From assembly GCA_029257185.1 (NCBI GenBank), contig JARICT010000032.1, positions 1 through 64,000 of the forward strand: 64,000 nt of DNA, read 5' to 3'. The stretch is from Quadrisphaera sp. (GTDB lineage Bacteria; Actinomycetota; Actinomycetes; Actinomycetales; Quadrisphaeraceae). Each line of letters starts with the position of its first letter. Position 1 is the first letter of the stretch. Positions 1 through 64,000 of this stretch are shown in pieces. Under the pieces are notes generated by a model. The model was not told the origin of the DNA. It searched no databases and saw nothing but the letters and a program-made list of their open reading frames with translations. A program made the position numbers and the translations under genes.

Positions 1-1
1 G

Positions 2-1600
2 GCGTACCAGGGCCGCTCGTCGGGGCGCGTGCGCGCGTTCGCCCTCTACGGGGACACGACGGGGGAGTCCGACGAGTTCGGCCTGCCCGTGCGCTACCCG
101 TGGGCCCAGGACTACCGCGGCTCCGCGACGGTGCTCTACGGCCACACGCCCGTCCCGGAGACGGAGTGGGTCAACAACACCATGTGCCTGGACACCGGGT
201 GCGTCTTCGGCGGCCGGCTCTCGGCGCTGCGCTACCCCGAGCGCGAGGTCGTCGCGGTCGACGCCCACCAGGTCTGGAGCGAGCCGGTACGCCCGCTGCG
301 CTCCGCCGAGCCCGAGCCCGAGCGCGCCGACGGCGTCCTGCACCTGTCCGACGTCATGGGGCGTCGCGCCGTGGAGACCACCCACGGCGGCGTCGTCACC
401 GTCGCGCAGGAGCAGAGCGCCGGCGCCCTGGAGGTGATGAGCCGCTTCGCGCTGCCGCCGGCGCACCTGCTGTGGCTGCCCCCGACGATGGCCCCGGCGC
501 CCACCGCGCAGCGCGGCGGGGTGCTCGAGCACCCGTCGTCGGCGTTCGAGGCCTACCGGCTCGACGGTGTGGCGCAGGTGGTGTGCCAGGAGAAGCACAT
601 GGGCTCGCGGGCCGTGGTGCTCGTGCGTCGCGACCCGGACGCGCCGACGGGCAGCGGTGACGGGTCGTCGACCGCTCCCGGCGCGGGGCCGGGCGCGGTC
701 CACACCCGCACGGGGCGCTCGTTCTTCGACGCGGCCACGACGACGACGCTGCTGGGCCGGGTGCGCGCGGCGGCCGGGGCCGCCGGGCTGTGGGACGAGC
801 TGGGCACCGACTGGCTGCTGCTCGACGCCGAGCTGCTGCCGTGGAGCGCCAAGGCCGAGGGGTTGGTCAAGGAGCGGTACGCGAGCGTCGGGGCCGCCGC
901 CCGGGCCGCGTTGCCGGCGGCGCTCGGCGTGCTGGACGCCGCCGCCGCGCGCGGGCTCGACGTCGCGGCGCTGCGCGAGCGCACCGCGGCCCGCGAGCGT
1001 GACGCGGCCGCCTTCACCGACGCCTACCGCCGCTACGTGGCCCCGAGCGACGGGCTCGACGGGGTGAGCCTCGCGCCCTTCGCCGTGCTGGCCAGCGCCG
1101 GCGCGTCGCACGCCGGGCGGGACCACCTCTGGCACCTGGGCCTCGCGGACCGGCTCGTCGAGGCTGACCCCTCGCTGTTCACCCCGACCCGGCGGGTGCT
1201 CGTGGACACCGGCGACGAGGCGTCGACGACGGCCGGCACGCGGTGGTGGGAGGAGCTGACGGCCAGCGGGGGAGAGGGCATGGTCGTCAAGCCGCTGGCC
1301 GGCCTGCTGACCACGAGGGCGCGGCGCAGCGGCGGCCGCGTCCTCGTGCAGCCCGGGCTCAAGGTGAGGGGCTCCGAGTACCTGCGGATGGTCTACGGCC
1401 CCGACTACCTGGAGCCCGCGACGCTGGAGCGGCTGCGCGGACGCCAGCTGGGCCGCAAGCGGTCCCTGGCCCAGCGCGAGCACGCCCTGGGCCTCGAGGC
1501 CGTCGAGCGGGTGGTCGCCGGTGAGCCGCTGTGGCGCGTCCACGAGGCGGTGTTCGCGGTGCTGGCGGCGGAGTCGGAGCCGGTCGACCCGCGGCTGTGA
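2..1600 (+). CDS. pnkp: Polynucleotide kinase-phosphatase (Pnkp), 3' part: phosphatase C-terminus plus ligase-like adenylyltransferase domain
   Basis: The gene is cut by the left edge; 532 residues are visible and open to base 2. Bacterial Pnkp repairs RNA ends and has kinase, 2',3'-phosphatase and ligase-like adenylyltransferase modules. Visible are the end of the metallophosphatase domain (GHTP and NNTMCLDTGCVFGG around residues 45-70) and then the nucleotidyltransferase domain with EKHMGSRA near residue 198, whose Lys would carry AMP, and GEGMVVKP and LKVRGSEYLR further on. The kinase domain would lie outside the window. Family knowledge says the ligase domain needs partner Hen1 for activity; hen1 is not visible here. 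The assignment rests on motif order and is strong; activity is inferred. Confidence 0.88.
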   Translation, partial: AYQGRSSGRVRAFALYGDTTGESDEFGLPVRYPWAQDYRGSATVLYGHTPVPETEWVNNTMCLDTGCVFGGRLSALRYPEREVVAVDAHQVWSEPVRPLRSAEPEPERADGVLHLSDVMGRRAVETTHGGVVTVAQEQSAGALEVMSRFALPPAHLLWLPPTMAPAPTAQRGGVLEHPSSAFEAYRLDGVAQVVCQEKHMGSRAVVLVRRDPDAPTGSGDGSSTAPGAGPGAVHTRTGRSFFDAATTTTLLGRVRAAAGAAGLWDELGTDWLLLDAELLPWSAKAEGLVKERYASVGAAARAALPAALGVLDAAAARGLDVAALRERTAARERDAAAFTDAYRRYVAPSDGLDGVSLAPFAVLASAGASHAGRDHLWHLGLADRLVEADPSLFTPTRRVLVDTGDEASTTAGTRWWEELTASGGEGMVVKPLAGLLTTRARRSGGRVLVQPGLKVRGSEYLRMVYGPDYLEPATLERLRGRQLGRKRSLAQREHALGLEAVERVVAGEPLWRVHEAVFAVLAAESEPVDPRL

Positions 1601-1695
1601 CCTCGCCCGTGGGCGCGGTGGCTCTCCGCACCGTGCGGCCCTCGCTCCTCCTGGCTGCCTCCCCGTCGCTCCCCGCCTCCCCCCTCTCGTCGCGG

Positions 1696-1752
1696 TGATC
1701 ATGGAGTGATGGCCCTTTGTGCCTGCCCGAAAGGGCCATTACCCCATGATCA
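1696..1752. repeat. Nested inverted repeat (REP-like intergenic palindrome)
   Basis: The outer arms TGATCATGG (1696-1704) and CCATGATCA (1744-1752) pair perfectly. Inside them ATGGCCCTTT (1709-1718) pairs with AAAGGGCCAT (1730-1739) around an 11-base loop. The element follows the pnkp gene and could act as a transcription terminator, but its architecture (two perfect stems separated by 4-base internal loops) looks like a dispersed intergenic palindrome. Confidence 0.75.
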
Positions 1753-1837
1753 CCACCGTTGGAGCGGCGAAGCTTCATGATCACCGCCGTGCGGAGAGCG
1801 GCGCGGACGGCCGGCACGACCCGCTGGCTCCGTCCGC

Positions 1838-1843
1838 TACCCT
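1838..1843 (+). promoter_or_regulatory. Candidate -10 element for the rpsP operon
   Basis: TACCCT fits the actinobacterial TANNNT -10 pattern and lies 125 bases before the rpsP start. I see no good -35 box, so the call is tentative. Confidence 0.3.
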
Positions 1844-1967
1844 GACGTGTCTTCACCGTGGTGGGCGCGGGCCCTCTCCCCGTGCGCCGCCGCCCTCAGG
1901 ACCAGGACGCCGTCGCGACCCACCGCGCGCCGAGCTGGCCCGCCTCGACTCATCAGGAGCTCCACAC

Positions 1968-2516
1968 GTGGCTGTCAAGATCCGGCTCAAGCGCCTCGGC
2001 AAGATGCGCGCCCCCTACTACCGCATCGTCGTCATGGACGCGCGCGCCAAGCGCGACAGCCGGGCGATCGAGGAGATCGGGAAGTACCACCCGACCGAGG
2101 AGCCCTCGTTCATCGAGGTCGATCGCGAGCGCGCGCAGTACTGGCTCGGCGTCGGCGCCCAGCCGACCGACCAGGTCGCCGCCCTGCTGAAGATCACCGG
2201 TGACTGGCAGACGTTCCGCGGAGAGCCCGGCGGCGAGGGCACCCTCAAGGTCAAGGAGCCCAAGGCCCCCGTGACCGCGCCGCAGCCGGCTAAGGCAGCC
2301 GACGAGGGCGCGACGAAGGAGGCACCGGCCAAGGCTGAGGAGCCCGCGAAGGCTGAGGAGCCTGCGAAGGCTGAGGAGCCCGCGGCCCCCGCGCAGCCGG
2401 AGGCCCCCGCCACGGCAGAGACCCCCGCGCAGCCGGAGGTCCCCGCCACGGCAGAGGCCGACGCCCCCGTGGCCGACGAGCAGGCCGAGGCCGGTCCCGC
2501 CGGCACCAGCTCCTGA
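1968..2516 (+). CDS. rpsP: 30S ribosomal protein S16
   Basis: S16 is a small-subunit assembly protein. The first 80 residues match the family ([20 protein letters not shown] and the KYHPTEEP segment). The GTG start at 1968 is chosen because AGGAG lies 8 bases upstream (1955-1959) and the conserved N-terminus begins there. At 182 residues it is about twice the usual bacterial length because of a C-terminal Ala/Glu/Pro tail. The tail contains three 18-base repeats (AKAEEP, 2328-2381) and two 36-base repeats (2391-2462). It heads the operon with khpA, rimM and trmD. Ala/Glu-rich tails on S16 are common in actinobacteria; their function is unknown to me. Confidence 0.97.
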
Positions 2517-2525
2517 TCCCTGCTC

Positions 2526-2786
2526 GTGGTGAGCACCGGCGTGCTGGCTGACGCACTCGACCACCTCGTCCGCGGGATCGTGGACAACCCCGAGGACGTC
2601 GCCATCTCCCAGGTAACGGGTCGTCGCGGCGATACCCTCCAGGTCCGCGTGCACCCCGACGACCTCGGGCGAGTCATCGGCCGGAGCGGGCGCACCGCGC
2701 GAGCGCTGCGCGTGGTCATGAGCGCGCTCGCTGACGGCGACGACGTCCGGGTGGACGTCGTGGACGTCGATCGGCCGCAGCGCTGA
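2526..2786 (+). CDS. khpA: KH-domain RNA-binding protein KhpA
   Basis: This 86-residue protein has a single KH domain with the core DDLGRVIGRSGRTARALR, whose GxxG-type loop (GRSG) contacts RNA. Its position between rpsP and rimM is the standard one. KhpA binds many RNAs and, in other bacteria, partners with KhpB in cell-division control. Two adjacent GTG codons (2526 and 2529) could start it; I keep the first. It begins 9 bases after rpsP ends, which suggests co-translation. Confidence 0.93.
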   Translation: MVSTGVLADALDHLVRGIVDNPEDVAISQVTGRRGDTLQVRVHPDDLGRVIGRSGRTARALRVVMSALADGDDVRVDVVDVDRPQR

Positions 2787-2865
2787 GACCTCGGACCCTC
2801 CTGACGACCGTGAGCGCGACCACCCGGTGCGGTGTCGCGGTCACGGTCGTGCGGTCGGGGGCGTC

Positions 2866-3462
2866 GTGCTGAGCCCCGCCGACGGAGCGGTGGTCGTCGC
2901 TCGCGTCGGCCGTCCCCAGGGCGTTCGTGGCGAGGTCACCGTGGAGGTGCGCACGGACGCCCCGGAGCGCCGCCTCGTGGTGGGCGCTGAGCTGTTGACG
3001 GACCCTCACGCCGGCACCAAGCACCTCGTCGGTGTGCGCCACCAGGGCGCCACGACCGTCCTGCGGCTGGCGGGCGTCGACGACCGGGAGGCCGCCGAGG
3101 CGCTGCGCGGAACGCTGCTCCTCGCGCCGGGACAGCTGGAGCGCGACCCCGACGGTGAGGTCGAGGACTGGGCGCTCTCCGAGCTGGTGGGCCTACGGGT
3201 GGAGCTCGAGGACGGCACCCACGCCGGCACCCTCGTCGGGCTCGATCCCTCGCCGGCGCACGACCTCCTCGTCGTCGAGCAGCCGTCCGGGCAGCGAGCG
3301 CTGCTGCCCTTCGTCCGCGCTCTCGTGCCCGTCGTCGACGTCACGGGCGGGCGAGTCGTGGTCGTCCCGCCGGGCGGCCTCCTGGACGTGGTGCCGGCGC
3401 AGGTCGACGACACGGAGCCGCGCTCCGACGGTGGTCTCCGCGAGCAGGGCGCGGGCGGCTGA
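2866..3462 (+). CDS. rimM: Ribosome maturation factor RimM
   Basis: RimM binds S19 and assists 30S maturation. The N-terminal RimM barrel begins VVVARVGRPQGVRGEV and the PRC-barrel follows from about residue 95 (DWALSELVGLRVELEDG). The GTG at 2866 places the conserved segment near the N-terminus and gives 198 residues; an upstream GTG at 2827 would add 13 poorly conserved residues. The protein ends 3 bases before trmD, and the pair is usually co-transcribed. Confidence 0.93.
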   Translation: MLSPADGAVVVARVGRPQGVRGEVTVEVRTDAPERRLVVGAELLTDPHAGTKHLVGVRHQGATTVLRLAGVDDREAAEALRGTLLLAPGQLERDPDGEVEDWALSELVGLRVELEDGTHAGTLVGLDPSPAHDLLVVEQPSGQRALLPFVRALVPVVDVTGGRVVVVPPGGLLDVVPAQVDDTEPRSDGGLREQGAGG

Positions 3463-3465
3463 GCC

Positions 3466-4278
3466 GTGCGCGTCGACGTCGTCACCATCTTCCCGGACTA
3501 CCTCGCCCCGCTCGACCTCTCGATCGTCGGGCGGGCGCGCCGGTCCGGGGCCGTGGACGTCCACGTCAGCGACCTGCGCGAGCACACCACCGACCGTCAT
3601 CGCACGGTCGACGACACCCCGGCGGGCGGTGGCGCCGGCATGGTGATGCGGCCGGAACCGTGGGGCGCGAGCCTCGACGCCGTCGTGGCGAGCGGCCGCG
3701 ACGCGGGTGCAGAGGGGTTGCCGCGGCTCCTCGTGCCCTCCCCGGCGGGGCTGCCCCTCACCCAGGCCATGGCCGGCGAGCTCGCCGCCGAGGACTGGTT
3801 GGTCTTCGCCTGCGGGCGCTACGAGGGCATCGACGAGCGCGTGCTCGACGAGGCGGGCGAGAGCGGCCTCTTCTCCGCCGTGACCCCGGTCAGCCTCGGC
3901 GACTACGTGCTGTGCGGCGGCGAGGTGGCCGTCCTCGCGATCGTCGAGGCGGTGGTGCGGCTGCTCCCCGGCGTCCTCGGGAACCCCGCCTCGATCGTGG
4001 AGGAGTCCCACAGCGCCGGCCTGCTCGAGCACCCGGCCTACACGCGCCCGGCGACCTGGCGAGGGCGCCAGGTGCCGGCCACGCTGATGTCCGGTGATCA
4101 CGCCCGTATCGCCCGCTGGCGCCGCGACCGCGCCCTCGAACGCACCGCGCAGCGGCGTCCTGACCTCCTGGCGGCGCTCCCGCCCGGCGCGCTCGACGAC
4201 GCGGACCTCGCCGCGCTCAGCGTGGCCGGGTGGTCCCCGGACCGCGTCCGGGAGGGCGCGGGCGAGCAGGACCTGTAG
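3466..4278 (+). CDS. trmD: tRNA (guanine-37-N1)-methyltransferase TrmD
   Basis: TrmD uses S-adenosylmethionine to methylate G37 next to the anticodon, which prevents +1 frameshifting. The 270-residue protein starts [16 protein letters not shown] and shows the SPOUT trefoil-knot motifs [13 protein letters not shown] near residues 121-133 and [13 protein letters not shown] near 144-156. The start is a GTG directly after rimM. Length and motifs are typical. Confidence 0.97.
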
Positions 4279-4321
4279 GGCTCGCCGACGTCGTCGCCGG
4301 GCGGCAGGGGGCTGATCAGCA

Positions 4322-4348
4322 CTGACTCCTCGCGCGCTGTGGCACACT
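4322..4348 (+). promoter_or_regulatory. Candidate promoter of rplS
   Basis: CTGACT at 4322-4327 and CACACT at 4343-4348 resemble -35 and -10 boxes with a 15-base spacer, somewhat short. The gap between trmD and rplS (226 bases) leaves room for a separate promoter and a 5' leader of about 150 bases. Confidence 0.35.
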
Positions 4349-4504
4349 GAAGCGCTGCTGAACTGCGACCGACCCTGCCTCGGGGGGAGCACGGAGCCCG
4401 CGGTGTCAGCACCCAGCACCGACCAGCCACATCCCGATGATGAGCGCGAGAGCGCTCGATGAGCAGTGCGTGCGTCCCGAGGCGCGCCACGGAGCGGATC
4501 AGCC

Positions 4505-4861
4505 ATGCAGAAGTTCGACGAGATCGACGCAGCATCCCTGCGGACCGACGTCCCGGCGTTCGCCGCCGGAGACACCGTCAAGGTGCACGTGAAGGTGGTC
4601 GAGGGCACCCGGGCCCGGGTCCAGATCTTCCAGGGCGCCGTGATCCGTCGCTCCGGTGGCGGCGTCCGCGAGACGTTCACCACCCGCAAGGTGAGCTTCG
4701 GGGTGGGTGTCGAGCGCACGTTCCCGATCCACTCCCCGGCCATCGACCACATCGAGCTGGTCAGCCGTGGCGACGTCCGGCGTGCGAAGCTCTACTACCT
4801 GCGCGACCTGCGCGGCAAGGCTGCCAAGATCAAGGAGAAGCGCGGCCAGCGTCCGGCCTGA
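4505..4861 (+). CDS. rplS: 50S ribosomal protein L19
   Basis: L19 lies at the 30S-50S interface. The 118-residue protein has the family core ([32 protein letters not shown], and [19 protein letters not shown] at the C-terminus). The ATG at 4505 gives the standard N-terminus [13 protein letters not shown]. It follows trmD as in most actinobacteria, though here with its own long leader. Confidence 0.97.
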
Positions 4862-4947
4862 TCGCCGAGCCCCTCCGGGGGATCACGGGCCACGACCGCG
4901 GCGCCCGCCGTGCCGTCCGGCCGCGGAACGGAAGATGAGGGACGTCG

Positions 4948-5757
4948 TTGCCCCACGCTGATCCTCACGAGTCCTCGTCGGACCGGGAGCGGCCGCAGAG
5001 GCACCCGCGGGGGAGCTCGGGGCCGTGGGCTGCGGTGCGCGAGGCCGCGATCGTCATCGTCTCTGCCCTGGTCCTCTCCTTCCTCGTGAAGACGTTCCTC
5101 GCGCAGGCCTTCTTCATCCCCTCGGAGTCGATGGAGCCAACGCTCGAGCCCGGTGACCGTGTCGTGGTGAGCCTGCTGACGCCAGGGCCGTTCGACCTCG
5201 AGCGGGGCGACGTCGTGGTGTTCTCCGACCCGGGCGGCTGGCTGCCTCCGGAGGTGGCCGCCGAGCGCGGCGCCGTCCAAGGGGCCGTGGTGGGCGTGCT
5301 GCAGTTCGTGGGCATCCTGCCGCGCGACGCCGGGGGGCACCTCATCAAGCGCGTCATCGGTCTCCCCGGGGACCGGGTCCGGTGCTGCGGGGAGGGCGGA
5401 CGCCTGGAGGTCAACGGCGTGAGCATCGACGAGAGCGCCTACCTCTACCCGGGCGACGCCCCGTCGCAGGCGCCCGACGGCGGCACGTTCGACATCACCG
5501 TCCCGCCGGGGTCGATGTGGGTCATGGGCGACCACCGCTCCGCCTCGCGGGACTCACGCTGGAACCGCGGAGGGCCTGGCGGTGGGTCGGTACCGATCTC
5601 CGAGGCGATCGGCAAGGCCGACGTCACCGTCTGGCCCCTCGACCGGTGGACGATCCTGTCCGACCACGAGGACGTGTTCGCCGACGTCCCCGACGGCGCC
5701 CCGGGGTACGGAGCGTCCGCGCAGCGCTCCGCCGCCCTGGTGGGCAGCAGCTCCTGA
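4948..5757 (+). CDS. lepB: Signal peptidase I
   Basis: Type I signal peptidase removes signal peptides from exported preproteins at the outer face of the membrane. There is one N-terminal membrane segment (about residues 33-50), the catalytic Ser61 in [13 protein letters not shown], and the catalytic Lys134 in [12 protein letters not shown]. The box E segment reads [15 protein letters not shown]. The start appears to be a TTG at 4948 after GAGGGA; no better in-frame ATG or GTG precedes the conserved region. It overlaps the putative rnhB start by four bases. Confidence 0.94.
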
Positions 5758-6494
5758 GGCGCCCCTCGCCCGCGCCCTCCCTGCGTGTCGAGCGCTCGCT
5801 CCTGCGCCGCGGTCACCGCGTCGTCGCGGGGGTGGACGAGGTCGGCCGGGGGGCGCTGGCCGGTCCCGTCACCGTCGGCGCCGTGCTCGTCACGACCGAT
5901 ACCTCCACCGCGCCGAGCGGCCTGCGCGACTCCAAGCTCCTGCGCCCCGCGGCGCGCGAGCTGCTCGTGCCGCTCGTCAGGGCGTGGGCCCACGCGTGGG
6001 GCGTCGGCCACGCCGGGGCCGAGGAGGTCGACGCTCTCGGGATCACCCGGGCGCTGCGCCTGGCTGCTGAGCGCGCCCTCGCGGCCACCGGCGTCCTCGT
6101 CGACGCCGTGCTGCTGGACGGCGGTCACGACTACCTGACGAGAGCCGCCCCGGCTCCCGACCCCCTGCGTCCAGCGGTCGCGCTCCTGCCGTCCGCCGCC
6201 GTGACCACACGCGTGCGGGCCGACACCACCTGCTCCGCCGTCGCCGCCGCGAGCGTGCTGGCCAAGACCGAGCGGGACGCGCTCATGGCTGCACGCGGGC
6301 AGGGCTACCCGGAGTACGCGTGGGGCTCCAACGCCGGCTACGGCGCGCCGGCCCACCTCGCCGGCCTCGCCGCCAGGGGGCCGTGCGTGGAGCACCGTCT
6401 GACGTGGGCCCTGCCCGGCTCGCCGGTGGTCGAGGAGGTCGTGGGGGACGAGGGCGCGACGTCGCGCGGTGCGCGGGGCGCGGGCCGTGCATGA
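5754..6494 (+). CDS. rnhB: Ribonuclease HII
   Basis: RNase HII cuts RNA-DNA hybrids and removes misincorporated ribonucleotides. The acidic active site is visible in [24 protein letters not shown] and [22 protein letters not shown]. The start is uncertain: no ATG, GTG or TTG lies between the conserved N-terminus and GTG 5646, which is well inside lepB. I mark the CTG at 5754 that overlaps the lepB stop as CTGA, giving 246 residues. Translation coupled to lepB is likely. Either choice gives an intact enzyme. Confidence 0.9.
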
Positions 6495-6503
6495 TGGGAG
6501 GTG

Positions 6504-6812
6504 ATGAGCGCTGAAGACCTGGAGGACTACGAGACCGAGGCGGAGCTGGCCCTCTACCGCGAGTACCGGGACGTCGTCTCCCTGTTCTCCTACGTGGTCG
6601 AGACCGAGCGGCGGTTCTACCTCGCCAACAGCGTCGACCTGCGGCCACGCTCGTCAGACGGCGAGATCTGGTTCGAGCTGACGCTCTCCGACGCCTGGGT
6701 GTGGGACGTCTACCGGTCCGCCCGCTTCGTGAAGTCGGTGAGGGTGGTCACCTTCAAGGACGTCAACGTGGAGGAGCTGGCCCCGTCCGACCTCGAGGTG
6801 CCCGACCGGTAG
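6504..6812 (+). CDS. DUF2469 family protein
   Basis: This 102-residue protein begins MSAEDLEDYETEAELALYRE, the usual start of DUF2469, and lies directly after rnhB as in most actinobacteria. It is acidic and contains a Trp/Tyr-rich core (EIWFELTLSDAWVWDVYR). No function is known to me. A GTG at 6501 is an alternative start; GGGAGG at 6496-6501 sits unusually close for a ribosome site. Confidence 0.93.
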   Translation: MSAEDLEDYETEAELALYREYRDVVSLFSYVVETERRFYLANSVDLRPRSSDGEIWFELTLSDAWVWDVYRSARFVKSVRVVTFKDVNVEELAPSDLEVPDR

Positions 6813-6925
6813 CAGCCGCTCGTCCACAGGTCGCAACGCCCGCTGGACCGGTGTCCACAGGGGTTCGCCGAGAGCGGATGCGTCCCTCCAGCAGCCCACC
6901 AGGGTGTCCGCCGGAGGTGGTCACC

Positions 6926-7309
6926 GTGGTGGTGGACGACAGGAAGGCGCTGGGGGACCGCGGCGAGCAGCTCGCCGCGGAGCACCTGGAGAGCTGCGGG
7001 TTCGAGGTCCTCGAGCGGAACTGGCGGTGTCGCGCCGGCGAGCTCGACCTCGTGGCCCGCGAGGGCGGCGCCCTGGTCGCCGTCGAGGTCAAGACGCGTC
7101 GCTCGCGCGGCACCGGCCACCCCCTGGAGGCGCTGACGCCGGCAAAGGTGGCCCGGCTGCGCGGCCTCATGGCGCGCTGGTTGGCCGAGCACCGCGAACG
7201 GGCCGACGAGGTGCGCATCGACGCCGTCGCCGTGTGGTGCGGAGCCGGCGGTGACGCCGGGAGCGTCAGCGCCACCAGGATCGAGCACGTCCGGGGCGTG
7301 GGCTGGTGA
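6926..7309 (+). CDS. YraN/UPF0102 family nuclease-fold protein
   Basis: The 127-residue protein has the YraN signature: GDRGEQLAAEHLE, then a restriction-endonuclease-like core with E-D (GELDLVARE) and E-V-K (LVAVEVKTRR). The biochemical role is not established, though the fold suggests action on DNA. The GTG at 6926 is chosen because GGAGG lies at 6913-6917; several GTG codons cluster here. Its stop overlaps the yifB start by 4 bases. Confidence 0.9.
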   Translation: MVVDDRKALGDRGEQLAAEHLESCGFEVLERNWRCRAGELDLVAREGGALVAVEVKTRRSRGTGHPLEALTPAKVARLRGLMARWLAEHRERADEVRIDAVAVWCGAGGDAGSVSATRIEHVRGVGW

Positions 7310-8862
7310 GCCTCGGACGCTCCCGCGCGGTGGCCCTGGCGGGGCTCACCGGGCACCTCGTGGACGTGGAGGCCGACGTCGCGGCCGGGCTGCCGGGGTT
7401 CGTGCTGGTCGGCCTCCCGGACACCGCTCTCGGAGAGGCCCGGGACCGGGTCCGGGCCGCGCTGGGCAACACCGGAGCGCCGCTGCCCGCGCGGCGGATC
7501 ACCGTGAACCTCTCTCCGGCGTCGCTGCCCAAGGCCGGCGCCACGTTCGACCTGGCGGTCGCCGTCGCCATCCTCGCGGCCACCGGCAGCCTGGCGCCGG
7601 CCTCGGCGGCGCGGGCGGTCCACGTCGGCGAGCTCGCGCTGGACGGCGCTGTGCGTCCGGTGGCCGGAGTGCTGCCCGCGGTGGTGGCGGCGGTCGGTGC
7701 CGGAGCGGACCTCGTGCTGGTCCCGGTCGAGAACGCCGCCGAGGCGAGGCTCGTCCCCGGCGTGGAGATCGTGGCTGTCGCCGACCTGCGAGAGGTGGTC
7801 CTGGCCCACGGCGGAGACCCCGCCGGCCTCAGGGCGTCACCACGAGCGCCGCACCGACGCGTCCGAGGCCGGGACGCAGCATCGGCGGGGTCGCCGGGCG
7901 CTGCGGCCGCCGGTGATCTGTGCGAGGTGGTGGGGCAGACGATGGCCCGCGGTGCGGTGGAGGCCGCCGCGGCGGGCGGTCACCACCTGCTGCTCACGGG
8001 GCCACCGGGGGCGGGCAAGACGATGCTCGCCTCCCGCATGCCCGGGCTGCTCCCCGACCTCACGGCGCAGGACGCGCTGGAGGCCACCGCGGTGCACTCG
8101 GTGGCCGGCACCTTCGACCCCGAGACGGGGCTCCTGCGCCGCCCGCCGCTGGAGGCCCCCCACCACACGGCGACGGCCTCGGCCGTGCTCGGCGGAGGCT
8201 CTGCGGTGCCGCGCCCCGGCGCGGTCTCCCGTGCCCACCGCGGCGTCCTGCTGCTCGACGAGGCGCCCGAGTTCGGGTCCCGCGTCCTCGAGGGGCTGCG
8301 CCAACCCCTGGAGGACGGCAGCATCGTGGTGTCGCGGGCGGCGGGCCAGGTGCGCTACCCGGCACGGTTCCAGCTGGTGATGACGGCGAACCCCTGCCCG
8401 TGCGGCCACGCGGACGGGAAGGGGCTCGCCTGCACCTGCACCCCGATGATGCGGCGGCGCTACCTCGGCAAGCTGTCCGGTCCGCTGCTGGACAGGATCG
8501 ACCTGCGCGTCGACGTCGAGCGGGTCGGCGCTACCGCCGCGGTCCAGACGCCGGAGAGCAGCGAGGTCGTCGCGACCCGCGTCGCCGGGGCCCGCGCCGT
8601 GGCGGAGCACCGCTGGGCCGGCACGGGAGCACGCACCAACGCCGAGGTGCCGGCCTCCCTGCTCCGGGGGCGCCACCGGTTGCCGCGCGCGGTGACCGCG
8701 GAGCTCGAGAGGTCCCTGCGCCACGGGTGGCTCACCATGCGCGGCTACGACCGGTCCTTGCGGCTCGCGTGGACCCTGGCCGACCTCGACGGGAGCGACC
8801 GACCAGGAGCCGACCACGTGCTGCGGGCAGCAGCGTGGCGCCAGGACGAGGTCGCAGCGTGA
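7306..8862 (+). CDS. YifB/ComM family Mg-chelatase-like AAA ATPase
   Basis: The 518-residue protein has an N-terminal Lon-S5-like domain (about 1-170), a central AAA ATPase with Walker A GPPGAGKTMLAS near residues 229-240 and Walker B LLLDEAPEF near 308, the CPCGHADGK zinc-like segment, and a C-terminal helical domain. In competent bacteria ComM drives branch migration during transformation. The yraN-yifB-dprA order supports a role in handling incoming DNA. GTG start in a 4-base overlap with yraN. Confidence 0.94.
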   Translation: MSLGRSRAVALAGLTGHLVDVEADVAAGLPGFVLVGLPDTALGEARDRVRAALGNTGAPLPARRITVNLSPASLPKAGATFDLAVAVAILAATGSLAPASAARAVHVGELALDGAVRPVAGVLPAVVAAVGAGADLVLVPVENAAEARLVPGVEIVAVADLREVVLAHGGDPAGLRASPRAPHRRVRGRDAASAGSPGAAAAGDLCEVVGQTMARGAVEAAAAGGHHLLLTGPPGAGKTMLASRMPGLLPDLTAQDALEATAVHSVAGTFDPETGLLRRPPLEAPHHTATASAVLGGGSAVPRPGAVSRAHRGVLLLDEAPEFGSRVLEGLRQPLEDGSIVVSRAAGQVRYPARFQLVMTANPCPCGHADGKGLACTCTPMMRRRYLGKLSGPLLDRIDLRVDVERVGATAAVQTPESSEVVATRVAGARAVAEHRWAGTGARTNAEVPASLLRGRHRLPRAVTAELERSLRHGWLTMRGYDRSLRLAWTLADLDGSDRPGADHVLRAAAWRQDEVAA

Positions 8863-10061
8863 GCCGCCGCCTCCCGGGGTCGGAGCGTCCCGGGCCCGAC
8901 GCCTCGGAACCGGAGCGGCGCGCGCGGGCCGCGTGGTCACGGCTCGTCGAGCCGGGGGAGCGCCTCGGGCACGCGGTCCTCGACCACCTGGGCGGGCAGG
9001 CCGCGCTCCACCTGGTGAGCAGCGGTGACCTCGACGGCGTGCGCTGGTGGCCCGGCGACCAGCTGACCCGCGTCCGCGAGGCCGTCCGCGGCTGGCAGGC
9101 CCGGCTGGCGACACTCGACGTCGACCGCGACCTGGAGACGATCGGCCGCGTCGGGGGACGGGTCCTCGTGCCGGGCGACGGGGAGTGGCCTGCCGGCCTG
9201 GAGGACCTCGGGGCCGGAGCACCGGCCTGCCTGTGGGTGCGTGGTCCCGCCCGGTTGGCTGCTGCAGCGCACGGGTCCTTGGCCGTCGTCGGGGCCCGGG
9301 CGGCGACCCCCTACGGCGAGCGGGTTGCCGCGGATCTCGCCGGCGCCTGCGCCGAGCGGGGGACGACCGTCGTCTCCGGTGGGGCCTACGGCATCGACGG
9401 CGCCGCGCACCGCGGGACGCTGGCCGCGGCAGGAACCACCGTCGCGGTGCTCGCCGGAGGAGTGGACCGCTTCTACCCCGCGGGTCACCAGCAGCTGCTC
9501 GCCGCGGTGGCCCGCGACGGGGCCGTGGTCTCCGAGGCACCACCGGGTTGCGCCCCGACCCGGTGGCGCTTCCTGGCCCGCAACCGGTTGATCGCTGCGG
9601 CGTCGAGCGCGACCGTGGTCGTCGAGGCGGCGTGGAGGTCCGGCGCGCTGAGCACCGCCGCGCGTGCCAACGACCTGTCGCGCCCGGTCGGAGCGGTCCC
9701 CGGTCCCGTCACGTCGATGGCCTCGGCCGGCTGTCACCGCCTCGTCCGCGAGGGCCGGGCTGTCCTGGTGACGGACCCCGCAGAGGTGTTCGAGCTGCTC
9801 GACGCGATCGGGAGCCCCCAGCAGCCCACCCTCGCTGAGGTCAGCGCGCCGAGAGCGGTGCACGACGGGCTGGCGCCGGAGCAGCTGAGGGTCTTCGACG
9901 CGCTCCCCGTCCGCGCCGCGTTGGACCTGGACCGGCTGGTGACCGAGGCGGGCCTCCCAGCGCCCGCGGTCGTCGCGGCGCTCGGGGCTCTCTCCCTGCG
10001 CGGGCTCGCCGAGCGGTCCGGCGGCGGGGAGCGCTGGAGGCGCAGGCCGGGCGGCGCGTGA
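8859..10061 (+). CDS. dprA: DNA-processing protein DprA
   Basis: DprA loads RecA on incoming single-stranded DNA. The Rossmann-like domain spans about residues 120-340 ([57 protein letters not shown]). The C-terminus has a winged-helix-like segment. The GTG start overlaps the yifB stop as GTGA. At 400 residues it has the usual length for actinobacteria. Confidence 0.95.
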
Positions 10062-10094
10062 GCGGGGGTCCTCGAGCCGCGGGCCGGACCGCCC

Positions 10095-10142
10095 CGCGGT
10101 GCCGCGTGGCTGCGGTGCCGCGTGGCCGCGGTGCCGCGTGGC
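10095..10142 (+). repeat. Three tandem copies of a 16-base unit
   Basis: The unit (C/T)GCGGTGCCGCGTGGC repeats three times without gaps (10095-10110, 10111-10126, 10127-10142). The unit length is not a multiple of three and it lies between the dprA stop and the first conserved xerC residues, which suggests it is not translated. Confidence 0.85.
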
Positions 10143-10153
10143 ACGGTGGGCCG

Positions 10154-11158
10154 GTGCGAGACGGTGGATCTGTGGGTGATGGTGGGCCCCTGGGCGTCGC
10201 ACCGACGGCCGGGGGGAGGGAGGACCCGGACCAGGAGGTGCTCGACGCCTTCGCCACCCATCTCCGCCTCGAGCGTTCCCGCTCAGCGCACACCGTGCGG
10301 GCCTACCGAGGGGACGCGGCCTCGCTCCTCGCCTTCGTGCGCGCCGCGACGGGCGCCGGGCTCGAGGGCGTCACGTTGACGCTGCTCCGGGCGTGGCTCG
10401 CGAGCTTCTCCGACCCGGGGGCGCCGCAGGGACAGGGGAGGGACGGGGGGCCAGCTCGCTCCTCGCTGGCGCGCCGGACGTCCGGCGCCCGTGCCCTCAC
10501 GGCCTGGGCCAGCGCCGGCGGACGCATCGCCCACGATCCCGCGGCGCGTCTGGCCACGCCTCGGCGCGGCACCACGCTCCCCACGGTCCTGCGCGCCGAC
10601 CAGGCCCGCCGCGTCATGGACGCGGCCGCGACGAGGGCGGCCGGTGACGGTCCGGTCGCCTCGCGCGACGCAGCCGCCCTGGAGCTGCTGTACGCCACCG
10701 GGGCCCGCGTGGCGGAGCTGGCAGGCCTCGACGTCGACGACGTGGACCTGGAGCGCCGGACGGTGAGGGTGCTCGGCAAGGGGGACCGCGAGCGGGTCGT
10801 GCCCTTCGGCGTCCCCGCTGCGCGGGCGGTGGCGGCGTACCTGGAGCGCGGGCGCCCGGGGCTGGCCGTGGCGGGCAGCGGACCGGCGCTGCTGCTCGGC
10901 GCCCGCGGCGCCCGCGTCGGCGTCCGGGCGCTGCGCGAGCTGGTCCACGGCGCAGCGGCGGCCGTCGAGGGGGGCGTGGACGTCGGTCCGCACGCTTTCC
11001 GTCACAGCGCCGCGACCCATCTTCTCGACGGCGGCGCGGACCTCAGAACCGTCCAGGAGATGCTCGGTCACGCTAGCCTGGCGTCAACGCAGGTCTACAC
11101 GCACGTGTCGGTCGAGCGGCTCCGAGCGGGATTCATCCAGGCGCACCCGCGGGCGTGA
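10154..11158 (+). CDS. xerC: Tyrosine recombinase XerC
   Basis: XerC with XerD resolves chromosome dimers at dif. The SAM-like DNA-binding domain begins [24 protein letters not shown]. The catalytic residues are present: Arg in [10 protein letters not shown], Lys in [11 protein letters not shown], HxxR in [12 protein letters not shown], His in LGHASLAS and the Tyr in QVYTHV. The start is unclear: GTG at 10058 (GTGA overlap with dprA), 10154 or 10238. I favour 10154 because the tandem repeat lies upstream of it. A Gly/Arg-rich insert interrupts the domain linker. The housekeeping context argues against a phage integrase. Confidence 0.9.
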
Positions 11159-11269
11159 CGGTCTCGTCGTGCCTGCGTCCCGCCGCCAGGGTGACCTGCC
11201 GTCCGCCCCGACGCGTCGAGCCAAGACGGCCCCGCTCAGCGGTCGTCGCCCAGGACGTGGAGGAGCACC

Positions 11270-12121
11270 GTGGCAGATCGCCCGAGCCGTGGCGGAGCAT
11301 CAGCTCCGGCGAGGAGGACCGCTGTCGTCAGCGACGAGGCCGCCGAGGAGGCCGCACGCCACCACGCGGCCATCATGGCGCTGTGGACGGAGTTCAAGAC
11401 CACCGGTGACAAGGCCGTGCGCGAGCAGCTGATCGTCCACTACGCCCCGCTGGTCAAGTACGTGGCCGGCCGCGTCGGTGTGGGGCTGCCGTCGAACGTG
11501 GAGCAGGCCGACCTCGTCTCCTACGGGGTCTTCGGTCTCATCGACGCCATCGAGAAGTTCGACCTCGAGCGGGCGATCAAGTTCGAGACCTACGCGATCT
11601 CCCGCATCCGCGGCGCCATCATCGACGAGCTCCGCGCGATGGACTGGATCCCGCGCTCGGTGCGCAGCAAGGCCCGCGAGGTGGAGCGCACCTACGCCGC
11701 CCTCGAGGGGGAGCTGAGGCGCACCCCCACCGAGCCGGAGGTCGCCGAGCGGATGGGCATCGCGCTGTCGGACCTCCACTCGATCTTCAGCCAGGTGAGC
11801 TACGTCAACGTCGTCGCGCTGGACGAGCTGCTCGGCGTCGGGGCCGAGCGGGGCGACGCCGTCTCGCTGGGGGAGACCCTTGTGGACGCCAAGGCGGAGG
11901 ACCCCGTCCTCACCTTCGAGGGGGAGGAGACCAAGTACCTGCTCGCCCGGGCCATCGACCAGCTCCCCGAGCGCGAGAAGATCGTGGTCACCCTCTACTA
12001 CTTCGAGTCCCTCACGCTCGCCGAGATCGGCAAGGTGCTCGGGGTGACGGAGTCGAGGATCTGCCAGATGCACACCAAGGCGGTGGTGGCGCTGCGCGCC
12101 AAGCTGGCCGAGGTGAGCTGA
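11270..12121 (+). CDS. whiG: RNA polymerase sigma factor WhiG/FliA type
   Basis: This is a group 3 sigma-28-type factor of 283 residues. Region 2 reads [16 protein letters not shown] and [28 protein letters not shown], which is highly characteristic of WhiG/FliA. Regions 3 and 4 follow, with [25 protein letters not shown] as the -35 recognition helix-turn-helix. In Streptomyces WhiG commits aerial hyphae to sporulation; in motile relatives it controls flagellar genes. No flagellar or spore gene is in the window, so the role here is open. The GTG at 11270 has GGAGGAG upstream. Confidence 0.93.
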
Positions 12122-12124
12122 CCT

Positions 12125-12165
12125 CCTCGGGCGTGCAGCCGCGAGGGAGCCAGCCGTCGCCGAGG
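12125..12165. terminator. Possible bidirectional terminator between whiG and the symporter gene
   Basis: CCTCGGGCG at 12125-12133 pairs with CGCCGAGG at 12158-12165 with one bulged base. It lies between two convergent stop codons. The loop is long and there is no T tract, so this is weak. Confidence 0.3.
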
Positions 12166-12167
12166 GG

Positions 12168-13817
12168 TCAGGCGAAGGCGATCACCACCACGGCGGTCAC
12201 CACGAGCATGACCACGGTGAGCACCCGGTAGTTGGCCCAGATCGGGGTGCCCTTCTCCTTGAGCTCCGCGGTCTCCTCGGTCCAGTACCGCTTCTCCCAG
12301 GTGAGCTCGCCGGTCTTCTCGACGTCGGGCGTCTCGCCGACGACGCTGACCACGGCCAGCATGATCGCCGAGAGCACGAGCATGATGCCCGACGCGTAGA
12401 GGAACTGGAGGTCGATGTACCCGAGCGCCTCGATGAGGACGAAGGCCACGATACCCACCGGCTGCAGGACCACCAGGGTGAGGAAGGCGGCCGTGGCGTT
12501 GATCCGCTTGAAGGCGATGCCGCCGAGGAACACGGCGACCACCGGGGGCACCACGTACGACAGGATCGACTGCAGGTAGCCGTACAGGGTGTCGAACTGC
12601 GTGATGGTGGGCGCCCACAGGATCGCCACGACGAGCGCGCCGACGGTGGAGATCCGGCCGATGAGCACCAGTCCACGCTGGGTGGTCTGCGGGCGGAAGG
12701 TCTTGACGAAGTCCATCGTGACGATCGTGGACGCCGAGTTCAGGATCGAGTCCACGGTGGACGTGATGGCCGCGATGACCGCCGCCAGGATGAGGCCGCG
12801 CACCCCCACCGGGAGCAGGTCGAACACCAGGGTGGGGAAGACGGTGTCCGGGTTGCTCAGGTTCGGGTAGAGAGCCAGCGCCATGACGCCGGGGAAGATG
12901 AAGAGGAAGAGAAAAGAGATCTTGACGAACCCGGCGAGCAGCGAGCCCCAGCGCCCGTGGTCCAGGCTCTTGGCGCCCAGGGTGCGCTGGACGACGAGCT
13001 GGTTCGTCGTCCAGTAGTACAGCCCGATGACGAACACCCCGGTGATCAGCCCGGGCCACGGGAGGTTGGGGTCGTCAGGGGGGCGGATCAGGCTGAGCTT
13101 CTCGGGGCCGGCGGCGGCGACGATGTTGTCCCAGGACCCGACGGCGTTCCAGGTGACGATCGCGACGATGAGCCCGCCGATGATCGTCACGGTGGCCTGG
13201 ATGCTGTCGCTGATGAGCACCGCGCCCAGCCCGCCGATGACGGTGTAGATCGCCGCCAGGATCGCCAGCCCGGCCACCGAGACGATGATCGGGATCTCCG
13301 GATACAGCGTCTTGATGACGATGGCTCCGGCGAACAGGGCCGCGGCCATGTCGATGAACATGTTGGCGAAGAGGTTGAACCCGGCGAACGCCATGCGTGA
13401 GCGCCGGTCGAAGCGCTTCTCGAGGAACTCCGGGAGCGTGAAGACCCTGGAGCGCAGGTAGAACGGCAGGATGAAGAAGATGAAGATCGCCAGGACCGCG
13501 GCGGTCATCCACTCGTAGGCGTAGATCGAGATGCCCTGGTTGTAAGCGCCGCCGGCGAGCCCGACGAAGGTCGCCCCGGACATGTTGGTGGCGACCAGCG
13601 ACAGGCCGACGAAGGGCCAGATGTAGTTGCGGCCCCCGAGGAAGTAGTCTTCCGCCTCGTTGCCCTCGCTCTCGCCGCCGCCGCCGCCGGCGGCGACCTT
13701 CTTGGCCTCCGCCTTCTTCTTGATGCGGCTGGAGATGACGATGGGAGCGATCCGGCTCAGGACGAGGTAGACGATGATGACCGTGAGGTCGAGCCAGGTC
13801 ACGGTGAAGTCGGGCAT
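12168..13817 (-). CDS. Sodium:solute symporter (SSS family)
   Basis: The 549-residue membrane protein has about 14 hydrophobic segments and the SSS family's DYFLGGRNYIWPFVG and SLVATNMSGATFVG motifs, with sodium-site serines expected in later helices. The substrate cannot be read from the sequence; sugar, inositol and amino-acid carriers all exist in the family. A Gly-rich, charged insert (about residues 33-52) lengthens the first cytoplasmic loop. Its ATG overlaps the stop of the upstream universal stress gene by one base (ATGA), so the two are translated together. Confidence 0.9.
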   Translation of the reverse strand: MPDFTVTWLDLTVIIVYLVLSRIAPIVISSRIKKKAEAKKVAAGGGGGESEGNEAEDYFLGGRNYIWPFVGLSLVATNMSGATFVGLAGGAYNQGISIYAYEWMTAAVLAIFIFFILPFYLRSRVFTLPEFLEKRFDRRSRMAFAGFNLFANMFIDMAAALFAGAIVIKTLYPEIPIIVSVAGLAILAAIYTVIGGLGAVLISDSIQATVTIIGGLIVAIVTWNAVGSWDNIVAAAGPEKLSLIRPPDDPNLPWPGLITGVFVIGLYYWTTNQLVVQRTLGAKSLDHGRWGSLLAGFVKISFLFLFIFPGVMALALYPNLSNPDTVFPTLVFDLLPVGVRGLILAAVIAAITSTVDSILNSASTIVTMDFVKTFRPQTTQRGLVLIGRISTVGALVVAILWAPTITQFDTLYGYLQSILSYVVPPVVAVFLGGIAFKRINATAAFLTLVVLQPVGIVAFVLIEALGYIDLQFLYASGIMLVLSAIMLAVVSVVGETPDVEKTGELTWEKRYWTEETAELKEKGTPIWANYRVLTVVMLVVTAVVVIAFA

Positions 13818-14272
13818 CAGGCGTCCTCTCGCACGACGAGCACGGAGCAGGGGGCGTGGCGGACGACGCCCTCGGCGTCGCTCCCGAGGAGCACCCTCGA
13901 GAACGCGTTGAGGCCCCGGCTGCCCATGACGATGAGGTCGGCCTCGATCTGGTCGCGCAGCCGGAGGATCTCGTCGACCGCACGGCCCAGCGCCAGGTGC
14001 GACGCGGCCGGCGCCACGCCCGCCGCGGTGATCCGGGCGATCTGCTCGTCGAGGACCACCTGTCCCTCCTCCCGGAGCCGTTGCCGCTGGCCGGGGTTCA
14101 GCGTGGCCGAGTACGTCCAGGCCGAGACGGCCTCCACGTAGACCAGGTGCACCTCGCACGGCGGGAGGTCGGGCACGCTGCTGCGTCCTCGGACGAGGTC
14201 GACCACTCGCTCGCGCGCCCGGTCCGATGCGGTCGAGCCGTCGGCCGCGTACAGGATCCGTCTCGGGAACAT
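13817..14272 (-). CDS. Universal stress protein (UspA family)
   Basis: The 151-residue single-domain protein starts RRILYAADGSTASDRA and ends with the ATP-binding-type motif MGSRGLNAFSRVLLGSDAEGVVRHAPCSVLVV (G-2x-G-9x-G-(S/T)-like). It should bind ATP. It sits between a LytM-like gene (4 bases upstream) and the symporter gene. Usp partners of transporters are known to modulate their activity; here that is inference from the overlap. Confidence 0.92.
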   Translation of the reverse strand: MFPRRILYAADGSTASDRARERVVDLVRGRSSVPDLPPCEVHLVYVEAVSAWTYSATLNPGQRQRLREEGQVVLDEQIARITAAGVAPAASHLALGRAVDEILRLRDQIEADLIVMGSRGLNAFSRVLLGSDAEGVVRHAPCSVLVVREDA

Positions 14273-14276
14273 GCCA

Positions 14277-14933
14277 TCACCCGTCCTCTCGGCGCTGCGC
14301 TGCGCCTCGTGGGCCGGACCGTAGCGGCCGTGCGGCGCCGTGTCTTGTCGATCTTGACGCGGAGGTGTCCGCCCCGCCCGGTCCTGAGACGCCCCGGGGT
14401 GTCATCAGCACCGGTGCCTGCGGGCGTCCTCCCGCCAGGAGCACCAGCAGCGGGTCGAGGTAGGTGTCGCGGCCCACGCGCGCTCCCCAGTGGAGGCAGG
14501 AGCGCGGCGCGCAGTGGCTCGGGCCCGTCGTCGCGACCCGGCCGACCTCGGCGCCGGTCGTGACCGCGTCACCGACCGAGACCGCCGGGGTGACCGGCTC
14601 GAGCGTCGCCCGCAGACCGCCGGGCCCCTCGATGGAGACCACGTCCCGGTCCACGACCCGTCCGACGAAGACGACGACCCCGGACGTCGGTGCGAGGACG
14701 GCCTGACCGGGCGCTGCGGCGAGGTCGACGCCGCGGTGCCCGCGCGACCAGCGGTGCTCGGGCCCGTCGAAGGCCTCCACCACCTCGGGGACGGGGGTGA
14801 GCGGCCAGCTCCAGGCGCTCCGCGGCGCAGCACGGGTGAGGGCCTGCGCGGCCGGTGGTGGCCCGGCGACGCCCGGGATCGTCAGGACGAGGAGCGCCAG
14901 TGCCACCGTCCGCACGTACCGGCTCCGCGTCAC
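14277..14933 (-). CDS. Secreted M23/LytM-fold protein, probably degenerate
   Basis: The 218-residue protein has an N-terminal signal peptide ([19 protein letters not shown]) and a LytM fold. GHRGVD supplies the first His and Asp zinc ligands. The usual HxH is CLHWG here, so the first, catalytic His is replaced by Cys, and the usual Tyr-Ala-His strand reads RATLEPV. It may therefore bind zinc or peptidoglycan without cutting it. A LytM gene facing away from rpsB is standard in actinobacteria. GTG start at 14933; the C-terminus after about residue 180 is low complexity. Confidence 0.85.
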
Positions 14934-15315
14934 CGGCCCACCCTGGGTCCGGTCGCCGGTCGGCCGAGCCGTTGCCGACCAGGCCTGTGGACGGCGCCCG
15001 CCCGCGCCCGCCGACCTGTGGACGGCGCCGGTGTCCCCGCCCTGTCCACCGCGGGGCAGCGCCGGCGCTAGACTGCGCCACAGGCCGGACTCGTCCGGTA
15101 CTTCGCGCGCCCGCACACCGCCGAGATGGCTGCGAGGGCCCCCCGCCGAACCCGGCGCGGTGGCGCTCGAGCCCGAGGCGGGGCGCGCCACCTCGGTCCC
15201 CTCGGGCATCGCCCGCGGGGAAGGGGTGCGTCGCGGGCGCCAGGGCGGCGGCCGCAGGGGTCGTCGCGAGAACCGAGCGCGCGGCGGGCAACGCCGTGCA
15301 GGAATGAGCCTGACC
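14934..15315. other. Divergent gap between the LytM gene and rpsB, with long rpsB leader
   Basis: These 382 bases hold a good -10 box (TAGACT, 15069-15074) for rpsB, which implies a 5' leader of about 235 bases. Early in the leader CCGGA (15085-15089) pairs with TCCGG (15094-15098) around CTCG. Long leaders before rpsB often carry autoregulatory S2 sites. I see no coding sequence here. Confidence 0.5.
15069..15074 (+). promoter_or_regulatory. Candidate -10 box of the rpsB-tsf promoter
   Basis: TAGACT matches TANNNT. No clear -35 box is seen about 17 bases upstream. Confidence 0.4.
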
Positions 15316-16332
15316 ATGGCTGTCGTCACCACCCGCCAGCTGCTCGACAGCGGGGTCCACTTCGGGCACCAGACCCGCCGCTGGAACCCGAAGATGAAGC
15401 GATTCATCTTCACCGAGCGCAACGGCATCTACATCATCGACCTCCAGCAGTCCCTGGGCCACATCGACCGGGCCTACGACTTCGTGAAGAAGACCGTCGC
15501 GAACGGCGGGTCGATCCTCTTCGTGGGGACCAAGAAGCAGGCGCAGGAGCCGCTCGCCGCGCAGGCCGACCGCGTGGGCATGCCCTACGTGAACCAGCGC
15601 TGGCTGGGCGGCATGCTCACCAACTTCCAGACGGTGAGCAAGCGCATCGCGCGCATGAAGGAGCTGGAGGTCATCGACTTCGACGACGTCGCGGCCTCCG
15701 GGCGCACGAAGAAGGAGCTCCTCCTCATGCGCCGCGAGAAGGACAAGCTCGAGAAGACCCTCGGCGGCATCCGTGACATGGCCCGCACGCCTCAGGCGAT
15801 CTGGGTCGTGGACACCAACAAGGAGCACCTCGCCGTCGACGAGGCCCGCAAGCTCGGGATCCCGGTCATCGCCATCCTGGACACCAACTGCGACCCCGAC
15901 GTCGTCGACTACCAGATCCCCGGCAACGACGACGCGATCCGTTCCGTCACGCTGCTGACGCGCGTGGTGGCCGACGCCGTGGCCGCCGGTCTCACCGAGC
16001 GCCACCAGGGCTCCGGCGGCGGCAGCGCCCCCGAGGAGCCGCTCGCGGCGTGGGAGGCGGAGCTGCTCGCCGGTGACGTGCAGACCGGGCAGACCGCGAC
16101 GACCGGCGGCCAGGAGGGCGCGTCCTCGGGCGAGGAGCAGCTGGCCGAGCAGGTCCCGACCGCGGTGACCCCCGAGGCGGCTGTCGCCCAGGCCGAGGCC
16201 GACCCGGCGGCGTCCTCCTCCGGCGCCCCGGCGGACACGCCGGTCGCCGTGGCCACCGGTGTCGCCGACGCCGACGGCGGCGAGGTCATGACCGACGGCG
16301 CCCAGGTCGGGCAGGGCACCACCAACTCCTGA
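15316..16332 (+). CDS. rpsB: 30S ribosomal protein S2
   Basis: S2 is a late-joining small-subunit protein. The 338-residue product starts [20 protein letters not shown] and keeps the family core through [21 protein letters not shown] near residue 220. The rest is an Ala/Glu/Gly-rich tail of about 100 residues, longer than in most bacteria. The ATG at 15316 matches the conserved N-terminus; an ATG at 15304 would add four residues. It is followed by tsf. Confidence 0.97.
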
Positions 16333-16339
16333 CGCACCC

Positions 16340-16395
16340 CCGGCCGGGTCCTGCGTCGCCGCCCGTCGAGGGCGGGGGGCGCGGGGCCCGGCCGG
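16340..16395 (+). terminator. Long-stem hairpin between rpsB and tsf
   Basis: CCGGCCGGG at 16340-16348 pairs perfectly with CCCGGCCGG at 16387-16395, and a small inner stem can form between them. It has no T tract. It may reduce read-through and set the S2 to EF-Ts ratio. Confidence 0.45.
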
Positions 16396-16453
16396 CGTCG
16401 CGTCGCCCGGCACCACCCGACGAACCACCGACCAAGAACTCAGGAGCTCACCC

Positions 16454-17284
16454 GTGGCGAACTACACCACCGCCGACATCAAGGCTCTGCGCGAGCAGAC
16501 CGGCGCCGGCATGATGGACGTCAAGAAGTCCCTCGACGAGGCGGACGGCGACCGCGACAAGGCCGTCGAGCTGCTCCGCGTGAAGGGCCTCAAGGGCGTC
16601 ACCAAGCGCGAGGGCCGCTCCGCGACCAACGGCGCCGTCGTCGCGCGGGTGCAGGACGGCACCGGCACGCTCGTGGAGGTCAACTGCGAGACCGACTTCG
16701 TGGCCAAGAGCAGCCCCTTCACCGCCCTCACCGACCAGGTGCTCGAGATCGCCGTCGCCTCGGAGGCCACCGACGCCGCCGGGCTGCTGGAGCAGGACGT
16801 CGACGGCCGCACCCTCCAGGCGGTCATCGAGGAGGCCGGCGCGACGCTCGGCGAGAAGATCGAGGTACGGCGCGTGGCACGGGCCACCGGCGCCCACGTC
16901 GCCTCCTACCTCCACAGGACGTCTCCCGAGCTGCCGCCGGCGATCGGCGTGCTCGTCGCGCTGGACGCGGCGGAGTCAGAGGACGTGGCTCGCGACGTCG
17001 CCATGCACGTCGCCGCCATGGCGCCCACGGCCCTGACGCGCGAGGAGGTCAGCGAGGAGGTCGTCGCCGCCGAGCGCCGCATCGCCGAGGACACCGCCCG
17101 CGAGGAGGGCAAGCCCGAGCAGGCGCTGCCCCGCATCGTGGAGGGTCGCATCGGCGGTTTCTTCAAGGCCAACGTGCTGCCGGAGCAGGCGTTCGCGAAG
17201 GACCCCAAGCGCACCGTGGCCCAGGTGCTCGACGAGGCCGGCGCCCACGTGACGTCCTTCACCCGCTTCCGCGTCGGCGCCTGA
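16454..17284 (+). CDS. tsf: Elongation factor Ts
   Basis: EF-Ts recycles EF-Tu from its GDP form. The 276-residue protein starts [20 protein letters not shown] and contains the conserved TDFV motif in NCETDFVAK near residue 80. It ends with the usual helical C-terminus. GTG start with AGGAG 7 bases upstream, the same leader motif as rpsP. It precedes pyrH by only 8 bases. Confidence 0.97.
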
Positions 17285-17292
17285 GCGCTCCT

Positions 17293-18063
17293 GTGAGCGA
17301 CGGCCGGGACGTCGGGGCTCCGTCGGCCGAGCGGGGGCCTGACACCGCGCCGTGGCAGCGGGTCCTGCTGAAGCTCTCCGGGGAGACGTTCGGCGGCGGC
17401 GGCGTCGGGGTCGACCCCGACGTCGTCGCCCGCGTCGCCCGCGAGATCGCCGCCGGGGTGGCCGACGGCATCCAGGTGGCGATCGTGGTGGGCGGCGGGA
17501 ACTTCTTCCGCGGCGCGGAGCTCTCCCAGCGCGGCATGGACCGGACGAGAGCCGACTACATGGGCATGCTCGGGACGGTCATGAACTGCCTGGCGCTCCA
17601 GGACTTCCTGGAGCAGGCCGGCGTCGACACGCGCGTCCAGACAGCCATCACCATGGGCCAGGTCGCGGAGCCCTACGTGCCGCGCCGGGCCATCCGTCAC
17701 CTCGAGAAGGGCCGCGTCGTGATCTTCGGGGCCGGCGCCGGTCTGCCGTTCTTCTCCACGGACACCGTGGCGGCCCAGCGGGCGCTGGAGGTGGCGGCCG
17801 ACGGGGTGCTCATGGCCAAGAACGGTGTGGACGGCGTCTACACCGCTGACCCGCGCACCGACCCCGAGGCCACCCGGATCGACGACGTCAGCTACGGCGA
17901 GGCCCTGAAGCGGGGCCTCGCCGTGGTCGACGCCGCGGCCTTCAGCCTGTGCATGGAGAACGCCCTGCCGATGCGGGTGTTCGGCATGGACGCGGCGGGC
18001 GGCATCCCGGCCGCGCTGAGGGGTGAGAGGATCGGGACGCTCGTGCACGGCGAGCAGCGATGA
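17293..18063 (+). CDS. pyrH: UMP kinase
   Basis: UMP kinase makes UDP from UMP and ATP for nucleic acids and cell wall. The amino-acid-kinase fold is clear: [13 protein letters not shown] near residue 23, [11 protein letters not shown] near 63, [14 protein letters not shown] near 150 and [15 protein letters not shown] near 175. It has an N-terminal extension of about 20 residues, usual in actinobacteria. GTG start. Next gene frr begins 10 bases later. Confidence 0.97.
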
Positions 18064-18073
18064 AGGAGCACAC

Positions 18074-18631
18074 GTGATCGACGACGCCCTCCTCGAGGCC
18101 GAGGACCAGATGGAGCGCGCGGTCTCGGCTGCCCGCGAGGACTTCTCGACGGTCCGCACGGGACGCGCCAACCCGGCGCTGTTCGCACGGATCATGGTGG
18201 AGTACTACGGGTCCATGACGCCGCTGCAGCAGCTCGCGTCCATCAGCATCCCCGAGGCGCGCACCGTCCTCATCACCCCGTTCGACCGCTCCGGGCTGAA
18301 CGACGTGGAGAAGGCCCTGCGCACCTCCGAGCTCTCGCTCAACCCCTCGAACGACGGGGTGACGATCCGGGTCACCCTCCCGCAGCTGACCGACGAGCGC
18401 CGCCGCGAGTACGTCAAGGTGGTCCGCGGCAAGGCGGAGGACTCCAAGATCTCCGTCCGCGGGGCCCGCGGGCGCGCCATGAAGGAGCTCGGGCGCATCA
18501 AGGACGACGGCGAGGCGGGCGAGGACGAGGTCGCCCGGGCCGAGAAGGAGATCGAGGCGATCACGAAGAAGCACGTCGACCTCATCGACGACGCGCTGAA
18601 GCAGAAGGAGACCGAGCTGCTCACCGTCTGA
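18074..18631 (+). CDS. frr: Ribosome recycling factor
   Basis: RRF with EF-G splits post-termination ribosomes. The 185-residue protein shows the full family sequence (VRTGRANPALFARIMVEYYG, TPFDRSGLNDVEKALR, and KKHVDLIDDALKQKETELL at the C-terminus). The GTG at 18074 follows AAGGAG (18063-18068), which also overlaps the pyrH stop. Confidence 0.97.
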   Translation: MIDDALLEAEDQMERAVSAAREDFSTVRTGRANPALFARIMVEYYGSMTPLQQLASISIPEARTVLITPFDRSGLNDVEKALRTSELSLNPSNDGVTIRVTLPQLTDERRREYVKVVRGKAEDSKISVRGARGRAMKELGRIKDDGEAGEDEVARAEKEIEAITKKHVDLIDDALKQKETELLTV

Positions 18632-18681
18632 GCGGGCAGCGGTCGCAGGGTGGGTCGGGTGGAGGTCTCGGGGCGGTGGGC

Positions 18682-19716
18682 ATGAGCAGCGGTCAGCAGG
18701 CCAGGCCGGCGCCCGGCGCGGGCGGCCCGCCCGCGGACCCGCAGGAGGCCGCGCCGCGCCAGCGCAAGGCCGGGCGCAACCTGCCGGCGGCCATCGCGAG
18801 CGGTCTGCTCATGGGCGCCGTGGTGCTGGCCTCGCTGTTCATCGTCAAGCAGGTCTTCGTGGTGGTGGCCGCCGTCGCGGTGGTGGCGGCGGTGTGGGAG
18901 CTGGCCGAGGCCGTGGCGGTCCGCCGGCACCTGGTGCCGCGAGTCCCCCTCATGGTCGGCAGCGCCGCGACGATGCCCGCCGCCTACGTCTGGGGCCTGG
19001 ACGGGCTCGGCGCCGGCATCCTGGTCACCGCGCTCGTGTCGGTCACCTGGCGCCTCCTGGCTCCGTGGCCCCATGCCCCGGACTCGCCCCACTTCGACCC
19101 CGGGGCGACCACGGAGAGGCCGGCCGACCACGACGGCACCATCCAGCCGGTGCGCCCGGCGCCCCCGACCGACGGTCTCCCGCGGCGCGCCGGGATGGCT
19201 GGTGACCCCACCGTCCTGCTCCGCGACGCCACGTCGTCGGTCCTGGTGGTCCTCTGGTTGCCGCTGCTGGCGGGCTTCACCATGCTCATGCTCCGCGAGG
19301 ACGACGGCGCCGTCAGGATCCTGACCTTCGTCCTGCTCGCGGTGGTCTCCGACACGGGGGGGTACGCCGCGGGCGTGCTCTACGGGCGCCACCCCATGTC
19401 GCCGTCGGTGAGCCCTAAGAAGTCCTGGGAGGGCTTCGCCGGCTCGGCGTCGGCCGGCCTGGTGGCCGGCATCCTCGTGGTGACCCTCGGTCTGGACGGC
19501 CGCTGGTGGGTCGGGGCCCTGATCGGTCTGGCCGCCGTGGTGACGGCGACCGTGGGGGACCTCTCGGAGTCGGTGCTCAAGCGCGACCTCGGGATCAAGG
19601 ACATGGGCTCGCTGCTCCCCGGGCACGGCGGCGTGCTGGACCGGCTCGACTCCATGCTCCTCACCGCGCCCGTGCTGTACCTCCTGCTGCTGTGGCTGGT
19701 CCCCGTCGCCGGCTGA
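18682..19716 (+). CDS. cdsA: Phosphatidate cytidylyltransferase (CDP-diacylglycerol synthase)
   Basis: CdsA makes CDP-diacylglycerol for phospholipid synthesis. It has about eight membrane segments and the C-terminal signature [12 protein letters not shown] ... [33 protein letters not shown]. The 344-residue protein has a Pro-rich hydrophilic N-terminus and a long loop around residues 130-175. ATG 18682 is preferred; GTG 18676 is close by. Confidence 0.94.
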
Positions 19717-19763
19717 GCCGCACCGGACCAGGGGCCGTGCGGGCGTGGGACAATCGACGCGCC

Positions 19764-20951
19764 ATGACTGCTGCCCCCACGACGACCCCTGCTCCCACCT
19801 CCGACCTCCCTGCTGACGTCCCTGCCGCCAGGGGCGCCACGGCGCTGCCCACGCCGGGCCTGCGGGGTGCGCGCCGCACCAAGCCTCCGCGGCACCTGGC
19901 GGACGTGGACCCCGCCCGGCGGCCTGCGCTCGCCGAGGAGCTCGGCGTCCCGGCCTACCGGGTCAAGCAGGTGGCGCACCACTACTTCGCCCGGCATACG
20001 GTCGACGCGGCAGCCATGACCGACCTCCCCGTCGCCGGTCGCGACGAGCTGGTGGGGGCGCTGCTGCCGACGCTGCTCACGCCGGTCAAGGTGCTCGAAG
20101 CTGACGGCGGCGACACCGTCAAGACGGTGTGGCGCCTCTTCGACGGCGCCATGGTCGAGAGCGTGCTCATGCGCTACCCGGGGCGGGTGACGCTGTGCAT
20201 CTCCAGCCAGGCCGGGTGCGGCATGGCCTGCCCGTTCTGCGCCACCGGTCAGAACGGCCTGACCCGCAACCTCTCAGCCGGCGAGATCCTCGACCAGGTC
20301 GGCGCCGCCACCCGGTGGCTGGACGAGCAGGCGGCCACCGGGAAGGGCGAGCCGGCCCGCGTCAACAACGTCGTCTTCATGGGCATGGGGGAGGCGCTGG
20401 CGAACTACAAGGCCGCGGTCACCGCGGTGCGCCGCATGATCGACCCGTCGCCCGACGGCTTCGGGATGAGTGCGCGCGGGGTCACCGTCTCGACCGTGGG
20501 CCTCGTGCCGGCCATCGACCGCCTGGCCGACGAAGGCATGCCGGTCACCTTCGCCCTCAGCCTCCACGCCCCCGACGACGAGCTGCGCGACGAGCTGGTG
20601 CCCCTGAACTCCCGGTACGACGTCGGCTCGGTGCTCGACGCGGCACGCCGCTACTTCGACACGACCGGCCGCAGGGTCTCCATCGAGTACGCCCTCATCC
20701 GCGACATCAACGACCAGGCGTGGCGCGCCGACCTGCTCGGCCAGGAGCTGAACGCCCGTGGCAAGGGCTGGGTCCACGTCAACCCCATCCCCCTGAACCC
20801 GACGCCGGGCTCGAGGTGGACCGCCTCCGAGCCGGACGTGGAGGACGAGTTCGTCCGCCGCCTCGTCGCGCGCGGGATCCCGACGACCGTGCGCGACACC
20901 CGTGGGTCGGACATCGACGGGGCGTGCGGGCAGCTGGCCGCCACGGTCTGA
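19764..20951 (+). CDS. rlmN: 23S rRNA (adenine-2503-C2)/tRNA (adenine-37-C2) methyltransferase RlmN
   Basis: RlmN is a radical-SAM enzyme. The iron-sulfur cluster motif [11 protein letters not shown] lies near residues 153-163, and the second methyl-carrying Cys is in [15 protein letters not shown] near the C-terminus. The 395-residue protein starts with about 35 low-complexity residues. ATG 19764 lies 9 bases after a -10-like GACAAT (19749-19754), so the message may have almost no leader. Confidence 0.95.
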
Positions 20952-20964
20952 CCGCGTCCCGAGC

Positions 20965-20999
20965 GGTAGTAGATGACTACCCGTCAGGACACATCTACT
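20965..20999 (+). promoter_or_regulatory. Two interleaved inverted repeats upstream of the DivIVA-domain gene
   Basis: GGTAGT (20965-20970) pairs with ACTACC (20976-20981) around five bases. AGTAGATG (20968-20975) also pairs perfectly with CATCTACT (20992-20999) around sixteen bases. The two stems share bases and exclude one another. The element could be a regulator site in DNA or an RNA switch; I cannot tell which. Confidence 0.55.
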
Positions 21000-21039
21000 C
21001 CGAGTGGCGCAATGACCCTCGTCCCGGTGTGCTGGCTGG

Positions 21040-21045
21040 CACGAT
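21040..21045 (+). promoter_or_regulatory. -10-like box exactly 6 bases before the DivIVA-domain gene
   Basis: CACGAT fits NANNNT and is followed by six bases and the GTG start, with no ribosome site. This suggests a leaderless message. Confidence 0.5.
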
Positions 21046-21051
21046 CACGGG

Positions 21052-21633
21052 GTGAGCACGAACGCCTCCTTCCCCCGCAGCGGGCGCTTCCGACGGGGAT
21101 ACCACGTCACCCAGGTCGAGGAGTTCTTCGCCAAGGCCCGCCACGCCTACGAGCAGTCCGCGCCCGGGCGGCCCGGGTCCGCGCGAGCCACCACGCTGAC
21201 CTCGCGTGACGTGCGCCAGGTCGGGTTCGACCTGGTCCTGCACGGGTTCGACGTCATCGCCGTCGACGGGGCGCTGGACCGCATGGAGGACGCCTTCGCG
21301 CGCCGCGAGTCCGACGCCCTGCGGGGCCGCCTCGGTGAGGACCGTGCCATGGAGCACGTGCTGCGCCAGGCACAGACCCTCGAGGGGCGTCTGGGTCGGA
21401 GCCTGGGGGAGCGGTTCCCGCGAGCGTCCGGCCTCTCGCTGGCCTACGACCCCGATGACGTCGACCAGCTGTGCGAGCGCCTCGCGGGCTACCTCCGCGG
21501 CGGCCCGGCAGTGGCGCCCGAAGAGCTCCGCCGCGCGGTCTTCCGCCCCAAGCGTGGGCGCTCCGGGTATGACGAGCACCAGGTGGACGCGTTCATCGAC
21601 CGGGCGGTCGAGGTGCTGGTCGCCGTCGACTGA
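21052..21633 (+). CDS. DivIVA-domain protein
   Basis: The 193-residue protein has two DivIVA-type motifs: RFRRGYHVTQVEEFFAKARHAY at the N-terminus and GRSGYDEHQVDAFIDRAVEVL at the C-terminus. This family lies next to rlmN in many actinobacteria and is distinct from the polar growth protein Wag31, being shorter and lacking an obvious long coiled coil. Its role is unknown to me; membrane-curvature or division association is a family-level guess. Confidence 0.8.
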   Translation: MSTNASFPRSGRFRRGYHVTQVEEFFAKARHAYEQSAPGRPGSARATTLTSRDVRQVGFDLVLHGFDVIAVDGALDRMEDAFARRESDALRGRLGEDRAMEHVLRQAQTLEGRLGRSLGERFPRASGLSLAYDPDDVDQLCERLAGYLRGGPAVAPEELRRAVFRPKRGRSGYDEHQVDAFIDRAVEVLVAVD

Positions 21634-21689
21634 GGTGCGCCTCGCGGTTTCGTCAGGACCTCGCCCGAGATGGCATCATCCCTGGTGAG

Positions 21690-21705
21690 GCGCGGGGTTC
21701 CGCGC
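21690..21705 (+). promoter_or_regulatory. Small hairpin in the leader of the first aminotransferase gene
   Basis: GCGCGG (21690-21695) pairs with CCGCGC (21700-21705) around GGTT. A -10-like CATCAT lies at 21672-21677. The hairpin ends 30 bases before the GTG start. Confidence 0.35.
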
Positions 21706-21734
21706 GGGCACAGGACGACTGGACTGGGGGAACC

Positions 21735-23105
21735 GTGACGGCGACGGCGCAGCGAGCGGAGTCACGCGAGCAGATGAGCAACGACGAGACCTACGCGCTG
21801 GACAGGGCGCACGTGTTCCACTCGTGGTCCGCGCAGGCAGCCCTCGACCCCCTGGTGGTGACGGGAGCGGCCGGCTCGTACGTCTTCGACGGCGACGGCC
21901 GCAGCCACCTCGACTTCTCCTCCCAGCTGGTCAACGCCAACATCGGCCACCAGCACCCCGCGGTCGTCGACGCCATCACGGCGCAGGCGCACACGCTGTG
22001 CAGCATCGCCCCGCCCTACGCGGTCGCGCCCCGCTCCAGGGCCGCACAGCTCATCGCGCAGATCTCCCCGCCCGGCCTGGACAAGGTGTTCTTCACCAAC
22101 GGCGGCGCCGAGGCCATCGAGTACGCCGTGCGGATGGCGCGCCTGCACACCGGTCGGGAGAAGCTGCTCTCGGCGTACCGCTCCTACCACGGCGGTACCT
22201 CCACCGCCGTCAACCTCACCGGAGACCCGCGCCGCTGGCCCAACGAGACCGGCGGGTCGTCACCGGTCCACTTCTTCGGACCCTTCCTCTACCGCAGCTC
22301 CTTCCACGCGAGCACCGAGGAGGAGGAGTGCGCACGGGCTCTGCAGCACCTCGAGCAGGTCGTCGCCTTCGAGGGCCCCTCGACCATCGCCGCGATCGTC
22401 CTGGAGACCGTCCCGGGCACCGCCGGGATCATGCCGCCCCCGCCCGGCTACCTGGCCGGGGTGCGCGCGCTGTGCGACCGGCACGGGATCGTCTACATCG
22501 CCGACGAGGTCATGGCCGGGTTCGGCCGGACCGGCGCGTGGTTCGCCCTCGACCACCACGACGTGCGCCCGGACCTCATCGCGTTCGCCAAGGGCGTCAC
22601 GTCCAGCTACGTGCCGCTCGGCGGGGTGGTCGTGTCCGACGCGGTGGCGGACACGTTCGCCGAGCGACCCTTCCCCGGCGGCTTGACCACCTCGGGCCAC
22701 CCGCTGGCGTGCGCCGCGGCCGTCGGAGCCATCACCGCGATGCACGACGAGGGCATCGTCGAGAACGCCGCGCGGATCGGGAGCGACGTGCTGGGCCCGG
22801 GCCTGCGCGAGCTGGCGACGCGCCACCCGAGCGTCGGGGACGTCCGCGGGCTGGGCGTCTTCTGGGCCCTCGAGCTGGTCACCGACCGCCGGACGAAGGA
22901 GCCGATGGCGCCGTACGGCGGGACCAGCGAGGCGATGGCGGCCATCGCCAAGGCCTCTCGTGCCGCAGGACTGATGATCTTCAGCAACTTCCACCGGCTC
23001 CACGCGGTGCCCCCGTGCACGGTCACCGACGACGAGGTGCGCGAGGGCCTGGAGATGCTCGACACCGTCCTGGACGTCGCGGACGGCTTCACCACCGGCG
23101 CCTAG
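21735..23105 (+). CDS. Class III (omega) aminotransferase, amine/polyamine catabolism
   Basis: This PLP enzyme of 456 residues shows the class III landmarks: NGGAEAIEYAVRMAR (PLP phosphate site), YHGGT, VIYIADEVMAGFGRTG-like metal-free Asp site (Asp in YIADEVMAGFGRTG) and the Schiff-base Lys286 in FAKGVTSSYVPLGG. It should move an amino group from a terminal amine or omega-amino acid to an oxoacid. The locus points to polyamines or beta-alanine-type substrates, but taurine- or aminobutyrate-type activity cannot be excluded. GTG 21735 follows GGGGGAA; ATG 21774 is an alternative. A strong terminator follows. Confidence 0.85.
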   Translation: MTATAQRAESREQMSNDETYALDRAHVFHSWSAQAALDPLVVTGAAGSYVFDGDGRSHLDFSSQLVNANIGHQHPAVVDAITAQAHTLCSIAPPYAVAPRSRAAQLIAQISPPGLDKVFFTNGGAEAIEYAVRMARLHTGREKLLSAYRSYHGGTSTAVNLTGDPRRWPNETGGSSPVHFFGPFLYRSSFHASTEEEECARALQHLEQVVAFEGPSTIAAIVLETVPGTAGIMPPPPGYLAGVRALCDRHGIVYIADEVMAGFGRTGAWFALDHHDVRPDLIAFAKGVTSSYVPLGGVVVSDAVADTFAERPFPGGLTTSGHPLACAAAVGAITAMHDEGIVENAARIGSDVLGPGLRELATRHPSVGDVRGLGVFWALELVTDRRTKEPMAPYGGTSEAMAAIAKASRAAGLMIFSNFHRLHAVPPCTVTDDEVREGLEMLDTVLDVADGFTTGA

Positions 23106-23111
23106 CGAGCC

Positions 23112-23145
23112 GCCGGCCCCACCCCGGGAGCGGGGTGGGGCCGGC
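23112..23145. terminator. Strong terminator between convergent genes
   Basis: GCCGGCCCCACCCC (23112-23125) pairs perfectly with GGGGTGGGGCCGGC (23132-23145) around a 6-base loop. It starts 6 bases after the aminotransferase stop and lies before the convergent oxidoreductase gene, so it can stop transcription from both sides. Confidence 0.85.
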
Positions 23146-23188
23146 GTCCGCCGTGTCCGAGCGCCTCGATGGGCCGGTCGGTGGCCGC

Positions 23189-24562
23189 TCAGTGGCCCGT
23201 CAGGGCGGCGAGGGGCCGCCCGAGCACGGCCGGGCGGCCGGTCGCCCGTTCCTCGGCATCGGCCCACGTGGCCAGCCGCAGCCCGGCGTTGACGCCCAGC
23301 CAGCGGAGCGGCTCGGGCTCCCAGCGCGGTGAGCGATGGCCCACCCAGGGCAGCCGCGTGAGATCGGTGTCCCGCCCGAGGAGCAGGTCGGCGATGGTCC
23401 GCCCGGCGAGGTTGGTGCTCGAGACACCGTCACCCACGTAACCCCCAGCGCTGGCGATCCGGGTGGCCGGGTCCAGCCGGACGCCGGCGTGCCAGTCCCG
23501 AGCGATGCCGAGCGGTCCCCCCCACGCATGGGTGAACGAGCTGTCCGGCAGGTCAGCCAGCGCCGGGAGCAGGTCGCGCACGGCGCCGCGCAGCCCGGTG
23601 AAGACGCCCTCGTCGCCGTCGTGCTCCGGGGCGATGTGGGAGCCGAAGTGGTACGGCGCGCCCCGCCCCCCGAAGACCAGGCGGTCGTCGGCGGTCCGCT
23701 GGCCGTACACCACGAGGTGCCGGTGCTCGCTGAAGGTCTCGCGCCGCTCCAGACCGATGCGCTCCCAGGTCTGCTCGGGAAGCGGCTCGGTGGCCACGAC
23801 GAGCGAGTACACCGGCACCAGGTCGCGGCGGCGTCCCGGCAGCGTGGCGGTGTACCCTTCCGTGGCGACCACCACGTCGCGGCAGGTGACCGTCCCCGTG
23901 GCCGTGGACACGCGGCCGGCCTCGATGCTCGTCGCGCGCGTGCGCTCGGCGATGCGGCCGCCCCGCCGGCGGACCGCCGCGGCGAGGCCGCGCACGAGCT
24001 TCAGCGGCTGGACCCGCGCGCAGTCGGGCGTCCACGTGCCGCCGAGGACCCCGCGGGCTGCGAGGCGATCGCGGGCGGCCTCAGCGTCGAGGAGGTCGAG
24101 CCGGTCCACGCCCCAGCGCTGCGCCTCCTCGACCTCGGCCCGGGCTCGGGCCAGCTGCGCGGGGCTCCGGGCGACGGTCACCGTCCCCCCGCGCACGTAG
24201 TCGCAGTCGATGCCCTCGTCGGCCGCCGCGGACCCGACCACGCCGACCGCGTCGACCATGGCGCGCCGCATGGCCAGGGCGGGGCCCCGGCCGTGGCGGC
24301 GGGCCAGGCCGGCGGTCGACGTGGGGAACAGGGCCGAGCTCCACCCCCCGTTGCGCCCGCTGGCACCGAACCCGACCTCCCCGGCCTCCAGGACGAGGAC
24401 GCTCAGGCTCGGGTCGGCGACCAGCAGGGAGTGCGCCGTCCAGAGGCCGGTGAGGCCGGCGCCGACGACGGCGACGTCCGCCTCGACGTCGCCGTCCAAC
24501 GGGACCGGCGCCGGACCGGGCGCCGTGATGTCGGACCACAGGGCCCTGGTGGGGACGCTCAT
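23189..24562 (-). CDS. FAD-dependent amine oxidoreductase (DAO family), gamma-glutamylputrescine oxidase-like
   Basis: The 457-residue protein has an N-terminal FAD-binding Rossmann motif (DVAVVGAGLTGLWTAHSLL, about residues 29-47) followed by SGRNGGW, typical of the PuuB/OrdL branch of the DAO family. The C-terminus carries GGYVGDGVSSTNLAGRTIADLL. PuuB-type enzymes oxidise gamma-glutamylputrescine, but no glutamylputrescine synthetase is in the window, so the substrate is inferred only as a primary or secondary amine. It lies 42 bases after the second aminotransferase gene on the same strand. Confidence 0.85.
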   Translation of the reverse strand: MSVPTRALWSDITAPGPAPVPLDGDVEADVAVVGAGLTGLWTAHSLLVADPSLSVLVLEAGEVGFGASGRNGGWSSALFPTSTAGLARRHGRGPALAMRRAMVDAVGVVGSAAADEGIDCDYVRGGTVTVARSPAQLARARAEVEEAQRWGVDRLDLLDAEAARDRLAARGVLGGTWTPDCARVQPLKLVRGLAAAVRRRGGRIAERTRATSIEAGRVSTATGTVTCRDVVVATEGYTATLPGRRRDLVPVYSLVVATEPLPEQTWERIGLERRETFSEHRHLVVYGQRTADDRLVFGGRGAPYHFGSHIAPEHDGDEGVFTGLRGAVRDLLPALADLPDSSFTHAWGGPLGIARDWHAGVRLDPATRIASAGGYVGDGVSSTNLAGRTIADLLLGRDTDLTRLPWVGHRSPRWEPEPLRWLGVNAGLRLATWADAEERATGRPAVLGRPLAALTGH

Positions 24563-24604
24563 GACCCGTGCGTCCCCGGGCCGTCCGCGGGCGTGGTCAT
24601 CGGG

Positions 24605-26029
24605 TCACAGCCGGTCCCACGCGCGGGTGAGGACGTCGCGCAGGATGCTCTCCATCTCGTCGAACTCCTTCTGGCCGCAGATCAGGGGCGGCGAGAGCTG
24701 GACGACGGGGTCACCACGGTCGTCCGCTCGGCAGTACAGGCCCGCCTCGTACAGCGCGCCGGACATGAAGCCGCGCAGGAGACGCTCGGCCTCGTCGTCG
24801 TCGAACGTCTCGCGGGTGGTCTTGTCCTTGACCAGCTCGATCCCGTAGAAGTAGCCCTCGCCGCGGACGTCGCCGACGATCGGCAGGTCGAGCAGCTTCT
24901 CGAGCGTGGTGCGGAACGCCGGCGCGTTCTCCTTGACCCGCTGGTTCAGGCCCTCCCGCTCGAAGATGTCGAGGTTCGCCATGGCCACGGCCGCTGAGAC
25001 CGGGTGGCCGCCGAAGGTGTAGCCGTGCGAGAACGTCGTGTCGCCGTGCTTGAACGGCTCGAAGATCCGGTCGCTGGCGATGCAGGCACCGAGGGGGGAG
25101 TACCCGCTGGTGATGCCCTTCGCGCAGGTGATGATGTCCGGCACGTAGCCGAAGTCGTCGCAGGCGAACATCGACCCGATCCGCCCGAACGCGCAGATGA
25201 CCTCGTCGGAGACCAGCAGGACGTCGTGGCGGTCGCAGATCTCCCGGACCCGGTCGAAGTAGCCGGGGGGCGGCGGGAAGCAGCCGCCGGAGTTCTGCAC
25301 CGGCTCGAGGAAGACCGCGGCGACGGTGTCGGCGCCCTCGAACTCGATGGCCTCCTCGATGCGGTCCGCGGCCCACACGCCGAAGGCCTTGGGGTCTTCG
25401 CGCAGGTGCTCCGGAGCCCGGTAGGCGTTGGTGTTCGGGACCTTGTGGGTGCCCGGGACCAACGGCTCGAACATCGCCTTCGCATCGGGGATCCCGGTGA
25501 TGCTCAGCGCGCCCTGGGTGGTCCCGTGGTAGGCCACAGAGCGGGAGATGACCTTGGTCTTGGTGGGCTTGCCGGTGAGCTTGAAGTACTGCTTGGCCAG
25601 CTTCCAGGCCGTCTCGACGGCCTCGCTGCCGCTCGTGGTGAAGAACACCCGGTTGAGGTCGCCGGGCGCGTGGGCGGCGAGCCGCTCGGCCAGGTCGATC
25701 GCCGGCGGGGTGGCGTAGGACCACAGCGGGAAGAACGCGAGCTTCTCGGCCTGGCGGGCGGCGGCCTCGGCGAGCTCGGTGCGCCCGTGCCCCGCCTGCA
25801 CCACGTACAGCCCCGAGAGCCCGTCGAGGTAGCTGCGCCCGCGGTCGTCCGTGATCCGGCACCCGTCCCCGGACACGATCACCGGGACCGAGCCGCCCTC
25901 CTCGTACACGGAGTGCCGGGTGAAGTGGCCCCACAGGTGGTCGCGGGCCGCAGCCGCCCGCGGGGTGCCCGCGGGCGTGGTGTCGGAGGAGACCTCCGGA
26001 GCGGTGGTGTCCAAGGGCATGGTGGTCAT
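24605..26029 (-). CDS. Class III aminotransferase, putrescine/polyamine--pyruvate type
   Basis: The 474-residue PLP enzyme has TSGSEAVETAWKLAKQYF, AYHGTTQGALSITG, LLVSDEVICAFGRIGSMF and the Schiff-base Lys304 in TCAKGITSGYSPLG. This pattern resembles SpuC-like putrescine:pyruvate transaminases, which yield 4-aminobutanal. The ATG at 26029 overlaps the Lrp stop as ATGA, so it is co-translated with its likely regulator. An aldehyde dehydrogenase divergent from Lrp would take the product. Exact substrate is inferred. Confidence 0.86.
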   Translation of the reverse strand: MTTMPLDTTAPEVSSDTTPAGTPRAAAARDHLWGHFTRHSVYEEGGSVPVIVSGDGCRITDDRGRSYLDGLSGLYVVQAGHGRTELAEAAARQAEKLAFFPLWSYATPPAIDLAERLAAHAPGDLNRVFFTTSGSEAVETAWKLAKQYFKLTGKPTKTKVISRSVAYHGTTQGALSITGIPDAKAMFEPLVPGTHKVPNTNAYRAPEHLREDPKAFGVWAADRIEEAIEFEGADTVAAVFLEPVQNSGGCFPPPPGYFDRVREICDRHDVLLVSDEVICAFGRIGSMFACDDFGYVPDIITCAKGITSGYSPLGACIASDRIFEPFKHGDTTFSHGYTFGGHPVSAAVAMANLDIFEREGLNQRVKENAPAFRTTLEKLLDLPIVGDVRGEGYFYGIELVKDKTTRETFDDDEAERLLRGFMSGALYEAGLYCRADDRGDPVVQLSPPLICGQKEFDEMESILRDVLTRAWDRL

Positions 26030-26502
26030 CGGGTTCCCCAGTCGTAGCGTTGTTTGACGAGCTTCAGGTACAGGTGGGTCTCGGTCGAGGCGACACCCGG
26101 GATGGCCCGGATCCGCTGGTTCACCAGGTCCATGAGGTGGTCGTCGTCCTCGCACACCACCTCGGCCATGACGTCGAAGCTGCCGGCGGTGGCGACGACG
26201 TAGTCGACCTCCTCGAGCCTGCCCAGCTCGGCGAACACCGGAGCCGCATCGCCGACGGTGCGGACGGTGATGAGCGCCTGGCGGGTGAAGCCGACCTGCA
26301 CGGGGTCGGTGACGGCCACGATCTGCACCACGCCGGAGTCCAGCAGGCGCTGCACGCGCTGGCGCACCGCGGCCTCCGACAGGCCCACCTCCCGGCCGAT
26401 CACCGCGTAGGAGCGGCGACCGTCGTGCTGGAGCTGCTCGATGATCCGCTTCGAGAGATCGTCGAGCCCGGGAGCCGGTCGCGGGATCACCCGCCGCATC
26501 AT
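26026..26502 (-). CDS. Lrp/AsnC family transcriptional regulator
   Basis: The protein has an N-terminal helix-turn-helix (YAVIGREVGLSEAAVRQRVQRLLDSGVV, about residues 32-58) and a C-terminal RAM ligand domain (TAGSFDVMAEVVCEDDDHLMDLVNQRIRAIPGVASTET). It probably senses an amine or amino acid and controls the flanking transaminase and the divergent dehydrogenase. Two adjacent ATG codons (26502, 26499) can start it; no ribosome site is evident. Confidence 0.93.
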   Translation of the reverse strand: MMRRVIPRPAPGLDDLSKRIIEQLQHDGRRSYAVIGREVGLSEAAVRQRVQRLLDSGVVQIVAVTDPVQVGFTRQALITVRTVGDAAPVFAELGRLEEVDYVVATAGSFDVMAEVVCEDDDHLMDLVNQRIRAIPGVASTETHLYLKLVKQRYDWGTR

Positions 26503-26588
26503 GGCCGCAGCGCGACCGAGAAAGCAAGCGGTTCCGTCGCTCGGAGCGCGTGGCACGTCCGTTCTCGCACGAGGTTGCGCCGATCCAG

Positions 26589-26602
26589 TGGCGAGATCGC
26601 CA
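26589..26602. promoter_or_regulatory. Candidate operator in the lrp / aldehyde dehydrogenase divergent region
   Basis: TGGCGA-GA-TCGCCA is a perfect inverted repeat centred 30 bases upstream of a -10-like TAGGGT (26621-26626) that points to the dehydrogenase. Lrp-family sites are short palindromes of about 15 bases, so this fits in size and place. Confidence 0.4.
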
Positions 26603-26620
26603 GATCCGGCCTGTTGTGAC

Positions 26621-26626
26621 TAGGGT
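26621..26626 (+). promoter_or_regulatory. Candidate -10 box of the aldehyde dehydrogenase gene
   Basis: TAGGGT fits TANNNT and lies 63 bases before the GTG start, which has GGAGG at its own ribosome site. Confidence 0.4.
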
Positions 26627-26688
26627 CGCACCACGCCGGGGATGATCCCGGGCCCGACGCTGCACCGCTGCACCGACCGGAGGACGCC

Positions 26689-28167
26689 GTGACCACCACC
26701 GACGACCGCGCCACCAGCCCAGGCCGCCAGGCCCCACGCCAGCTCCGCAACTTCGTCGACGGCCGCTGGGCCGAGCCGAGCGACGCCACGACCTCCGAGA
26801 TCGTGGACCCCAGCACCGGGCGGACGATCGCCCACGCGCCGGTCTCCAGCGCCGGGGACGTCGACGCGGCCTTCGGCGCCGCCTCGCGCGCCTTCGAGAC
26901 GTGGGGGCAGACCACGCCGGCGCAGCGGCAGCTGGCCCTGCTGCGCATCGCCGACTCCCTGGAGGCGCGCACCGAGGAGTTCGTGCACCTCGAGAGCGCC
27001 GACACCGGGAAGCCGCACGCCATGGGGTTCACCGACGAGCTGCCTCCCGCCGTGGACCAGCTGAGGTTCTTCGCCGGGGCGGCGCGCGTCCTCGAGGGGC
27101 GCAGCGCCGGGGAGTACATGGCCGGTCACACGTCGTGGGTCCGCCGGGAGCCCATCGGCGTCGTCGCGCAGGTCACCCCGTGGAACTACCCGCTCATGAT
27201 GGCGATCTGGAAGATCGCGCCGGCCCTGGCCGCCGGCAACACCATCGTGCTCAAGCCCAGCGACACCACGCCGGAGAGCACCCTCGCGCTCGCGGAGCTC
27301 GCCTCCGAGCACCTTCCGCCCGGCGTGCTCAACGTCGTCACGGGCGATCGGGACACCGGCCGTGCGCTGGTCAGCCACGACACCCCGGGGCTGGTCTCGA
27401 TCACCGGTTCCATCCGCGCCGGCAGCGAGGTGGCGGCAGCCGCCGGGCCTCATCTGAAGCGGCTCCACCTCGAGCTCGGGGGCAAGGCTCCCGTCATCGT
27501 CTTCGCCGACGCGGACGTCTCGAAGGCGGCCGAGGGCATCGCCGCCGCCGCGTACTTCAACGCCGGGCAGGACTGCACCGCGGCGACCCGCGTCCTGGTC
27601 GCCCGCGAGGTCCACGACGAGCTGGTCGCGGCCCTGGCCGAGCAGGCTCGTGGCACCAGGGTGGGCCGCCCAGAGGACCCGGACGCGGCGCTCGGGCCGC
27701 TCAACAACGAGAACCAGCTCGCTCGCGTCACCGGGTTCCTCGACCGGCTGCCCGACCATGCGGAGGTGGTGGCCGGCGGGACCCGCGTGAGCGGGCTCGA
27801 CGACGGCTTCTTCCTCGAGCCCACCGTGGTCAGCGGTCTGGAGCCGGACGACGAGATCGTCGTCGACGAGGTCTTCGGCCCGGTCCTCACCGTCCAGCCC
27901 TTCACGGACGAGTCGGAGGCGCTGCGCATGGCCAACAGCACGCTGTACGGGCTGGCCTCGAGCGTGTGGACCGCCGACCTCTCCCGCGGCCTGCGGATGT
28001 CGAAGCGGCTCGACTTCGGGTGCGTGTGGCTCAACACCCACATCCCGATCGTCGCCGAGATGCCGCACGGCGGTTTCAAGTCCTCGGGGTACGGCAAGGA
28101 CCTCTCCGCCTACTCCCTGGAGGACTACACGCGCATCAAGCACGTCATGGCCGCCATCGACGACTGA
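26689..28167 (+). CDS. Gamma-aminobutyraldehyde dehydrogenase (PatD/PuuC type)
   Basis: This NAD(P)-dependent aldehyde dehydrogenase of 492 residues has PWNYP near residue 165, the general base Glu262 in LELGGKAP, the catalytic Cys296 in AGQDCTAATR and EVFGPVL. It most resembles 4-aminobutanal dehydrogenases and should turn the product of the neighbouring transaminase into GABA. It is divergent from the Lrp gene. GTG start with GGAGG upstream. Confidence 0.87.
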   Translation: MTTTDDRATSPGRQAPRQLRNFVDGRWAEPSDATTSEIVDPSTGRTIAHAPVSSAGDVDAAFGAASRAFETWGQTTPAQRQLALLRIADSLEARTEEFVHLESADTGKPHAMGFTDELPPAVDQLRFFAGAARVLEGRSAGEYMAGHTSWVRREPIGVVAQVTPWNYPLMMAIWKIAPALAAGNTIVLKPSDTTPESTLALAELASEHLPPGVLNVVTGDRDTGRALVSHDTPGLVSITGSIRAGSEVAAAAGPHLKRLHLELGGKAPVIVFADADVSKAAEGIAAAAYFNAGQDCTAATRVLVAREVHDELVAALAEQARGTRVGRPEDPDAALGPLNNENQLARVTGFLDRLPDHAEVVAGGTRVSGLDDGFFLEPTVVSGLEPDDEIVVDEVFGPVLTVQPFTDESEALRMANSTLYGLASSVWTADLSRGLRMSKRLDFGCVWLNTHIPIVAEMPHGGFKSSGYGKDLSAYSLEDYTRIKHVMAAIDD

Positions 28168-28176
28168 CCGCGCCAC

Positions 28177-28201
28177 ACTGATCACCGCCTTACTGATCAC
28201 C
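28177..28201. repeat. Direct repeat ACTGATCACC upstream of the first potD
   Basis: ACTGATCACC occurs at 28177-28186 and 28192-28201, each with the palindrome TGATCA, 15 bases apart. CACACT at 28174-28179 could be the -10 box of the transporter operon, so the repeats would lie at the transcription start, where a repressor could act. Confidence 0.4.
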
Positions 28202-28229
28202 CCCCGACGACCAGGACGAGGACCCTCCC

Positions 28230-29468
28230 ATGAGCAAGCAGCGCCCCCCGATCCCTGACCACCTGCGGCCGCTCGTCGCCGCCCAGCTCTCCCGCTCGGT
28301 GTCCCGACGCTCGCTGCTCCGCGGCGCCGGCGCCCTCGGTGCCGGTGGCGCGCTCGCCGCGCTGGCCGGGTGCGGCACCGAGGGCACCGGCGGCAGCAGC
28401 GAGGGAGCGCCGAGCGCCGCCGAGGACCTCTCCGACAGCGAGAAGACGCTGCGGTGGGCCAACTGGACGCTCTACCTGGACCTCGCCGACGACGGCCGGT
28501 CCTACCCGTCGCTGCAGCAGTTCGAGGAGCAGTCGGGGATCAAGGTCAGGTACCGCGAGTCCGTCGACGGCAACGACAGCTACTACGGCAAGGTGCAGGG
28601 CCAGCTCGCGCAGGGGCAGGACATCGGCGCCGACATCATGACCCTCACCGACTGGATGGCCGCCCGCTGCATCCGGCAGGGGTACACGCAGAAGCTCGAC
28701 GCCGCGAACATCCCCAACATGGAGAACATCCTGCCCAACCTGGCGGACGTCGACTTCGACCCGGGCCGCGAGCAGTCCCTCACCTGGCAGTCCGGCTTCG
28801 CGGGCCTGGGGTGGAAGACCGCCGAGGTCCCGTTCGAGATCAAGGAGGTCTCCGACCTCTGGAAGCCCGAGCTCAAGGGCCGCGTGGAGGTCCTCGACGA
28901 GATGCGCGACACCATGGGCGTGCTCATGGCCGACCAGGGCGTCGACATCAGCTCCGCGGACTGGGGCGAGGACGAGTTCGGCAAGGCCCTCGAGGTGCTC
29001 GAGGAGCAGATCAACAGCGGTCAGATCCGCCAGGTCAAGGGCAACTCCTACAAGGAGGACATGATCTCGGGGGACGCGCTGGCCGTCATCGGGTGGTCCG
29101 GTGACTTCACGCAGCTGAACTTCGAGAACGACAACCAGTTCTCCTTCACCCTGCCCGAGGCCGGGGGCACGCTGTGGAGCGACAACCTCATGGTGCCCAT
29201 CGGCAGCCAGCACAAGGCGAACGCCGAGCAGCTGATGAACTTCTACTACCAGCCGGAGATCGCCGCGCAGGTCGCCGCCTACGTCAACTACATCTGCCCG
29301 GTCGAGGGGGCCCGGGAGGCGATGGAGACGATCGACCCCGAGCTGGTCGACGAGCCGCTGATCTTCCCGGACGAGGACACGCTCGCCCAGGCCAAGGTCT
29401 TCCGCGAGCTCACGCCGGAGGAGAGCCGGAAGTTCAACGCGGACTTCCAGAGGGTCATCGGCAACTGA
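28230..29468 (+). CDS. Polyamine ABC transporter substrate-binding lipoprotein (PotD-like 1)
   Basis: This 412-residue protein has a twin-arginine lipoprotein signal (SVSRRSLLRGAGALG ... AALAGCG), so it is exported folded and lipid-anchored at the Cys near residue 50. The mature part is a type 2 periplasmic-binding fold with PotD-like segments (LRWANWTLYLD, IMTLTDWMAARCI, VIGWSGDFTQ). It should capture putrescine, spermidine or a similar amine. It starts the four-gene importer operon; its stop overlaps potA by one base (TGATG). Confidence 0.9.
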   Translation: MSKQRPPIPDHLRPLVAAQLSRSVSRRSLLRGAGALGAGGALAALAGCGTEGTGGSSEGAPSAAEDLSDSEKTLRWANWTLYLDLADDGRSYPSLQQFEEQSGIKVRYRESVDGNDSYYGKVQGQLAQGQDIGADIMTLTDWMAARCIRQGYTQKLDAANIPNMENILPNLADVDFDPGREQSLTWQSGFAGLGWKTAEVPFEIKEVSDLWKPELKGRVEVLDEMRDTMGVLMADQGVDISSADWGEDEFGKALEVLEEQINSGQIRQVKGNSYKEDMISGDALAVIGWSGDFTQLNFENDNQFSFTLPEAGGTLWSDNLMVPIGSQHKANAEQLMNFYYQPEIAAQVAAYVNYICPVEGAREAMETIDPELVDEPLIFPDEDTLAQAKVFRELTPEESRKFNADFQRVIGN

Positions 29469-30730
29469 TGGCGGCCTCCCGGATCGACGCCGAGGCAGGG
29501 TCGGACGGCGGCGCCGACCTCCACCTCGAGCGCGTCACCAAGGCGTTCGGACCCGCGGTGGCCGTCGACGACCTGACGCTCACCGTGCCCGCCGGGTCCT
29601 TCTTCGCCCTGCTCGGACCCTCGGGGTGCGGCAAGACGACGACGCTGCGGATGGTCGCCGGTCTCGAGGCGCCGTCCGCGGGGCGCGTCCTCATCGGCGG
29701 TCAGGACGTCACGGCCACCAGGCCGCACCAGAGGCCGGTGAACACGGTCTTCCAGAGCTACGCGCTGTTCCCGCACATGAACGTCGTCGCCAACGTCGCC
29801 TTCGGCCTGAAGCGGAGGGGTCAGAAGGACGCGGTGCGCAGCGCCCGGGAGGCCCTCGACCTGGTGGAGCTGGGTCACATGGCCGAGCGCAAGCCCGGGC
29901 AGCTCTCCGGTGGGCAGCAGCAGCGGGTGGCGCTCGCCAGGGCGCTGGTCAACCGCCCGTCGGTGCTGCTGCTCGACGAGCCGCTCGGCGCCCTGGACCT
30001 CAAGCTCCGCCGTCAGATGCAGGGTGAGCTCACCCGCATCCAGGACGACGTGGGCATCACCTTCCTCCACGTCACCCACGACCAGGAGGAGGCCATGACC
30101 ATGGCCGACCAGGTCGCGGTGATGAACGCCGGGAAGGTCGAGCAGATGGGACCTCCCGAGGAGCTGTACGACCTGCCGCGGACCGCTTTCGTGGCGAACT
30201 TCCTCGGTCAGTCGAACCTGCTGCCGGGCGAGGTCGTCGGTGAGCGCGACGAGGCCCTCGAGGTGTCGCTGCCCGGCGGGGGCAGGGCTCTCCTGCCGCG
30301 CTCACGTGCCGCTGCCACGTCGGGCCGCGTCGTGGTGGGTGTCCGGCCGGAGAAGGTCCACCTGGTCCCCCAGGGCGCCGACGGCTCCGGCGACGTGCGC
30401 GACACCGACGGGGACGAGGGCCTCGGCGACGCGGTGAACGACCTCGGCACCGGGAGGGTCGTCGACGTGGCGTTCGCCGGCGTCTCGACCCAGTACGTCG
30501 TGGACGTGCCCGGCGCCGGACGGCTCTCCGTCTTCGCGCAGAACCTCGGCAGCTCGGTCCGGGTCCGCCGGGGCGACCGCGTGCGCCTCGCCTGCGCGCC
30601 GGCCCACGTCTTCGGTCTCGCCGGGGACGTCGACCTCAGCGCCGGTCTGGGAACCAGCGAGCCCGCCGACGAGCGCGCCGCGGTCAGCCCGTCCCCGGCG
30701 GACGCGGACGAGAACGTGGGGGTCGGCTGA
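29468..30730 (+). CDS. Polyamine ABC transporter ATP-binding protein (PotA-like 1)
   Basis: The 420-residue ATPase has Walker [15 protein letters not shown], the Q-loop, the ABC signature [15 protein letters not shown], Walker [14 protein letters not shown] and the switch His in [11 protein letters not shown]-terminal TOBE regulatory domain follows from about residue 290. Start ATG overlaps the potD stop; stop overlaps the potB start in the same TGATG arrangement, so subunits are made in step. Confidence 0.95.
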   Translation: MAASRIDAEAGSDGGADLHLERVTKAFGPAVAVDDLTLTVPAGSFFALLGPSGCGKTTTLRMVAGLEAPSAGRVLIGGQDVTATRPHQRPVNTVFQSYALFPHMNVVANVAFGLKRRGQKDAVRSAREALDLVELGHMAERKPGQLSGGQQQRVALARALVNRPSVLLLDEPLGALDLKLRRQMQGELTRIQDDVGITFLHVTHDQEEAMTMADQVAVMNAGKVEQMGPPEELYDLPRTAFVANFLGQSNLLPGEVVGERDEALEVSLPGGGRALLPRSRAAATSGRVVVGVRPEKVHLVPQGADGSGDVRDTDGDEGLGDAVNDLGTGRVVDVAFAGVSTQYVVDVPGAGRLSVFAQNLGSSVRVRRGDRVRLACAPAHVFGLAGDVDLSAGLGTSEPADERAAVSPSPADADENVGVG

Positions 30731-31656
30731 TGTCGGTCCTCGCGGGGCTGCAGGGCTCCCGGTCCGCTCCCGGAGCGCCGCCCCAGGACGCGCCGAGCGC
30801 GGGGCGGCGCTGGCTGCCCTACCTCCTCCTCGTGCCCGGGCTGCTGTGGCTGGCGATCTTCTTCCTGGCGCCCATCGTCCTGCTCGCCACCACCTCCCTC
30901 CAGACCCCCGTGCCCGACGGCGGTGTCGGTGCGTACCAGCCGGGGTTCGCGGTCTCGAACTACACCGAGGCGATGGCGGACTACTGGCCGTGGTTCGCCC
31001 GGTCCCTCACCTACGGCCTCATCGCGACCGTGCTGGCGCTGCTCATCGGGTACCCGCTCGCCTACGTCATCGCCGTGCGCGCCAGGGCCTACCCCCTGCT
31101 GCAGCAGCTCCTGCTCGTGGCGGTCATCGCCCCGTTCTTCGTGAGCTTCGTCCTGCGGACCATCGCCTGGCGCCAGGTCCTCGCCGACGAGAGCATCGTG
31201 GTGCAGTCGCTGAAGGCCCTGTCGATCCTGCCCGAGGGAGCGCGCCTCACGGCGACGCCGCTCGCGGTGGTCGCCGGGCTGACCTACAACTTCATCCCCT
31301 TCATGACCCTGCCCATCTACGCCAGCCTCGAGCGCCTCGACCAGCGGCTCGTCGAGGCCGGGGGCGACCTGTACGCGAGCCCCGCGACGACCTTCTTCCA
31401 CGTCACCCTGCCGCTCTCCCTGCCGGGCGTGGTGGCTGGCACGCTGCTCACCTTCATCCCCGCCACCGGCGACTACGTCAACGCCGCGATCCTGGGAGGG
31501 CCCGGCTCGGCCATGATCGGCAACGTCATCGAGTCCCGCTTCTTCCGGGTGGTGGACTACCCGACGGCGGCAGCGCTGTCCTTCATGCTCATGACCGGGA
31601 TCCTCGTGCTCGTCGCCCTGTACGTGCGCCGCGCGGGGACGGAGGAGCTGCTGTGA
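30730..31656 (+). CDS. Polyamine ABC transporter permease (PotB-like 1)
   Basis: The 308-residue membrane protein has six hydrophobic segments and the binding-protein-dependent permease EAA-type motif EAGGDLYASPATTFFHVTLPLS near residues 214-235. It forms the transmembrane channel with the next gene's product. The stop overlaps the next GTG by four bases. Confidence 0.94.
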   Translation: MSVLAGLQGSRSAPGAPPQDAPSAGRRWLPYLLLVPGLLWLAIFFLAPIVLLATTSLQTPVPDGGVGAYQPGFAVSNYTEAMADYWPWFARSLTYGLIATVLALLIGYPLAYVIAVRARAYPLLQQLLLVAVIAPFFVSFVLRTIAWRQVLADESIVVQSLKALSILPEGARLTATPLAVVAGLTYNFIPFMTLPIYASLERLDQRLVEAGGDLYASPATTFFHVTLPLSLPGVVAGTLLTFIPATGDYVNAAILGGPGSAMIGNVIESRFFRVVDYPTAAALSFMLMTGILVLVALYVRRAGTEELL

Positions 31657-32528
31657 GCGCCGGCCAGGTGCTGGCCGGCACCGAGCTCGCCGAGGACGCG
31701 ACCCCCGACGGCCACCAGCGGGCGCCGGCAGCCTCCAGGCGGCGCCTCCCGCGCCTCGGGGACGTGCTGCTGCCGGCGTACGTCGCGCTGGCGATGCTCT
31801 ACCTCATGGTGCCGATCGCCTACACCGTGGCGTTCTCGTTCAACGACGGCGGCCGGTCCAACATCTCGTGGCGCGGCTTCACCCTCGACAACTGGAAGAA
31901 CCCCTGCGGGGCCCCGGGGGTGTGCGGCGCGGTCGTCAACAGCCTCACCATCGGTGCGGTCGCCACCGTGGTCGCCACCGTGCTCGGAACCCTCATCGCC
32001 ATCGCGCTCGTGCGCTACCGCTTCAAGGGCCGAGGGCCGATCAACCTGCTGATCTTCCTGCCGATGGCCACCCCCGAGGTGGTCCTGGGGGCGTCCCTGC
32101 TCTCCCAGTTCCTGAACCTGCGGATCACGCCGGGCTACTGGACCGTCGTCGTGGCCCACATCATGTTCTGCCTGAGCTTCGTGGTGGTGACGGTGAAGGC
32201 CAGGGTCTCCAGCCTGGACCCGGCCCTCGAGGAGGCCGCCGGGGACCTGTACGCGTCGCCGCTCACGACCTTCTGGCGCGTCACCCTGCCGCTGCTGGCG
32301 CCAGGCATCGTCGCGGCCGCGCTGCTCAGCTTCGCCCTGAGCTTCGACGACTTCATCATCACCAACTTCAACTCCGGCTCGGTCGACACCTTCCCGAAGT
32401 TCGTCTACGTCGCCGCCGCCCGCGGCATCCCGGCGCAGGCCAACGTCATCGGGTCGGCGATGTTCCTCGGGATCCTCGCTGTCGTCGTGATCGGTCGTGC
32501 CCTCTCAGCCCGCAGGAGCCGCTCATGA
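31653..32528 (+). CDS. Polyamine ABC transporter permease (PotC-like 1)
   Basis: The 291-residue protein has six membrane segments and the EAA-type loop EEAAGDLYASPLTTFWRVTLP, then SFDDFIITNF, which is highly characteristic of PotC-type permeases. A hydrophilic N-terminus of about 35 residues precedes the first helix. GTG start at 31653; its stop overlaps the next gene by four bases. Confidence 0.94.
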   Translation: MSAGQVLAGTELAEDATPDGHQRAPAASRRRLPRLGDVLLPAYVALAMLYLMVPIAYTVAFSFNDGGRSNISWRGFTLDNWKNPCGAPGVCGAVVNSLTIGAVATVVATVLGTLIAIALVRYRFKGRGPINLLIFLPMATPEVVLGASLLSQFLNLRITPGYWTVVVAHIMFCLSFVVVTVKARVSSLDPALEEAAGDLYASPLTTFWRVTLPLLAPGIVAAALLSFALSFDDFIITNFNSGSVDTFPKFVYVAAARGIPAQANVIGSAMFLGILAVVVIGRALSARRSRS

Positions 32529-33811
32529 CCTCGTCCACCCCCTCGATGCGCGTCCTCGTCGTCGGGTCGGGGGGTGTGGGCGACGCGGTCGCCCGCATCG
32601 CCGCCCGTCGCGGCTTCTTCGCGGCCATGGTCATGGCCGACCACGACCTCGCCCGCGCGCAGCGCAGCGTGGCGGGGGTCCTCGAGCGCCACCCCGGCGA
32701 GCAGCGCTTCACCGCGGCGCAGGTCGACGCCTCCTCCGCCGAGGCCGTGAGCGCGCTGGCCCGGGAGCACGGCGCCACGCACGTCCTCAACGCCGTCGAC
32801 CCCCGGTTCGTCATGCCGGTCCTCGACGGTGCGCTGGCGGCCGGCGCCGACTACCTCGACATGGCGATGTCGCTCTCGACACCCCACCCGGAACGCCCGC
32901 ACGAGGAGACGGGGCAGAAGCTCGGCGACGAGCAGTACGCCCGGTCGGGGGACTGGGAGGCCGCGGGCCGCCTGGCGCTCGTGGGCATCGGCGTGGAGCC
33001 CGGCCTCTCCAACGTCCTCGCCCGCTACGCCGTGGACCACCTGTTCCAGAGCGTGGACGAGCTGGGCGTGCGCGACGGCGCCAACCTGGCCGTGACCGAC
33101 GAGGACGGCAACGAGATCTTCGCGCCGTCGTTCTCGATCTGGACGACGATCGAGGAGTGCCTCAACCCCCCGGTCATCTACGAGCGCGAGGGCGGCTGGC
33201 GCACGACGGCGGCCTTCGCCGAGCCGGAGACGTTCGACTTCCCCGGCGGGATCGGACCGGTGGAGTGCGTGCACGTGGAGCACGAGGAGGTCCTCATGCT
33301 GCCGCGCACGCTGCCTGCGCGGCGGGTGACCTTCAAGTACGGGCTGGGGGAGGAGTTCATCGGGGTGCTGCGCACGCTGCACGCGCTCGGGCTCGACTCC
33401 ACCTCGCCGGTGCCGGTCAAGGGCGTCCCGGTGGCGCCGCGCGACGTCGTCGCCGCGGTGCTCCCCGACCCCGCCAGCATCGGCCCGCGGATGACCGGGA
33501 CCACCTGCGCGGGCGTGCTCGTCACCGGGACCGGCACCGACGGCGAGCCTCGCGAGGCATACCTGCACCACCTGGTGGACAACGCCTGGTCGATGGCCGA
33601 GTACGGGTCGCAGTGCGTGGTGTGGCAGACCGCGGTGAACCCGGTGGTGGCCCTGGAGCTGCTCGCGACCGGCGCCTGGTCGGCGACCGGCGTGCGCGGG
33701 CCCGAGGAGCTCGACGCGGTGCCGTTCTTGGAGCTCCTCTCCGCCCCCGAGACCGAGGGCGGCTACGGTTCGCCGTGGGCGCTGCAGGAGCGGGCGCCGA
33801 CGAGCGGCTGA
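32525..33811 (+). CDS. Saccharopine dehydrogenase-family oxidoreductase in the polyamine importer operon
   Basis: The 428-residue protein has a dinucleotide-binding Rossmann motif (RVLVVGSGGVGDAVARIAARRG) and the family's C-terminal domain (MTGTTCAGVLVTGTGTDG, GVRGPEELDAVPFLELL). The family includes saccharopine reductase and carboxynorspermidine/homospermidine synthases, which form or break a secondary amine between an amine and an oxoacid or aldehyde. It is translationally coupled to potC, so a reaction on an imported amine is likely. The exact substrate cannot be read from sequence. Confidence 0.82.
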   Translation: MTSSTPSMRVLVVGSGGVGDAVARIAARRGFFAAMVMADHDLARAQRSVAGVLERHPGEQRFTAAQVDASSAEAVSALAREHGATHVLNAVDPRFVMPVLDGALAAGADYLDMAMSLSTPHPERPHEETGQKLGDEQYARSGDWEAAGRLALVGIGVEPGLSNVLARYAVDHLFQSVDELGVRDGANLAVTDEDGNEIFAPSFSIWTTIEECLNPPVIYEREGGWRTTAAFAEPETFDFPGGIGPVECVHVEHEEVLMLPRTLPARRVTFKYGLGEEFIGVLRTLHALGLDSTSPVPVKGVPVAPRDVVAAVLPDPASIGPRMTGTTCAGVLVTGTGTDGEPREAYLHHLVDNAWSMAEYGSQCVVWQTAVNPVVALELLATGAWSATGVRGPEELDAVPFLELLSAPETEGGYGSPWALQERAPTSG

Positions 33812-33818
33812 GACGTGA

Positions 33819-33839
33819 CGGGAGCCCCCGACGCTCCCG
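33819..33839 (+). terminator. Hairpin after the first polyamine importer operon
   Basis: CGGGAGC (33819-33825) pairs perfectly with GCTCCCG (33833-33839) around a 7-base loop, starting 7 bases after the operon's last stop codon. No T tract follows. Confidence 0.6.
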
Positions 33840-33868
33840 CCCGCAGCGTCGTCGTCGCCGAGGTTCGG

Positions 33869-33889
33869 TCCCTCGTGCCAACTGAGGGA
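33869..33889 (+). promoter_or_regulatory. Hairpin that includes the ribosome site of the SMR gene
   Basis: TCCCTC (33869-33874) pairs with GAGGGA (33884-33889) around nine bases. GGGAG inside the 3' arm is the ribosome site for the GTG at 33897, so folding would hide it. Confidence 0.45.
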
Positions 33890-33896
33890 GATCGTC

Positions 33897-34220
33897 GTGG
33901 CGTGGTTGTTGATCGTGATCGCCGGCCTGCTCGAGACCGGGTTCGCCGTGTCGCTGAAGTACAGCGAGGGGTTCTCGCGCCTCGTGCCCAGCGTGGCGTT
34001 CGTCGTCTTCGCCGTCGGGAGCTTCGTGCTGCTGAGCACGGGTCTGCGGAGCCTCCCGGTGGGCCCGGCCTATGCCGTGTGGACGGGCATCGGTGCGGCG
34101 GGCACCGCGATCGTCGGGATGATCTTCCTGGGGGAGTCCACGGCGGTGCTCAAGCTGGTCTCGATCGTGCTCATCGTCGCCGGGGTGGTCGGGCTGCAGC
34201 TGTCCAGCGCCGCCTCGTGA
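33897..34220 (+). CDS. Small multidrug resistance (SMR) transporter, Gdx/SugE-like
   Basis: The 107-residue protein has four membrane helices. It matches the guanidinium-exporter branch closely: GLLETGFAVSLKYSEGFSRL at the start and LPVGPAYAVWTGIG in helix 3. By the usual numbering it keeps Glu13, Ser42, Tyr59 and Trp62, the substrate-site residues of Gdx, but position 16, normally Trp, is Phe. Family members export guanidinium or, in the MdtIJ pair, spermidine, by proton exchange. The polyamine neighbourhood makes an amine or guanidino substrate plausible. GTG start. Confidence 0.85.
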   Translation: MAWLLIVIAGLLETGFAVSLKYSEGFSRLVPSVAFVVFAVGSFVLLSTGLRSLPVGPAYAVWTGIGAAGTAIVGMIFLGESTAVLKLVSIVLIVAGVVGLQLSSAAS

Positions 34221-34240
34221 CGCGGAGGCGTCCCTCGCCC

Positions 34241-34348
34241 GGCTCGCCGACCCGCCCGCCGTCCTCCGGCTCGCCGACCCGCCCGCCGTCCTCCTGCTCG
34301 CCGACCCGCCCGCCGTCCTCCTGCTCGACGAGCCGACCGACCGCCTCC
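34241..34348. repeat. 27-base tandem repeat, three copies plus one degenerate
   Basis: The unit beginning GGCTCGCCGACCCGCC recurs at 34241-34267, 34268-34294 and 34295-34321 with at most one change, and a diverged fourth copy lies at 34322-34348. The unit is a multiple of three, so it reads as a repeated nine-residue EDGGRVGEP-like pattern on the minus strand. I do not see a believable gene there. Confidence 0.85.
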
Positions 34349-34476
34349 CCTCCTGGACGCCGCCCCTGCGAGACGACCCGGACGGGCGGGCTGGGTGCTG
34401 GCGCTCGGCGGGGGTGAATACCGTGTCCGCGCCAGGACCGATCACCTTCCCTCCACGGCCTGGCACGGAGGTCATG

Positions 34477-34548
34477 ATGAGCACGACCGGGCGGACCGGC
34501 ACCGCGCTGGCCACGGCGCCGGCAGACGTCGACCGGGCGGCGCCGTGA
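34477..34548 (+). CDS. Possible 23-residue leader peptide overlapping the second potD
   Basis: A short frame starts at ATG 34477 (or the adjacent ATG 34474) just after GGAGG at 34467-34471 and ends with a TGA inside the GTGA that starts the second potD (34545). The peptide begins MSTTGRTGTAL and is Ala/Thr-rich. Its ribosome site is better than that of the downstream gene, so potD2 may depend on translation of this frame. It could also be a chance frame. Confidence 0.4.
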   Translation: MSTTGRTGTALATAPADVDRAAP

Positions 34549-35750
34549 GCGGCCCGCACGGCGCCGGCCTGCGCCGCGAGCGTCGACCGACCGGTGACGG
34601 TGATCCGCTGCGCGTGCTCGTGCCAGCCGCCACGGCCGCACGGCTGAGCCGACGCTCGTTCCTCTCCGCGGCAGCCCTGGCCGGTGGCATCGCGGGGCTC
34701 GCCGGCTGCGGCGAGACGTCGCCGACCGCCAAGACCTCCTCCGACGGCGGGCTCGAGGACGTCCTGAGCCTCTACAGCTGGGACGACTACGACGACCCCG
34801 ACGTCCTCGAGGGCTTCAGCGTCGCCGTCGGGCCTGAGGTCCGCCTCGACAGCTTCGGGTCCAACGAGGAGATGATCGCCAAGCTGGTCGAGGCGAAGGG
34901 CGGCTCGGGCTACGACGTCGTGGTCCCGTCGAGCTACTACGTCCAGCTCATGGTCCAGAACCAGCTGTTGATGGAGCTCAACCACGAGCTGCTCCCCCAC
35001 CTGGCCAACGTGATGAGCGAGTTCCGGGACCCGGCGTTCGACCCCGGCAACGTGCACACCGTGGTGAAGGCGTGGGGGACCACCGGCTTCGCCTATGACA
35101 CGCAGGCGATCACCCGTCCGCTGGCGACCTGGGAGGACTTCTTCGACGCCGCCCAGAACGAGGCGTCGGGCGCGGTGTCGCTCTCGGAGGACCCCGGCGA
35201 GGTGGTCTACGCGTACTTCAACGCCCGGGGCGTCGACGAGAACACCACCGACGACGCGGACTACGACGCGGCGCAGGAGTTCCTCGTGGGCACCATCGCC
35301 CCCCACGTCCAGGCGTTCGACCCCAACCCTGGGACCTCGGTCATCCCGGGGAACGAGCGCGTCCTCGTCCAGGCGTGGAACGGCGACGCGCGCCTCGGGA
35401 AGCTGGGCAGCGACGACCCGGAGCGATGGCGGTGGGTCCTGCCCTCCCCGACGAACCTGTGGCAGGACAACTGGGCCATCGCCAGCGGAGCCCCGCACCC
35501 GGTGGCCGCCCACGCGTTCATCAACCACGTCCTCGATCCCGCGGTCTCGCTGACCGAGCTGGAGTACATCGGGTACAGCACCGCCATCGACGGCGTGCAG
35601 GCGGCGGCGGAGGCCGCCGGGGTGGAGATGCTCGAGATGATCTTCTTCGGGGAGGAGCAGCTGGCGACCATGACGGAGGGCCGGCTCACGCAGCTCACCC
35701 ACCGCCAGGCCACGATCGTGGACGCGATGAGGGCCGTCGTCGAGGGCTGA
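34545..35750 (+). CDS. Polyamine ABC transporter substrate-binding lipoprotein (PotD-like 2)
   Basis: The 401-residue protein has a twin-arginine lipoprotein signal ([15 protein letters not shown] ... GLAGCG) and a PotD-like body ([44 protein letters not shown]). It is a close paralogue of the binding protein at 40450-41643 and only distantly like the one at 28230-29468. No permease or ATPase gene follows directly, so it may feed the second importer. GTG start at 34545 overlaps the leader frame; the signal begins about 30 residues in. Confidence 0.9.
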   Translation: MSGPHGAGLRRERRPTGDGDPLRVLVPAATAARLSRRSFLSAAALAGGIAGLAGCGETSPTAKTSSDGGLEDVLSLYSWDDYDDPDVLEGFSVAVGPEVRLDSFGSNEEMIAKLVEAKGGSGYDVVVPSSYYVQLMVQNQLLMELNHELLPHLANVMSEFRDPAFDPGNVHTVVKAWGTTGFAYDTQAITRPLATWEDFFDAAQNEASGAVSLSEDPGEVVYAYFNARGVDENTTDDADYDAAQEFLVGTIAPHVQAFDPNPGTSVIPGNERVLVQAWNGDARLGKLGSDDPERWRWVLPSPTNLWQDNWAIASGAPHPVAAHAFINHVLDPAVSLTELEYIGYSTAIDGVQAAAEAAGVEMLEMIFFGEEQLATMTEGRLTQLTHRQATIVDAMRAVVEG

Positions 35751-35778
35751 TTCGCCGGGGGTGACCGCGGGTGACTGC

Positions 35779-35792
35779 GGGGCGCCGGCCCC
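35779..35792 (+). terminator. Weak hairpin after the second potD
   Basis: GGGGC (35779-35783) pairs with GCCCC (35788-35792) around GCCG, 29 bases after the stop. The stem is short and no T tract follows. Confidence 0.25.
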
Positions 35793-35943
35793 CCACGAGA
35801 TCCGTCGTCGTGCGTCCGTTCGGGTGTCGAGACCCTCCGTTCTCGATGGTCACGCTGCCGGATTTCCGTGATCCACGCCCGGACGGGTACGGTCGCGTCG
35901 TCGGCGCCGACACCGGTTCGCGCCGCACGACGAGGAGGTCACC

Positions 35944-37434
35944 GTGGCAACGGTTCCGATGTCCGGGACGCACGACGGAGCAGGTTCCTGGGCCGGGGTG
36001 CGTCCCGATCCGGGCGCGGTGGACACGCTGCTGGCGGGTGCCCGGGTGGCCCCGTACTGGCTGGACCGGGCGGAGCGTCCCGCGGCCCTGCCCCCGCTGA
36101 TCACCGAGGAGCGCGCCGACCTGGTGGTCGTGGGCGGAGGGTTCACGGGGCTGTGGGCGGCGCTGAGCGCGGTGGAGCGCGACCCCGGGCGCAGCGTGGT
36201 CCTCATCGAGGGTGACCGGATCGCCGAGCACGCGTCGGGGCGCAACGGCGGGTTCATGTCCTCCTCGCTGACGCACGGGCTCGCGCACGGGCTGGACCGC
36301 TTCCCCGACGAGCTGCCCGCCCTGCTGCGGCTCGGCGCTCAGACGCTCGACACCATCGAGGACGCCATCACCCGTCACGGCATCGACTGCGGGTTCGAGC
36401 GCACCGGGGAGCTCACGGTCGCCGTCGCGCCGTGGCAGGCGGAGGAGCTCACCGAGCTCCACGCGACCGCGACCGAGCTCGGGGAGACCACGCGGCTGCT
36501 GGACGGCGAGCAGATGCGCGCCGAGGTCGCCTCGCCCACCTACCTGGGCGGGCTCGAGGACCCGGGGTGCGCCCTGGTCGACCCGGCGCGCCTGGCGTGG
36601 GGCCTGACCGACGCCTGCCGGCGCCTGGGGGTGAGGTTCTTCGAGAACACGCGCGTCGAGGCGCTCGAGCGCGAGGGCACCGAGGTGGTGGTGCGCACGA
36701 CGGCGTCGCTGGGCACCGGGTCCGTGCGGGCTCAGAGGGTGCTGCTGGCGACGGCGGCGATCCCCGGGCTGCTGCCGGCGATGCGCTCGCGCGTGGTGCC
36801 GGTCTGGGACTACTCGGTGATGACCGAGCCGCTGCCCGCCGACGTCCGGGCGTCCCTGGGCTGGTCGGGGCGCCAGGGGATCGGTGACGCCGGCAACCGC
36901 TTCCACTACTACCGGCTGACCCACGACGACCGGCTGCTGTTCGGCGGCTACGACGCCATCTACCCCTTCGGTGGCGGTCAGCGGTCGGGGCCGCGCGACA
37001 CGCGCGACCGGGCGCGGCACGAGCCGACGACGCAGATGCTGGGGGAGCACCTGCTGGCGACCTTCCCCCAGCTGGAGGGGGTGCGGGCGAGCCACACGTG
37101 GGGCGGGGCGGTGGACACCTGCAGCCGCTTCAACCCGTTCTGGGGGACGTCGATGCGCGGTCAGGTCGGCTACGTGCTGGGCTTCACCGGCCTGGGCGTC
37201 GGCGCGTCGAACTTCGGGGCGCGCACCGCGCTGGACCTCGTCGACGGGATCGACTCCGAGGCGACGCGGCTGGAGATGGTGCGCAAGCGCCCGCTGCCCT
37301 TCCCTCCCGAGCCGCTGCGATGGGTGGGCATCCAGATCACCCGCCACCAGCTGGCGCGGGCGGACGCGAACGGGGGTCGCCGCAGCCTGTGGCTCAAGGC
37401 GCTCGACGCCGCGGGGCTGGGGTTCGACTCGTGA
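35944..37434 (+). CDS. FAD-dependent amine oxidoreductase (DAO family), second copy
   Basis: The 496-residue protein has the FAD Rossmann motif DLVVVGGGFTGLWAALSAV near residue 60 and SGRNGGFMSSSLTHG. It is of the same general type as the oxidoreductase at 23189-24562 but clearly diverged. The C-terminus has LGFTGLGVGASNFGARTALDL. It should oxidise an amine with release of an aldehyde. GTG start with GAGGAGG upstream. Its stop overlaps the amidohydrolase start, so it heads a six-gene operon with the second importer. Confidence 0.86.
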   Translation: MATVPMSGTHDGAGSWAGVRPDPGAVDTLLAGARVAPYWLDRAERPAALPPLITEERADLVVVGGGFTGLWAALSAVERDPGRSVVLIEGDRIAEHASGRNGGFMSSSLTHGLAHGLDRFPDELPALLRLGAQTLDTIEDAITRHGIDCGFERTGELTVAVAPWQAEELTELHATATELGETTRLLDGEQMRAEVASPTYLGGLEDPGCALVDPARLAWGLTDACRRLGVRFFENTRVEALEREGTEVVVRTTASLGTGSVRAQRVLLATAAIPGLLPAMRSRVVPVWDYSVMTEPLPADVRASLGWSGRQGIGDAGNRFHYYRLTHDDRLLFGGYDAIYPFGGGQRSGPRDTRDRARHEPTTQMLGEHLLATFPQLEGVRASHTWGGAVDTCSRFNPFWGTSMRGQVGYVLGFTGLGVGASNFGARTALDLVDGIDSEATRLEMVRKRPLPFPPEPLRWVGIQITRHQLARADANGGRRSLWLKALDAAGLGFDS

Positions 37435-39173
37435 GCCCCGCTCGGCCCGGCGGCGCGTCGAGCACGACCGCGCGGACCGACGTCGAGGCCGAGCAGCGCG
37501 GTGACCTGCTCGTCGGCGGCGGGCGGCTCCTCGTGGGCGACCACGCCGTCGACGGCGACGTGCTGGTGCGCGGTGGGAGCATCGTCGCGGTCGGTCCGCG
37601 GGCGCGCGAGCAGGCGAGCAGCGCGACGCCGTGGCTCGACGCGGCCGGCGGCCTCGTGTGCCCCGGGTTCGGCGACTCCCACGTGCACCCCCACCACGCC
37701 GGTCTGCAGCTCCTGGGCTGTGATCTCGGTGGTCCCGCGGACGCCTCCCGCTACCTCAGGGTCATCGCGGACCACGCAGCCGACCATCCCGGCGACGGGT
37801 GGGTCACGGGGGGCGGCTGGTCGATGGAGGCCTTCCCGGGTGGCCTGCCGACGGCTGCGGCCCTCGACGAGGTCCTGCCCGACCGGCCGGTCTTCCTGCC
37901 CAACAGCGACGGCCACGGAGCCTGGGTGAACAGCGCCGCGCTGCGGATCGCGGGCGTCACCGGGGACACCCCCGACCCCCGGGACGGACGCATCGAGCGT
38001 GACGCCTCCGGCGAGCCGACCGGCACGCTGCACGAGGGCGCCGTCGGGCTGGTCGCCGCACACGTCCCGCTGCCGACCGACGAGGAGATGGACGCCGCCC
38101 TGCTCGCCGCGCAGGCTCAGATGCTCGCCTGGGGCGTGACGCACTGGCAGGACGCCATCGTGGGCGCCACGGCCGCTGTCGCCGACCCGCTGCCGTCCTA
38201 CCTGAGGCTGGTGGAGAAGGGGTTGCTGCGCACCACCGTCGTCGGCGCGCTGTGGTGGGACCGAGGGCGCGGGACCGAGCAGGTGCCCGAGCTGGCGGAG
38301 CGCCGCGAGCGCGCTCGGGCTGGAGGGTCGCGACGGTTCCGGGCCGACACCGTGAAGATCATGCAGGACGGCGTCGTGGAGAACTTCACCGCCGCGATGC
38401 TCGAGCCGTACCTCGACTCCTGCGGCTGCGCAGGGGCCGGCGACGGCCTCTCCTTCCTCGAGCCTGCGGAGCTCGACGCGGCGGTGATGGCCCTGCACGC
38501 CGATGGAGTGCAGGTCCACGCCCACGCCCTGGGGGACCGGGCGGTGCGCGAGACCCTCGACGCGATCGAGGCCGCCCAGCAGGCACACCCCGGGCGCGAC
38601 CTGCGCCACCACCTCGCGCACCTGCAGGTCGTCCACCCCGACGACGTACCGCGGTTCGCCCGGCTGGGGGTCACCGCCAACATCCAGCCGCTGTGGGCCG
38701 CGCACGAGCCGCAGATGGACGAGCTGACCATCCCGTTCCTCGGGCAGCGGCGGGCCGGGTGGCAGTACCCCTTCGCCGACCTCGCCGCGGCCGGCGCCGC
38801 GCTGGCCTCGGGCAGCGACTGGCCCGTCACGACCGCCGACGTGCTGGAGTGCCTGCACGTCGCCGTCAACCGGCGCACGAGCGCCGACGAGGAGCGGTTC
38901 CTGCCCCACCAGCGGCTGTCGCTGGACCAGGCGCTCACCGCGGTCACGGCAGGCGTGGCCTACGTCAACCACGACGAGGCCCGGACCGGCAGCCTCACCA
39001 CCGGCATGGACGGAGACCTCACCGTGCTCGACCGCGACCTGTTCGACCACCCGCTCGAGGAGATCAGCGACGCCCGCGTCACGGCCACCGTGGTGGCGGG
39101 GCAGGTGCTGCACGAGGCCTCCAGCGCGCCCGCTCCCGCAGGAGCCGGCCGCCCGCTCGGGAGCGTGCGATGA
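37431..39173 (+). CDS. Amidohydrolase (YtcJ-like, amidohydrolase_3 family)
   Basis: The 580-residue protein has the metal-dependent amidohydrolase pattern: HVHPHHAG near residue 85, Lys in [10 protein letters not shown], His in [18 protein letters not shown], His in HHLAHLQ and the catalytic Asp in SGSDWPV. YtcJ-like enzymes cut amide or carbamate bonds; substrates are largely unassigned. Coupled translation on both sides (GTGA and ATGA) ties it to amine oxidation and uptake, so an acylated amine or amide is a reasonable but unproven substrate. Confidence 0.86.
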
Positions 39174-40453
39174 GCACCGCGGTGCGGGGCGGGCAGCAGG
39201 CGCCGTCGGGACGCGAGGCCCGCGAGGCTCGGGAGGGGGCCGAGACCGTCGAGCGTGCCGTGGGCGCCGTCGACCTCCACGGCATCACCAAGCGCTACGG
39301 GAGCGCGACCGCGGTCGACGACCTCGACCTGTTCATCCCGGCGGGCAAGTTCATCTCCCTCCTCGGTCCCAGCGGGTGCGGGAAGACCACGACGCTGCGG
39401 ATGATCGCCGGCTTCGAGCAGGCCGACGCGGGGACCATCGAGATCTCCGGCGATCCCGTCGACCACCTGCCCCCGCACAAGCGCCCGGTGAACACCGTCT
39501 TCCAGGCGTACGCGCTCTTCCCCCACATGGACGTGGCGGAGAACGTCTCCTACGGGCTGCGCCAGGCCAAGGTGCCGCGCGCGGAGATCGGGCCGCGGGT
39601 GAGCGACGCCCTCGACATGGTGCAGATGGCCGACTTCGCCCACCGCAAGCCCGGGCAGCTCTCCGGAGGCCAGCAGCAGCGCGTCGCCCTCGCGAGGGCG
39701 CTGGTCAACCGACCCTCGGTCCTCCTGCTGGACGAGCCGATGTCCGCGCTCGACCGCAAGCTCCGCGAGGAGATGCAGATCGAGCTCAAGCTCCTGCAGA
39801 ACCGCCTGGGGATCACCTTCGTCTTCGTCACCCACGACCAGGAGGAGGCGCTGACGATGAGCGACCGCATCGCTGTCCTCAACGAGGGTCGCCTGGAGCA
39901 GATCGGCACCCCCGACGAGGTCTACGACCACCCGAGCAGTGCTTTCGTCGCCGGCTTCATCGGCCGGCAGAACGCGTTCACCGGTCTGGTGGAGGCCGCC
40001 AGCGGGAGCGAGGTGGGCGTGCGGGTGCCCCACGGTCTCGTGCTCGCGCGGGCCACGGTGCCCGCGTCCGCGAAGGCGGGCGACCGTGTCGTGGCCTCGG
40101 TGAGGCCCGAGCGGGTGCGGCTGTGCGCCGCCGGCGACGACCCGTCCGGCGGCGAGGGGGCCGCCGAGAACGGCGTCACGGGCTCCGTCGCCGGGGTGTC
40201 CCACCTCGGGCACGCCCTCCAGCTCGTGGTGCGCACCGACGACGGGGCAGAGCTCCTCGTGCGGGTCGACCGCTCGGCCGGTGCCCCCACGGAGCTCGGC
40301 GCGCCCGTGCTCTGCCGCTGGGACGCCGACGACACGCACGCGTTCGTCGTCGTCGGCACCGCGGACGGGTCCACCAGCACCGACGGCTCCACCAGCACGG
40401 ACAGCCCTGCCGGCACCGATGCCGGCGCCACCCCCTCCAGGAGGACGCCATGA
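39170..40453 (+). CDS. Polyamine ABC transporter ATP-binding protein (PotA-like 2)
   Basis: The 427-residue ATPase has Walker [15 protein letters not shown], signature [15 protein letters not shown], Walker [14 protein letters not shown] and switch His [11 protein letters not shown], then a TOBE domain. A Ser/Thr-rich tail (repeated [14 protein letters not shown]-like) ends the protein. It overlaps its neighbours by four bases at each end. It serves the second importer. Confidence 0.95.
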
Positions 40454-41643
40454 CCGCTGACCGCCGCCCCACCGACCGCGAGCGCGAGCCGCTGCGCGTG
40501 CTCCTGCCGAACGCCACCGCAGCGCACCTCAGCCGCCGCTCCTTCCTCTCGGCCGCCGGGCTCGTGGGCGGCGTCGCGGGCCTCGGCGCGCTGGCCGGCT
40601 GCGGCGGTGACTCCAAGACCTCCGGGGGCTCCACCGACGGGGAGATCGAGGACGCGCTGAGCATCTACACCTGGGGTGACTACGACGACCCGCAGGTGTT
40701 CAAGGACTTCACGAGCGAGGAGGGGCCGAGGATCACCCTCGACGGCTTCGGCTCGAACGAGGAGATGATCGCCAAGCTCGTCGCGGCGCAGGGCACCTCC
40801 GGGTACGACATCGTGGTCCCGTCGAGCTACTACGTGAAGCAGATGGTCGACAACGACCTGCTCATGGAGCTCGACCACGACCTCCTGCCCAACCTCGAGA
40901 ACGTGCAGAGCGAGTTCGCGGACCAGGAGTTCGACCCCGGCAACACCTACACCGTCGTGAAGTGCTGGGGCACCACGGGCTACGCCTACGACAGCCAGGC
41001 CATCACCCGTCCGCTGGCCACCTGGGACGACTTCTTCGACGCCGTGCAGAACGAGGCCTCCGGCTCGGTCTCGATGTCGGAGGACCCCGGAGAGGTCGTC
41101 TTCGCCTACTTCAACGCCAACGGCATCGACCAGAACACCACGGACCCGGCGGACTACGACGCCGCCCAGGAGTTCCTCGTGGACACGATCGCCCCGCACC
41201 TCCAGGCGTTCGACTCCTACCCGGGCAGCTCGGTGATCCCCACCAACGGCCGCAAGCTGGTCCAGGTGTGGAACGGGGACTCGCGGATCGGCAAGCTGGA
41301 CAACCCGGAGCCGGACCGCTGGCAGTGGGTGCTGCCCGCTCCGACGAACCTGTGGCAGGACAACTGGGCGATCGCGGCCGGCGCCCCGCACCCCGTGGCC
41401 GCGCACGCCTTCATCAACCACGTGCTGCAGCCGGAGGTCTCGCTCGCCGAGCTCCAGTACATCGGGTACAACACCGCCGTCGAGGGGGTCGAGGAGGCGG
41501 CAGCGGACGCCGGGGTGGAGTACCCCGAGATCATCTTCTTCACCTCTGACCAGCTGTCCACCATGTCCGAGGGCGAGCTGACCGACCTCACGCCCCGCCA
41601 GACGAAGATCGTCAACGCGATGCGGGCCAAGGCGGGCACGTGA
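40450..41643 (+). CDS. Polyamine ABC transporter substrate-binding lipoprotein (PotD-like 3)
   Basis: The 397-residue protein has the twin-arginine lipoprotein signal [18 protein letters not shown] ... ALAGCG and the PotD-like body [18 protein letters not shown] and [16 protein letters not shown]. It is closely similar over its full length to the protein at 34545-35750, including the C-terminal [20 protein letters not shown] region. It lies between the ATPase and permease genes of the same importer, so it is the resident binding protein. Confidence 0.92.
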
Positions 41644-42545
41644 GGCGCCGGCGCGTCGGCGAAGGGGTCCTCGCCGTCCCCGCGGCGTTCTGGCTGGTCG
41701 CGTTCTTCGTCGCCCCGGTGGCGCTGGTGGTCTGGTACTCCTTCGGCTACAAGCCCGGGCTGTTCGGCACCCACGCCAACGACGTCCTGTCCTTCGGGCG
41801 CTACGGCGAGGCGCTCAACGCCACCTTCGCCGCCACCTACGCCCAGACCCTCCAGATCGCCGTCATCGGGACGCTCGCCGCCCTGGTCATCGCGTTCCCC
41901 ATGGCGTACTGGATGGCCATCAAGGTCCCGCCCCGGTGGCGCGGTCTGCTCATCGGCCTGGTGCTCGTGCCGTACTGGGCCAACTTCCTCGTCCGCACCC
42001 TCGGCTGGCAGATCATCCTCACCCCCGACAACCTGCTCTCGAGGATGCTGGAGGGCGTCGGCATCATCGACGGGCCGCTCGCCATGATGTACACGCGTGC
42101 GGCGGTACAGCTCGGTGTGGTCTACAACTACCTCCCGCTGATGATCCTGCCGCTGTACGTCGCGCTCGACCGGCTCGACCCCGCCCTGCTCGAGGCCGCC
42201 CGCGACCTCGGCGCCAGCGCCTGGAGAGCGCTGTGGACCGTGACGCTGCCGATCGCCGCGCCAGGCATCGGCGCGGGGACGCTGCTCGTCTTCGTGCCGC
42301 TGATGGGTGACTACATCACCCCGGCGGTGCTCGGCGGAGCCCGCGGCTCGATGGTCGGGCAGCTGGTCGCCAGCCAGTTCCAGTCCGCGCAGAACTGGGC
42401 GCTCGGCTCGGCGATGGCCGTCCTCCTCGTCCTGACCATCCTCGTCACCGTCGGAGCGGCGCTGCTGTCGATCCTCGCCGTGCGGTCGGTGGTGCGGGCG
42501 AACCGCGCGGTCCGGCTCCCGGAGACGGCGGGGGCGGCGGCATGA
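41640..42545 (+). CDS. Polyamine ABC transporter permease (PotB-like 2)
   Basis: The 301-residue protein has six membrane segments and the EAA-type loop LLEAARDLGASAWRALWTVT near residue 185. The LVPYWANFLVRTLGW segment is typical of PotB. GTG start within the potD stop. Confidence 0.94.
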   Translation: MRRRRVGEGVLAVPAAFWLVAFFVAPVALVVWYSFGYKPGLFGTHANDVLSFGRYGEALNATFAATYAQTLQIAVIGTLAALVIAFPMAYWMAIKVPPRWRGLLIGLVLVPYWANFLVRTLGWQIILTPDNLLSRMLEGVGIIDGPLAMMYTRAAVQLGVVYNYLPLMILPLYVALDRLDPALLEAARDLGASAWRALWTVTLPIAAPGIGAGTLLVFVPLMGDYITPAVLGGARGSMVGQLVASQFQSAQNWALGSAMAVLLVLTILVTVGAALLSILAVRSVVRANRAVRLPETAGAAA

Positions 42546-43396
42546 GCGCCCCGGTGCGCCGGCGCTCGCGGGTCGACGCGGCGCTCGCGGTCTGGGGGGT
42601 GCTCGGCTTCCTGTTCCTCTTCCTGCCGGTGCTCGTGATCATCGCGTACTCGTTCAACACCGGTCGCTCGATGATGGTCTGGCAGGGGTTCGGCCTCGAC
42701 GCCTACCGGGTAGCGCTGAGCAACCCCGCCATGACCGGCCCGGTGCGCGTCTCGCTCATCGCCGGGGTGGGCACCGCGCTCGTCGCGAGCGTGCTGGGCA
42801 CGGCTGCAGGCCTGGCGCTGGCGCGGCGCGGCGGTCGCTGGGCACCGGCGTTCACGCTGCTGCTGGCGCTCGTCATGGTCACGCCCGAGATCGTGGACGC
42901 CGTCTCGCTGCTGCCGTGGTTCGTGGCGCTCGGCAGCGACCTCGGCCTGCGGGTCTTCGACGTCGGTCAGGTGCGCCTGATCATCGCGCACTCGCTCTTC
43001 GCGACCGCGGTGGTGACGTTCATCGTGCGGGCCCGGATGGCGGGGGTGGACGCCTCGATGGAGGAGGCCGCCGCCGACCTCTACGCCCCACCGATGCGAC
43101 GCTTCTGGGGCGTGACGTTCCCGGTGGTGCGGCCCGCGGTGATCTCGGGGAGCCTGCTCGCATTCACCCTCAGCCTGGACAACACCGTGATCTCGTCGTT
43201 CGTCTCGGTCTCGGGATCCTCACCGTGGCCGGTGTACGTCTTCAGCTCGGTGCGTGCGGGCCTGCGGCCGTCGATCGCGGCGATGTCCACGCTGATGCTC
43301 CTGCTCACGCTGGTCGCCCTCGTGGCGGTCGCCCTGGTGCTCCGGCGCTCCGGTGACGGGTCGTCGAAGATCGCGGAGACGTTGACCGGAGGCTGA
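42542..43396 (+). CDS. Polyamine ABC transporter permease (PotC-like 2)
   Basis: The 284-residue protein has six membrane segments, the EAA-type loop EEAAADLYAPPMRRFWGVTF and SLDNTVISSF, in place of the FDDFIIT of PotC1. It is the last gene of the operon that starts with the DAO oxidoreductase at 35944. Confidence 0.94.
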   Translation: MSAPVRRRSRVDAALAVWGVLGFLFLFLPVLVIIAYSFNTGRSMMVWQGFGLDAYRVALSNPAMTGPVRVSLIAGVGTALVASVLGTAAGLALARRGGRWAPAFTLLLALVMVTPEIVDAVSLLPWFVALGSDLGLRVFDVGQVRLIIAHSLFATAVVTFIVRARMAGVDASMEEAAADLYAPPMRRFWGVTFPVVRPAVISGSLLAFTLSLDNTVISSFVSVSGSSPWPVYVFSSVRAGLRPSIAAMSTLMLLLTLVALVAVALVLRRSGDGSSKIAETLTGG

Positions 43397-43447
43397 CGGT
43401 CGACCAGAGCACGAGGGACTTGCGCGCCCGCGGTGGTCGAGGTGAGC

Positions 43448-44512
43448 ATGGAGCATGGACAGCAGGAGCAGGTCATAAAGGCCGTGCAGTACCGCGAGGT
43501 GGGCTCGGACCCCGTCGTCGTCGACGTCCCGGAGCCGGAGGCGGGAGCGGGCCAGGTGGTGCTCGACGTGCTGGCCGCCGGGCTCTGCCACTCCGACATC
43601 GCCGTGATGGGCTGGCCGGCCGAACAGGTGCCGTTCGCCCTCCCGTTGACGCTCGGGCACGAGGGCGTGGGACGGGTGGCCCAGCTCGGTGACGGTGTGG
43701 AGGGCGTCGCCGTCGGTGACGTCGTGGCCGTGTACGGGCCGTGGGGCTGCGGACGCTGCCGGACGTGCGCGCAGGGCCAGGAGCAGATCTGCGAGCGCGC
43801 CGCGGCGGAGGGCATCCGCCCTCCCGGGCTCGGGCGGGACGGGGCCCTCGCCGAGCGCCTCCTCGTCGACGACGCCCGCCACCTCGTGCCGCTCGACGGC
43901 CTCGACCCCGTCGAGGCGGCGCCGCTCACGGACGCCGGCCTCACCCCGTACCACGCGGTCAAGACCGCTCTGCCGAGGTTGACGCCCGGGAGCACCGCCG
44001 TGGTCATCGGCGTCGGGGGCCTGGGGCACGTGGCCGTCCAGATCCTCAAGGCCCTCACCTCCGCACGGGTCGTGGCGCTCGACGTCGACGAGGACTCCCT
44101 CGACCTCGCCAGGACGGTCGGCGCCGACGAGGTCCTCCGCTCGGACGAGAAGGCCGCCGCGAAGATCCGCGAGATGACCGACGGGCGCGGCGCCCAGGGG
44201 GTGTTCGACTTCGTCGGCGCCCCGCCCACGGTCCAGCTCGCGCACGACGCGGCCGGTACCGGCGCCGACGTCGCCGTCGTCGGCATCGGCGGCGGGGCCC
44301 TGCCCGTCGAGTTCGGCCGGATCGCCTACGACGCGGCGGTGCGGGCGCCCTACTGGGGTTCGCGCTCCGAGCTCGTCGAGGTGCTCGACCTCGCCCGGGC
44401 CGGGGCGATCAGCCTGCACGTCGAGCGGTACGGCATCGACGAGGCGCCGGCGGCCTACGCGCGGCTCCACGAGGGGAAGGTCCGGGGCCGCGCGGTCGTC
44501 GTCCCCGGGTAG
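43448..44512 (+). CDS. Zinc-dependent alcohol dehydrogenase
   Basis: The 354-residue medium-chain dehydrogenase has the catalytic zinc Cys in GLCHSDIAVM, His in GHEGVGRV, the structural zinc Cys cluster GCGRCRTCAQGQEQIC, and the NAD-binding VIGVGGLGHVAVQIL. It may oxidise an alcohol or reduce an aldehyde; substrate unknown. ATG 43448 has GAGG about six bases upstream; a GTG at 43433 would add five residues. Its stop codon directly abuts the stop of the convergent oxidoreductase gene with no bases between. Confidence 0.9.
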   Translation: MEHGQQEQVIKAVQYREVGSDPVVVDVPEPEAGAGQVVLDVLAAGLCHSDIAVMGWPAEQVPFALPLTLGHEGVGRVAQLGDGVEGVAVGDVVAVYGPWGCGRCRTCAQGQEQICERAAAEGIRPPGLGRDGALAERLLVDDARHLVPLDGLDPVEAAPLTDAGLTPYHAVKTALPRLTPGSTAVVIGVGGLGHVAVQILKALTSARVVALDVDEDSLDLARTVGADEVLRSDEKAAAKIREMTDGRGAQGVFDFVGAPPTVQLAHDAAGTGADVAVVGIGGGALPVEFGRIAYDAAVRAPYWGSRSELVEVLDLARAGAISLHVERYGIDEAPAAYARLHEGKVRGRAVVVPG

Positions 44513-44941
44513 TCACCCGTCGTCGTCCTTGAGGGACCGGCTCGACATCCAGCGGTCGACGGCCACCCGCAGGACGACGCGGCCGGGATCGTGCGCGGGG
44601 GTGCGCTCGTAGCGCTGGGCGTACCGGCGCAGCGCCTCGGCGACCTCGGCGGGGTCGTCGCTGATGACGGCGGTCCCCTCGACGGTGATCCACACCGCCC
44701 GCTCGAACGAGCAGATCGCGACGCGTGCGACCCCTCCGGGTGCCTCGAGGACGTTGCGGGCCTTGCGCGAGGTCCGCTGCATCGTCACCCGGGCGAGCGG
44801 CCCGTCGTCGTCGGTGCCGGTGGGGTCCCAGGTGAACCCCACCGGCACCACGGGGGCGGTGCCGTCGGGGCGGGGGGTGGTGAGCGTCGCCAGGCGCCGC
44901 TCGGTGACGAACTGCAGCGCGGCAGCAGGCAGGGGTCTCAT
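44513..44941 (-). CDS. PPOX-class flavin/F420-dependent oxidoreductase family protein
   Basis: The 142-residue split-barrel protein has the family pattern ATLTTPRPDGTAPVVPVGFTW and TVEGTAVISDDPAEVAEALRRYAQRY. Actinobacterial members bind F420 or flavin and reduce diverse small molecules, or bind haem products. Which cofactor is used cannot be told. It lies convergent to the dehydrogenase gene. Confidence 0.82.
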   Translation of the reverse strand: MRPLPAAALQFVTERRLATLTTPRPDGTAPVVPVGFTWDPTGTDDDGPLARVTMQRTSRKARNVLEAPGGVARVAICSFERAVWITVEGTAVISDDPAEVAEALRRYAQRYERTPAHDPGRVVLRVAVDRWMSSRSLKDDDG

Positions 44942-44996
44942 CCCCCTACCTCTAGCACGGGGGACGACGCGCGGGACGAGGGCGACCTCCTCGCGC

Positions 44997-45488
44997 TCAG
45001 CGCACCCGGGGCCGGCGCCCCCTGCCGCCGCGGCGTGGGCGCAGGGCGGCGAGGGCACGCTCCCCGCTCGACAGGTCGCTGAGGAAGCCGAAGACCGCGC
45101 CGAGGACGAGCGAGGGGACCAGCAGCCGCCAGTCACCGTCGATCGCGAAGTAGGTGTAGATCCCCACGAAGATGCCGGGGATGGAGGAGAACCATCGCAG
45201 GCTCCCCACGAGGACCACCAGCGTGACCCCCACCCACACGGCGACGGCGGACCCGAGCAGCCCGCCGAGGGCGGCGCCGGAGCCGCTGATCGCCGCTCCG
45301 AAGAGCACGCCGACCAGGTTGGTCGCCCAGGTGAGCCCCAGGGCCCCGACACCGTGCTTGCCGGTCGCGAAGTAGGCGGTGAACCCGGCGAACCCCGCCC
45401 AGACCGACAGGCCGACCAGGGGGGCCAGCCCCGCCCACAGCGCGCTGACGAAGCCGATGACGATCGCGGTGAAGAGCACGAGGGGCAT
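44997..45488 (-). CDS. DUF1097-like membrane protein
   Basis: The 163-residue protein is mostly hydrophobic with five or six membrane segments and the pattern WAGFAGFTAYFATGKHGVGALGLTW and SIPGIFVGIYTYFA, which resemble DUF1097 (YcdZ-like) proteins. Function unknown. The ATG at 45488 has AGGAG upstream on the minus strand. It ends with a basic Arg-rich tail. Confidence 0.75.
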   Translation of the reverse strand: MPLVLFTAIVIGFVSALWAGLAPLVGLSVWAGFAGFTAYFATGKHGVGALGLTWATNLVGVLFGAAISGSGAALGGLLGSAVAVWVGVTLVVLVGSLRWFSSIPGIFVGIYTYFAIDGDWRLLVPSLVLGAVFGFLSDLSSGERALAALRPRRGGRGRRPRVR

Positions 45489-45579
45489 GAGCGGCACTCC
45501 TGGGTCTCGAGGCGGGAACCGGGCGAGCATCCCACCCGGGCCGCGCCACCGTCACAGGACCGGACGCGCCGGGCTTGCG

Positions 45580-45596
45580 CTTGACGCGGCGTCAAG
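45580..45596. promoter_or_regulatory. Candidate MerR-type operator upstream of the TipA-like gene
   Basis: CTTGACGC-G-GCGTCAAG is a perfect palindrome. It sits in a 19-base spacer between TTGCGC (45575-45580) and GAGCGT (45600-45605), which fits the long-spacer promoters that MerR proteins control. Confidence 0.55.
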
Positions 45597-45610
45597 GGGG
45601 AGCGTGTGAT

Positions 45611-45635
45611 CCACGCCGGAACGGTTCCGGCGTGG
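45611..45635. promoter_or_regulatory. Perfect 25-base palindrome between the operator and start of the TipA-like gene
   Basis: CCACGCCGGAAC-G-GTTCCGGCGTGG has 12-base arms. It ends at the first base of the ribosome site GGAGG, so in RNA it could form a stem next to that site; in DNA it could be a second regulator site. Confidence 0.7.
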
Positions 45636-45649
45636 AGGGGGCGGCAGCG

Positions 45650-46432
45650 ATGGATCAGCGCACGTGGAGCACCGCGGAGGTGGCCGCCATGACGGGGCTG
45701 ACCTCGAGGACGCTGCGCCACTACGACGCCATCGGCCTCGTGCGCCCGGCGTTCACCGGCCACGGGGGCCTGCGGCACTACGGCAGCGAGGAGCTGCTGA
45801 CGCTGCAGGAGGTGCTCGTGCTGCGCGAGCTCGGGCTCCGGCTCGACGTCGTGGCGCGGGTGCTCTCCGGCGAGCGCGACCGGCTCGAGGCCCTGCGGGG
45901 CCACGAGGCGGCGCTCCGCCAGGAGTCGGCCCGGGTGGGCCGGCTCGCCGACACCGTCGCCCGCACCCTCGTCCACCTCGAAGGAGGCACCACCATGTCC
46001 GAGGACGACACCACCACGATGTTCGACGGCGCCCGGCTCGACGCCGACCGCGCCGCGTACGAGGAGAAGCTCGTCGCCGAGCACGGCGAGGGGGTGCGGG
46101 CGGCGTTCCGCCAGTCCGAGCAGCGCACCGCCGGCTGGGGGCAGCAGCAGTACGAGAGCGCCGCCGCGGAGTGGGACGCGCTCGCGGCACGCTTCGTGGC
46201 GCTGCTGCGCTCGGGTGAGGCGGCGGGCGGCGAGGCGGCGCAGGCGCTCACGGCGGAGCACTTCGCCTCCGTGGCGCAGTACTGGACGCCGGGCCGCGCC
46301 AGCTACACCGGGCTCGCGCAGACCTACGTCGACGACCCGGCGTTCCGGTCGACGTTCGACGCGAAGGACCCGGCGCTCGCGGGGTACCTGCGCGACGCCA
46401 TGACGGCGTACGCGGAGCGCGAGCTGGCCTGA
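45650..46432 (+). CDS. MerR-family regulator with TipAS antibiotic-recognition domain
   Basis: The 260-residue protein has an N-terminal MerR helix-turn-helix (TAEVAAMTGLTSRTLRHYDAIGLVRP, residues 8-33), a coiled dimer helix to about residue 110, and a TipAS domain from about residue 125 (EHFASVAQYWTPGRASYTGLAQTYVDD). TipA binds thiopeptide antibiotics and activates transcription, including its own. ATG 45650 has GGAGG upstream. An in-frame ATG at 45995 has its own AAGGAGG and would give the TipAS domain alone, as in Streptomyces. Confidence 0.92.
   Translation: MDQRTWSTAEVAAMTGLTSRTLRHYDAIGLVRPAFTGHGGLRHYGSEELLTLQEVLVLRELGLRLDVVARVLSGERDRLEALRGHEAALRQESARVGRLADTVARTLVHLEGGTTMSEDDTTTMFDGARLDADRAAYEEKLVAEHGEGVRAAFRQSEQRTAGWGQQQYESAAAEWDALAARFVALLRSGEAAGGEAAQALTAEHFASVAQYWTPGRASYTGLAQTYVDDPAFRSTFDAKDPALAGYLRDAMTAYAERELA
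45981..45997 (+). promoter_or_regulatory. Internal ribosome site and ATG for a short TipAS product
   Basis: AAGGAGG at 45981-45987 is a near-perfect ribosome site, 7 bases before the in-frame ATG at 45995. The predicted short product would be 145 residues, from MSEDDTTTMFDG to the common stop. Confidence 0.75.
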
Positions 46433-46446
46433 GCGCCGACCCGGAC

Positions 46447-46492
46447 CCTCGCCCGTGCCCGGCGGCCTCGTCGTCGTCGGGCACGGGCGAGG
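46447..46492. terminator. Strong terminator after the TipA-like gene
   Basis: CCTCGCCCGTGCCCG (46447-46461) pairs perfectly with CGGGCACGGGCGAGG (46478-46492) around 16 bases. It starts 15 bases after the stop. Confidence 0.75.
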
Positions 46493-46495
46493 TGG

Positions 46496-46501
46496 CACGC
46501 T
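46496..46501 (+). promoter_or_regulatory. -10-like box 6 bases before the GNAT gene
   Basis: CACGCT is followed by six bases and the GTG at 46508, with no ribosome site. It immediately follows the terminator. Confidence 0.5.
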
Positions 46502-46507
46502 GTCCCG

Positions 46508-47056
46508 GTGCCAGCACCGACCCCTGGCGCCGGGCCCGCGACGGGCTCGGCGCGCACCGTCACGTCCGTGCGCCTCACGGCCTCGACCTACGGCTCCCCA
46601 CAGGCCCGCGAGCTGACCGCGGAGCTGCAGGCCGAGTACGTCCAGCGCTACGGCAGCCCGGACGACGCGCCGCTCGCCGCCGAGGAGCTGGCGCCGCCGT
46701 CCGGAGCCTTCTTCGTCGCCCACGCCGGCGAGGAGCTGGTGGGGATGGTGGGCCTGCGTGCCCACGACGGCGACGACGACACCTCGCCGGGAGCGGGCCT
46801 GCCCAGCGCGGAGATGAAGCGGCTCTACGTGCGCGCCGGCCACCGTCGGCGCGGGTACGCTCGGGCGATCCTGGCGCTCACCGAGCAGCGTGCCCTCGAG
46901 CTCGGCTACGGCCGCCTGGTGCTCGAGACGGGGACCGAGCAGCCCGAGGCGATGGCGCTGTACGCCGCGCAGGGCTACCACCGCATCCCCGGGTTCGGCC
47001 ACTACAGCGGCGAGGAGCTCAGCCGGTGCTTCGCCAAGGTGCTGCGCGCCGGCTGA
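46508..47056 (+). CDS. GNAT-family N-acetyltransferase
   Basis: The 182-residue protein has the acetyl-CoA binding motif in LYVRAGHRRRGYARAILALTEQRALELG and a C-terminal GYHRIPGFGHY. The substrate is unknown. GTG 46508 is supported by the -10-like box six bases upstream; a GTG at 46568 would also keep the whole domain. Its stop lies 3 bases from that of the convergent oxidase gene. Confidence 0.88.
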   Translation: MPAPTPGAGPATGSARTVTSVRLTASTYGSPQARELTAELQAEYVQRYGSPDDAPLAAEELAPPSGAFFVAHAGEELVGMVGLRAHDGDDDTSPGAGLPSAEMKRLYVRAGHRRRGYARAILALTEQRALELGYGRLVLETGTEQPEAMALYAAQGYHRIPGFGHYSGEELSRCFAKVLRAG

Positions 47057-47059
47057 GGC

Positions 47060-48394
47060 TCAGCCCTCGGTCAGCAGGTCCGGGGTGAGATCGCCCAGGT
47101 CCGCGCAGCCGCTCAGGGTCATGGCGATGGACAGCTCGCCCAGCAGGTGCTCCACCACCGCGGTGACGCCGCGCTCCGCGGCGAGCGCGAGGCCGTACAC
47201 GTACGGACGCCCGAGCAGCACCGCGCGGGCGCCCAGCGCGAGGGCCACCATGACGTCGGCGGCGCCGCGCACCCCGCTGTCGAAGAGCACCGGCACGCGG
47301 CCCGCCACCTCGGCGACCACGCCGGGCAGGGCGTCGAGGGCGGCTGTTGCCCCGTCGACCTGGCGACCTCCGTGGTTGGACACGACGATCCCGTCCACGC
47401 CGTGCTCCAGCGCGAGCGCCGCGTCACCGCGGTCCTGGACGCCCTTGACGAGGATCGGCAGGTCCGTCAGGGCCCGCAGGAACGCGAGGTCGCCCCACCG
47501 CAGCGCCGGGTCGGCGAACACGTCCAGGAAGGTCTCCACGGCCGCGCGGGGCAGCGGGGAGCGCAGGTTCTCCAGCAGCGGCCCCGGGTAGCGGCGGGCC
47601 GTGGACACGAGCGTGGTCAGCGCGCCCGGCCCGGGCAGCGGGCCGTCGCGCAGCACGCCGCTGCCGCCCGCGGCCGCCCGGGCGCGGACCAGCTCGGTGA
47701 ACACCGGGTCGGAGGTGTACTGGGCGATGCCCATGCCACGGGTGAAGGGCAGCGAGCCGAGCTGCAGGTCCAGGGGGCGCCAGCCGAGCATCGTCGTGTC
47801 GAGCGTGACCACGATCGCGGTGGAGCCGATGGCCTCCGCGCGGCGCACGAAGCTGGTGATGAGGTCCCGGTCCTTGCTCCAGTAGAGCTGGAACCACCGT
47901 GGCGCCTCGCCCAGCGCCTGCGCGGTGGCTTCCATCGGGTGCGAGCCCTGCGTGGAGATCACCATCGGGACGCCGGTCCGCGCGGACGAGCGCGCCACCG
48001 CCAGGTCACCGCCCCTGTCAGCCTGCTCGAGCACGCCGATGGGCGCGAGGAGCACGGGGGCCGGCAGGTGCTCGCCGAACAGCTCGAGCGAGGTGTCGGG
48101 GCGCGCCGCCCCCCGCAGCATCCGCGGCACCAGGCGCCGCCGCTCGAACGCTTCCCGGTTGGCGCGGGCGGTGCGCTGCTGCCCTGCGGAGCCCGCGACG
48201 TAGGCCCACGACCGCCGGCTCATGCGCCGCTGCGCCGCGGCCTCCAGCGCCTCGGGCAGCACGGGGAGCGGCGGCGTGCGCCCGAGCGCGCCGGCCCGGT
48301 AGATCGAGGTCTGCACCGCCCGGCCGGCGTGCTCGCCGGGGACCTCCCGCACGTCGTGCTGGTGGGCTGGAGCGGTGACCCTGGTCTGCGTCAT
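47060..48394 (-). CDS. FMN-dependent alpha-hydroxyacid oxidase (lactate oxidase/monooxygenase-like)
   Basis: The 444-residue TIM-barrel flavoprotein has the family active site IVVSNHGGRQVDGA with the base His341, WFQLYW near residue 170, and VLFDSGVRGAADV and AVLLGRPYVYG near the end. Family members oxidise L-2-hydroxyacids to 2-oxoacids and reduce oxygen to hydrogen peroxide, or decarboxylate in the monooxygenase branch. The substrate size is unknown. It is divergent from a CYP152 peroxygenase gene 79 bases away. ATG 48394 has a -10-like GATGCT 6 bases upstream. Confidence 0.88.
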   Translation of the reverse strand: MTQTRVTAPAHQHDVREVPGEHAGRAVQTSIYRAGALGRTPPLPVLPEALEAAAQRRMSRRSWAYVAGSAGQQRTARANREAFERRRLVPRMLRGAARPDTSLELFGEHLPAPVLLAPIGVLEQADRGGDLAVARSSARTGVPMVISTQGSHPMEATAQALGEAPRWFQLYWSKDRDLITSFVRRAEAIGSTAIVVTLDTTMLGWRPLDLQLGSLPFTRGMGIAQYTSDPVFTELVRARAAAGGSGVLRDGPLPGPGALTTLVSTARRYPGPLLENLRSPLPRAAVETFLDVFADPALRWGDLAFLRALTDLPILVKGVQDRGDAALALEHGVDGIVVSNHGGRQVDGATAALDALPGVVAEVAGRVPVLFDSGVRGAADVMVALALGARAVLLGRPYVYGLALAAERGVTAVVEHLLGELSIAMTLSGCADLGDLTPDLLTEG

Positions 48395-48400
48395 CGGCCC

Positions 48401-48406
48401 AGCATC
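48401..48406 (-). promoter_or_regulatory. -10-like box 6 bases before the alpha-hydroxyacid oxidase gene
   Basis: On the minus strand GATGCT is followed by six bases and the ATG at 48394; no ribosome site is present. Confidence 0.5.
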
Positions 48407-48461
48407 GACCCGGCCGCTCGTCGTCGCACGTCCTCCCCGTGCGATCACGTCGCCGGGCTGC

Positions 48462-48467
48462 CAGCCT
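48462..48467 (+). promoter_or_regulatory. -10-like box 6 bases before the CYP152 gene
   Basis: CAGCCT is followed by six bases and the ATG at 48474, with no ribosome site. Confidence 0.45.
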
Positions 48468-48473
48468 CGGGCC

Positions 48474-49736
48474 ATGACACCGACACCCGACGTCGCCCCG
48501 CGCGACGCAGCCCCCGTCCCCAGCCTCGGCTTCCTGGCCCAGGGCTACCGGTTCGGCGCGAACCGCTTCCGCCGCTACCGCAGCGACGTCGTGCAGACCC
48601 GCCTCGCTGCGGAGAAGACCACGCTGATCGCGGGTGAGGAGGCCGCTGAGGTCCTCTACGACACCGCGAAGTTCCAGCGGGACGGCGCCATGCCGCTGCC
48701 CGTGCGGCAGACGCTGCTCGGGGTGGGCGGCGTGCAGGGCCTCGACGGGGAGCAGCACCGTTCCCGCAAGGCCATGCTGCTCTCGTTCATGAACGCCGAC
48801 CGCTCACCCGAGGTGGCGAGGCTCTTCGCGCTCCAGTGGCGGGCCGCCCTGCCGGCGTGGAGCCGGGCCGGGAGCATCGTGCTGCTCGACGAGAGCGCGA
48901 AGCTGCTGTGCCGCGCCGTGTGCGAGTGGTCCGGAGTGCCGCTGGCCGAGGACGAGGTGGACGTGCGGACCGCGGACCTGCGCTCGCTCATCGAGGACGT
49001 CGGGGACTTCCGGCCGTGGAACATCGGCTACTTCCGCGCCCGCGCCGCACGGACCCGCGCCGAGGCGTGGGGCTCCTCGCTCATCGAGAGGACCCGCAGC
49101 GGCGAGCTCACGCCGCCGGCCGACAGCCCGCTCGCCGTGGTGGCGGCCTACCGGGAGGACGGCCAGCTGCTCGAGACCCGCATCGCCGCCGTGGACCTGC
49201 TCAACGTGCTGCGCCCGACGGTGGCCATCCACCGCTGGATCGCGCTCGCGGGCCTCGCCCTCGAGCTGCACCCCCGGTGGAAGGAGGAGCTGAGGGACAG
49301 CGACGACGACGTCGAGGCGTTCGTCCACGAGGTGCGCCGCTACTACCCGTTCTTCCCCATGGTCGCGGGCAAGGTGCGCCAGGCGTTCGAGTGGCGCGGG
49401 GTGAGGTTCCCGGTCGGACGGCGGGTCATGCTCGACATCACCGCGACCGACCACGACCCCCGGACCTTCGACGCCCCGGAGGAGTTCCGCCCGGAGCGCT
49501 TCCACGACTGGGACGGCAGCGCCTTCAGCTTCGTCCCGCAGGGCGGCGGCGACCACGCCACCGGCCACCGCTGCTCGGGGGAGTGGATCACCATCGACGT
49601 CATGGCCGCCGCGGTACGTCTGCTCACGCGGGAGACGGCCTACGAGGCTCCCGCGCAGGACCTGCGGGTCAGCTGGCGGCGGATGCCCACCGCGCCGCGC
49701 AGCGGGCTGGTCATGTCCGGCGTGCGCGCGGCCTGA
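48474..49736 (+). CDS. Cytochrome P450 fatty-acid peroxygenase (CYP152 family)
   Basis: CYP152 enzymes use hydrogen peroxide, not a reductase, to hydroxylate or decarboxylate fatty acids. The family hallmarks are present: Arg247-Pro248 in LNVLRPTVAI, which replaces the usual acid-alcohol pair and binds the substrate carboxylate, and the haem Cys367 in QGGGDHATGHRCSGEW. At the position that is His85 in the decarboxylase OleT, this protein has Gln88 (VQGLDGEQH), as in the hydroxylases BSbeta and SPalpha. Hydroxylation of fatty acids at C2 or C3 is therefore more likely than alkene formation. 420 residues, typical length. Confidence 0.93.
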   Translation: MTPTPDVAPRDAAPVPSLGFLAQGYRFGANRFRRYRSDVVQTRLAAEKTTLIAGEEAAEVLYDTAKFQRDGAMPLPVRQTLLGVGGVQGLDGEQHRSRKAMLLSFMNADRSPEVARLFALQWRAALPAWSRAGSIVLLDESAKLLCRAVCEWSGVPLAEDEVDVRTADLRSLIEDVGDFRPWNIGYFRARAARTRAEAWGSSLIERTRSGELTPPADSPLAVVAAYREDGQLLETRIAAVDLLNVLRPTVAIHRWIALAGLALELHPRWKEELRDSDDDVEAFVHEVRRYYPFFPMVAGKVRQAFEWRGVRFPVGRRVMLDITATDHDPRTFDAPEEFRPERFHDWDGSAFSFVPQGGGDHATGHRCSGEWITIDVMAAAVRLLTRETAYEAPAQDLRVSWRRMPTAPRSGLVMSGVRAA

Positions 49737-49753
49737 GCCGCCGGCCAGGACGG

Positions 49754-49796
49754 ACGAACGGCGAGGCGCCCCGGAGATGGGTGCCTCGCCGTTCGT
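49754..49796. terminator. Strong terminator after the CYP152 gene
   Basis: An 18-base stem (49754-49771 with 49779-49796; one G-T pair) starts ACGAACGGCG and ends CGCCGTTCGT around a 7-base loop. It lies between convergent genes. Confidence 0.85.
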
Positions 49797-49844
49797 GACG
49801 TGCGGGGCGGCCCTGAGCCGTCGCCGACCCGGGCGCGCGGTGGC

Positions 49845-50324
49845 TCAGGCCTTCGACGTGCCCTTGTCCGCCACGGGCTTGGTGTCGGGGGTGGCCTTGC
49901 TGTCGGCGAAGCCGCTGTCGGGCGAGGCCACGCCGGACCCGGAGGCGTCGTGGTCCGTGTTCTCCGAGCGGGCGGTCACCGGGCCCGGCGCCTTCGAGCC
50001 GGTGGTCGGAGCGCCAGAGGGCTTCTGGCCCGAGCCGGAGGTGGTGGACGACGACGAGCTCTTCCCGCTCACGTCCTTGCCGGTCTTCTCCTCGACCTTC
50101 GAGGTGGCCTGGTCGACGAGCTTGGCCGCCTGCGGCGAGCTGGAGGCCGCAGCCTTGGCGCCCTTGACGGCCTGGTCCTGGGCGGCGTCGACGCCCTGCT
50201 GGACCTTGGGGTTGTTCCAGGTCTTGGCTGCGGCGGTCTTGATCTGCTCGTACCGCTGGCGGCCCGCTGCGGCGCCCAGCACGTAGCCGACGCCCACGCC
50301 GGCGAGGAAGCTGATCTTGCCCAT
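49845..50324 (-). CDS. YtxH-like small membrane-associated protein
   Basis: The 159-residue protein starts MGKISFLAGVGVGYVLGAAA, a Gly-rich hydrophobic segment, followed by GRQRYEQIKTAAAKTWNNP, the usual YtxH pattern. The rest is Ala/Ser/Lys-rich and probably disordered. Members are linked to general stress in Firmicutes; the function is not known. ATG 50324 has AGGAG upstream. Confidence 0.8.
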   Translation of the reverse strand: MGKISFLAGVGVGYVLGAAAGRQRYEQIKTAAAKTWNNPKVQQGVDAAQDQAVKGAKAAASSSPQAAKLVDQATSKVEEKTGKDVSGKSSSSSTTSGSGQKPSGAPTTGSKAPGPVTARSENTDHDASGSGVASPDSGFADSKATPDTKPVADKGTSKA

Positions 50325-50441
50325 GGTGGTGCTCCTGATCTCTCGGGGTCCCCGGTCTGCCCGGGCTGCCGCTCGTGCGGCCTCGGTGCCAGTCTTACCG
50401 ACGATCGCCGCCGACCGCACGCGCGGTCGGCGGCGGCGCTC

Positions 50442-51818
50442 TCACCGGTCGGTGGTGAGCGTCGAGGTGATGGCGGTGCTCAGCACGTCCAGGGCGTCGT
50501 CCAGCAGGTGGTCCTCCATGGTCAGCGGCGGCAGGAGCCGCAGGACGTTGCCGCCCGTGCCGCAGACGAGGGTCACGACACCGGCGGCGTGGCACGCGGC
50601 GCTGATGGCCGCCGCGGACGTCGGGTCGGGGTCCAGCGTGCCGGGGCGGACGAGCTCGATGGCGACCATCGCCCCCCGCCCGCGGACCTCGGCGATGCCC
50701 GGCAGGTCCGTCGCGAGCGGCCGCAGCACCGCCGTGATCCGCTCACCGAGACGCCGGGCGGCTGCGGCGAGGTCGTCGCGCTCGATGACCTCCATCGCGG
50801 CCAGCGCCGCGGCGCAGACCACGGGGTTGCCGCCGAAGGTCCCTCCCAGCCCGCCGCCGTGCACGGCGTCGAGGACCTCGGCCCGCCCGACGATGCCCGC
50901 CAGCGGCAGCCCCCCGGCGATGCCCTTCGCGAGCGCCACGACGTCGGGCAGCACCCCCTCGTCCTGGCAGGCGAACAGGTCCCCGGTGCGCGCGAAGCCG
51001 GTCTGGACCTCGTCGGCCACGAGCAGCGCCCCGTTCTCGCGGCACCAGCGCGCCAGCTCGGGGAGGAAGCCCGGCGCGGGGACGATGAAGCCGCCCTCGC
51101 CCTGGATCGGCTCGACGACCACGCACGCCACCTGGTCGGCGCCCACCTGGGTCTCGACGTCAGCGAGCGCGCGCCGGGCGGCCTGCTCCCCGGTCATGCC
51201 CTCCGGGTCGCGCAGCGGGTAGGACATCGGGGCGCGGTGCACCTCGGAGGCGAACGGACCGAAGCCGCGCTTGTACGGCATGGCCTTCGCCGTCATGGCC
51301 ATCGTGAGGTTGGTGCGTCCGTGGTACGCGTGGTCGAAGACGACCACCGCGTCACGACCGGTCGCGTGGCGAGCCACCTTGACGGCGTTCTCGACGGCCT
51401 CGGCGCCGGAGTTGAACAGCGCAGCCTTCACGCCGCCGTCGCCGTCGGTGCGCCGCACCGGGGCCACCTGGGTGAGCCGCTCGCAGACGGCCACGTACCC
51501 CTCGTAGGGGTTGACCATGAAGCAGGAGTGGGTGAGCGCGGCGGCCTGCTCGGCCACCGCCGCTGCCACCTCGGGGTGGGCGTGGCCCACGTTGACCACC
51601 GCGATGCCCGAGCCGAGGTCGATGAGCTGGTTCCCGTCGACGTCGACGAGCACCGCCCCGCCGGCCCGCTCGAGGTAGGCCGGGAGCGTCGAGCCCACGG
51701 CGCTGGTGACCGCGGCGGTGCGCCGGGCGTGGAGGGCCTTCGACCTGGGTCCGGGGATCTCGGTGACCAGCCGTCGCCGCTGCTCCACGCCGGTCTCTGA
51801 CTGCGTCGTCATCGTCAT
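50442..51818 (-). CDS. gabT: 4-aminobutyrate--2-oxoglutarate aminotransferase
   Basis: This class III PLP enzyme of 458 residues has the GabT pattern [70 protein letters not shown] and Lys298 in [14 protein letters not shown]. It turns GABA and 2-oxoglutarate into succinate semialdehyde and glutamate, the step after the polyamine genes at 24605-28167. No succinate-semialdehyde dehydrogenase is in the window. The start is fixed by TACCCT 6 bases upstream. Confidence 0.93.
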
Positions 51819-51824
51819 CCCACG

Positions 51825-51830
51825 AGGGTA
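51825..51830 (-). promoter_or_regulatory. -10 box 6 bases before gabT
   Basis: On the minus strand TACCCT is followed by six bases and the ATG at 51818. It matches TANNNT and suggests a leaderless message. Confidence 0.55.
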
Positions 51831-51926
51831 GGCCCGCGCCGCAACCCCGGCGCTCCCCGATGCCGCTGCGGGCAGCGGTCCACCCGGACGCTCGCACGAG
51901 ACGCCTCGCCCGAGCGCCCGAGCGTC

Positions 51927-52256
51927 CTACCGCTCGTCGACGGCCATCTCGCCGAGCAGCGACCACCCGCTGCCGTCGGCCGTGGTGTTGATGACCCGCG
52001 GCGTCGCGCTCAGGTAGCGGGGCAGCGCGGCCGCAGCCGCGGAGAAGTGCTCCGAGCCCACGTGAGCGGCGGCCGCGTCGTCGTCGGCGAAGGCTTCGAG
52101 CAGCACGTACTCGCTCGCGTCCTCGAGGTTGCGGGACCAGTCGAACCAGAGGCAGCCGGGCTCGGCGCGCACCGCCGCGGTGAAGTCCGCGACGATCCGC
52201 GGCCACGCGTCGGCGTGCTCGGGCAGGACGGGGAAGCGGGCCATGATGACGATCAC
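51927..52256 (-). CDS. Antibiotic biosynthesis monooxygenase (ABM) domain protein
   Basis: The 109-residue ferredoxin-like protein has the ABM pattern [48 protein letters not shown] and [15 protein letters not shown]. Many members oxidise quinone-like compounds or are of unknown role. GTG 52256 has CACAGT 6 bases upstream on the minus strand. It is divergent from dxr. Confidence 0.85.
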
Positions 52257-52262
52257 GTCACC

Positions 52263-52268
52263 ACTGTG
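52263..52268 (-). promoter_or_regulatory. -10-like box 6 bases before the ABM gene
   Basis: On the minus strand CACAGT is followed by six bases and the GTG at 52256. The divergent dxr box lies 49 bases away. Confidence 0.45.
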
Positions 52269-52316
52269 GCAGGTCAGCCAGCACCGCGCCGCCGCGGACC
52301 ACCCAGCCTGGCGCCG

Positions 52317-52322
52317 CACAAT
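52317..52322 (+). promoter_or_regulatory. -10-like box 6 bases before dxr
   Basis: CACAAT is followed by six bases and the GTG at 52329, with no ribosome site. Confidence 0.5.
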
Positions 52323-52328
52323 GGCGGC

Positions 52329-53534
52329 GTGAGTCCCCGCGACGTCGTCCTGCTCGGCTCGACCGGCAGCATCGGTACCCAGGCGATCGAGGTCGTCACC
52401 GCCAACCCCGGACGGTTCCGCGTGGTGGGTCTGTCCGCCGGGGGGAGCGACGTCGACCTCCTCGCCCGCCAGGCCCTCGAGCTGGGGGTGGCGGTGGTCG
52501 CCGTCGCCCGCGCCGACGCCGCGGAGCCGCTGCGCGACGCGCTCGTGGTGGCGGCCGCCGGCGCGCGCCTCCCGCACGTGGTCGCGGGGCCGGACGCTGC
52601 GACCGAGGTGGCGGCCATGGACTGCGACGTGGTCCTCAACGGGATCACCGGATCGGTCGGGCTCGCCCCGACGCTGGCCGCGCTCGCGGCGGGCTCGACG
52701 CTGGCGCTGGCCAACAAGGAGTCGCTCGTCGTCGGCGGACGCCTCGTGACCGACGCCGCGGCCCCCGGCCAGATCGTCCCGGTGGACTCCGAGCACTCCG
52801 CCATCGCCCAGGCCCTGCGCGGCGGGAGCACCGGCGAGGTGCGACGCCTGGTCGTCACCGCGTCCGGCGGCCCCTTCCGCGGGTACGCCCGCGAGCAGAT
52901 GGCCGGTGTCACCCCCGAGCAGGCCGGCGCGCACCCCACGTGGGACATGGGACCGGTCATCACCATCAACTCCGCCACGCTGGTCAACAAGGGGCTGGAG
53001 GTCATCGAGGCGCACCTCCTCTTCGACGTCCCCCTGGAGCGCATCGACGTGGTCGTCCACCCGCAGTCGGTCGTCCACTCGATGGTCGAGTTCACCGACG
53101 GCTCGACGCTGGCCCAGGCGTCCCCGCCGGACATGCGCCTGCCCATCGCGCTGGGTCTGCAGTGGCCACACCGCCTCCCGCGCGCCGGGTACGGCCTGGA
53201 CCTCACGGCCGCGCAGTCGTGGACGTTCGAGCCGCTCGACGAGGAGGCCTTCCCCGCGGTCGCGCTGTGCCGGGCCGCAGCGACCGCCGGGGGGAGCGCC
53301 ACGGCCGTGCTCAACGCGGCGAACGAGGAGGCCGTCGGCGCGTTCCGCGACGGCCGGCTGTCCTTCACCGGCATCGTGGACCTCGTGAGCGAGGTGGTGG
53401 CGGCGCGCCCGGCCGACGAGGGGGGTCCGACCCTCGAGGCGGTGCTGGCCGCGGAGCGGTGGGCCAGGGCCGCGGCGCGCGAGCGGGTGGCGGCGCGCGA
53501 GCGGGTGGCGGCGACCTCGGGCGGGCAGGGGTGA
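52329..53534 (+). CDS. dxr: 1-deoxy-D-xylulose-5-phosphate reductoisomerase
   Basis: Dxr makes methylerythritol 4-phosphate in the non-mevalonate isoprenoid pathway. The 401-residue protein has the NADPH site [26 protein letters not shown], the metal/substrate segment [13 protein letters not shown] and ASGGPFRGY. The C-terminus has a short duplicated ARERVA sequence. Its stop overlaps rseP by four bases. The pathway partner ispG is at 58732. Confidence 0.96.
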
Positions 53535-54874
53535 GCGTGGCCCTGGCCTACGCCGTCGGAGTCCTGGTCCTGGTCGTCGGCCTCGCCGCGTCGATCGCCC
53601 TCCACGAGGTGGGTCACCTGGTGCCCGCCAAGAGGTTCGGCGTGAAGGTCACGCAGTACATGGTCGGTTTCGGCCCCACCCTGTTCTCCCGGCGGCGCGG
53701 GGAGACCGAGTACGGCGTCAAGGCGATCCCGCTCGGCGGATACATCCGCATGATCGGCATGTACGCCCCCCCGCAGCCCGGCGCGGCGCCCCCGCGGCGC
53801 GCCGGACGCTTCTCCCACCTGGCCGACGAGGCCCGCTCCGCCGCGGCGCAGGAGATCGGCGAGGGGGAGGACCCGCGGACGTTCTACCGGTTGCCCGTGC
53901 GCCAGCGGCTCGTGGTCATGCTCGGCGGCCCCGCCATGAACTTCGTGCTCGCGATCCTCTTCATCGGGCTCATGCTCACCGTCACGGGCATCCCGGCGGT
54001 GCAGCCGGGAGCGGAGGTGGCCGCGGTCAGCCGCTGCGTCGTGCCCGCCGGTCAGGCCGCGCAGGACGAGTGCGCCGCCTCCGACCCGCCGACCCCCGCG
54101 GCCGCCGCCGGCGTGGCGCCGGGGGACGTCATCGTCTCGATCGACGGTGACGCGGTGTCGTCCACCGCCGAGGTCGGGTCGCTCGTGCGTCCGCGCGTGG
54201 GCACGCCCACCCCGGTGGTCGTCGAGCGGGACGGGCGCGAGCTGACGCTCACGCTGACGCCGGTCGAGAACACCGTCGCGCAGGTCGACGCGGACGGGCA
54301 GCCCGTCACCGACGCCACCGGCGCGGTCGCGACGACGCAGGCGGGCTTCATCGGCCTCACGTCCGTCGCGCCCACCGCGCTCGAGCGTCAACCGGTGACC
54401 TCGGTGCCCGCCACCATCGGGGACTACACCGTGCGCACCGCCAAGGTCGTCGCCACCCTCCCGGTGCGCATGGTCGAGGTCACCCAGGCCGCGTTCGGCC
54501 CGGGGCCGCGTGACCCCGAGGGGCCCATCGGTCTCGTCGGGGTGGGGCGGCTGTCCGGCGAGGTGGCCACGTCCGACCTCTTCGCCACCACCGCCGAGCG
54601 CGTCTCGGTCATGCTCGGGCTGCTCGGGTCGGTGAACCTCGCGCTGTGCCTGTTCAACCTCGTCCCGCTCCTGCCGCTGGACGGCGGCCACGTCGCCGGG
54701 GCGCTGTGGGAGGGCGCGCGGCGCGCGGTCGCCAGGCGTCGCGGGCGGCCGGACCCCGGCCCCTTCGACCTCGCCCGGCTGCTGCCGGTGACGTACGCGG
54801 TGATCGCGCTCTTCCTGGTGATGAGCGTGATCCTGGTCTACGCCGACATCGTGGACCCGGTGACCCTCGGCTGA
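53531..54874 (+). CDS. rseP: Site-2 protease, RseP/Rip1 family (M50)
   Basis: This intramembrane zinc metalloprotease of 447 residues has [14 protein letters not shown] (HExxH near residue 25), a PDZ domain ([15 protein letters not shown], about residues 185-280) and the third zinc ligand in [13 protein letters not shown]. It cuts membrane-bound anti-sigma factors. It normally sits between dxr and ispG; here 3.8 kb separates it from ispG. GTG start in a GTGA overlap with dxr. Confidence 0.95.
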
Positions 54875-54877
54875 GCG

Positions 54878-54912
54878 TCAGCGCGGTGGTGTCGCTCACT
54901 CCAGCGCGCTGA
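54878..54912 (+). terminator. Hairpin at the end of the dxr-rseP operon
   Basis: TCAGCGCG (54878-54885) pairs with CGCGCTGA (54905-54912) around 19 bases, just after the rseP stop. No T tract. Confidence 0.45.
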
Positions 54913-54937
54913 CCGGGCGCGCGCGCGGGCGCGCGCC

Positions 54938-54943
54938 TACGGT
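54938..54943 (+). promoter_or_regulatory. -10 box 6 bases before the histidine phosphatase gene
   Basis: TACGGT fits TANNNT and is followed by six bases and the ATG at 54950. An alternating GC run (54916-54936) lies directly upstream. Confidence 0.5.
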
Positions 54944-54949
54944 CAGCGG

Positions 54950-55714
54950 ATGGAGCTGCGCCCCCTCGACTCGGGTCTCACGCACGCGCGGTCGCCGCGG
55001 TCCCTGTGGCTCCTGCGGCACGGCACGTCGGTCGGCAACGCTGCCGCGGAGGCGGCGTGGGAGGCGGGCGACCACAGCGTCGACATCGGCGAGCGCGACG
55101 CCGACGTGGAGCTGACCGCTGACGGCGAGCGACAGGCGGACGCGGTCGGTGCCTGGACGGCCGCGCTGCCGGCGGACCGGCGACCCACCGTCGTGCTCAC
55201 CTCGCCGTATCGCCGGGCCGCGGGCACGGCCGAGCGCGTGGTGCGGGCCATGAGCGCCGCGCCCGGTGCCCAGGAGGTCCTGTTCCGCAGCGACGAGCGC
55301 CTGCGCGAGCGCGACCAGGGAGCCCTGGAGCGCCTGACGGGCCGCGGCATCGAGGAGGAGCTGCCGGAGGAGGCACGGCGCAAGGCCCACCTCGGCAAGG
55401 TCTGGTACCGCCCGCCCGGCGGGGAGAGCTGGGCCGACGTGCTGCTGCGCGTGCGCTCGCTCCTGGCGCAGGACCTGCCGCGCTTCGCCGGCGAGCGTGT
55501 GCTCCTCGTCTCCCACCAGGCGGTCATCATGAACGTGCGCGTCGCGCTCGAGGGGCTCGACGAGGAGGGCGCCGTGGAGATCGACGAGGGGGACCCCCAG
55601 GGGAACTGCGCCCTCACCCGGTACGAGCGCGGCCCGGGCGGCCTGTGCCTGGAGGTCTACGCCGACATGACGCCGGTGCGCGACGGGGCGCAGGTGCTGG
55701 CCGCCGGCTCCTGA
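54950..55714 (+). CDS. Histidine phosphatase (phosphoglycerate-mutase-like) family protein
   Basis: The 254-residue protein has the catalytic WLLRHGTSVGN, TSPYRRAAGTAERV, and a second His in LLVSHQAVIMNVR. Members remove phosphate from sugars, nucleotides or proteins. The substrate is unknown. It breaks the usual rseP-ispG order together with the next genes. Confidence 0.88.
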   Translation: MELRPLDSGLTHARSPRSLWLLRHGTSVGNAAAEAAWEAGDHSVDIGERDADVELTADGERQADAVGAWTAALPADRRPTVVLTSPYRRAAGTAERVVRAMSAAPGAQEVLFRSDERLRERDQGALERLTGRGIEEELPEEARRKAHLGKVWYRPPGGESWADVLLRVRSLLAQDLPRFAGERVLLVSHQAVIMNVRVALEGLDEEGAVEIDEGDPQGNCALTRYERGPGGLCLEVYADMTPVRDGAQVLAAGS

Positions 55715-55750
55715 GCAGCAGAATGCTTGAACGATCAACCAGTGCGGCCA

Positions 55751-55856
55751 TTCCGGTGACGACCGCCGGAACCCCTCCACCCACGACGGCGTGGTGACGA
55801 AGGAGCCCTCGTGAGCAGGCATCGGGCCTGCTCCTGAGTGGAGGGAAGGAACTCAG
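55751..55856 (+). promoter_or_regulatory. Folded leader with anti-ribosome-site sequence before a 34-residue peptide gene
   Basis: Three stems can form: TTCCGG/CCGGAA (55751-55756, 55766-55771), GAGCAGGC/GCCTGCTC (55813-55820, 55826-55833) and CTGAGT/ACTCAG (55834-55839, 55851-55856). The loop of the third exposes GGAGGGAAGGA, the ribosome site. CCCTCCAC at 55773-55780 can pair with GTGGAGGG at 55838-55845, which would break the third stem and hide the site. This looks like a two-state translational switch. Confidence 0.6.
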
Positions 55857-55961
55857 ATGAGCAAGTGGGTTTCCCGTAAGGTCGCCATGCACGCCGCTGG
55901 CTCCGCGACGGCAGTCGCGGCGCTGGTCGCGCTCACCGGCGCCGGCTTCAAGTGGTGGTGA
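55857..55961 (+). CDS. 34-residue cationic/hydrophobic peptide, unknown function
   Basis: A short gene starts at ATG 55857, directly after the folded leader and its strong purine-rich ribosome site. The peptide begins MSKWVSRKVAMH, with four basic residues, continues with an Ala/Gly/Val hydrophobic stretch of about 17 residues and ends in FKWW. It looks like a signal-peptide-like or membrane-active peptide. No relative comes to mind. It could be a pheromone precursor, a membrane regulator of the adjacent GGDEF-EAL protein, or a toxin-like peptide. Its TGA overlaps another ATG (55961) that opens an 18-codon frame. Confidence 0.6.
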   Translation: MSKWVSRKVAMHAAGSATAVAALVALTGAGFKWW

Positions 55962-56023
55962 TGAGCCACCCCGCGCGGCGCCACGTCACCGTCGTGACCG
56001 AACGCCAGGTCGCCTGACCCATC

Positions 56024-58099
56024 ATGGTCAGCGACCCCGTCGCCCAGGGAGCTGCCGCGTCACGCGCGGCAGCTCCTCGGCGATTCTCGAGGAGCGACCT
56101 CAGCCTTCCCGTCTATGCCTGGTCGGTGGGCGCGGCCGGACTCGGGCTGCTCGGCGCCGTCGTCGTCATGAGCCCGGTGGGTGAATCCGTCGCGCGTCAT
56201 CCCGTGCCGCTGGTGGCCCTCGTCGTCGCGCTGATCATCAGCGAGCTCACCTCGGTACCCGTGGCGAGGCGAGACAGCACCATCAGCGCCACGACGATCT
56301 CGACCACCTTTGCGGTCGCTCTCCTGATGGTCGGTCCGCTGTGGCTGGTCATGGCGGCGCAGGTTCTCGCCGGAGCAGTGGATGACGTGCGCGGTCGCCG
56401 TCGTCCCGTGCAGGTCGCGTTCAATGCAGGGCAGTACGCGACGAGCCTGTTCGTGGCCCGTGCGGTGTTCTCGTGGACGAGCGGCCACGCATTTCTCGGC
56501 GGATTCCGAGCCTTCGACGGTTCGACGCTGCTCGCGGGCCTCCTCGCCGGCCTCACCTTTGGGGTCGTCAACCACGTCCTCGTCAGCGTCGTCGCCGCTC
56601 TGGCGACGGGTCAGCGCGTCACCTCCACGGTGGGCAGCGACGTCCTGTTCCAGTTCGAGACCTCGGGTGTCCTCGTCGCTCTCGGACCCATCGCTGCCGT
56701 CATCGTCGACGTCTCCCCCTTCATGCTCCCCCTGCTCGTGCTCCCCGTCCTCGCGGTCCGGCGCACCGCGCTCCTGGCCGCGACGCGCGAGCACCAGTCC
56801 CTGCACGACCCGCTGACCGGTCTGGGCAACCGCACGCTGTTCCGCGGCGCCGTGGAGCGCGCGATCGCCCGCCAGCACGAGCGCGGCGTCGCCGTCCTCC
56901 TCCTCGACCTCGACCACTTCAAGGACGTCAACGACACGCTCGGCCACCACGTCGGCGACGACCTGCTGTGCGAGGTCTCCGCCCGGCTGAGCGCCGCGGC
57001 CGCAGAACCGTCGCTGGGCGCCACCGTGGCGCGCCTCGGCGGCGACGAGTTCGCCGTCGTCCTGTCCTGCCCGCAGCCCCTCGCTGCGGCCCAGGCGCTG
57101 GCCTCACGCCTCCTGGGCGACCTCTCCCAGCCGGTGGAGGTCGCCCACACACGACTGTCCGTGCAGGCGTCCATCGGCATCACCACCTCCGAGGCCTCGC
57201 CGCTCGAGGACGTGCACAGCGCGCTCAAGCAGGCCGACATCGCCATGTACGAGGCGAAGGGCGAGCGGGCTCGCGCGTGCGTCCACGTGCCCGGCACGGA
57301 CTCCGGCTCCGTGGGCCGCCTCATGCTGCTCCCGCAGCTCCGCGAGGCCATCGACGCGGGCCAGCTCGTCGTCGACTACCAGCCGCAGTGCGACGCGCGC
57401 TCCGGCGACGTCGTCGCCGTCGAGGCGCTGGTGCGCTGGGACCACCCTGAGATGGGACGCCTCGAGCCGGCAGCCTTCATCGACCTCGCCGAGAGCGCCG
57501 GGCTCATCGCCCCCATCACGACGTACGTGCTCGAGAGCGCCCTCGGCGAGCTGGCGCGGTGGCGCTCGCGCGGCTGGGGCGGCTCGATCGCCGTCAACCT
57601 GTCCGCCCGCCAGCTCTCCGACCTCAACCTGCCCTCGCACGTCGGGTCGCTGCTCGAGCTCGCCGGCGTGCCGGCGTGCTGCCTGACCGTCGAGGTCACC
57701 GAGTCCTCGCTCATGGCGGACCCGCGCGCCGCCAAGCGCATCCTCGCGGAGCTGCGGGCGATGGGCGTCCAGCTGTCCATCGACGACTTCGGCACCGGGT
57801 ACTCCTCCCTGGTGCTGCTGCAGCAGCTGCGGGTCGACGAGCTCAAGATCGACCGCAGCTTCGTCACCGATCTCACCCCCGGCAGCCACGACGAGGTGCT
57901 GGTGCGCTCGATCGTCGAGCTGGGGCACAACCTGGCCCTGCGCGTGGTGGCGGAGGGGGTGGAGTCCTCGTCCATCGCCCGCCACCTGCGCCGCCTCGGC
58001 GTCGACGTGCTGCAGGGACACCACGTCGGACGCCCGCTCGATCCCTCCGCGACGACCGCCGCCATCGCGGCCGCCGACCGCTCCACCGCGGACCGCTGA
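56024..58099 (+). CDS. Membrane GGDEF-EAL cyclic-di-GMP protein
   Basis: The 691-residue protein has about six or seven membrane segments (residues 25-235), a diguanylate cyclase domain with an intact GGDEF at residues 339-343, and a phosphodiesterase domain with EAL at 467-469 and DDFGTGYSS further on. Both active sites look complete. No RxxD inhibitory site precedes GGDEF. It could make or break cyclic di-GMP depending on a membrane signal. ATG start with no clear ribosome site; the 34-residue peptide gene lies 62 bases upstream. Confidence 0.93.
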   Translation: MVSDPVAQGAAASRAAAPRRFSRSDLSLPVYAWSVGAAGLGLLGAVVVMSPVGESVARHPVPLVALVVALIISELTSVPVARRDSTISATTISTTFAVALLMVGPLWLVMAAQVLAGAVDDVRGRRRPVQVAFNAGQYATSLFVARAVFSWTSGHAFLGGFRAFDGSTLLAGLLAGLTFGVVNHVLVSVVAALATGQRVTSTVGSDVLFQFETSGVLVALGPIAAVIVDVSPFMLPLLVLPVLAVRRTALLAATREHQSLHDPLTGLGNRTLFRGAVERAIARQHERGVAVLLLDLDHFKDVNDTLGHHVGDDLLCEVSARLSAAAAEPSLGATVARLGGDEFAVVLSCPQPLAAAQALASRLLGDLSQPVEVAHTRLSVQASIGITTSEASPLEDVHSALKQADIAMYEAKGERARACVHVPGTDSGSVGRLMLLPQLREAIDAGQLVVDYQPQCDARSGDVVAVEALVRWDHPEMGRLEPAAFIDLAESAGLIAPITTYVLESALGELARWRSRGWGGSIAVNLSARQLSDLNLPSHVGSLLELAGVPACCLTVEVTESSLMADPRAAKRILAELRAMGVQLSIDDFGTGYSSLVLLQQLRVDELKIDRSFVTDLTPGSHDEVLVRSIVELGHNLALRVVAEGVESSSIARHLRRLGVDVLQGHHVGRPLDPSATTAAIAAADRSTADR

Positions 58100-58107
58100 G
58101 GGTCGCC

Positions 58108-58719
58108 GTGCTCGTCCTGGCCCTCGCGCTGCTCGCGATCGCCGCCGTCCCCCTCACCGGCGGGCGGCTCTCGCGCCTGGCCACCGTCCGGTGGCGAGCG
58201 TGGTGGCTCCTTCCGCTGACGTTCCTGGTCCAGGTCGCCGTTCTCGAGGTGCCCGGGCTGCCGCAGGCCGGGGCCGCGGCCGTCCACACGGCCAGCTACG
58301 TGCTCGCCGGCGTGTTCGTCGCGCTCAACCTCCACGTCACCGGGCTGTGGTTCCTGGCGCTCGGTGCGGCGTCGAACGGCATCACCATCGGGCTGAACGG
58401 GGGCACGCTGCCCTCGACCGCGGCGGCCCGGGAGGCCGCCGGCATCGACACGGAGACGACCTTCGTCAACTCCGGGTCGGTGCAGGACCCGGTGCTCGGC
58501 CTCCTGGGCGACGTCTTCGCCGTCCCGGCCTCGCTGCCGCTGTCCAACGTCTTCAGCGTCGGCGACGTGATCATCGCCGGCGGCGCGTTCTGGGTGCTGC
58601 TCGCTGCCGGGCACCGGCGACCCTGGGAGCCGGGGACGCCGCGCACCGGTGCGCACCGCGCCGGCCGAGCACGGCGGCGCGGTCGGCCGGAGCCGGCAGG
58701 CGCGGTGGCGCGGCAGTGA
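58108..58719 (+). CDS. DUF5317 family membrane protein
   Basis: The 203-residue protein has about five hydrophobic segments and the pattern LGAASNGITIGLNGGTLPST and PLSNVFSVGDVIIAGGAFW, typical of DUF5317. It often lies after cyclic-di-GMP genes in clostridia and actinobacteria, by general memory. Function unknown. GTG 58108 lies 8 bases after the previous stop, so it is probably in the same operon. Confidence 0.8.
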   Translation: MLVLALALLAIAAVPLTGGRLSRLATVRWRAWWLLPLTFLVQVAVLEVPGLPQAGAAAVHTASYVLAGVFVALNLHVTGLWFLALGAASNGITIGLNGGTLPSTAAAREAAGIDTETTFVNSGSVQDPVLGLLGDVFAVPASLPLSNVFSVGDVIIAGGAFWVLLAAGHRRPWEPGTPRTGAHRAGRARRRGRPEPAGAVARQ

Positions 58720-58725
58720 CACACT
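58720..58725 (+). promoter_or_regulatory. -10-like box 6 bases before ispG
   Basis: CACACT is followed by six bases and the ATG at 58732, with no ribosome site; it overlaps the end of the previous gene's leader-free gap. Confidence 0.5.
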
Positions 58726-58731
58726 GATCTC

Positions 58732-59898
58732 ATGGCCTCATCCGTCCCCCTGGGCATGCCCGCCCTCCCGCCTCCGGTGCTCAGCCCGCGGCGCCCCACT
58801 CGGAAGATCAAGGTCGGCTCGGTCGACGTCGGGGGAGACGCACCGATCAGCGTCCAGTCGATGTGCACCACGCCGACCACCGACATCAACGCGACGCTGC
58901 AGCAGATCGCCGAGCTGACGGCGACCGGGTGCGACATCGTCCGGGTCGCCGTGCCCACCAAGGACGACGCCGACGTGCTGCACATCATCGCCAAGAAGTC
59001 GCAGATCCCGGTCATCGCCGACATCCACTTCCAGCCCGGCTACGTCTACACCGCCATCGACGCCGGCTGCGCCGCGGTGCGGGTCAACCCGGGCAACATC
59101 CGCAAGTTCGACGACCAGGTCAAGCAGATCGCGGCCGCGGCCAAGGACGCGGGCACCTCCATCCGCATCGGCGTCAACGCCGGCAGCCTGGACAAGCGGC
59201 TCCTGGAGAAGTACGGCAAGCCCACCGCCGAGGCGCTCGTGGAGTCCGCGGTGTGGGAGGCGTCGCTGTTCGAGGAGCACGACTTCCACGACTTCAAGAT
59301 CTCGGTCAAGCACAACGACCCCGTGGTCATGGTGGCGGCCTACGAGATGCTCTCCGAGCGCGGCGACTGGCCGCTGCACCTCGGGGTCACCGAGGCCGGG
59401 CCGGCCTTCCAGGGCACCATCAAGTCCGCCACCGCCTTCGGGGCGCTGCTCAGCAAGGGCATCGGCGACACCATCCGGGTCTCCCTCTCGGCGCCGCCCG
59501 TCGAGGAGATCAAGGTCGGGAACCAGATCCTCCAGTCGCTGAACCTGCGCCCCCGCAAGCTCGAGATCGTCTCCTGCCCGTCGTGCGGTCGCGCCCAGGT
59601 GGACGTCTACACCCTCGCCGACGAGGTCACCGCAGGCCTCGAGGGGATGACGGTGCCGCTGCGGGTCGCCGTCATGGGGTGCGTCGTCAACGGACCGGGC
59701 GAGGCCAGGGAGGCCGACCTCGGGGTCGCCTCCGGCAACGGGAAGGGGCAGATCTTCGTGCGCGGAGAGGTGATCAAGACCGTGCCGGAGGACCAGATCG
59801 TCGCCACGCTCATCGAGGAGGCCGAGCGCATCGCCGCGGAGATGGAGCTCGACGGCGAGACCAGCAGCGACGGGGCGCCGTCCGTCGCCGTCAGCTGA
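58732..59898 (+). CDS. ispG: 4-hydroxy-3-methylbut-2-en-1-yl diphosphate synthase
   Basis: IspG is the iron-sulfur enzyme that makes HMBDP in the isoprenoid pathway. The 388-residue protein has the TIM-barrel part ([36 protein letters not shown]) and the cluster Cys residues in [11 protein letters not shown] and [11 protein letters not shown]. It belongs with dxr at 52329. It has its own promoter-like box. Confidence 0.97.
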
Positions 59899-59942
59899 GC
59901 CGTGGCGCCGCCCGTCGACGTGCGCCCGTCCCCGGCACCGGC

Positions 59943-59948
59943 GATGCT
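59943..59948 (+). promoter_or_regulatory. -10-like box 6 bases before the DUF4081 GNAT gene
   Basis: GATGCT, the same hexamer as at the alpha-hydroxyacid oxidase gene, is followed by six bases and the GTG at 59955. Confidence 0.45.
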
Positions 59949-59954
59949 CGAGCC

Positions 59955-60839
59955 GTGACCGGCCTCCTGCCCGCCCGGCTCGGGAGCCGGGGCGACCCGA
60001 GGGTCTCCCCGCTGGACGACCGAGACCGCAGTGCCGTCCTGGAGCTCTGCGCCCACGACCCCGTCGCCAACGTGTTCGTCAGCTCGCGCGTCCTCGCGCT
60101 CGGCGCCGACGCTGGCCGCCTCGGCGGCCAGCTGTGGGGCCTGCACCGGCGAGGACGACTGGTCGCCGCGTGCTGGGCCGGGGCCAACGTGGTCCCCGTC
60201 GAGGTCAGCCCCGACGCGGTGGCTCCCTTCGTCGAGCGACTGTCGCGCGGGGGCCGGCGCTGCTCGTCCATCGTCGGGGAGGCCGGCGCCGTGAACGCCC
60301 TGTGGGACCGGCTGGCCCCGGCGTGGGGACGGGCGCGCGAGGTGCGCCCGGACCAGCCGCTGCTCGCCATCGACGCCGAGCCGATGGTCACCCCTGATCC
60401 GCGGGTCACCGTCGCGACCCCCGCGGATCTCGACCTGCTGGTGCCGGCGTCGGTCGCCATGTTCACCGAGGAGGTGGGGTACTCGCCGGTCACCGCCGAC
60501 GGCGGGGTGACCTACCGGCGCCGCGTCGCCGAGACGGTGGAGGCCGGGCGCTACTTCGCGTCGCTCGAGGACGTCGGCGGGAGGCGCCAAGTGATCTTCA
60601 AGGCCGAGCTGGGCGCTGTCGCCCCCGGCGTGGTGCAGGTGCAGGGGGTGTGGGTCCACCCCGAGCACCGCGGGCGAGGCCTGTCGGCGCCCGGGGTCGC
60701 GGCGGTGGTGGCGCAGGTGCGACGGCGGGGCATGGGCGTGACCAGCCTGTACGTCAACGGCTTCAACGACCGGGCGATCAGGGCGTACCGCGAGGTGGGC
60801 TTCGAGCGGGTCGGGACGTTCGCGACCGTGCTGTTCTGA
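59955..60839 (+). CDS. GNAT-family acetyltransferase with DUF4081 N-terminal domain
   Basis: The 294-residue protein has an N-terminal DUF4081-like domain (VLELCAHDPVANVFVSSRV ... GGQLWGLHR) and a C-terminal GNAT domain with the acetyl-CoA loop VWVHPEHRGRGLSAPGV and SLYVNGFNDRAIRAYREVGFERVG. It follows ispG in most actinobacteria. Substrate unknown. Confidence 0.92.
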   Translation: MTGLLPARLGSRGDPRVSPLDDRDRSAVLELCAHDPVANVFVSSRVLALGADAGRLGGQLWGLHRRGRLVAACWAGANVVPVEVSPDAVAPFVERLSRGGRRCSSIVGEAGAVNALWDRLAPAWGRAREVRPDQPLLAIDAEPMVTPDPRVTVATPADLDLLVPASVAMFTEEVGYSPVTADGGVTYRRRVAETVEAGRYFASLEDVGGRRQVIFKAELGAVAPGVVQVQGVWVHPEHRGRGLSAPGVAAVVAQVRRRGMGVTSLYVNGFNDRAIRAYREVGFERVGTFATVLF

Positions 60840-60840
60840 C

Positions 60841-60872
60841 GCGCCGACGCGCCGACGCGCCGACGCGCCGAC
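60841..60872 (+). repeat. Four tandem copies of GCGCCGAC
   Basis: The 8-base unit GCGCCGAC repeats four times directly after the acetyltransferase stop. Confidence 0.85.
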
Positions 60873-60884
60873 GCCCCGCTGACC

Positions 60885-60951
60885 GACGGACGTCCACCAT
60901 CCGACCCGCGGCCGCTGAGGACCGCCCTACGAGCGTTGGTGCACGTCCGCC
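60885..60951. repeat. Inverted repeat left of the DUF559 gene
   Basis: The arm GACGGACGTCCACCA (60885-60899) pairs with TGGTGCACGTCCGCC (60937-60951) with two mismatches, around a 37-base loop. The right flank of the gene (61879-61945) has nearly the same arms. Confidence 0.7.
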
Positions 60952-61013
60952 CGTCAGAGCAGGGCTGTGGACGGCAGACGGGACGCGTGCTCGCCGCGCC
61001 CCATGCTGCCTCC

Positions 61014-61876
61014 GTGGACGTCGTCGAGATCATCAGGCGCTCCGGGGGGGGCGGCCGGTTATGCCGAGCTGACGCGTGACGGCCGCCGTGGGCTCCGGTC
61101 TGCCCTCGCCGCGGGGAGCGGTCCGCGTCGGGCGCGGCGCCTACGCCTTGGCCCAAGGACCCCCTGCGCTGAGCGCCGCGGCCTCCGTGCGAGGGGTCGT
61201 GTCCCACGCCAGCGCGGCACGGCTGTGGTCGCTCGAGACGCTGCACCCGCCAGACCGTCACCACGTCACCGTCCCGCGGTCTCGCAACGCTGCCCGGGGC
61301 GCCACGGTCCCTGGGCTGCACTACGCCGACCTTCGGTCGGACGAGGCGTGCGCCGGGGTGACGTCGCCGGTGCGCACCGTCGTGGACTGCGCTCGCTCGA
61401 TGCCCTTCGGTGAGGCGTTGGCGATCGCAGACTCCGCCCTGCGCCACGGCGTGGTCACCCGGTCGCAGCTGCTCGTAGCCGCCAGCGCCATGCCTCGGGC
61501 GGGTCGTGCGACGGTGCAGCGGGTGGCGCGATCAGCGTCCGGTGAGGCAGCGAACCCGTTCGAGTCGCTGGTGCGGGCGCTGCTCATCGACGCGGGACTG
61601 CTCGGCTTCGTGCCCCAGCTGACCGTGCGGTGCCGCGGCCGGAGCTACCGCGTGGACCTCGGCGACGAGGGGCGGCGCATCGCGCTCGAGGCGGACAGCT
61701 TCGCCTGGCACGGCGACCGTGCCGCCCTGGCCCGTGACGCGAGGCGCTACGACGAGCTCGTGGCGGGCGGCTGGTTGGTGCTGCGCTTCGCGTGGGAGCA
61801 GGTCATGGGTGATCCGGGGTGGGTGGTGGCGATGGTTCGCGGGGCGCTCGTCCAGCGTGAGCGCCAGCCGACGTGA
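61014..61876 (+). pseudogene. AbiEi-antitoxin-like / DUF559 endonuclease-fold gene with two frameshifts
   Basis: The family start VDVVEIIRRSGG is in one frame from GTG 61014; GYAELTRDGRRGLRSALAAG continues in the next frame; VRVGRGAYALAQ to the end is in a third. Removing one G from the run of eight at 61044-61051 and one from the run of four at 61113-61116 restores a full reading frame of about 287 codons. The N-terminus is a winged-helix AbiEi-type segment and the C-terminus (residues from PFESLVRALLIDAG and VDLGDEGRRIALEADS) is the Vsr-like DUF559 nuclease fold. Causes could be real decay, phase variation or base-calling errors in G runs. Confidence 0.8.
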
Positions 61877-61878
61877 CG

Positions 61879-61945
61879 GACGGACGTGCAGCACTCGCTC
61901 CCTCGCCGGTGTGGCGCCACGATCGCCCGATGGTGCACGTCCGTC
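61879..61945. repeat. Inverted repeat right of the DUF559 gene
   Basis: GACGGACGTGCAGCA (61879-61893) pairs with TGGTGCACGTCCGTC (61931-61945) with one mismatch. GTGGCGCCAC forms a smaller palindrome in the loop. It lies right after the stop and may also end transcription. Confidence 0.75.
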
Positions 61946-61986
61946 GGGGCGGCGGGCGGCGGGGCGGGACGGGTAGCGGACCCCGG

Positions 61987-61992
61987 TAGCCT
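61987..61992 (+). promoter_or_regulatory. -10 box just before proS
   Basis: TAGCCT fits TANNNT and lies 8 bases before the GTG at 62001, with no ribosome site. Confidence 0.5.
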
Positions 61993-62000
61993 CAGCGACC

Positions 62001-63797
62001 GTGCTGCTGCGGATGTCCACCCTGTTCCTCAAGACGCTGCGCGAGGACCCGGCTGACGCCGAGCTCGCCGGCCACCGCCTCCTGGTGCGTGCCGGCTACG
62101 TGCGCCGCACCGGCTCGGGCACGTACGCGTGGCTCCCGCTGGGGCACCGGGTGTGCCGACGCGTCGAGGCCGTCGTCCGCGAGGAGATGGACGCCATCGG
62201 CGCCCAGGAGGTGCTGCTCCCGGCGCTGGCGCCCCGCGAGCCCTACGACGTCTCGGGCCGGTGGACCGACTACGGGCCCAACCTCTTCCGCCTGGCGGAC
62301 CGCCGGGGCGCGGACCACCTCCTCTCACCGACCCACGAGGAGATCATGACGCTCCTGGTGAAGGACCTCTGCTCGTCCTACAAGGACCTGCCGTTGAGCC
62401 TCTACCAGATCCAGACGAAGTTCCGCGACGAGGCCCGGCCCCGCGGCGGCCTGCTGCGCACGCGTGAGTTCATCATGAAGGACAGCTACTCCTTCGACGT
62501 CGACGACGCAGGCCTCGACGCCTCGTACGCCGCCCACCGCGCCGCCTACGTGCGCATCTTCGACCGGCTCGGTCTGCCCGTCGTCGCGGTGGCGGCCGAC
62601 TCCGGTGCCATGGGCGGCTCGGCCAGCGAGGAGTTCCTCCACCCCAGCCCCCACGGTGAGGACACCTACGTCGCCACCGACGCCGGGTACGCCGCCAACG
62701 TCGAGGCGGTCACCACCCCGGTTCCGCGAGCCCTGGACGATCAGCAGGTCTCGGCGCTGGCGCCCGCCCACGTCGAGGACACGCCCGAGACCCCGACGAT
62801 CGAGACGCTCGTCGCGGTGGTCAACGAGCGCTTCCCCCGCGACGGAGCCGCGTGGACGGCCGCGGACACGCTCAAGAACGTCCTGGTCACCCTCGTCCAC
62901 CCCGGCGGCGACCGCGAACCCCTGGTGGTCGGGCTGCCCGGGGACCGGGACGTCGACCCCAAGCGCCTCGAGTCCGCCGTGGCCCCCGCGCTGGTGGAGC
63001 CGTTCGAGGCCGAGGACTTCGCGAAGCACCCGGCGCTGGTGCGCGGCTACATCGGGCCGGGCGTGCTGGGCAGCGAGCGCGCCTCGGGGATCCGCTACCT
63101 CCTCGACCCGCGCGTCGTGGCGGGCACCTCGTGGATCACCGGGGCCGACGAGCCGGGGCGCCACGTCATCGACCTCGTCGCCGGGCGAGACTTCCCCGCC
63201 GCCGGCCAGGACGGGTGCGACGGGACCATCGAGGCCGCCACCATCCTCGACGGCGACCCGGCTCCCGACGGGTCGGGGCCGCTGCACGCGGCACGCGGCA
63301 TGGAGATGGCCCACGTCTTCCAGCTCGGCCGCAAGTACGCCGACGCCCTGGGGCTGCAGGTCCTCGATGCCAACGGCAAGCTCGTCACCGTCACGATGGG
63401 GTCCTACGGCATCGGCGTGGGCCGGGCCGTCGCGGCGCTCGCGGAGAGCGGCGCCGACGAGACCGGGCTGCGCTGGCCCCGCGCCGTCGCCCCGGCCGAC
63501 GTGCACGTGGTCCTGGCCGGCAAGGACGACGCCGTGAGGGCCGCCGCCGAGTCCCTCTGCGCCGAGCTGGTGGCCGCGGGCGTCGAGGTCCTCTACGACG
63601 ACCGGGCCCGCGTCAGCCCCGGCGTGAAGTTCAAGGACGCCGAGCTCATCGGCGTGCCCACGATCGTCACCGTCGGGCGCGGCGTCGCGGACGGCGTGGT
63701 GGAGGTGCGCGACCGCAGCGTCGGCGGCGACGAGGCGCGGACCGACGTGGCGCTCGCCGACGCGGCGCAGCACCTGACCGCGCTGGTGGACGGCTGA
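62001..63797 (+). CDS. proS: Prolyl-tRNA synthetase (bacterial type)
   Basis: This class II synthetase charges tRNA-Pro. The 598-residue protein has motif 1 ([15 protein letters not shown]), motif 2 ([23 protein letters not shown]), the editing (INS) domain between about residues 225 and 400, and motif 3 ([15 protein letters not shown]), followed by the anticodon domain. GTG 62001 gives the conserved start [15 protein letters not shown]. Its normal neighbour is the DUF4081 acetyltransferase gene; the DUF559 remnant lies between them. Confidence 0.97.
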
Positions 63798-63814
63798 CCC
63801 CGGCCCTGGTCCCC

Positions 63815-64000
63815 GTGCTGGCGCAGGCCGCCGCCGCCCCCGCCCCGGGCATCGGTCTGGGGTCGCTGGAGCCGGGCACGATCGCGCTGCTGCTGCTCGC
63901 CGCGCTGGCCGCCGGGTGGGTGGACGCGGTGGTGGGCGGTGGTGGTCTCCTGCAGCTGCCCGCCCTGCTGCTCGTCCCCGGCATCACGCCTGTGCAGGCG
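63815..64000 (+). CDS. TauE/SafE family permease, N-terminal part
   Basis: The gene runs off the right edge; 62 residues are visible. The first membrane helix and the family motif AGWVDAVVGGGGLLQLPALLL are clear. Members are sulfite/organosulfonate or general anion permeases. The GTG at 63815 is the first good start; CTG 63806 is possible. It follows proS by 17 bases. Confidence 0.82.
   Translation, partial: MLAQAAAAPAPGIGLGSLEPGTIALLLLAALAAGWVDAVVGGGGLLQLPALLLVPGITPVQA

Follow-up and report, generated by a model that had tools for sequence, protein, structure and literature searches.

A CYP152 peroxygenase-type cytochrome P450 gene and a gene for an FMN-dependent 2-hydroxyacid oxidising enzyme lie back to back in the 64,000-nucleotide stretch of Quadrisphaera sp. 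DNA analysed here (contig JARICT010000032.1, hereafter the window), and on balance the two probably encode ordinary metabolic enzymes that were juxtaposed in one lineage and act independently. The pair is a lineage-specific, accessory feature and not a conserved module. The P450 gene (48474-49736, plus strand) encodes 420 residues, the flavoenzyme gene (47060-48394, minus strand) encodes 444 residues, and both reading frames are open at these positions. An earlier note on this DNA, which assigned both genes to 47060-49736, described them as divergent and 79 bases apart and proposed that they run a self-feeding peroxide cycle; the layout is accurate, as the region between the two ATGs (48395-48473) is exactly 79 bases long. 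No sigma-70-like promoter match is present in this region. The flavoenzyme start that fits its orthologs is the ATG at 48394, and a second, upstream ATG at 48475 (minus strand) would overlap the start of the P450. The GC content of the pair is approximately 75%, the same as that of the surrounding DNA, which gives no support to the pair being a recent foreign DNA island. The source assembly is fragmented (3.05 Mb in 178 contigs) and contains no close paralogue of either gene: the sole other FMN_dh match is weak (38.8 bits), and the other three P450 matches reach only E values of approximately 1e-5. A MerR-family regulator with a TipAS antibiotic-recognition domain is located two genes from the flavoenzyme (45575-46432).

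By sequence comparison, the P450 is a member of the CYP152 family. Its best match in the PDB is P450SPα (CYP152B1 of Sphingomonas paucimobilis, PDB 3awm; E 7e-115, 388 bits), to which it is 44% identical over 411 residues, followed by BSβ (approximately 367 bits), the P450 of 5yhj (339 bits) and OleT (274 bits). The strong PDB matches are all of the CYP152 type (388 to 204 bits), and the next P450 scores 52 bits; the score against the NCBIfam CypC model is 473 bits, which is under the 600-bit cut-off of that model. The residues previously named as CYP152 hallmarks, Gln88, Arg247-Pro248 and Cys367, are all found at these positions. Arg247-Pro248 aligns with the RPTVAI motif of P450SPα, which contains the carboxylate-binding Arg-Pro of the distal I helix, and the Arg-Pro motif, the Gln and the heme Cys context GHRC.GEW are common to the two enzymes, even though they come from different phyla.

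Gln88 occupies the position of His85 of OleT, and the His of an OleT-type decarboxylase is thus replaced in the window P450; the same position is Gln84 in P450SPα and Gln85 in BSβ, which corresponds to the hydroxylase state (PMC5818669). Gln88 and the order of the PDB scores disfavour an OleT-type alkene former, and the similarity to P450SPα together with Gln in place of His makes hydroxylation of a fatty acid at C2 (α), rather than alkene formation, plausible, as the earlier note had argued from the Gln. The C2 regiochemistry of the window enzyme is predicted and not proven, because BSβ also carries Gln at this position, yet makes largely 3-hydroxy acids.

The flavoenzyme consists of an FMN_dh domain (383 bits), and its active site is intact, as had been noted before: the SNHGGRQ motif (47360-47380, minus strand) supplies His341 and Arg344 in the alignment, and these residues, together with Tyr65, Tyr171, Asp199, Arg206 and Lys317, match the same residues in lactate 2-monooxygenase (LMO), lactate oxidase (LOX) and glycolate oxidase (GOX). 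Two PDB entries rank above LMO, but both are tandem fusions of lactate oxidase that are scored over two copies; LMO is therefore taken as the nearest single-chain solved relative (308 bits, versus at most 245 bits for hydroxyacid oxidases and at most approximately 211 bits for single-chain lactate oxidases). The flavoenzyme aligns end to end with the LMO of Mycobacterium smegmatis (PDB 6dvh; 41% identity over 416 residues), with which it shares all catalytic residues, the N-terminal extension IYxxGxxGxxP, the lid motif GWRPxDL..PF..G..QYxxDPVF and a glycine at the position of LMO Gly99 (Gly120 in the flavoenzyme). LOX and GOX (7f22 and 1gox) share the FMN_dh fold family and the catalytic residues with the flavoenzyme, whereas they have Ala in place of Gly120 and a short loop 4.

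The loop 4, or lid, segment of the flavoenzyme (residues 199-300; 47495-47800, minus strand) contains the LMO lid motif and approximately 30 extra residues. Counted for all enzymes as the residues between the same two fixed anchors enclosing loop 4, this stretch is 102 residues long in the flavoenzyme and 97-103 in the orthologs of its subclade, compared with 70 in LMO (a difference of approximately 32 from the M. smegmatis enzyme), 61-70 across the LMO groups, 57 in GOX and 51 in LOX. In a quick 67-row tree with long outgroup branches, the flavoenzyme and 27 other sequences form their own branch (28 rows, aLRT 97), which is separate from the clade of LMO proper and falls with LMO in a supergroup (aLRT 99) that leaves LOX, GOX and an ordinary FMN_dh paralogue outside. 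These comparisons group the flavoenzyme with LMO and not with lactate or glycolate oxidase, and its likely assignment shifts from a peroxide-releasing oxidase to an LMO-type long-loop branch that deserves a substrate screen. At the threshold applied, up to 52 of 396 genomes from the order contain a member of the long-loop-4 subclade. In one of these orthologous loci (L100 in genome G389, 862-3588), the flavoenzyme ortholog stands in tandem with a second FMN_dh gene to which it is 34% identical. Shared neighbours were considered as a pointer to the substrate, and no neighbour genes common to the flavoenzyme orthologs were found beyond close relatives.

The placement in the LMO supergroup bears directly on whether the flavoenzyme would release peroxide. 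Inside its closed active site, LMO lets H2O2 react with the keto acid, so that the products of the coupled reaction are CO2, water and the shortened acid; the long structured loop 4 is proposed to promote this coupling (PMC7039449). A decarboxylating monooxygenase, which the earlier note had listed among the outcomes that would count against its proposal, is made likelier by the supergroup placement, and an LMO-like flavoenzyme would supply no peroxide, so that a peroxide loop would fail and a two-step α-oxidation would remain. In such a pathway, the P450 would form a 2-hydroxy fatty acid with cellular H2O2, and the flavoenzyme would use O2 to turn it into the Cn-1 fatty acid, with CO2 and water but no free peroxide as the other products. 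The aLRT of 99, the 41% identity to the M. smegmatis enzyme, the lid motif, the N-terminal extension, the Gly99 equivalent and the long loop 4 are consistent with this route. However, the subclade lies apart from LMO proper and its loop 4 carries an extra insert, so that the coupled reaction is not guaranteed; the substrate size is only assumed, and the pairing with the P450 is not conserved. The route as a whole is rather unlikely, at perhaps one chance in several. Gly120 also matches, in the alignment, a substitution in lactate oxidase: in 1996, Yorita is said to have found that changing Ala95 to Gly turned this enzyme into a long-chain hydroxyacid oxidase. By this analogy, Gly120 could admit longer side chains in the flavoenzyme.

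The self-feeding cycle of the earlier note has a close engineered precedent. A one-pot cascade of P450SPα and the (S)-2-hydroxyacid oxidase of Aerococcus viridans recycled H2O2 internally (Gandomkar 2017, PMC5768024). Octanoic acid was turned into 2-oxooctanoic acid although H2O2 was substoichiometric, with conversion of up to 99% at 0.3 equivalents, and the authors were aware of no previous enzymatic system that recycled H2O2 internally without a sacrificial co-substrate. Both the two types of reaction in the cascade and their order are those of the proposed cycle, in which the P450 would use H2O2 to form an (S)-2-hydroxy fatty acid and the flavoenzyme would oxidise this to the 2-oxo acid, releasing H2O2 for the next turnover. 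The loop is thus feasible in vitro and the stereochemistry fits, and the concept is not new. The cascade differs in that enzymes of unrelated organisms were mixed in vitro, with an oxidase of the A. viridans type and not of the LMO type, and that no natural gene pair was involved. The P450SPα-like P450, the side-chain room that Gly120 could provide and the divergent adjacency also speak for the cycle in the window. Against it, the flavoenzyme is nested with LMOs, which release no H2O2 (mechanism in PMC7039449), fatty 2-hydroxy acids are only hypothetical substrates of its subclade, recycling in the engineered system was limited by H2O2 loss and required priming (PMC5768024), and none of 88 other distinct CYP152 genes has an FMN_dh gene in the flanking DNA surveyed. 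The earlier proposal is thus supported in part: the cycle is a possible, chemically sound but biologically unsupported reading that we consider improbable. A more specific version, in which the flavoenzyme represents a long-chain-adapted, peroxide-releasing branch of the LMO supergroup and the natural two-gene system feeds the CYP152 enzyme from its own product, is a long shot. As far as a limited literature search goes, the in-cell peroxide source of CYP152 enzymes is not settled; a natural H2O2-recycling pair, if true, would answer this question and provide a ready biocatalyst.

The co-occurrence survey suggested in the earlier note went against the cycle, as the pairing is not conserved, an outcome that the note itself had named as counting against its proposal. 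Among 396 genomes of the order, the flavoenzyme is present in 52, the P450 in 38 and both in eight, including the source genome. When the source genome is left out, seven genomes contain both genes versus 4.8 expected, which is not significant (Fisher p = 0.18), and for G150, one of the seven, the flavoenzyme match is weak and partial; in these seven, the two genes are located on separate contigs or at a distance of 140 kb from each other. In a sample of 297 genomes of the phylum, both genes occur in the source genome only. None of the other 88 distinct CYP152 genes was found to have an FMN_dh gene in its flanks, in a survey of 89 loci including the window in which both sides extended at least 1 kb in 83 and at least 5 kb in 32, and no joint CYP152-FMN_dh locus is present among the plasmid loci examined. 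A conserved operon or divergon is ruled out by the flank and co-occurrence surveys.

Almost all members of the family lack both genes. Family members nevertheless retain the gabaT-dxr-rseP block that surrounds the pair in the window, and this retention indicates that the pair is an accessory feature. Four family members additionally retain the GNAT and YtxH-like genes, again without the pair, and in these four the two genes are direct divergent neighbours. In the window (46508-50333), the GNAT and YtxH-like genes flank the flavoenzyme-P450 pair in convergent order, and this difference in orientation from the relatives indicates a rearrangement of the locus, beyond a simple interruption. The pair was possibly gained as one unit.

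In the independent-enzyme reading favoured here, the P450 would hydroxylate a fatty acid with H2O2 already present in the cell, most likely at C2 like P450SPα, and the flavoenzyme would separately oxidise an L-2-hydroxyacid with O2 in an LMO-type closed active site. If the two were linked, the fatty acid would be converted through the 2-hydroxy acid to the 2-oxo acid or to a one-carbon-shorter acid in a short α-oxidation. Several observations count against independence: the predicted P450 product fits the substrate class of the flavoenzyme, the 79-base divergent spacing would permit co-regulation, and the two genes, being absent from almost all family members, may have arrived together. Additionally, chance adjacency of a CYP152 and an FMN_dh gene is expected approximately 0.1 times per 89 loci, a rough estimate from one to three FMN_dh genes per genome, but the window was selected for this adjacency.

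The neighbourhoods of other CYP152 genes contain different partners. In all nine alphaproteobacterial plasmid loci that were opened (L152-L160; NZ_CP053226, NZ_CP034904, NZ_CP086110, NZ_CP069357, NZ_CP039909, NZ_CP030129, LR723678, NZ_CP083242 and NZ_CP015441), lspA (signal peptidase II) and/or a cation transporter gene is located nearby, and several of the nine also contain genes for MAPEG, ArsR or MerR regulators, a P-type ATPase, merA or peroxiredoxin. By gene content, these loci look like metal-resistance islands, and a literature search for the combination of CYP152 with such islands found no report.

These islands bear on a further reading, in which the 2- or 3-hydroxy fatty acids formed by the P450 are destined for membrane lipids, or their formation is a peroxide-consuming stress response, and the oxidase is unrelated. 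The plasmid CYP152 genes, which are 45-50% identical, are found there in a stress context with transporters, lspA and sometimes peroxiredoxin, and not in an α-oxidation context; however, no such context is present in the window and the plasmid P450s come from another phylum, so that this role for the window P450 is quite unlikely.

A pyruvate-oxidase-like TPP enzyme gene is located beside or within approximately 6.6 kb of a CYP152 gene in at least three lineages (loci L116, L141, L030, L113, L118 and L122), belonging to the PRK08273 family in the three that were scanned (L030, L116 and L118). The two genes abut in L116 and are separated by a 38-base gap in L141, and an acetolactate-synthase-type gene is present near the CYP152 gene of L160. 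Should these TPP enzymes produce H2O2, the peroxide used by CYP152 would more plausibly come from them than from the flavoenzyme in the window. Additionally, a ferredoxin-NAD+ reductase-type gene lies 0.1-3.5 kb from several actinobacterial CYP152 genes (L033, L112, L116, L120 and L122), suggesting that some of these enzymes may be reductase-driven. The CYP152 genes of L071 (G187) and L075 (G375), from two species of one genus, each have the matched frame interrupted by a single in-frame TGA, a candidate for decay or sequencing error.
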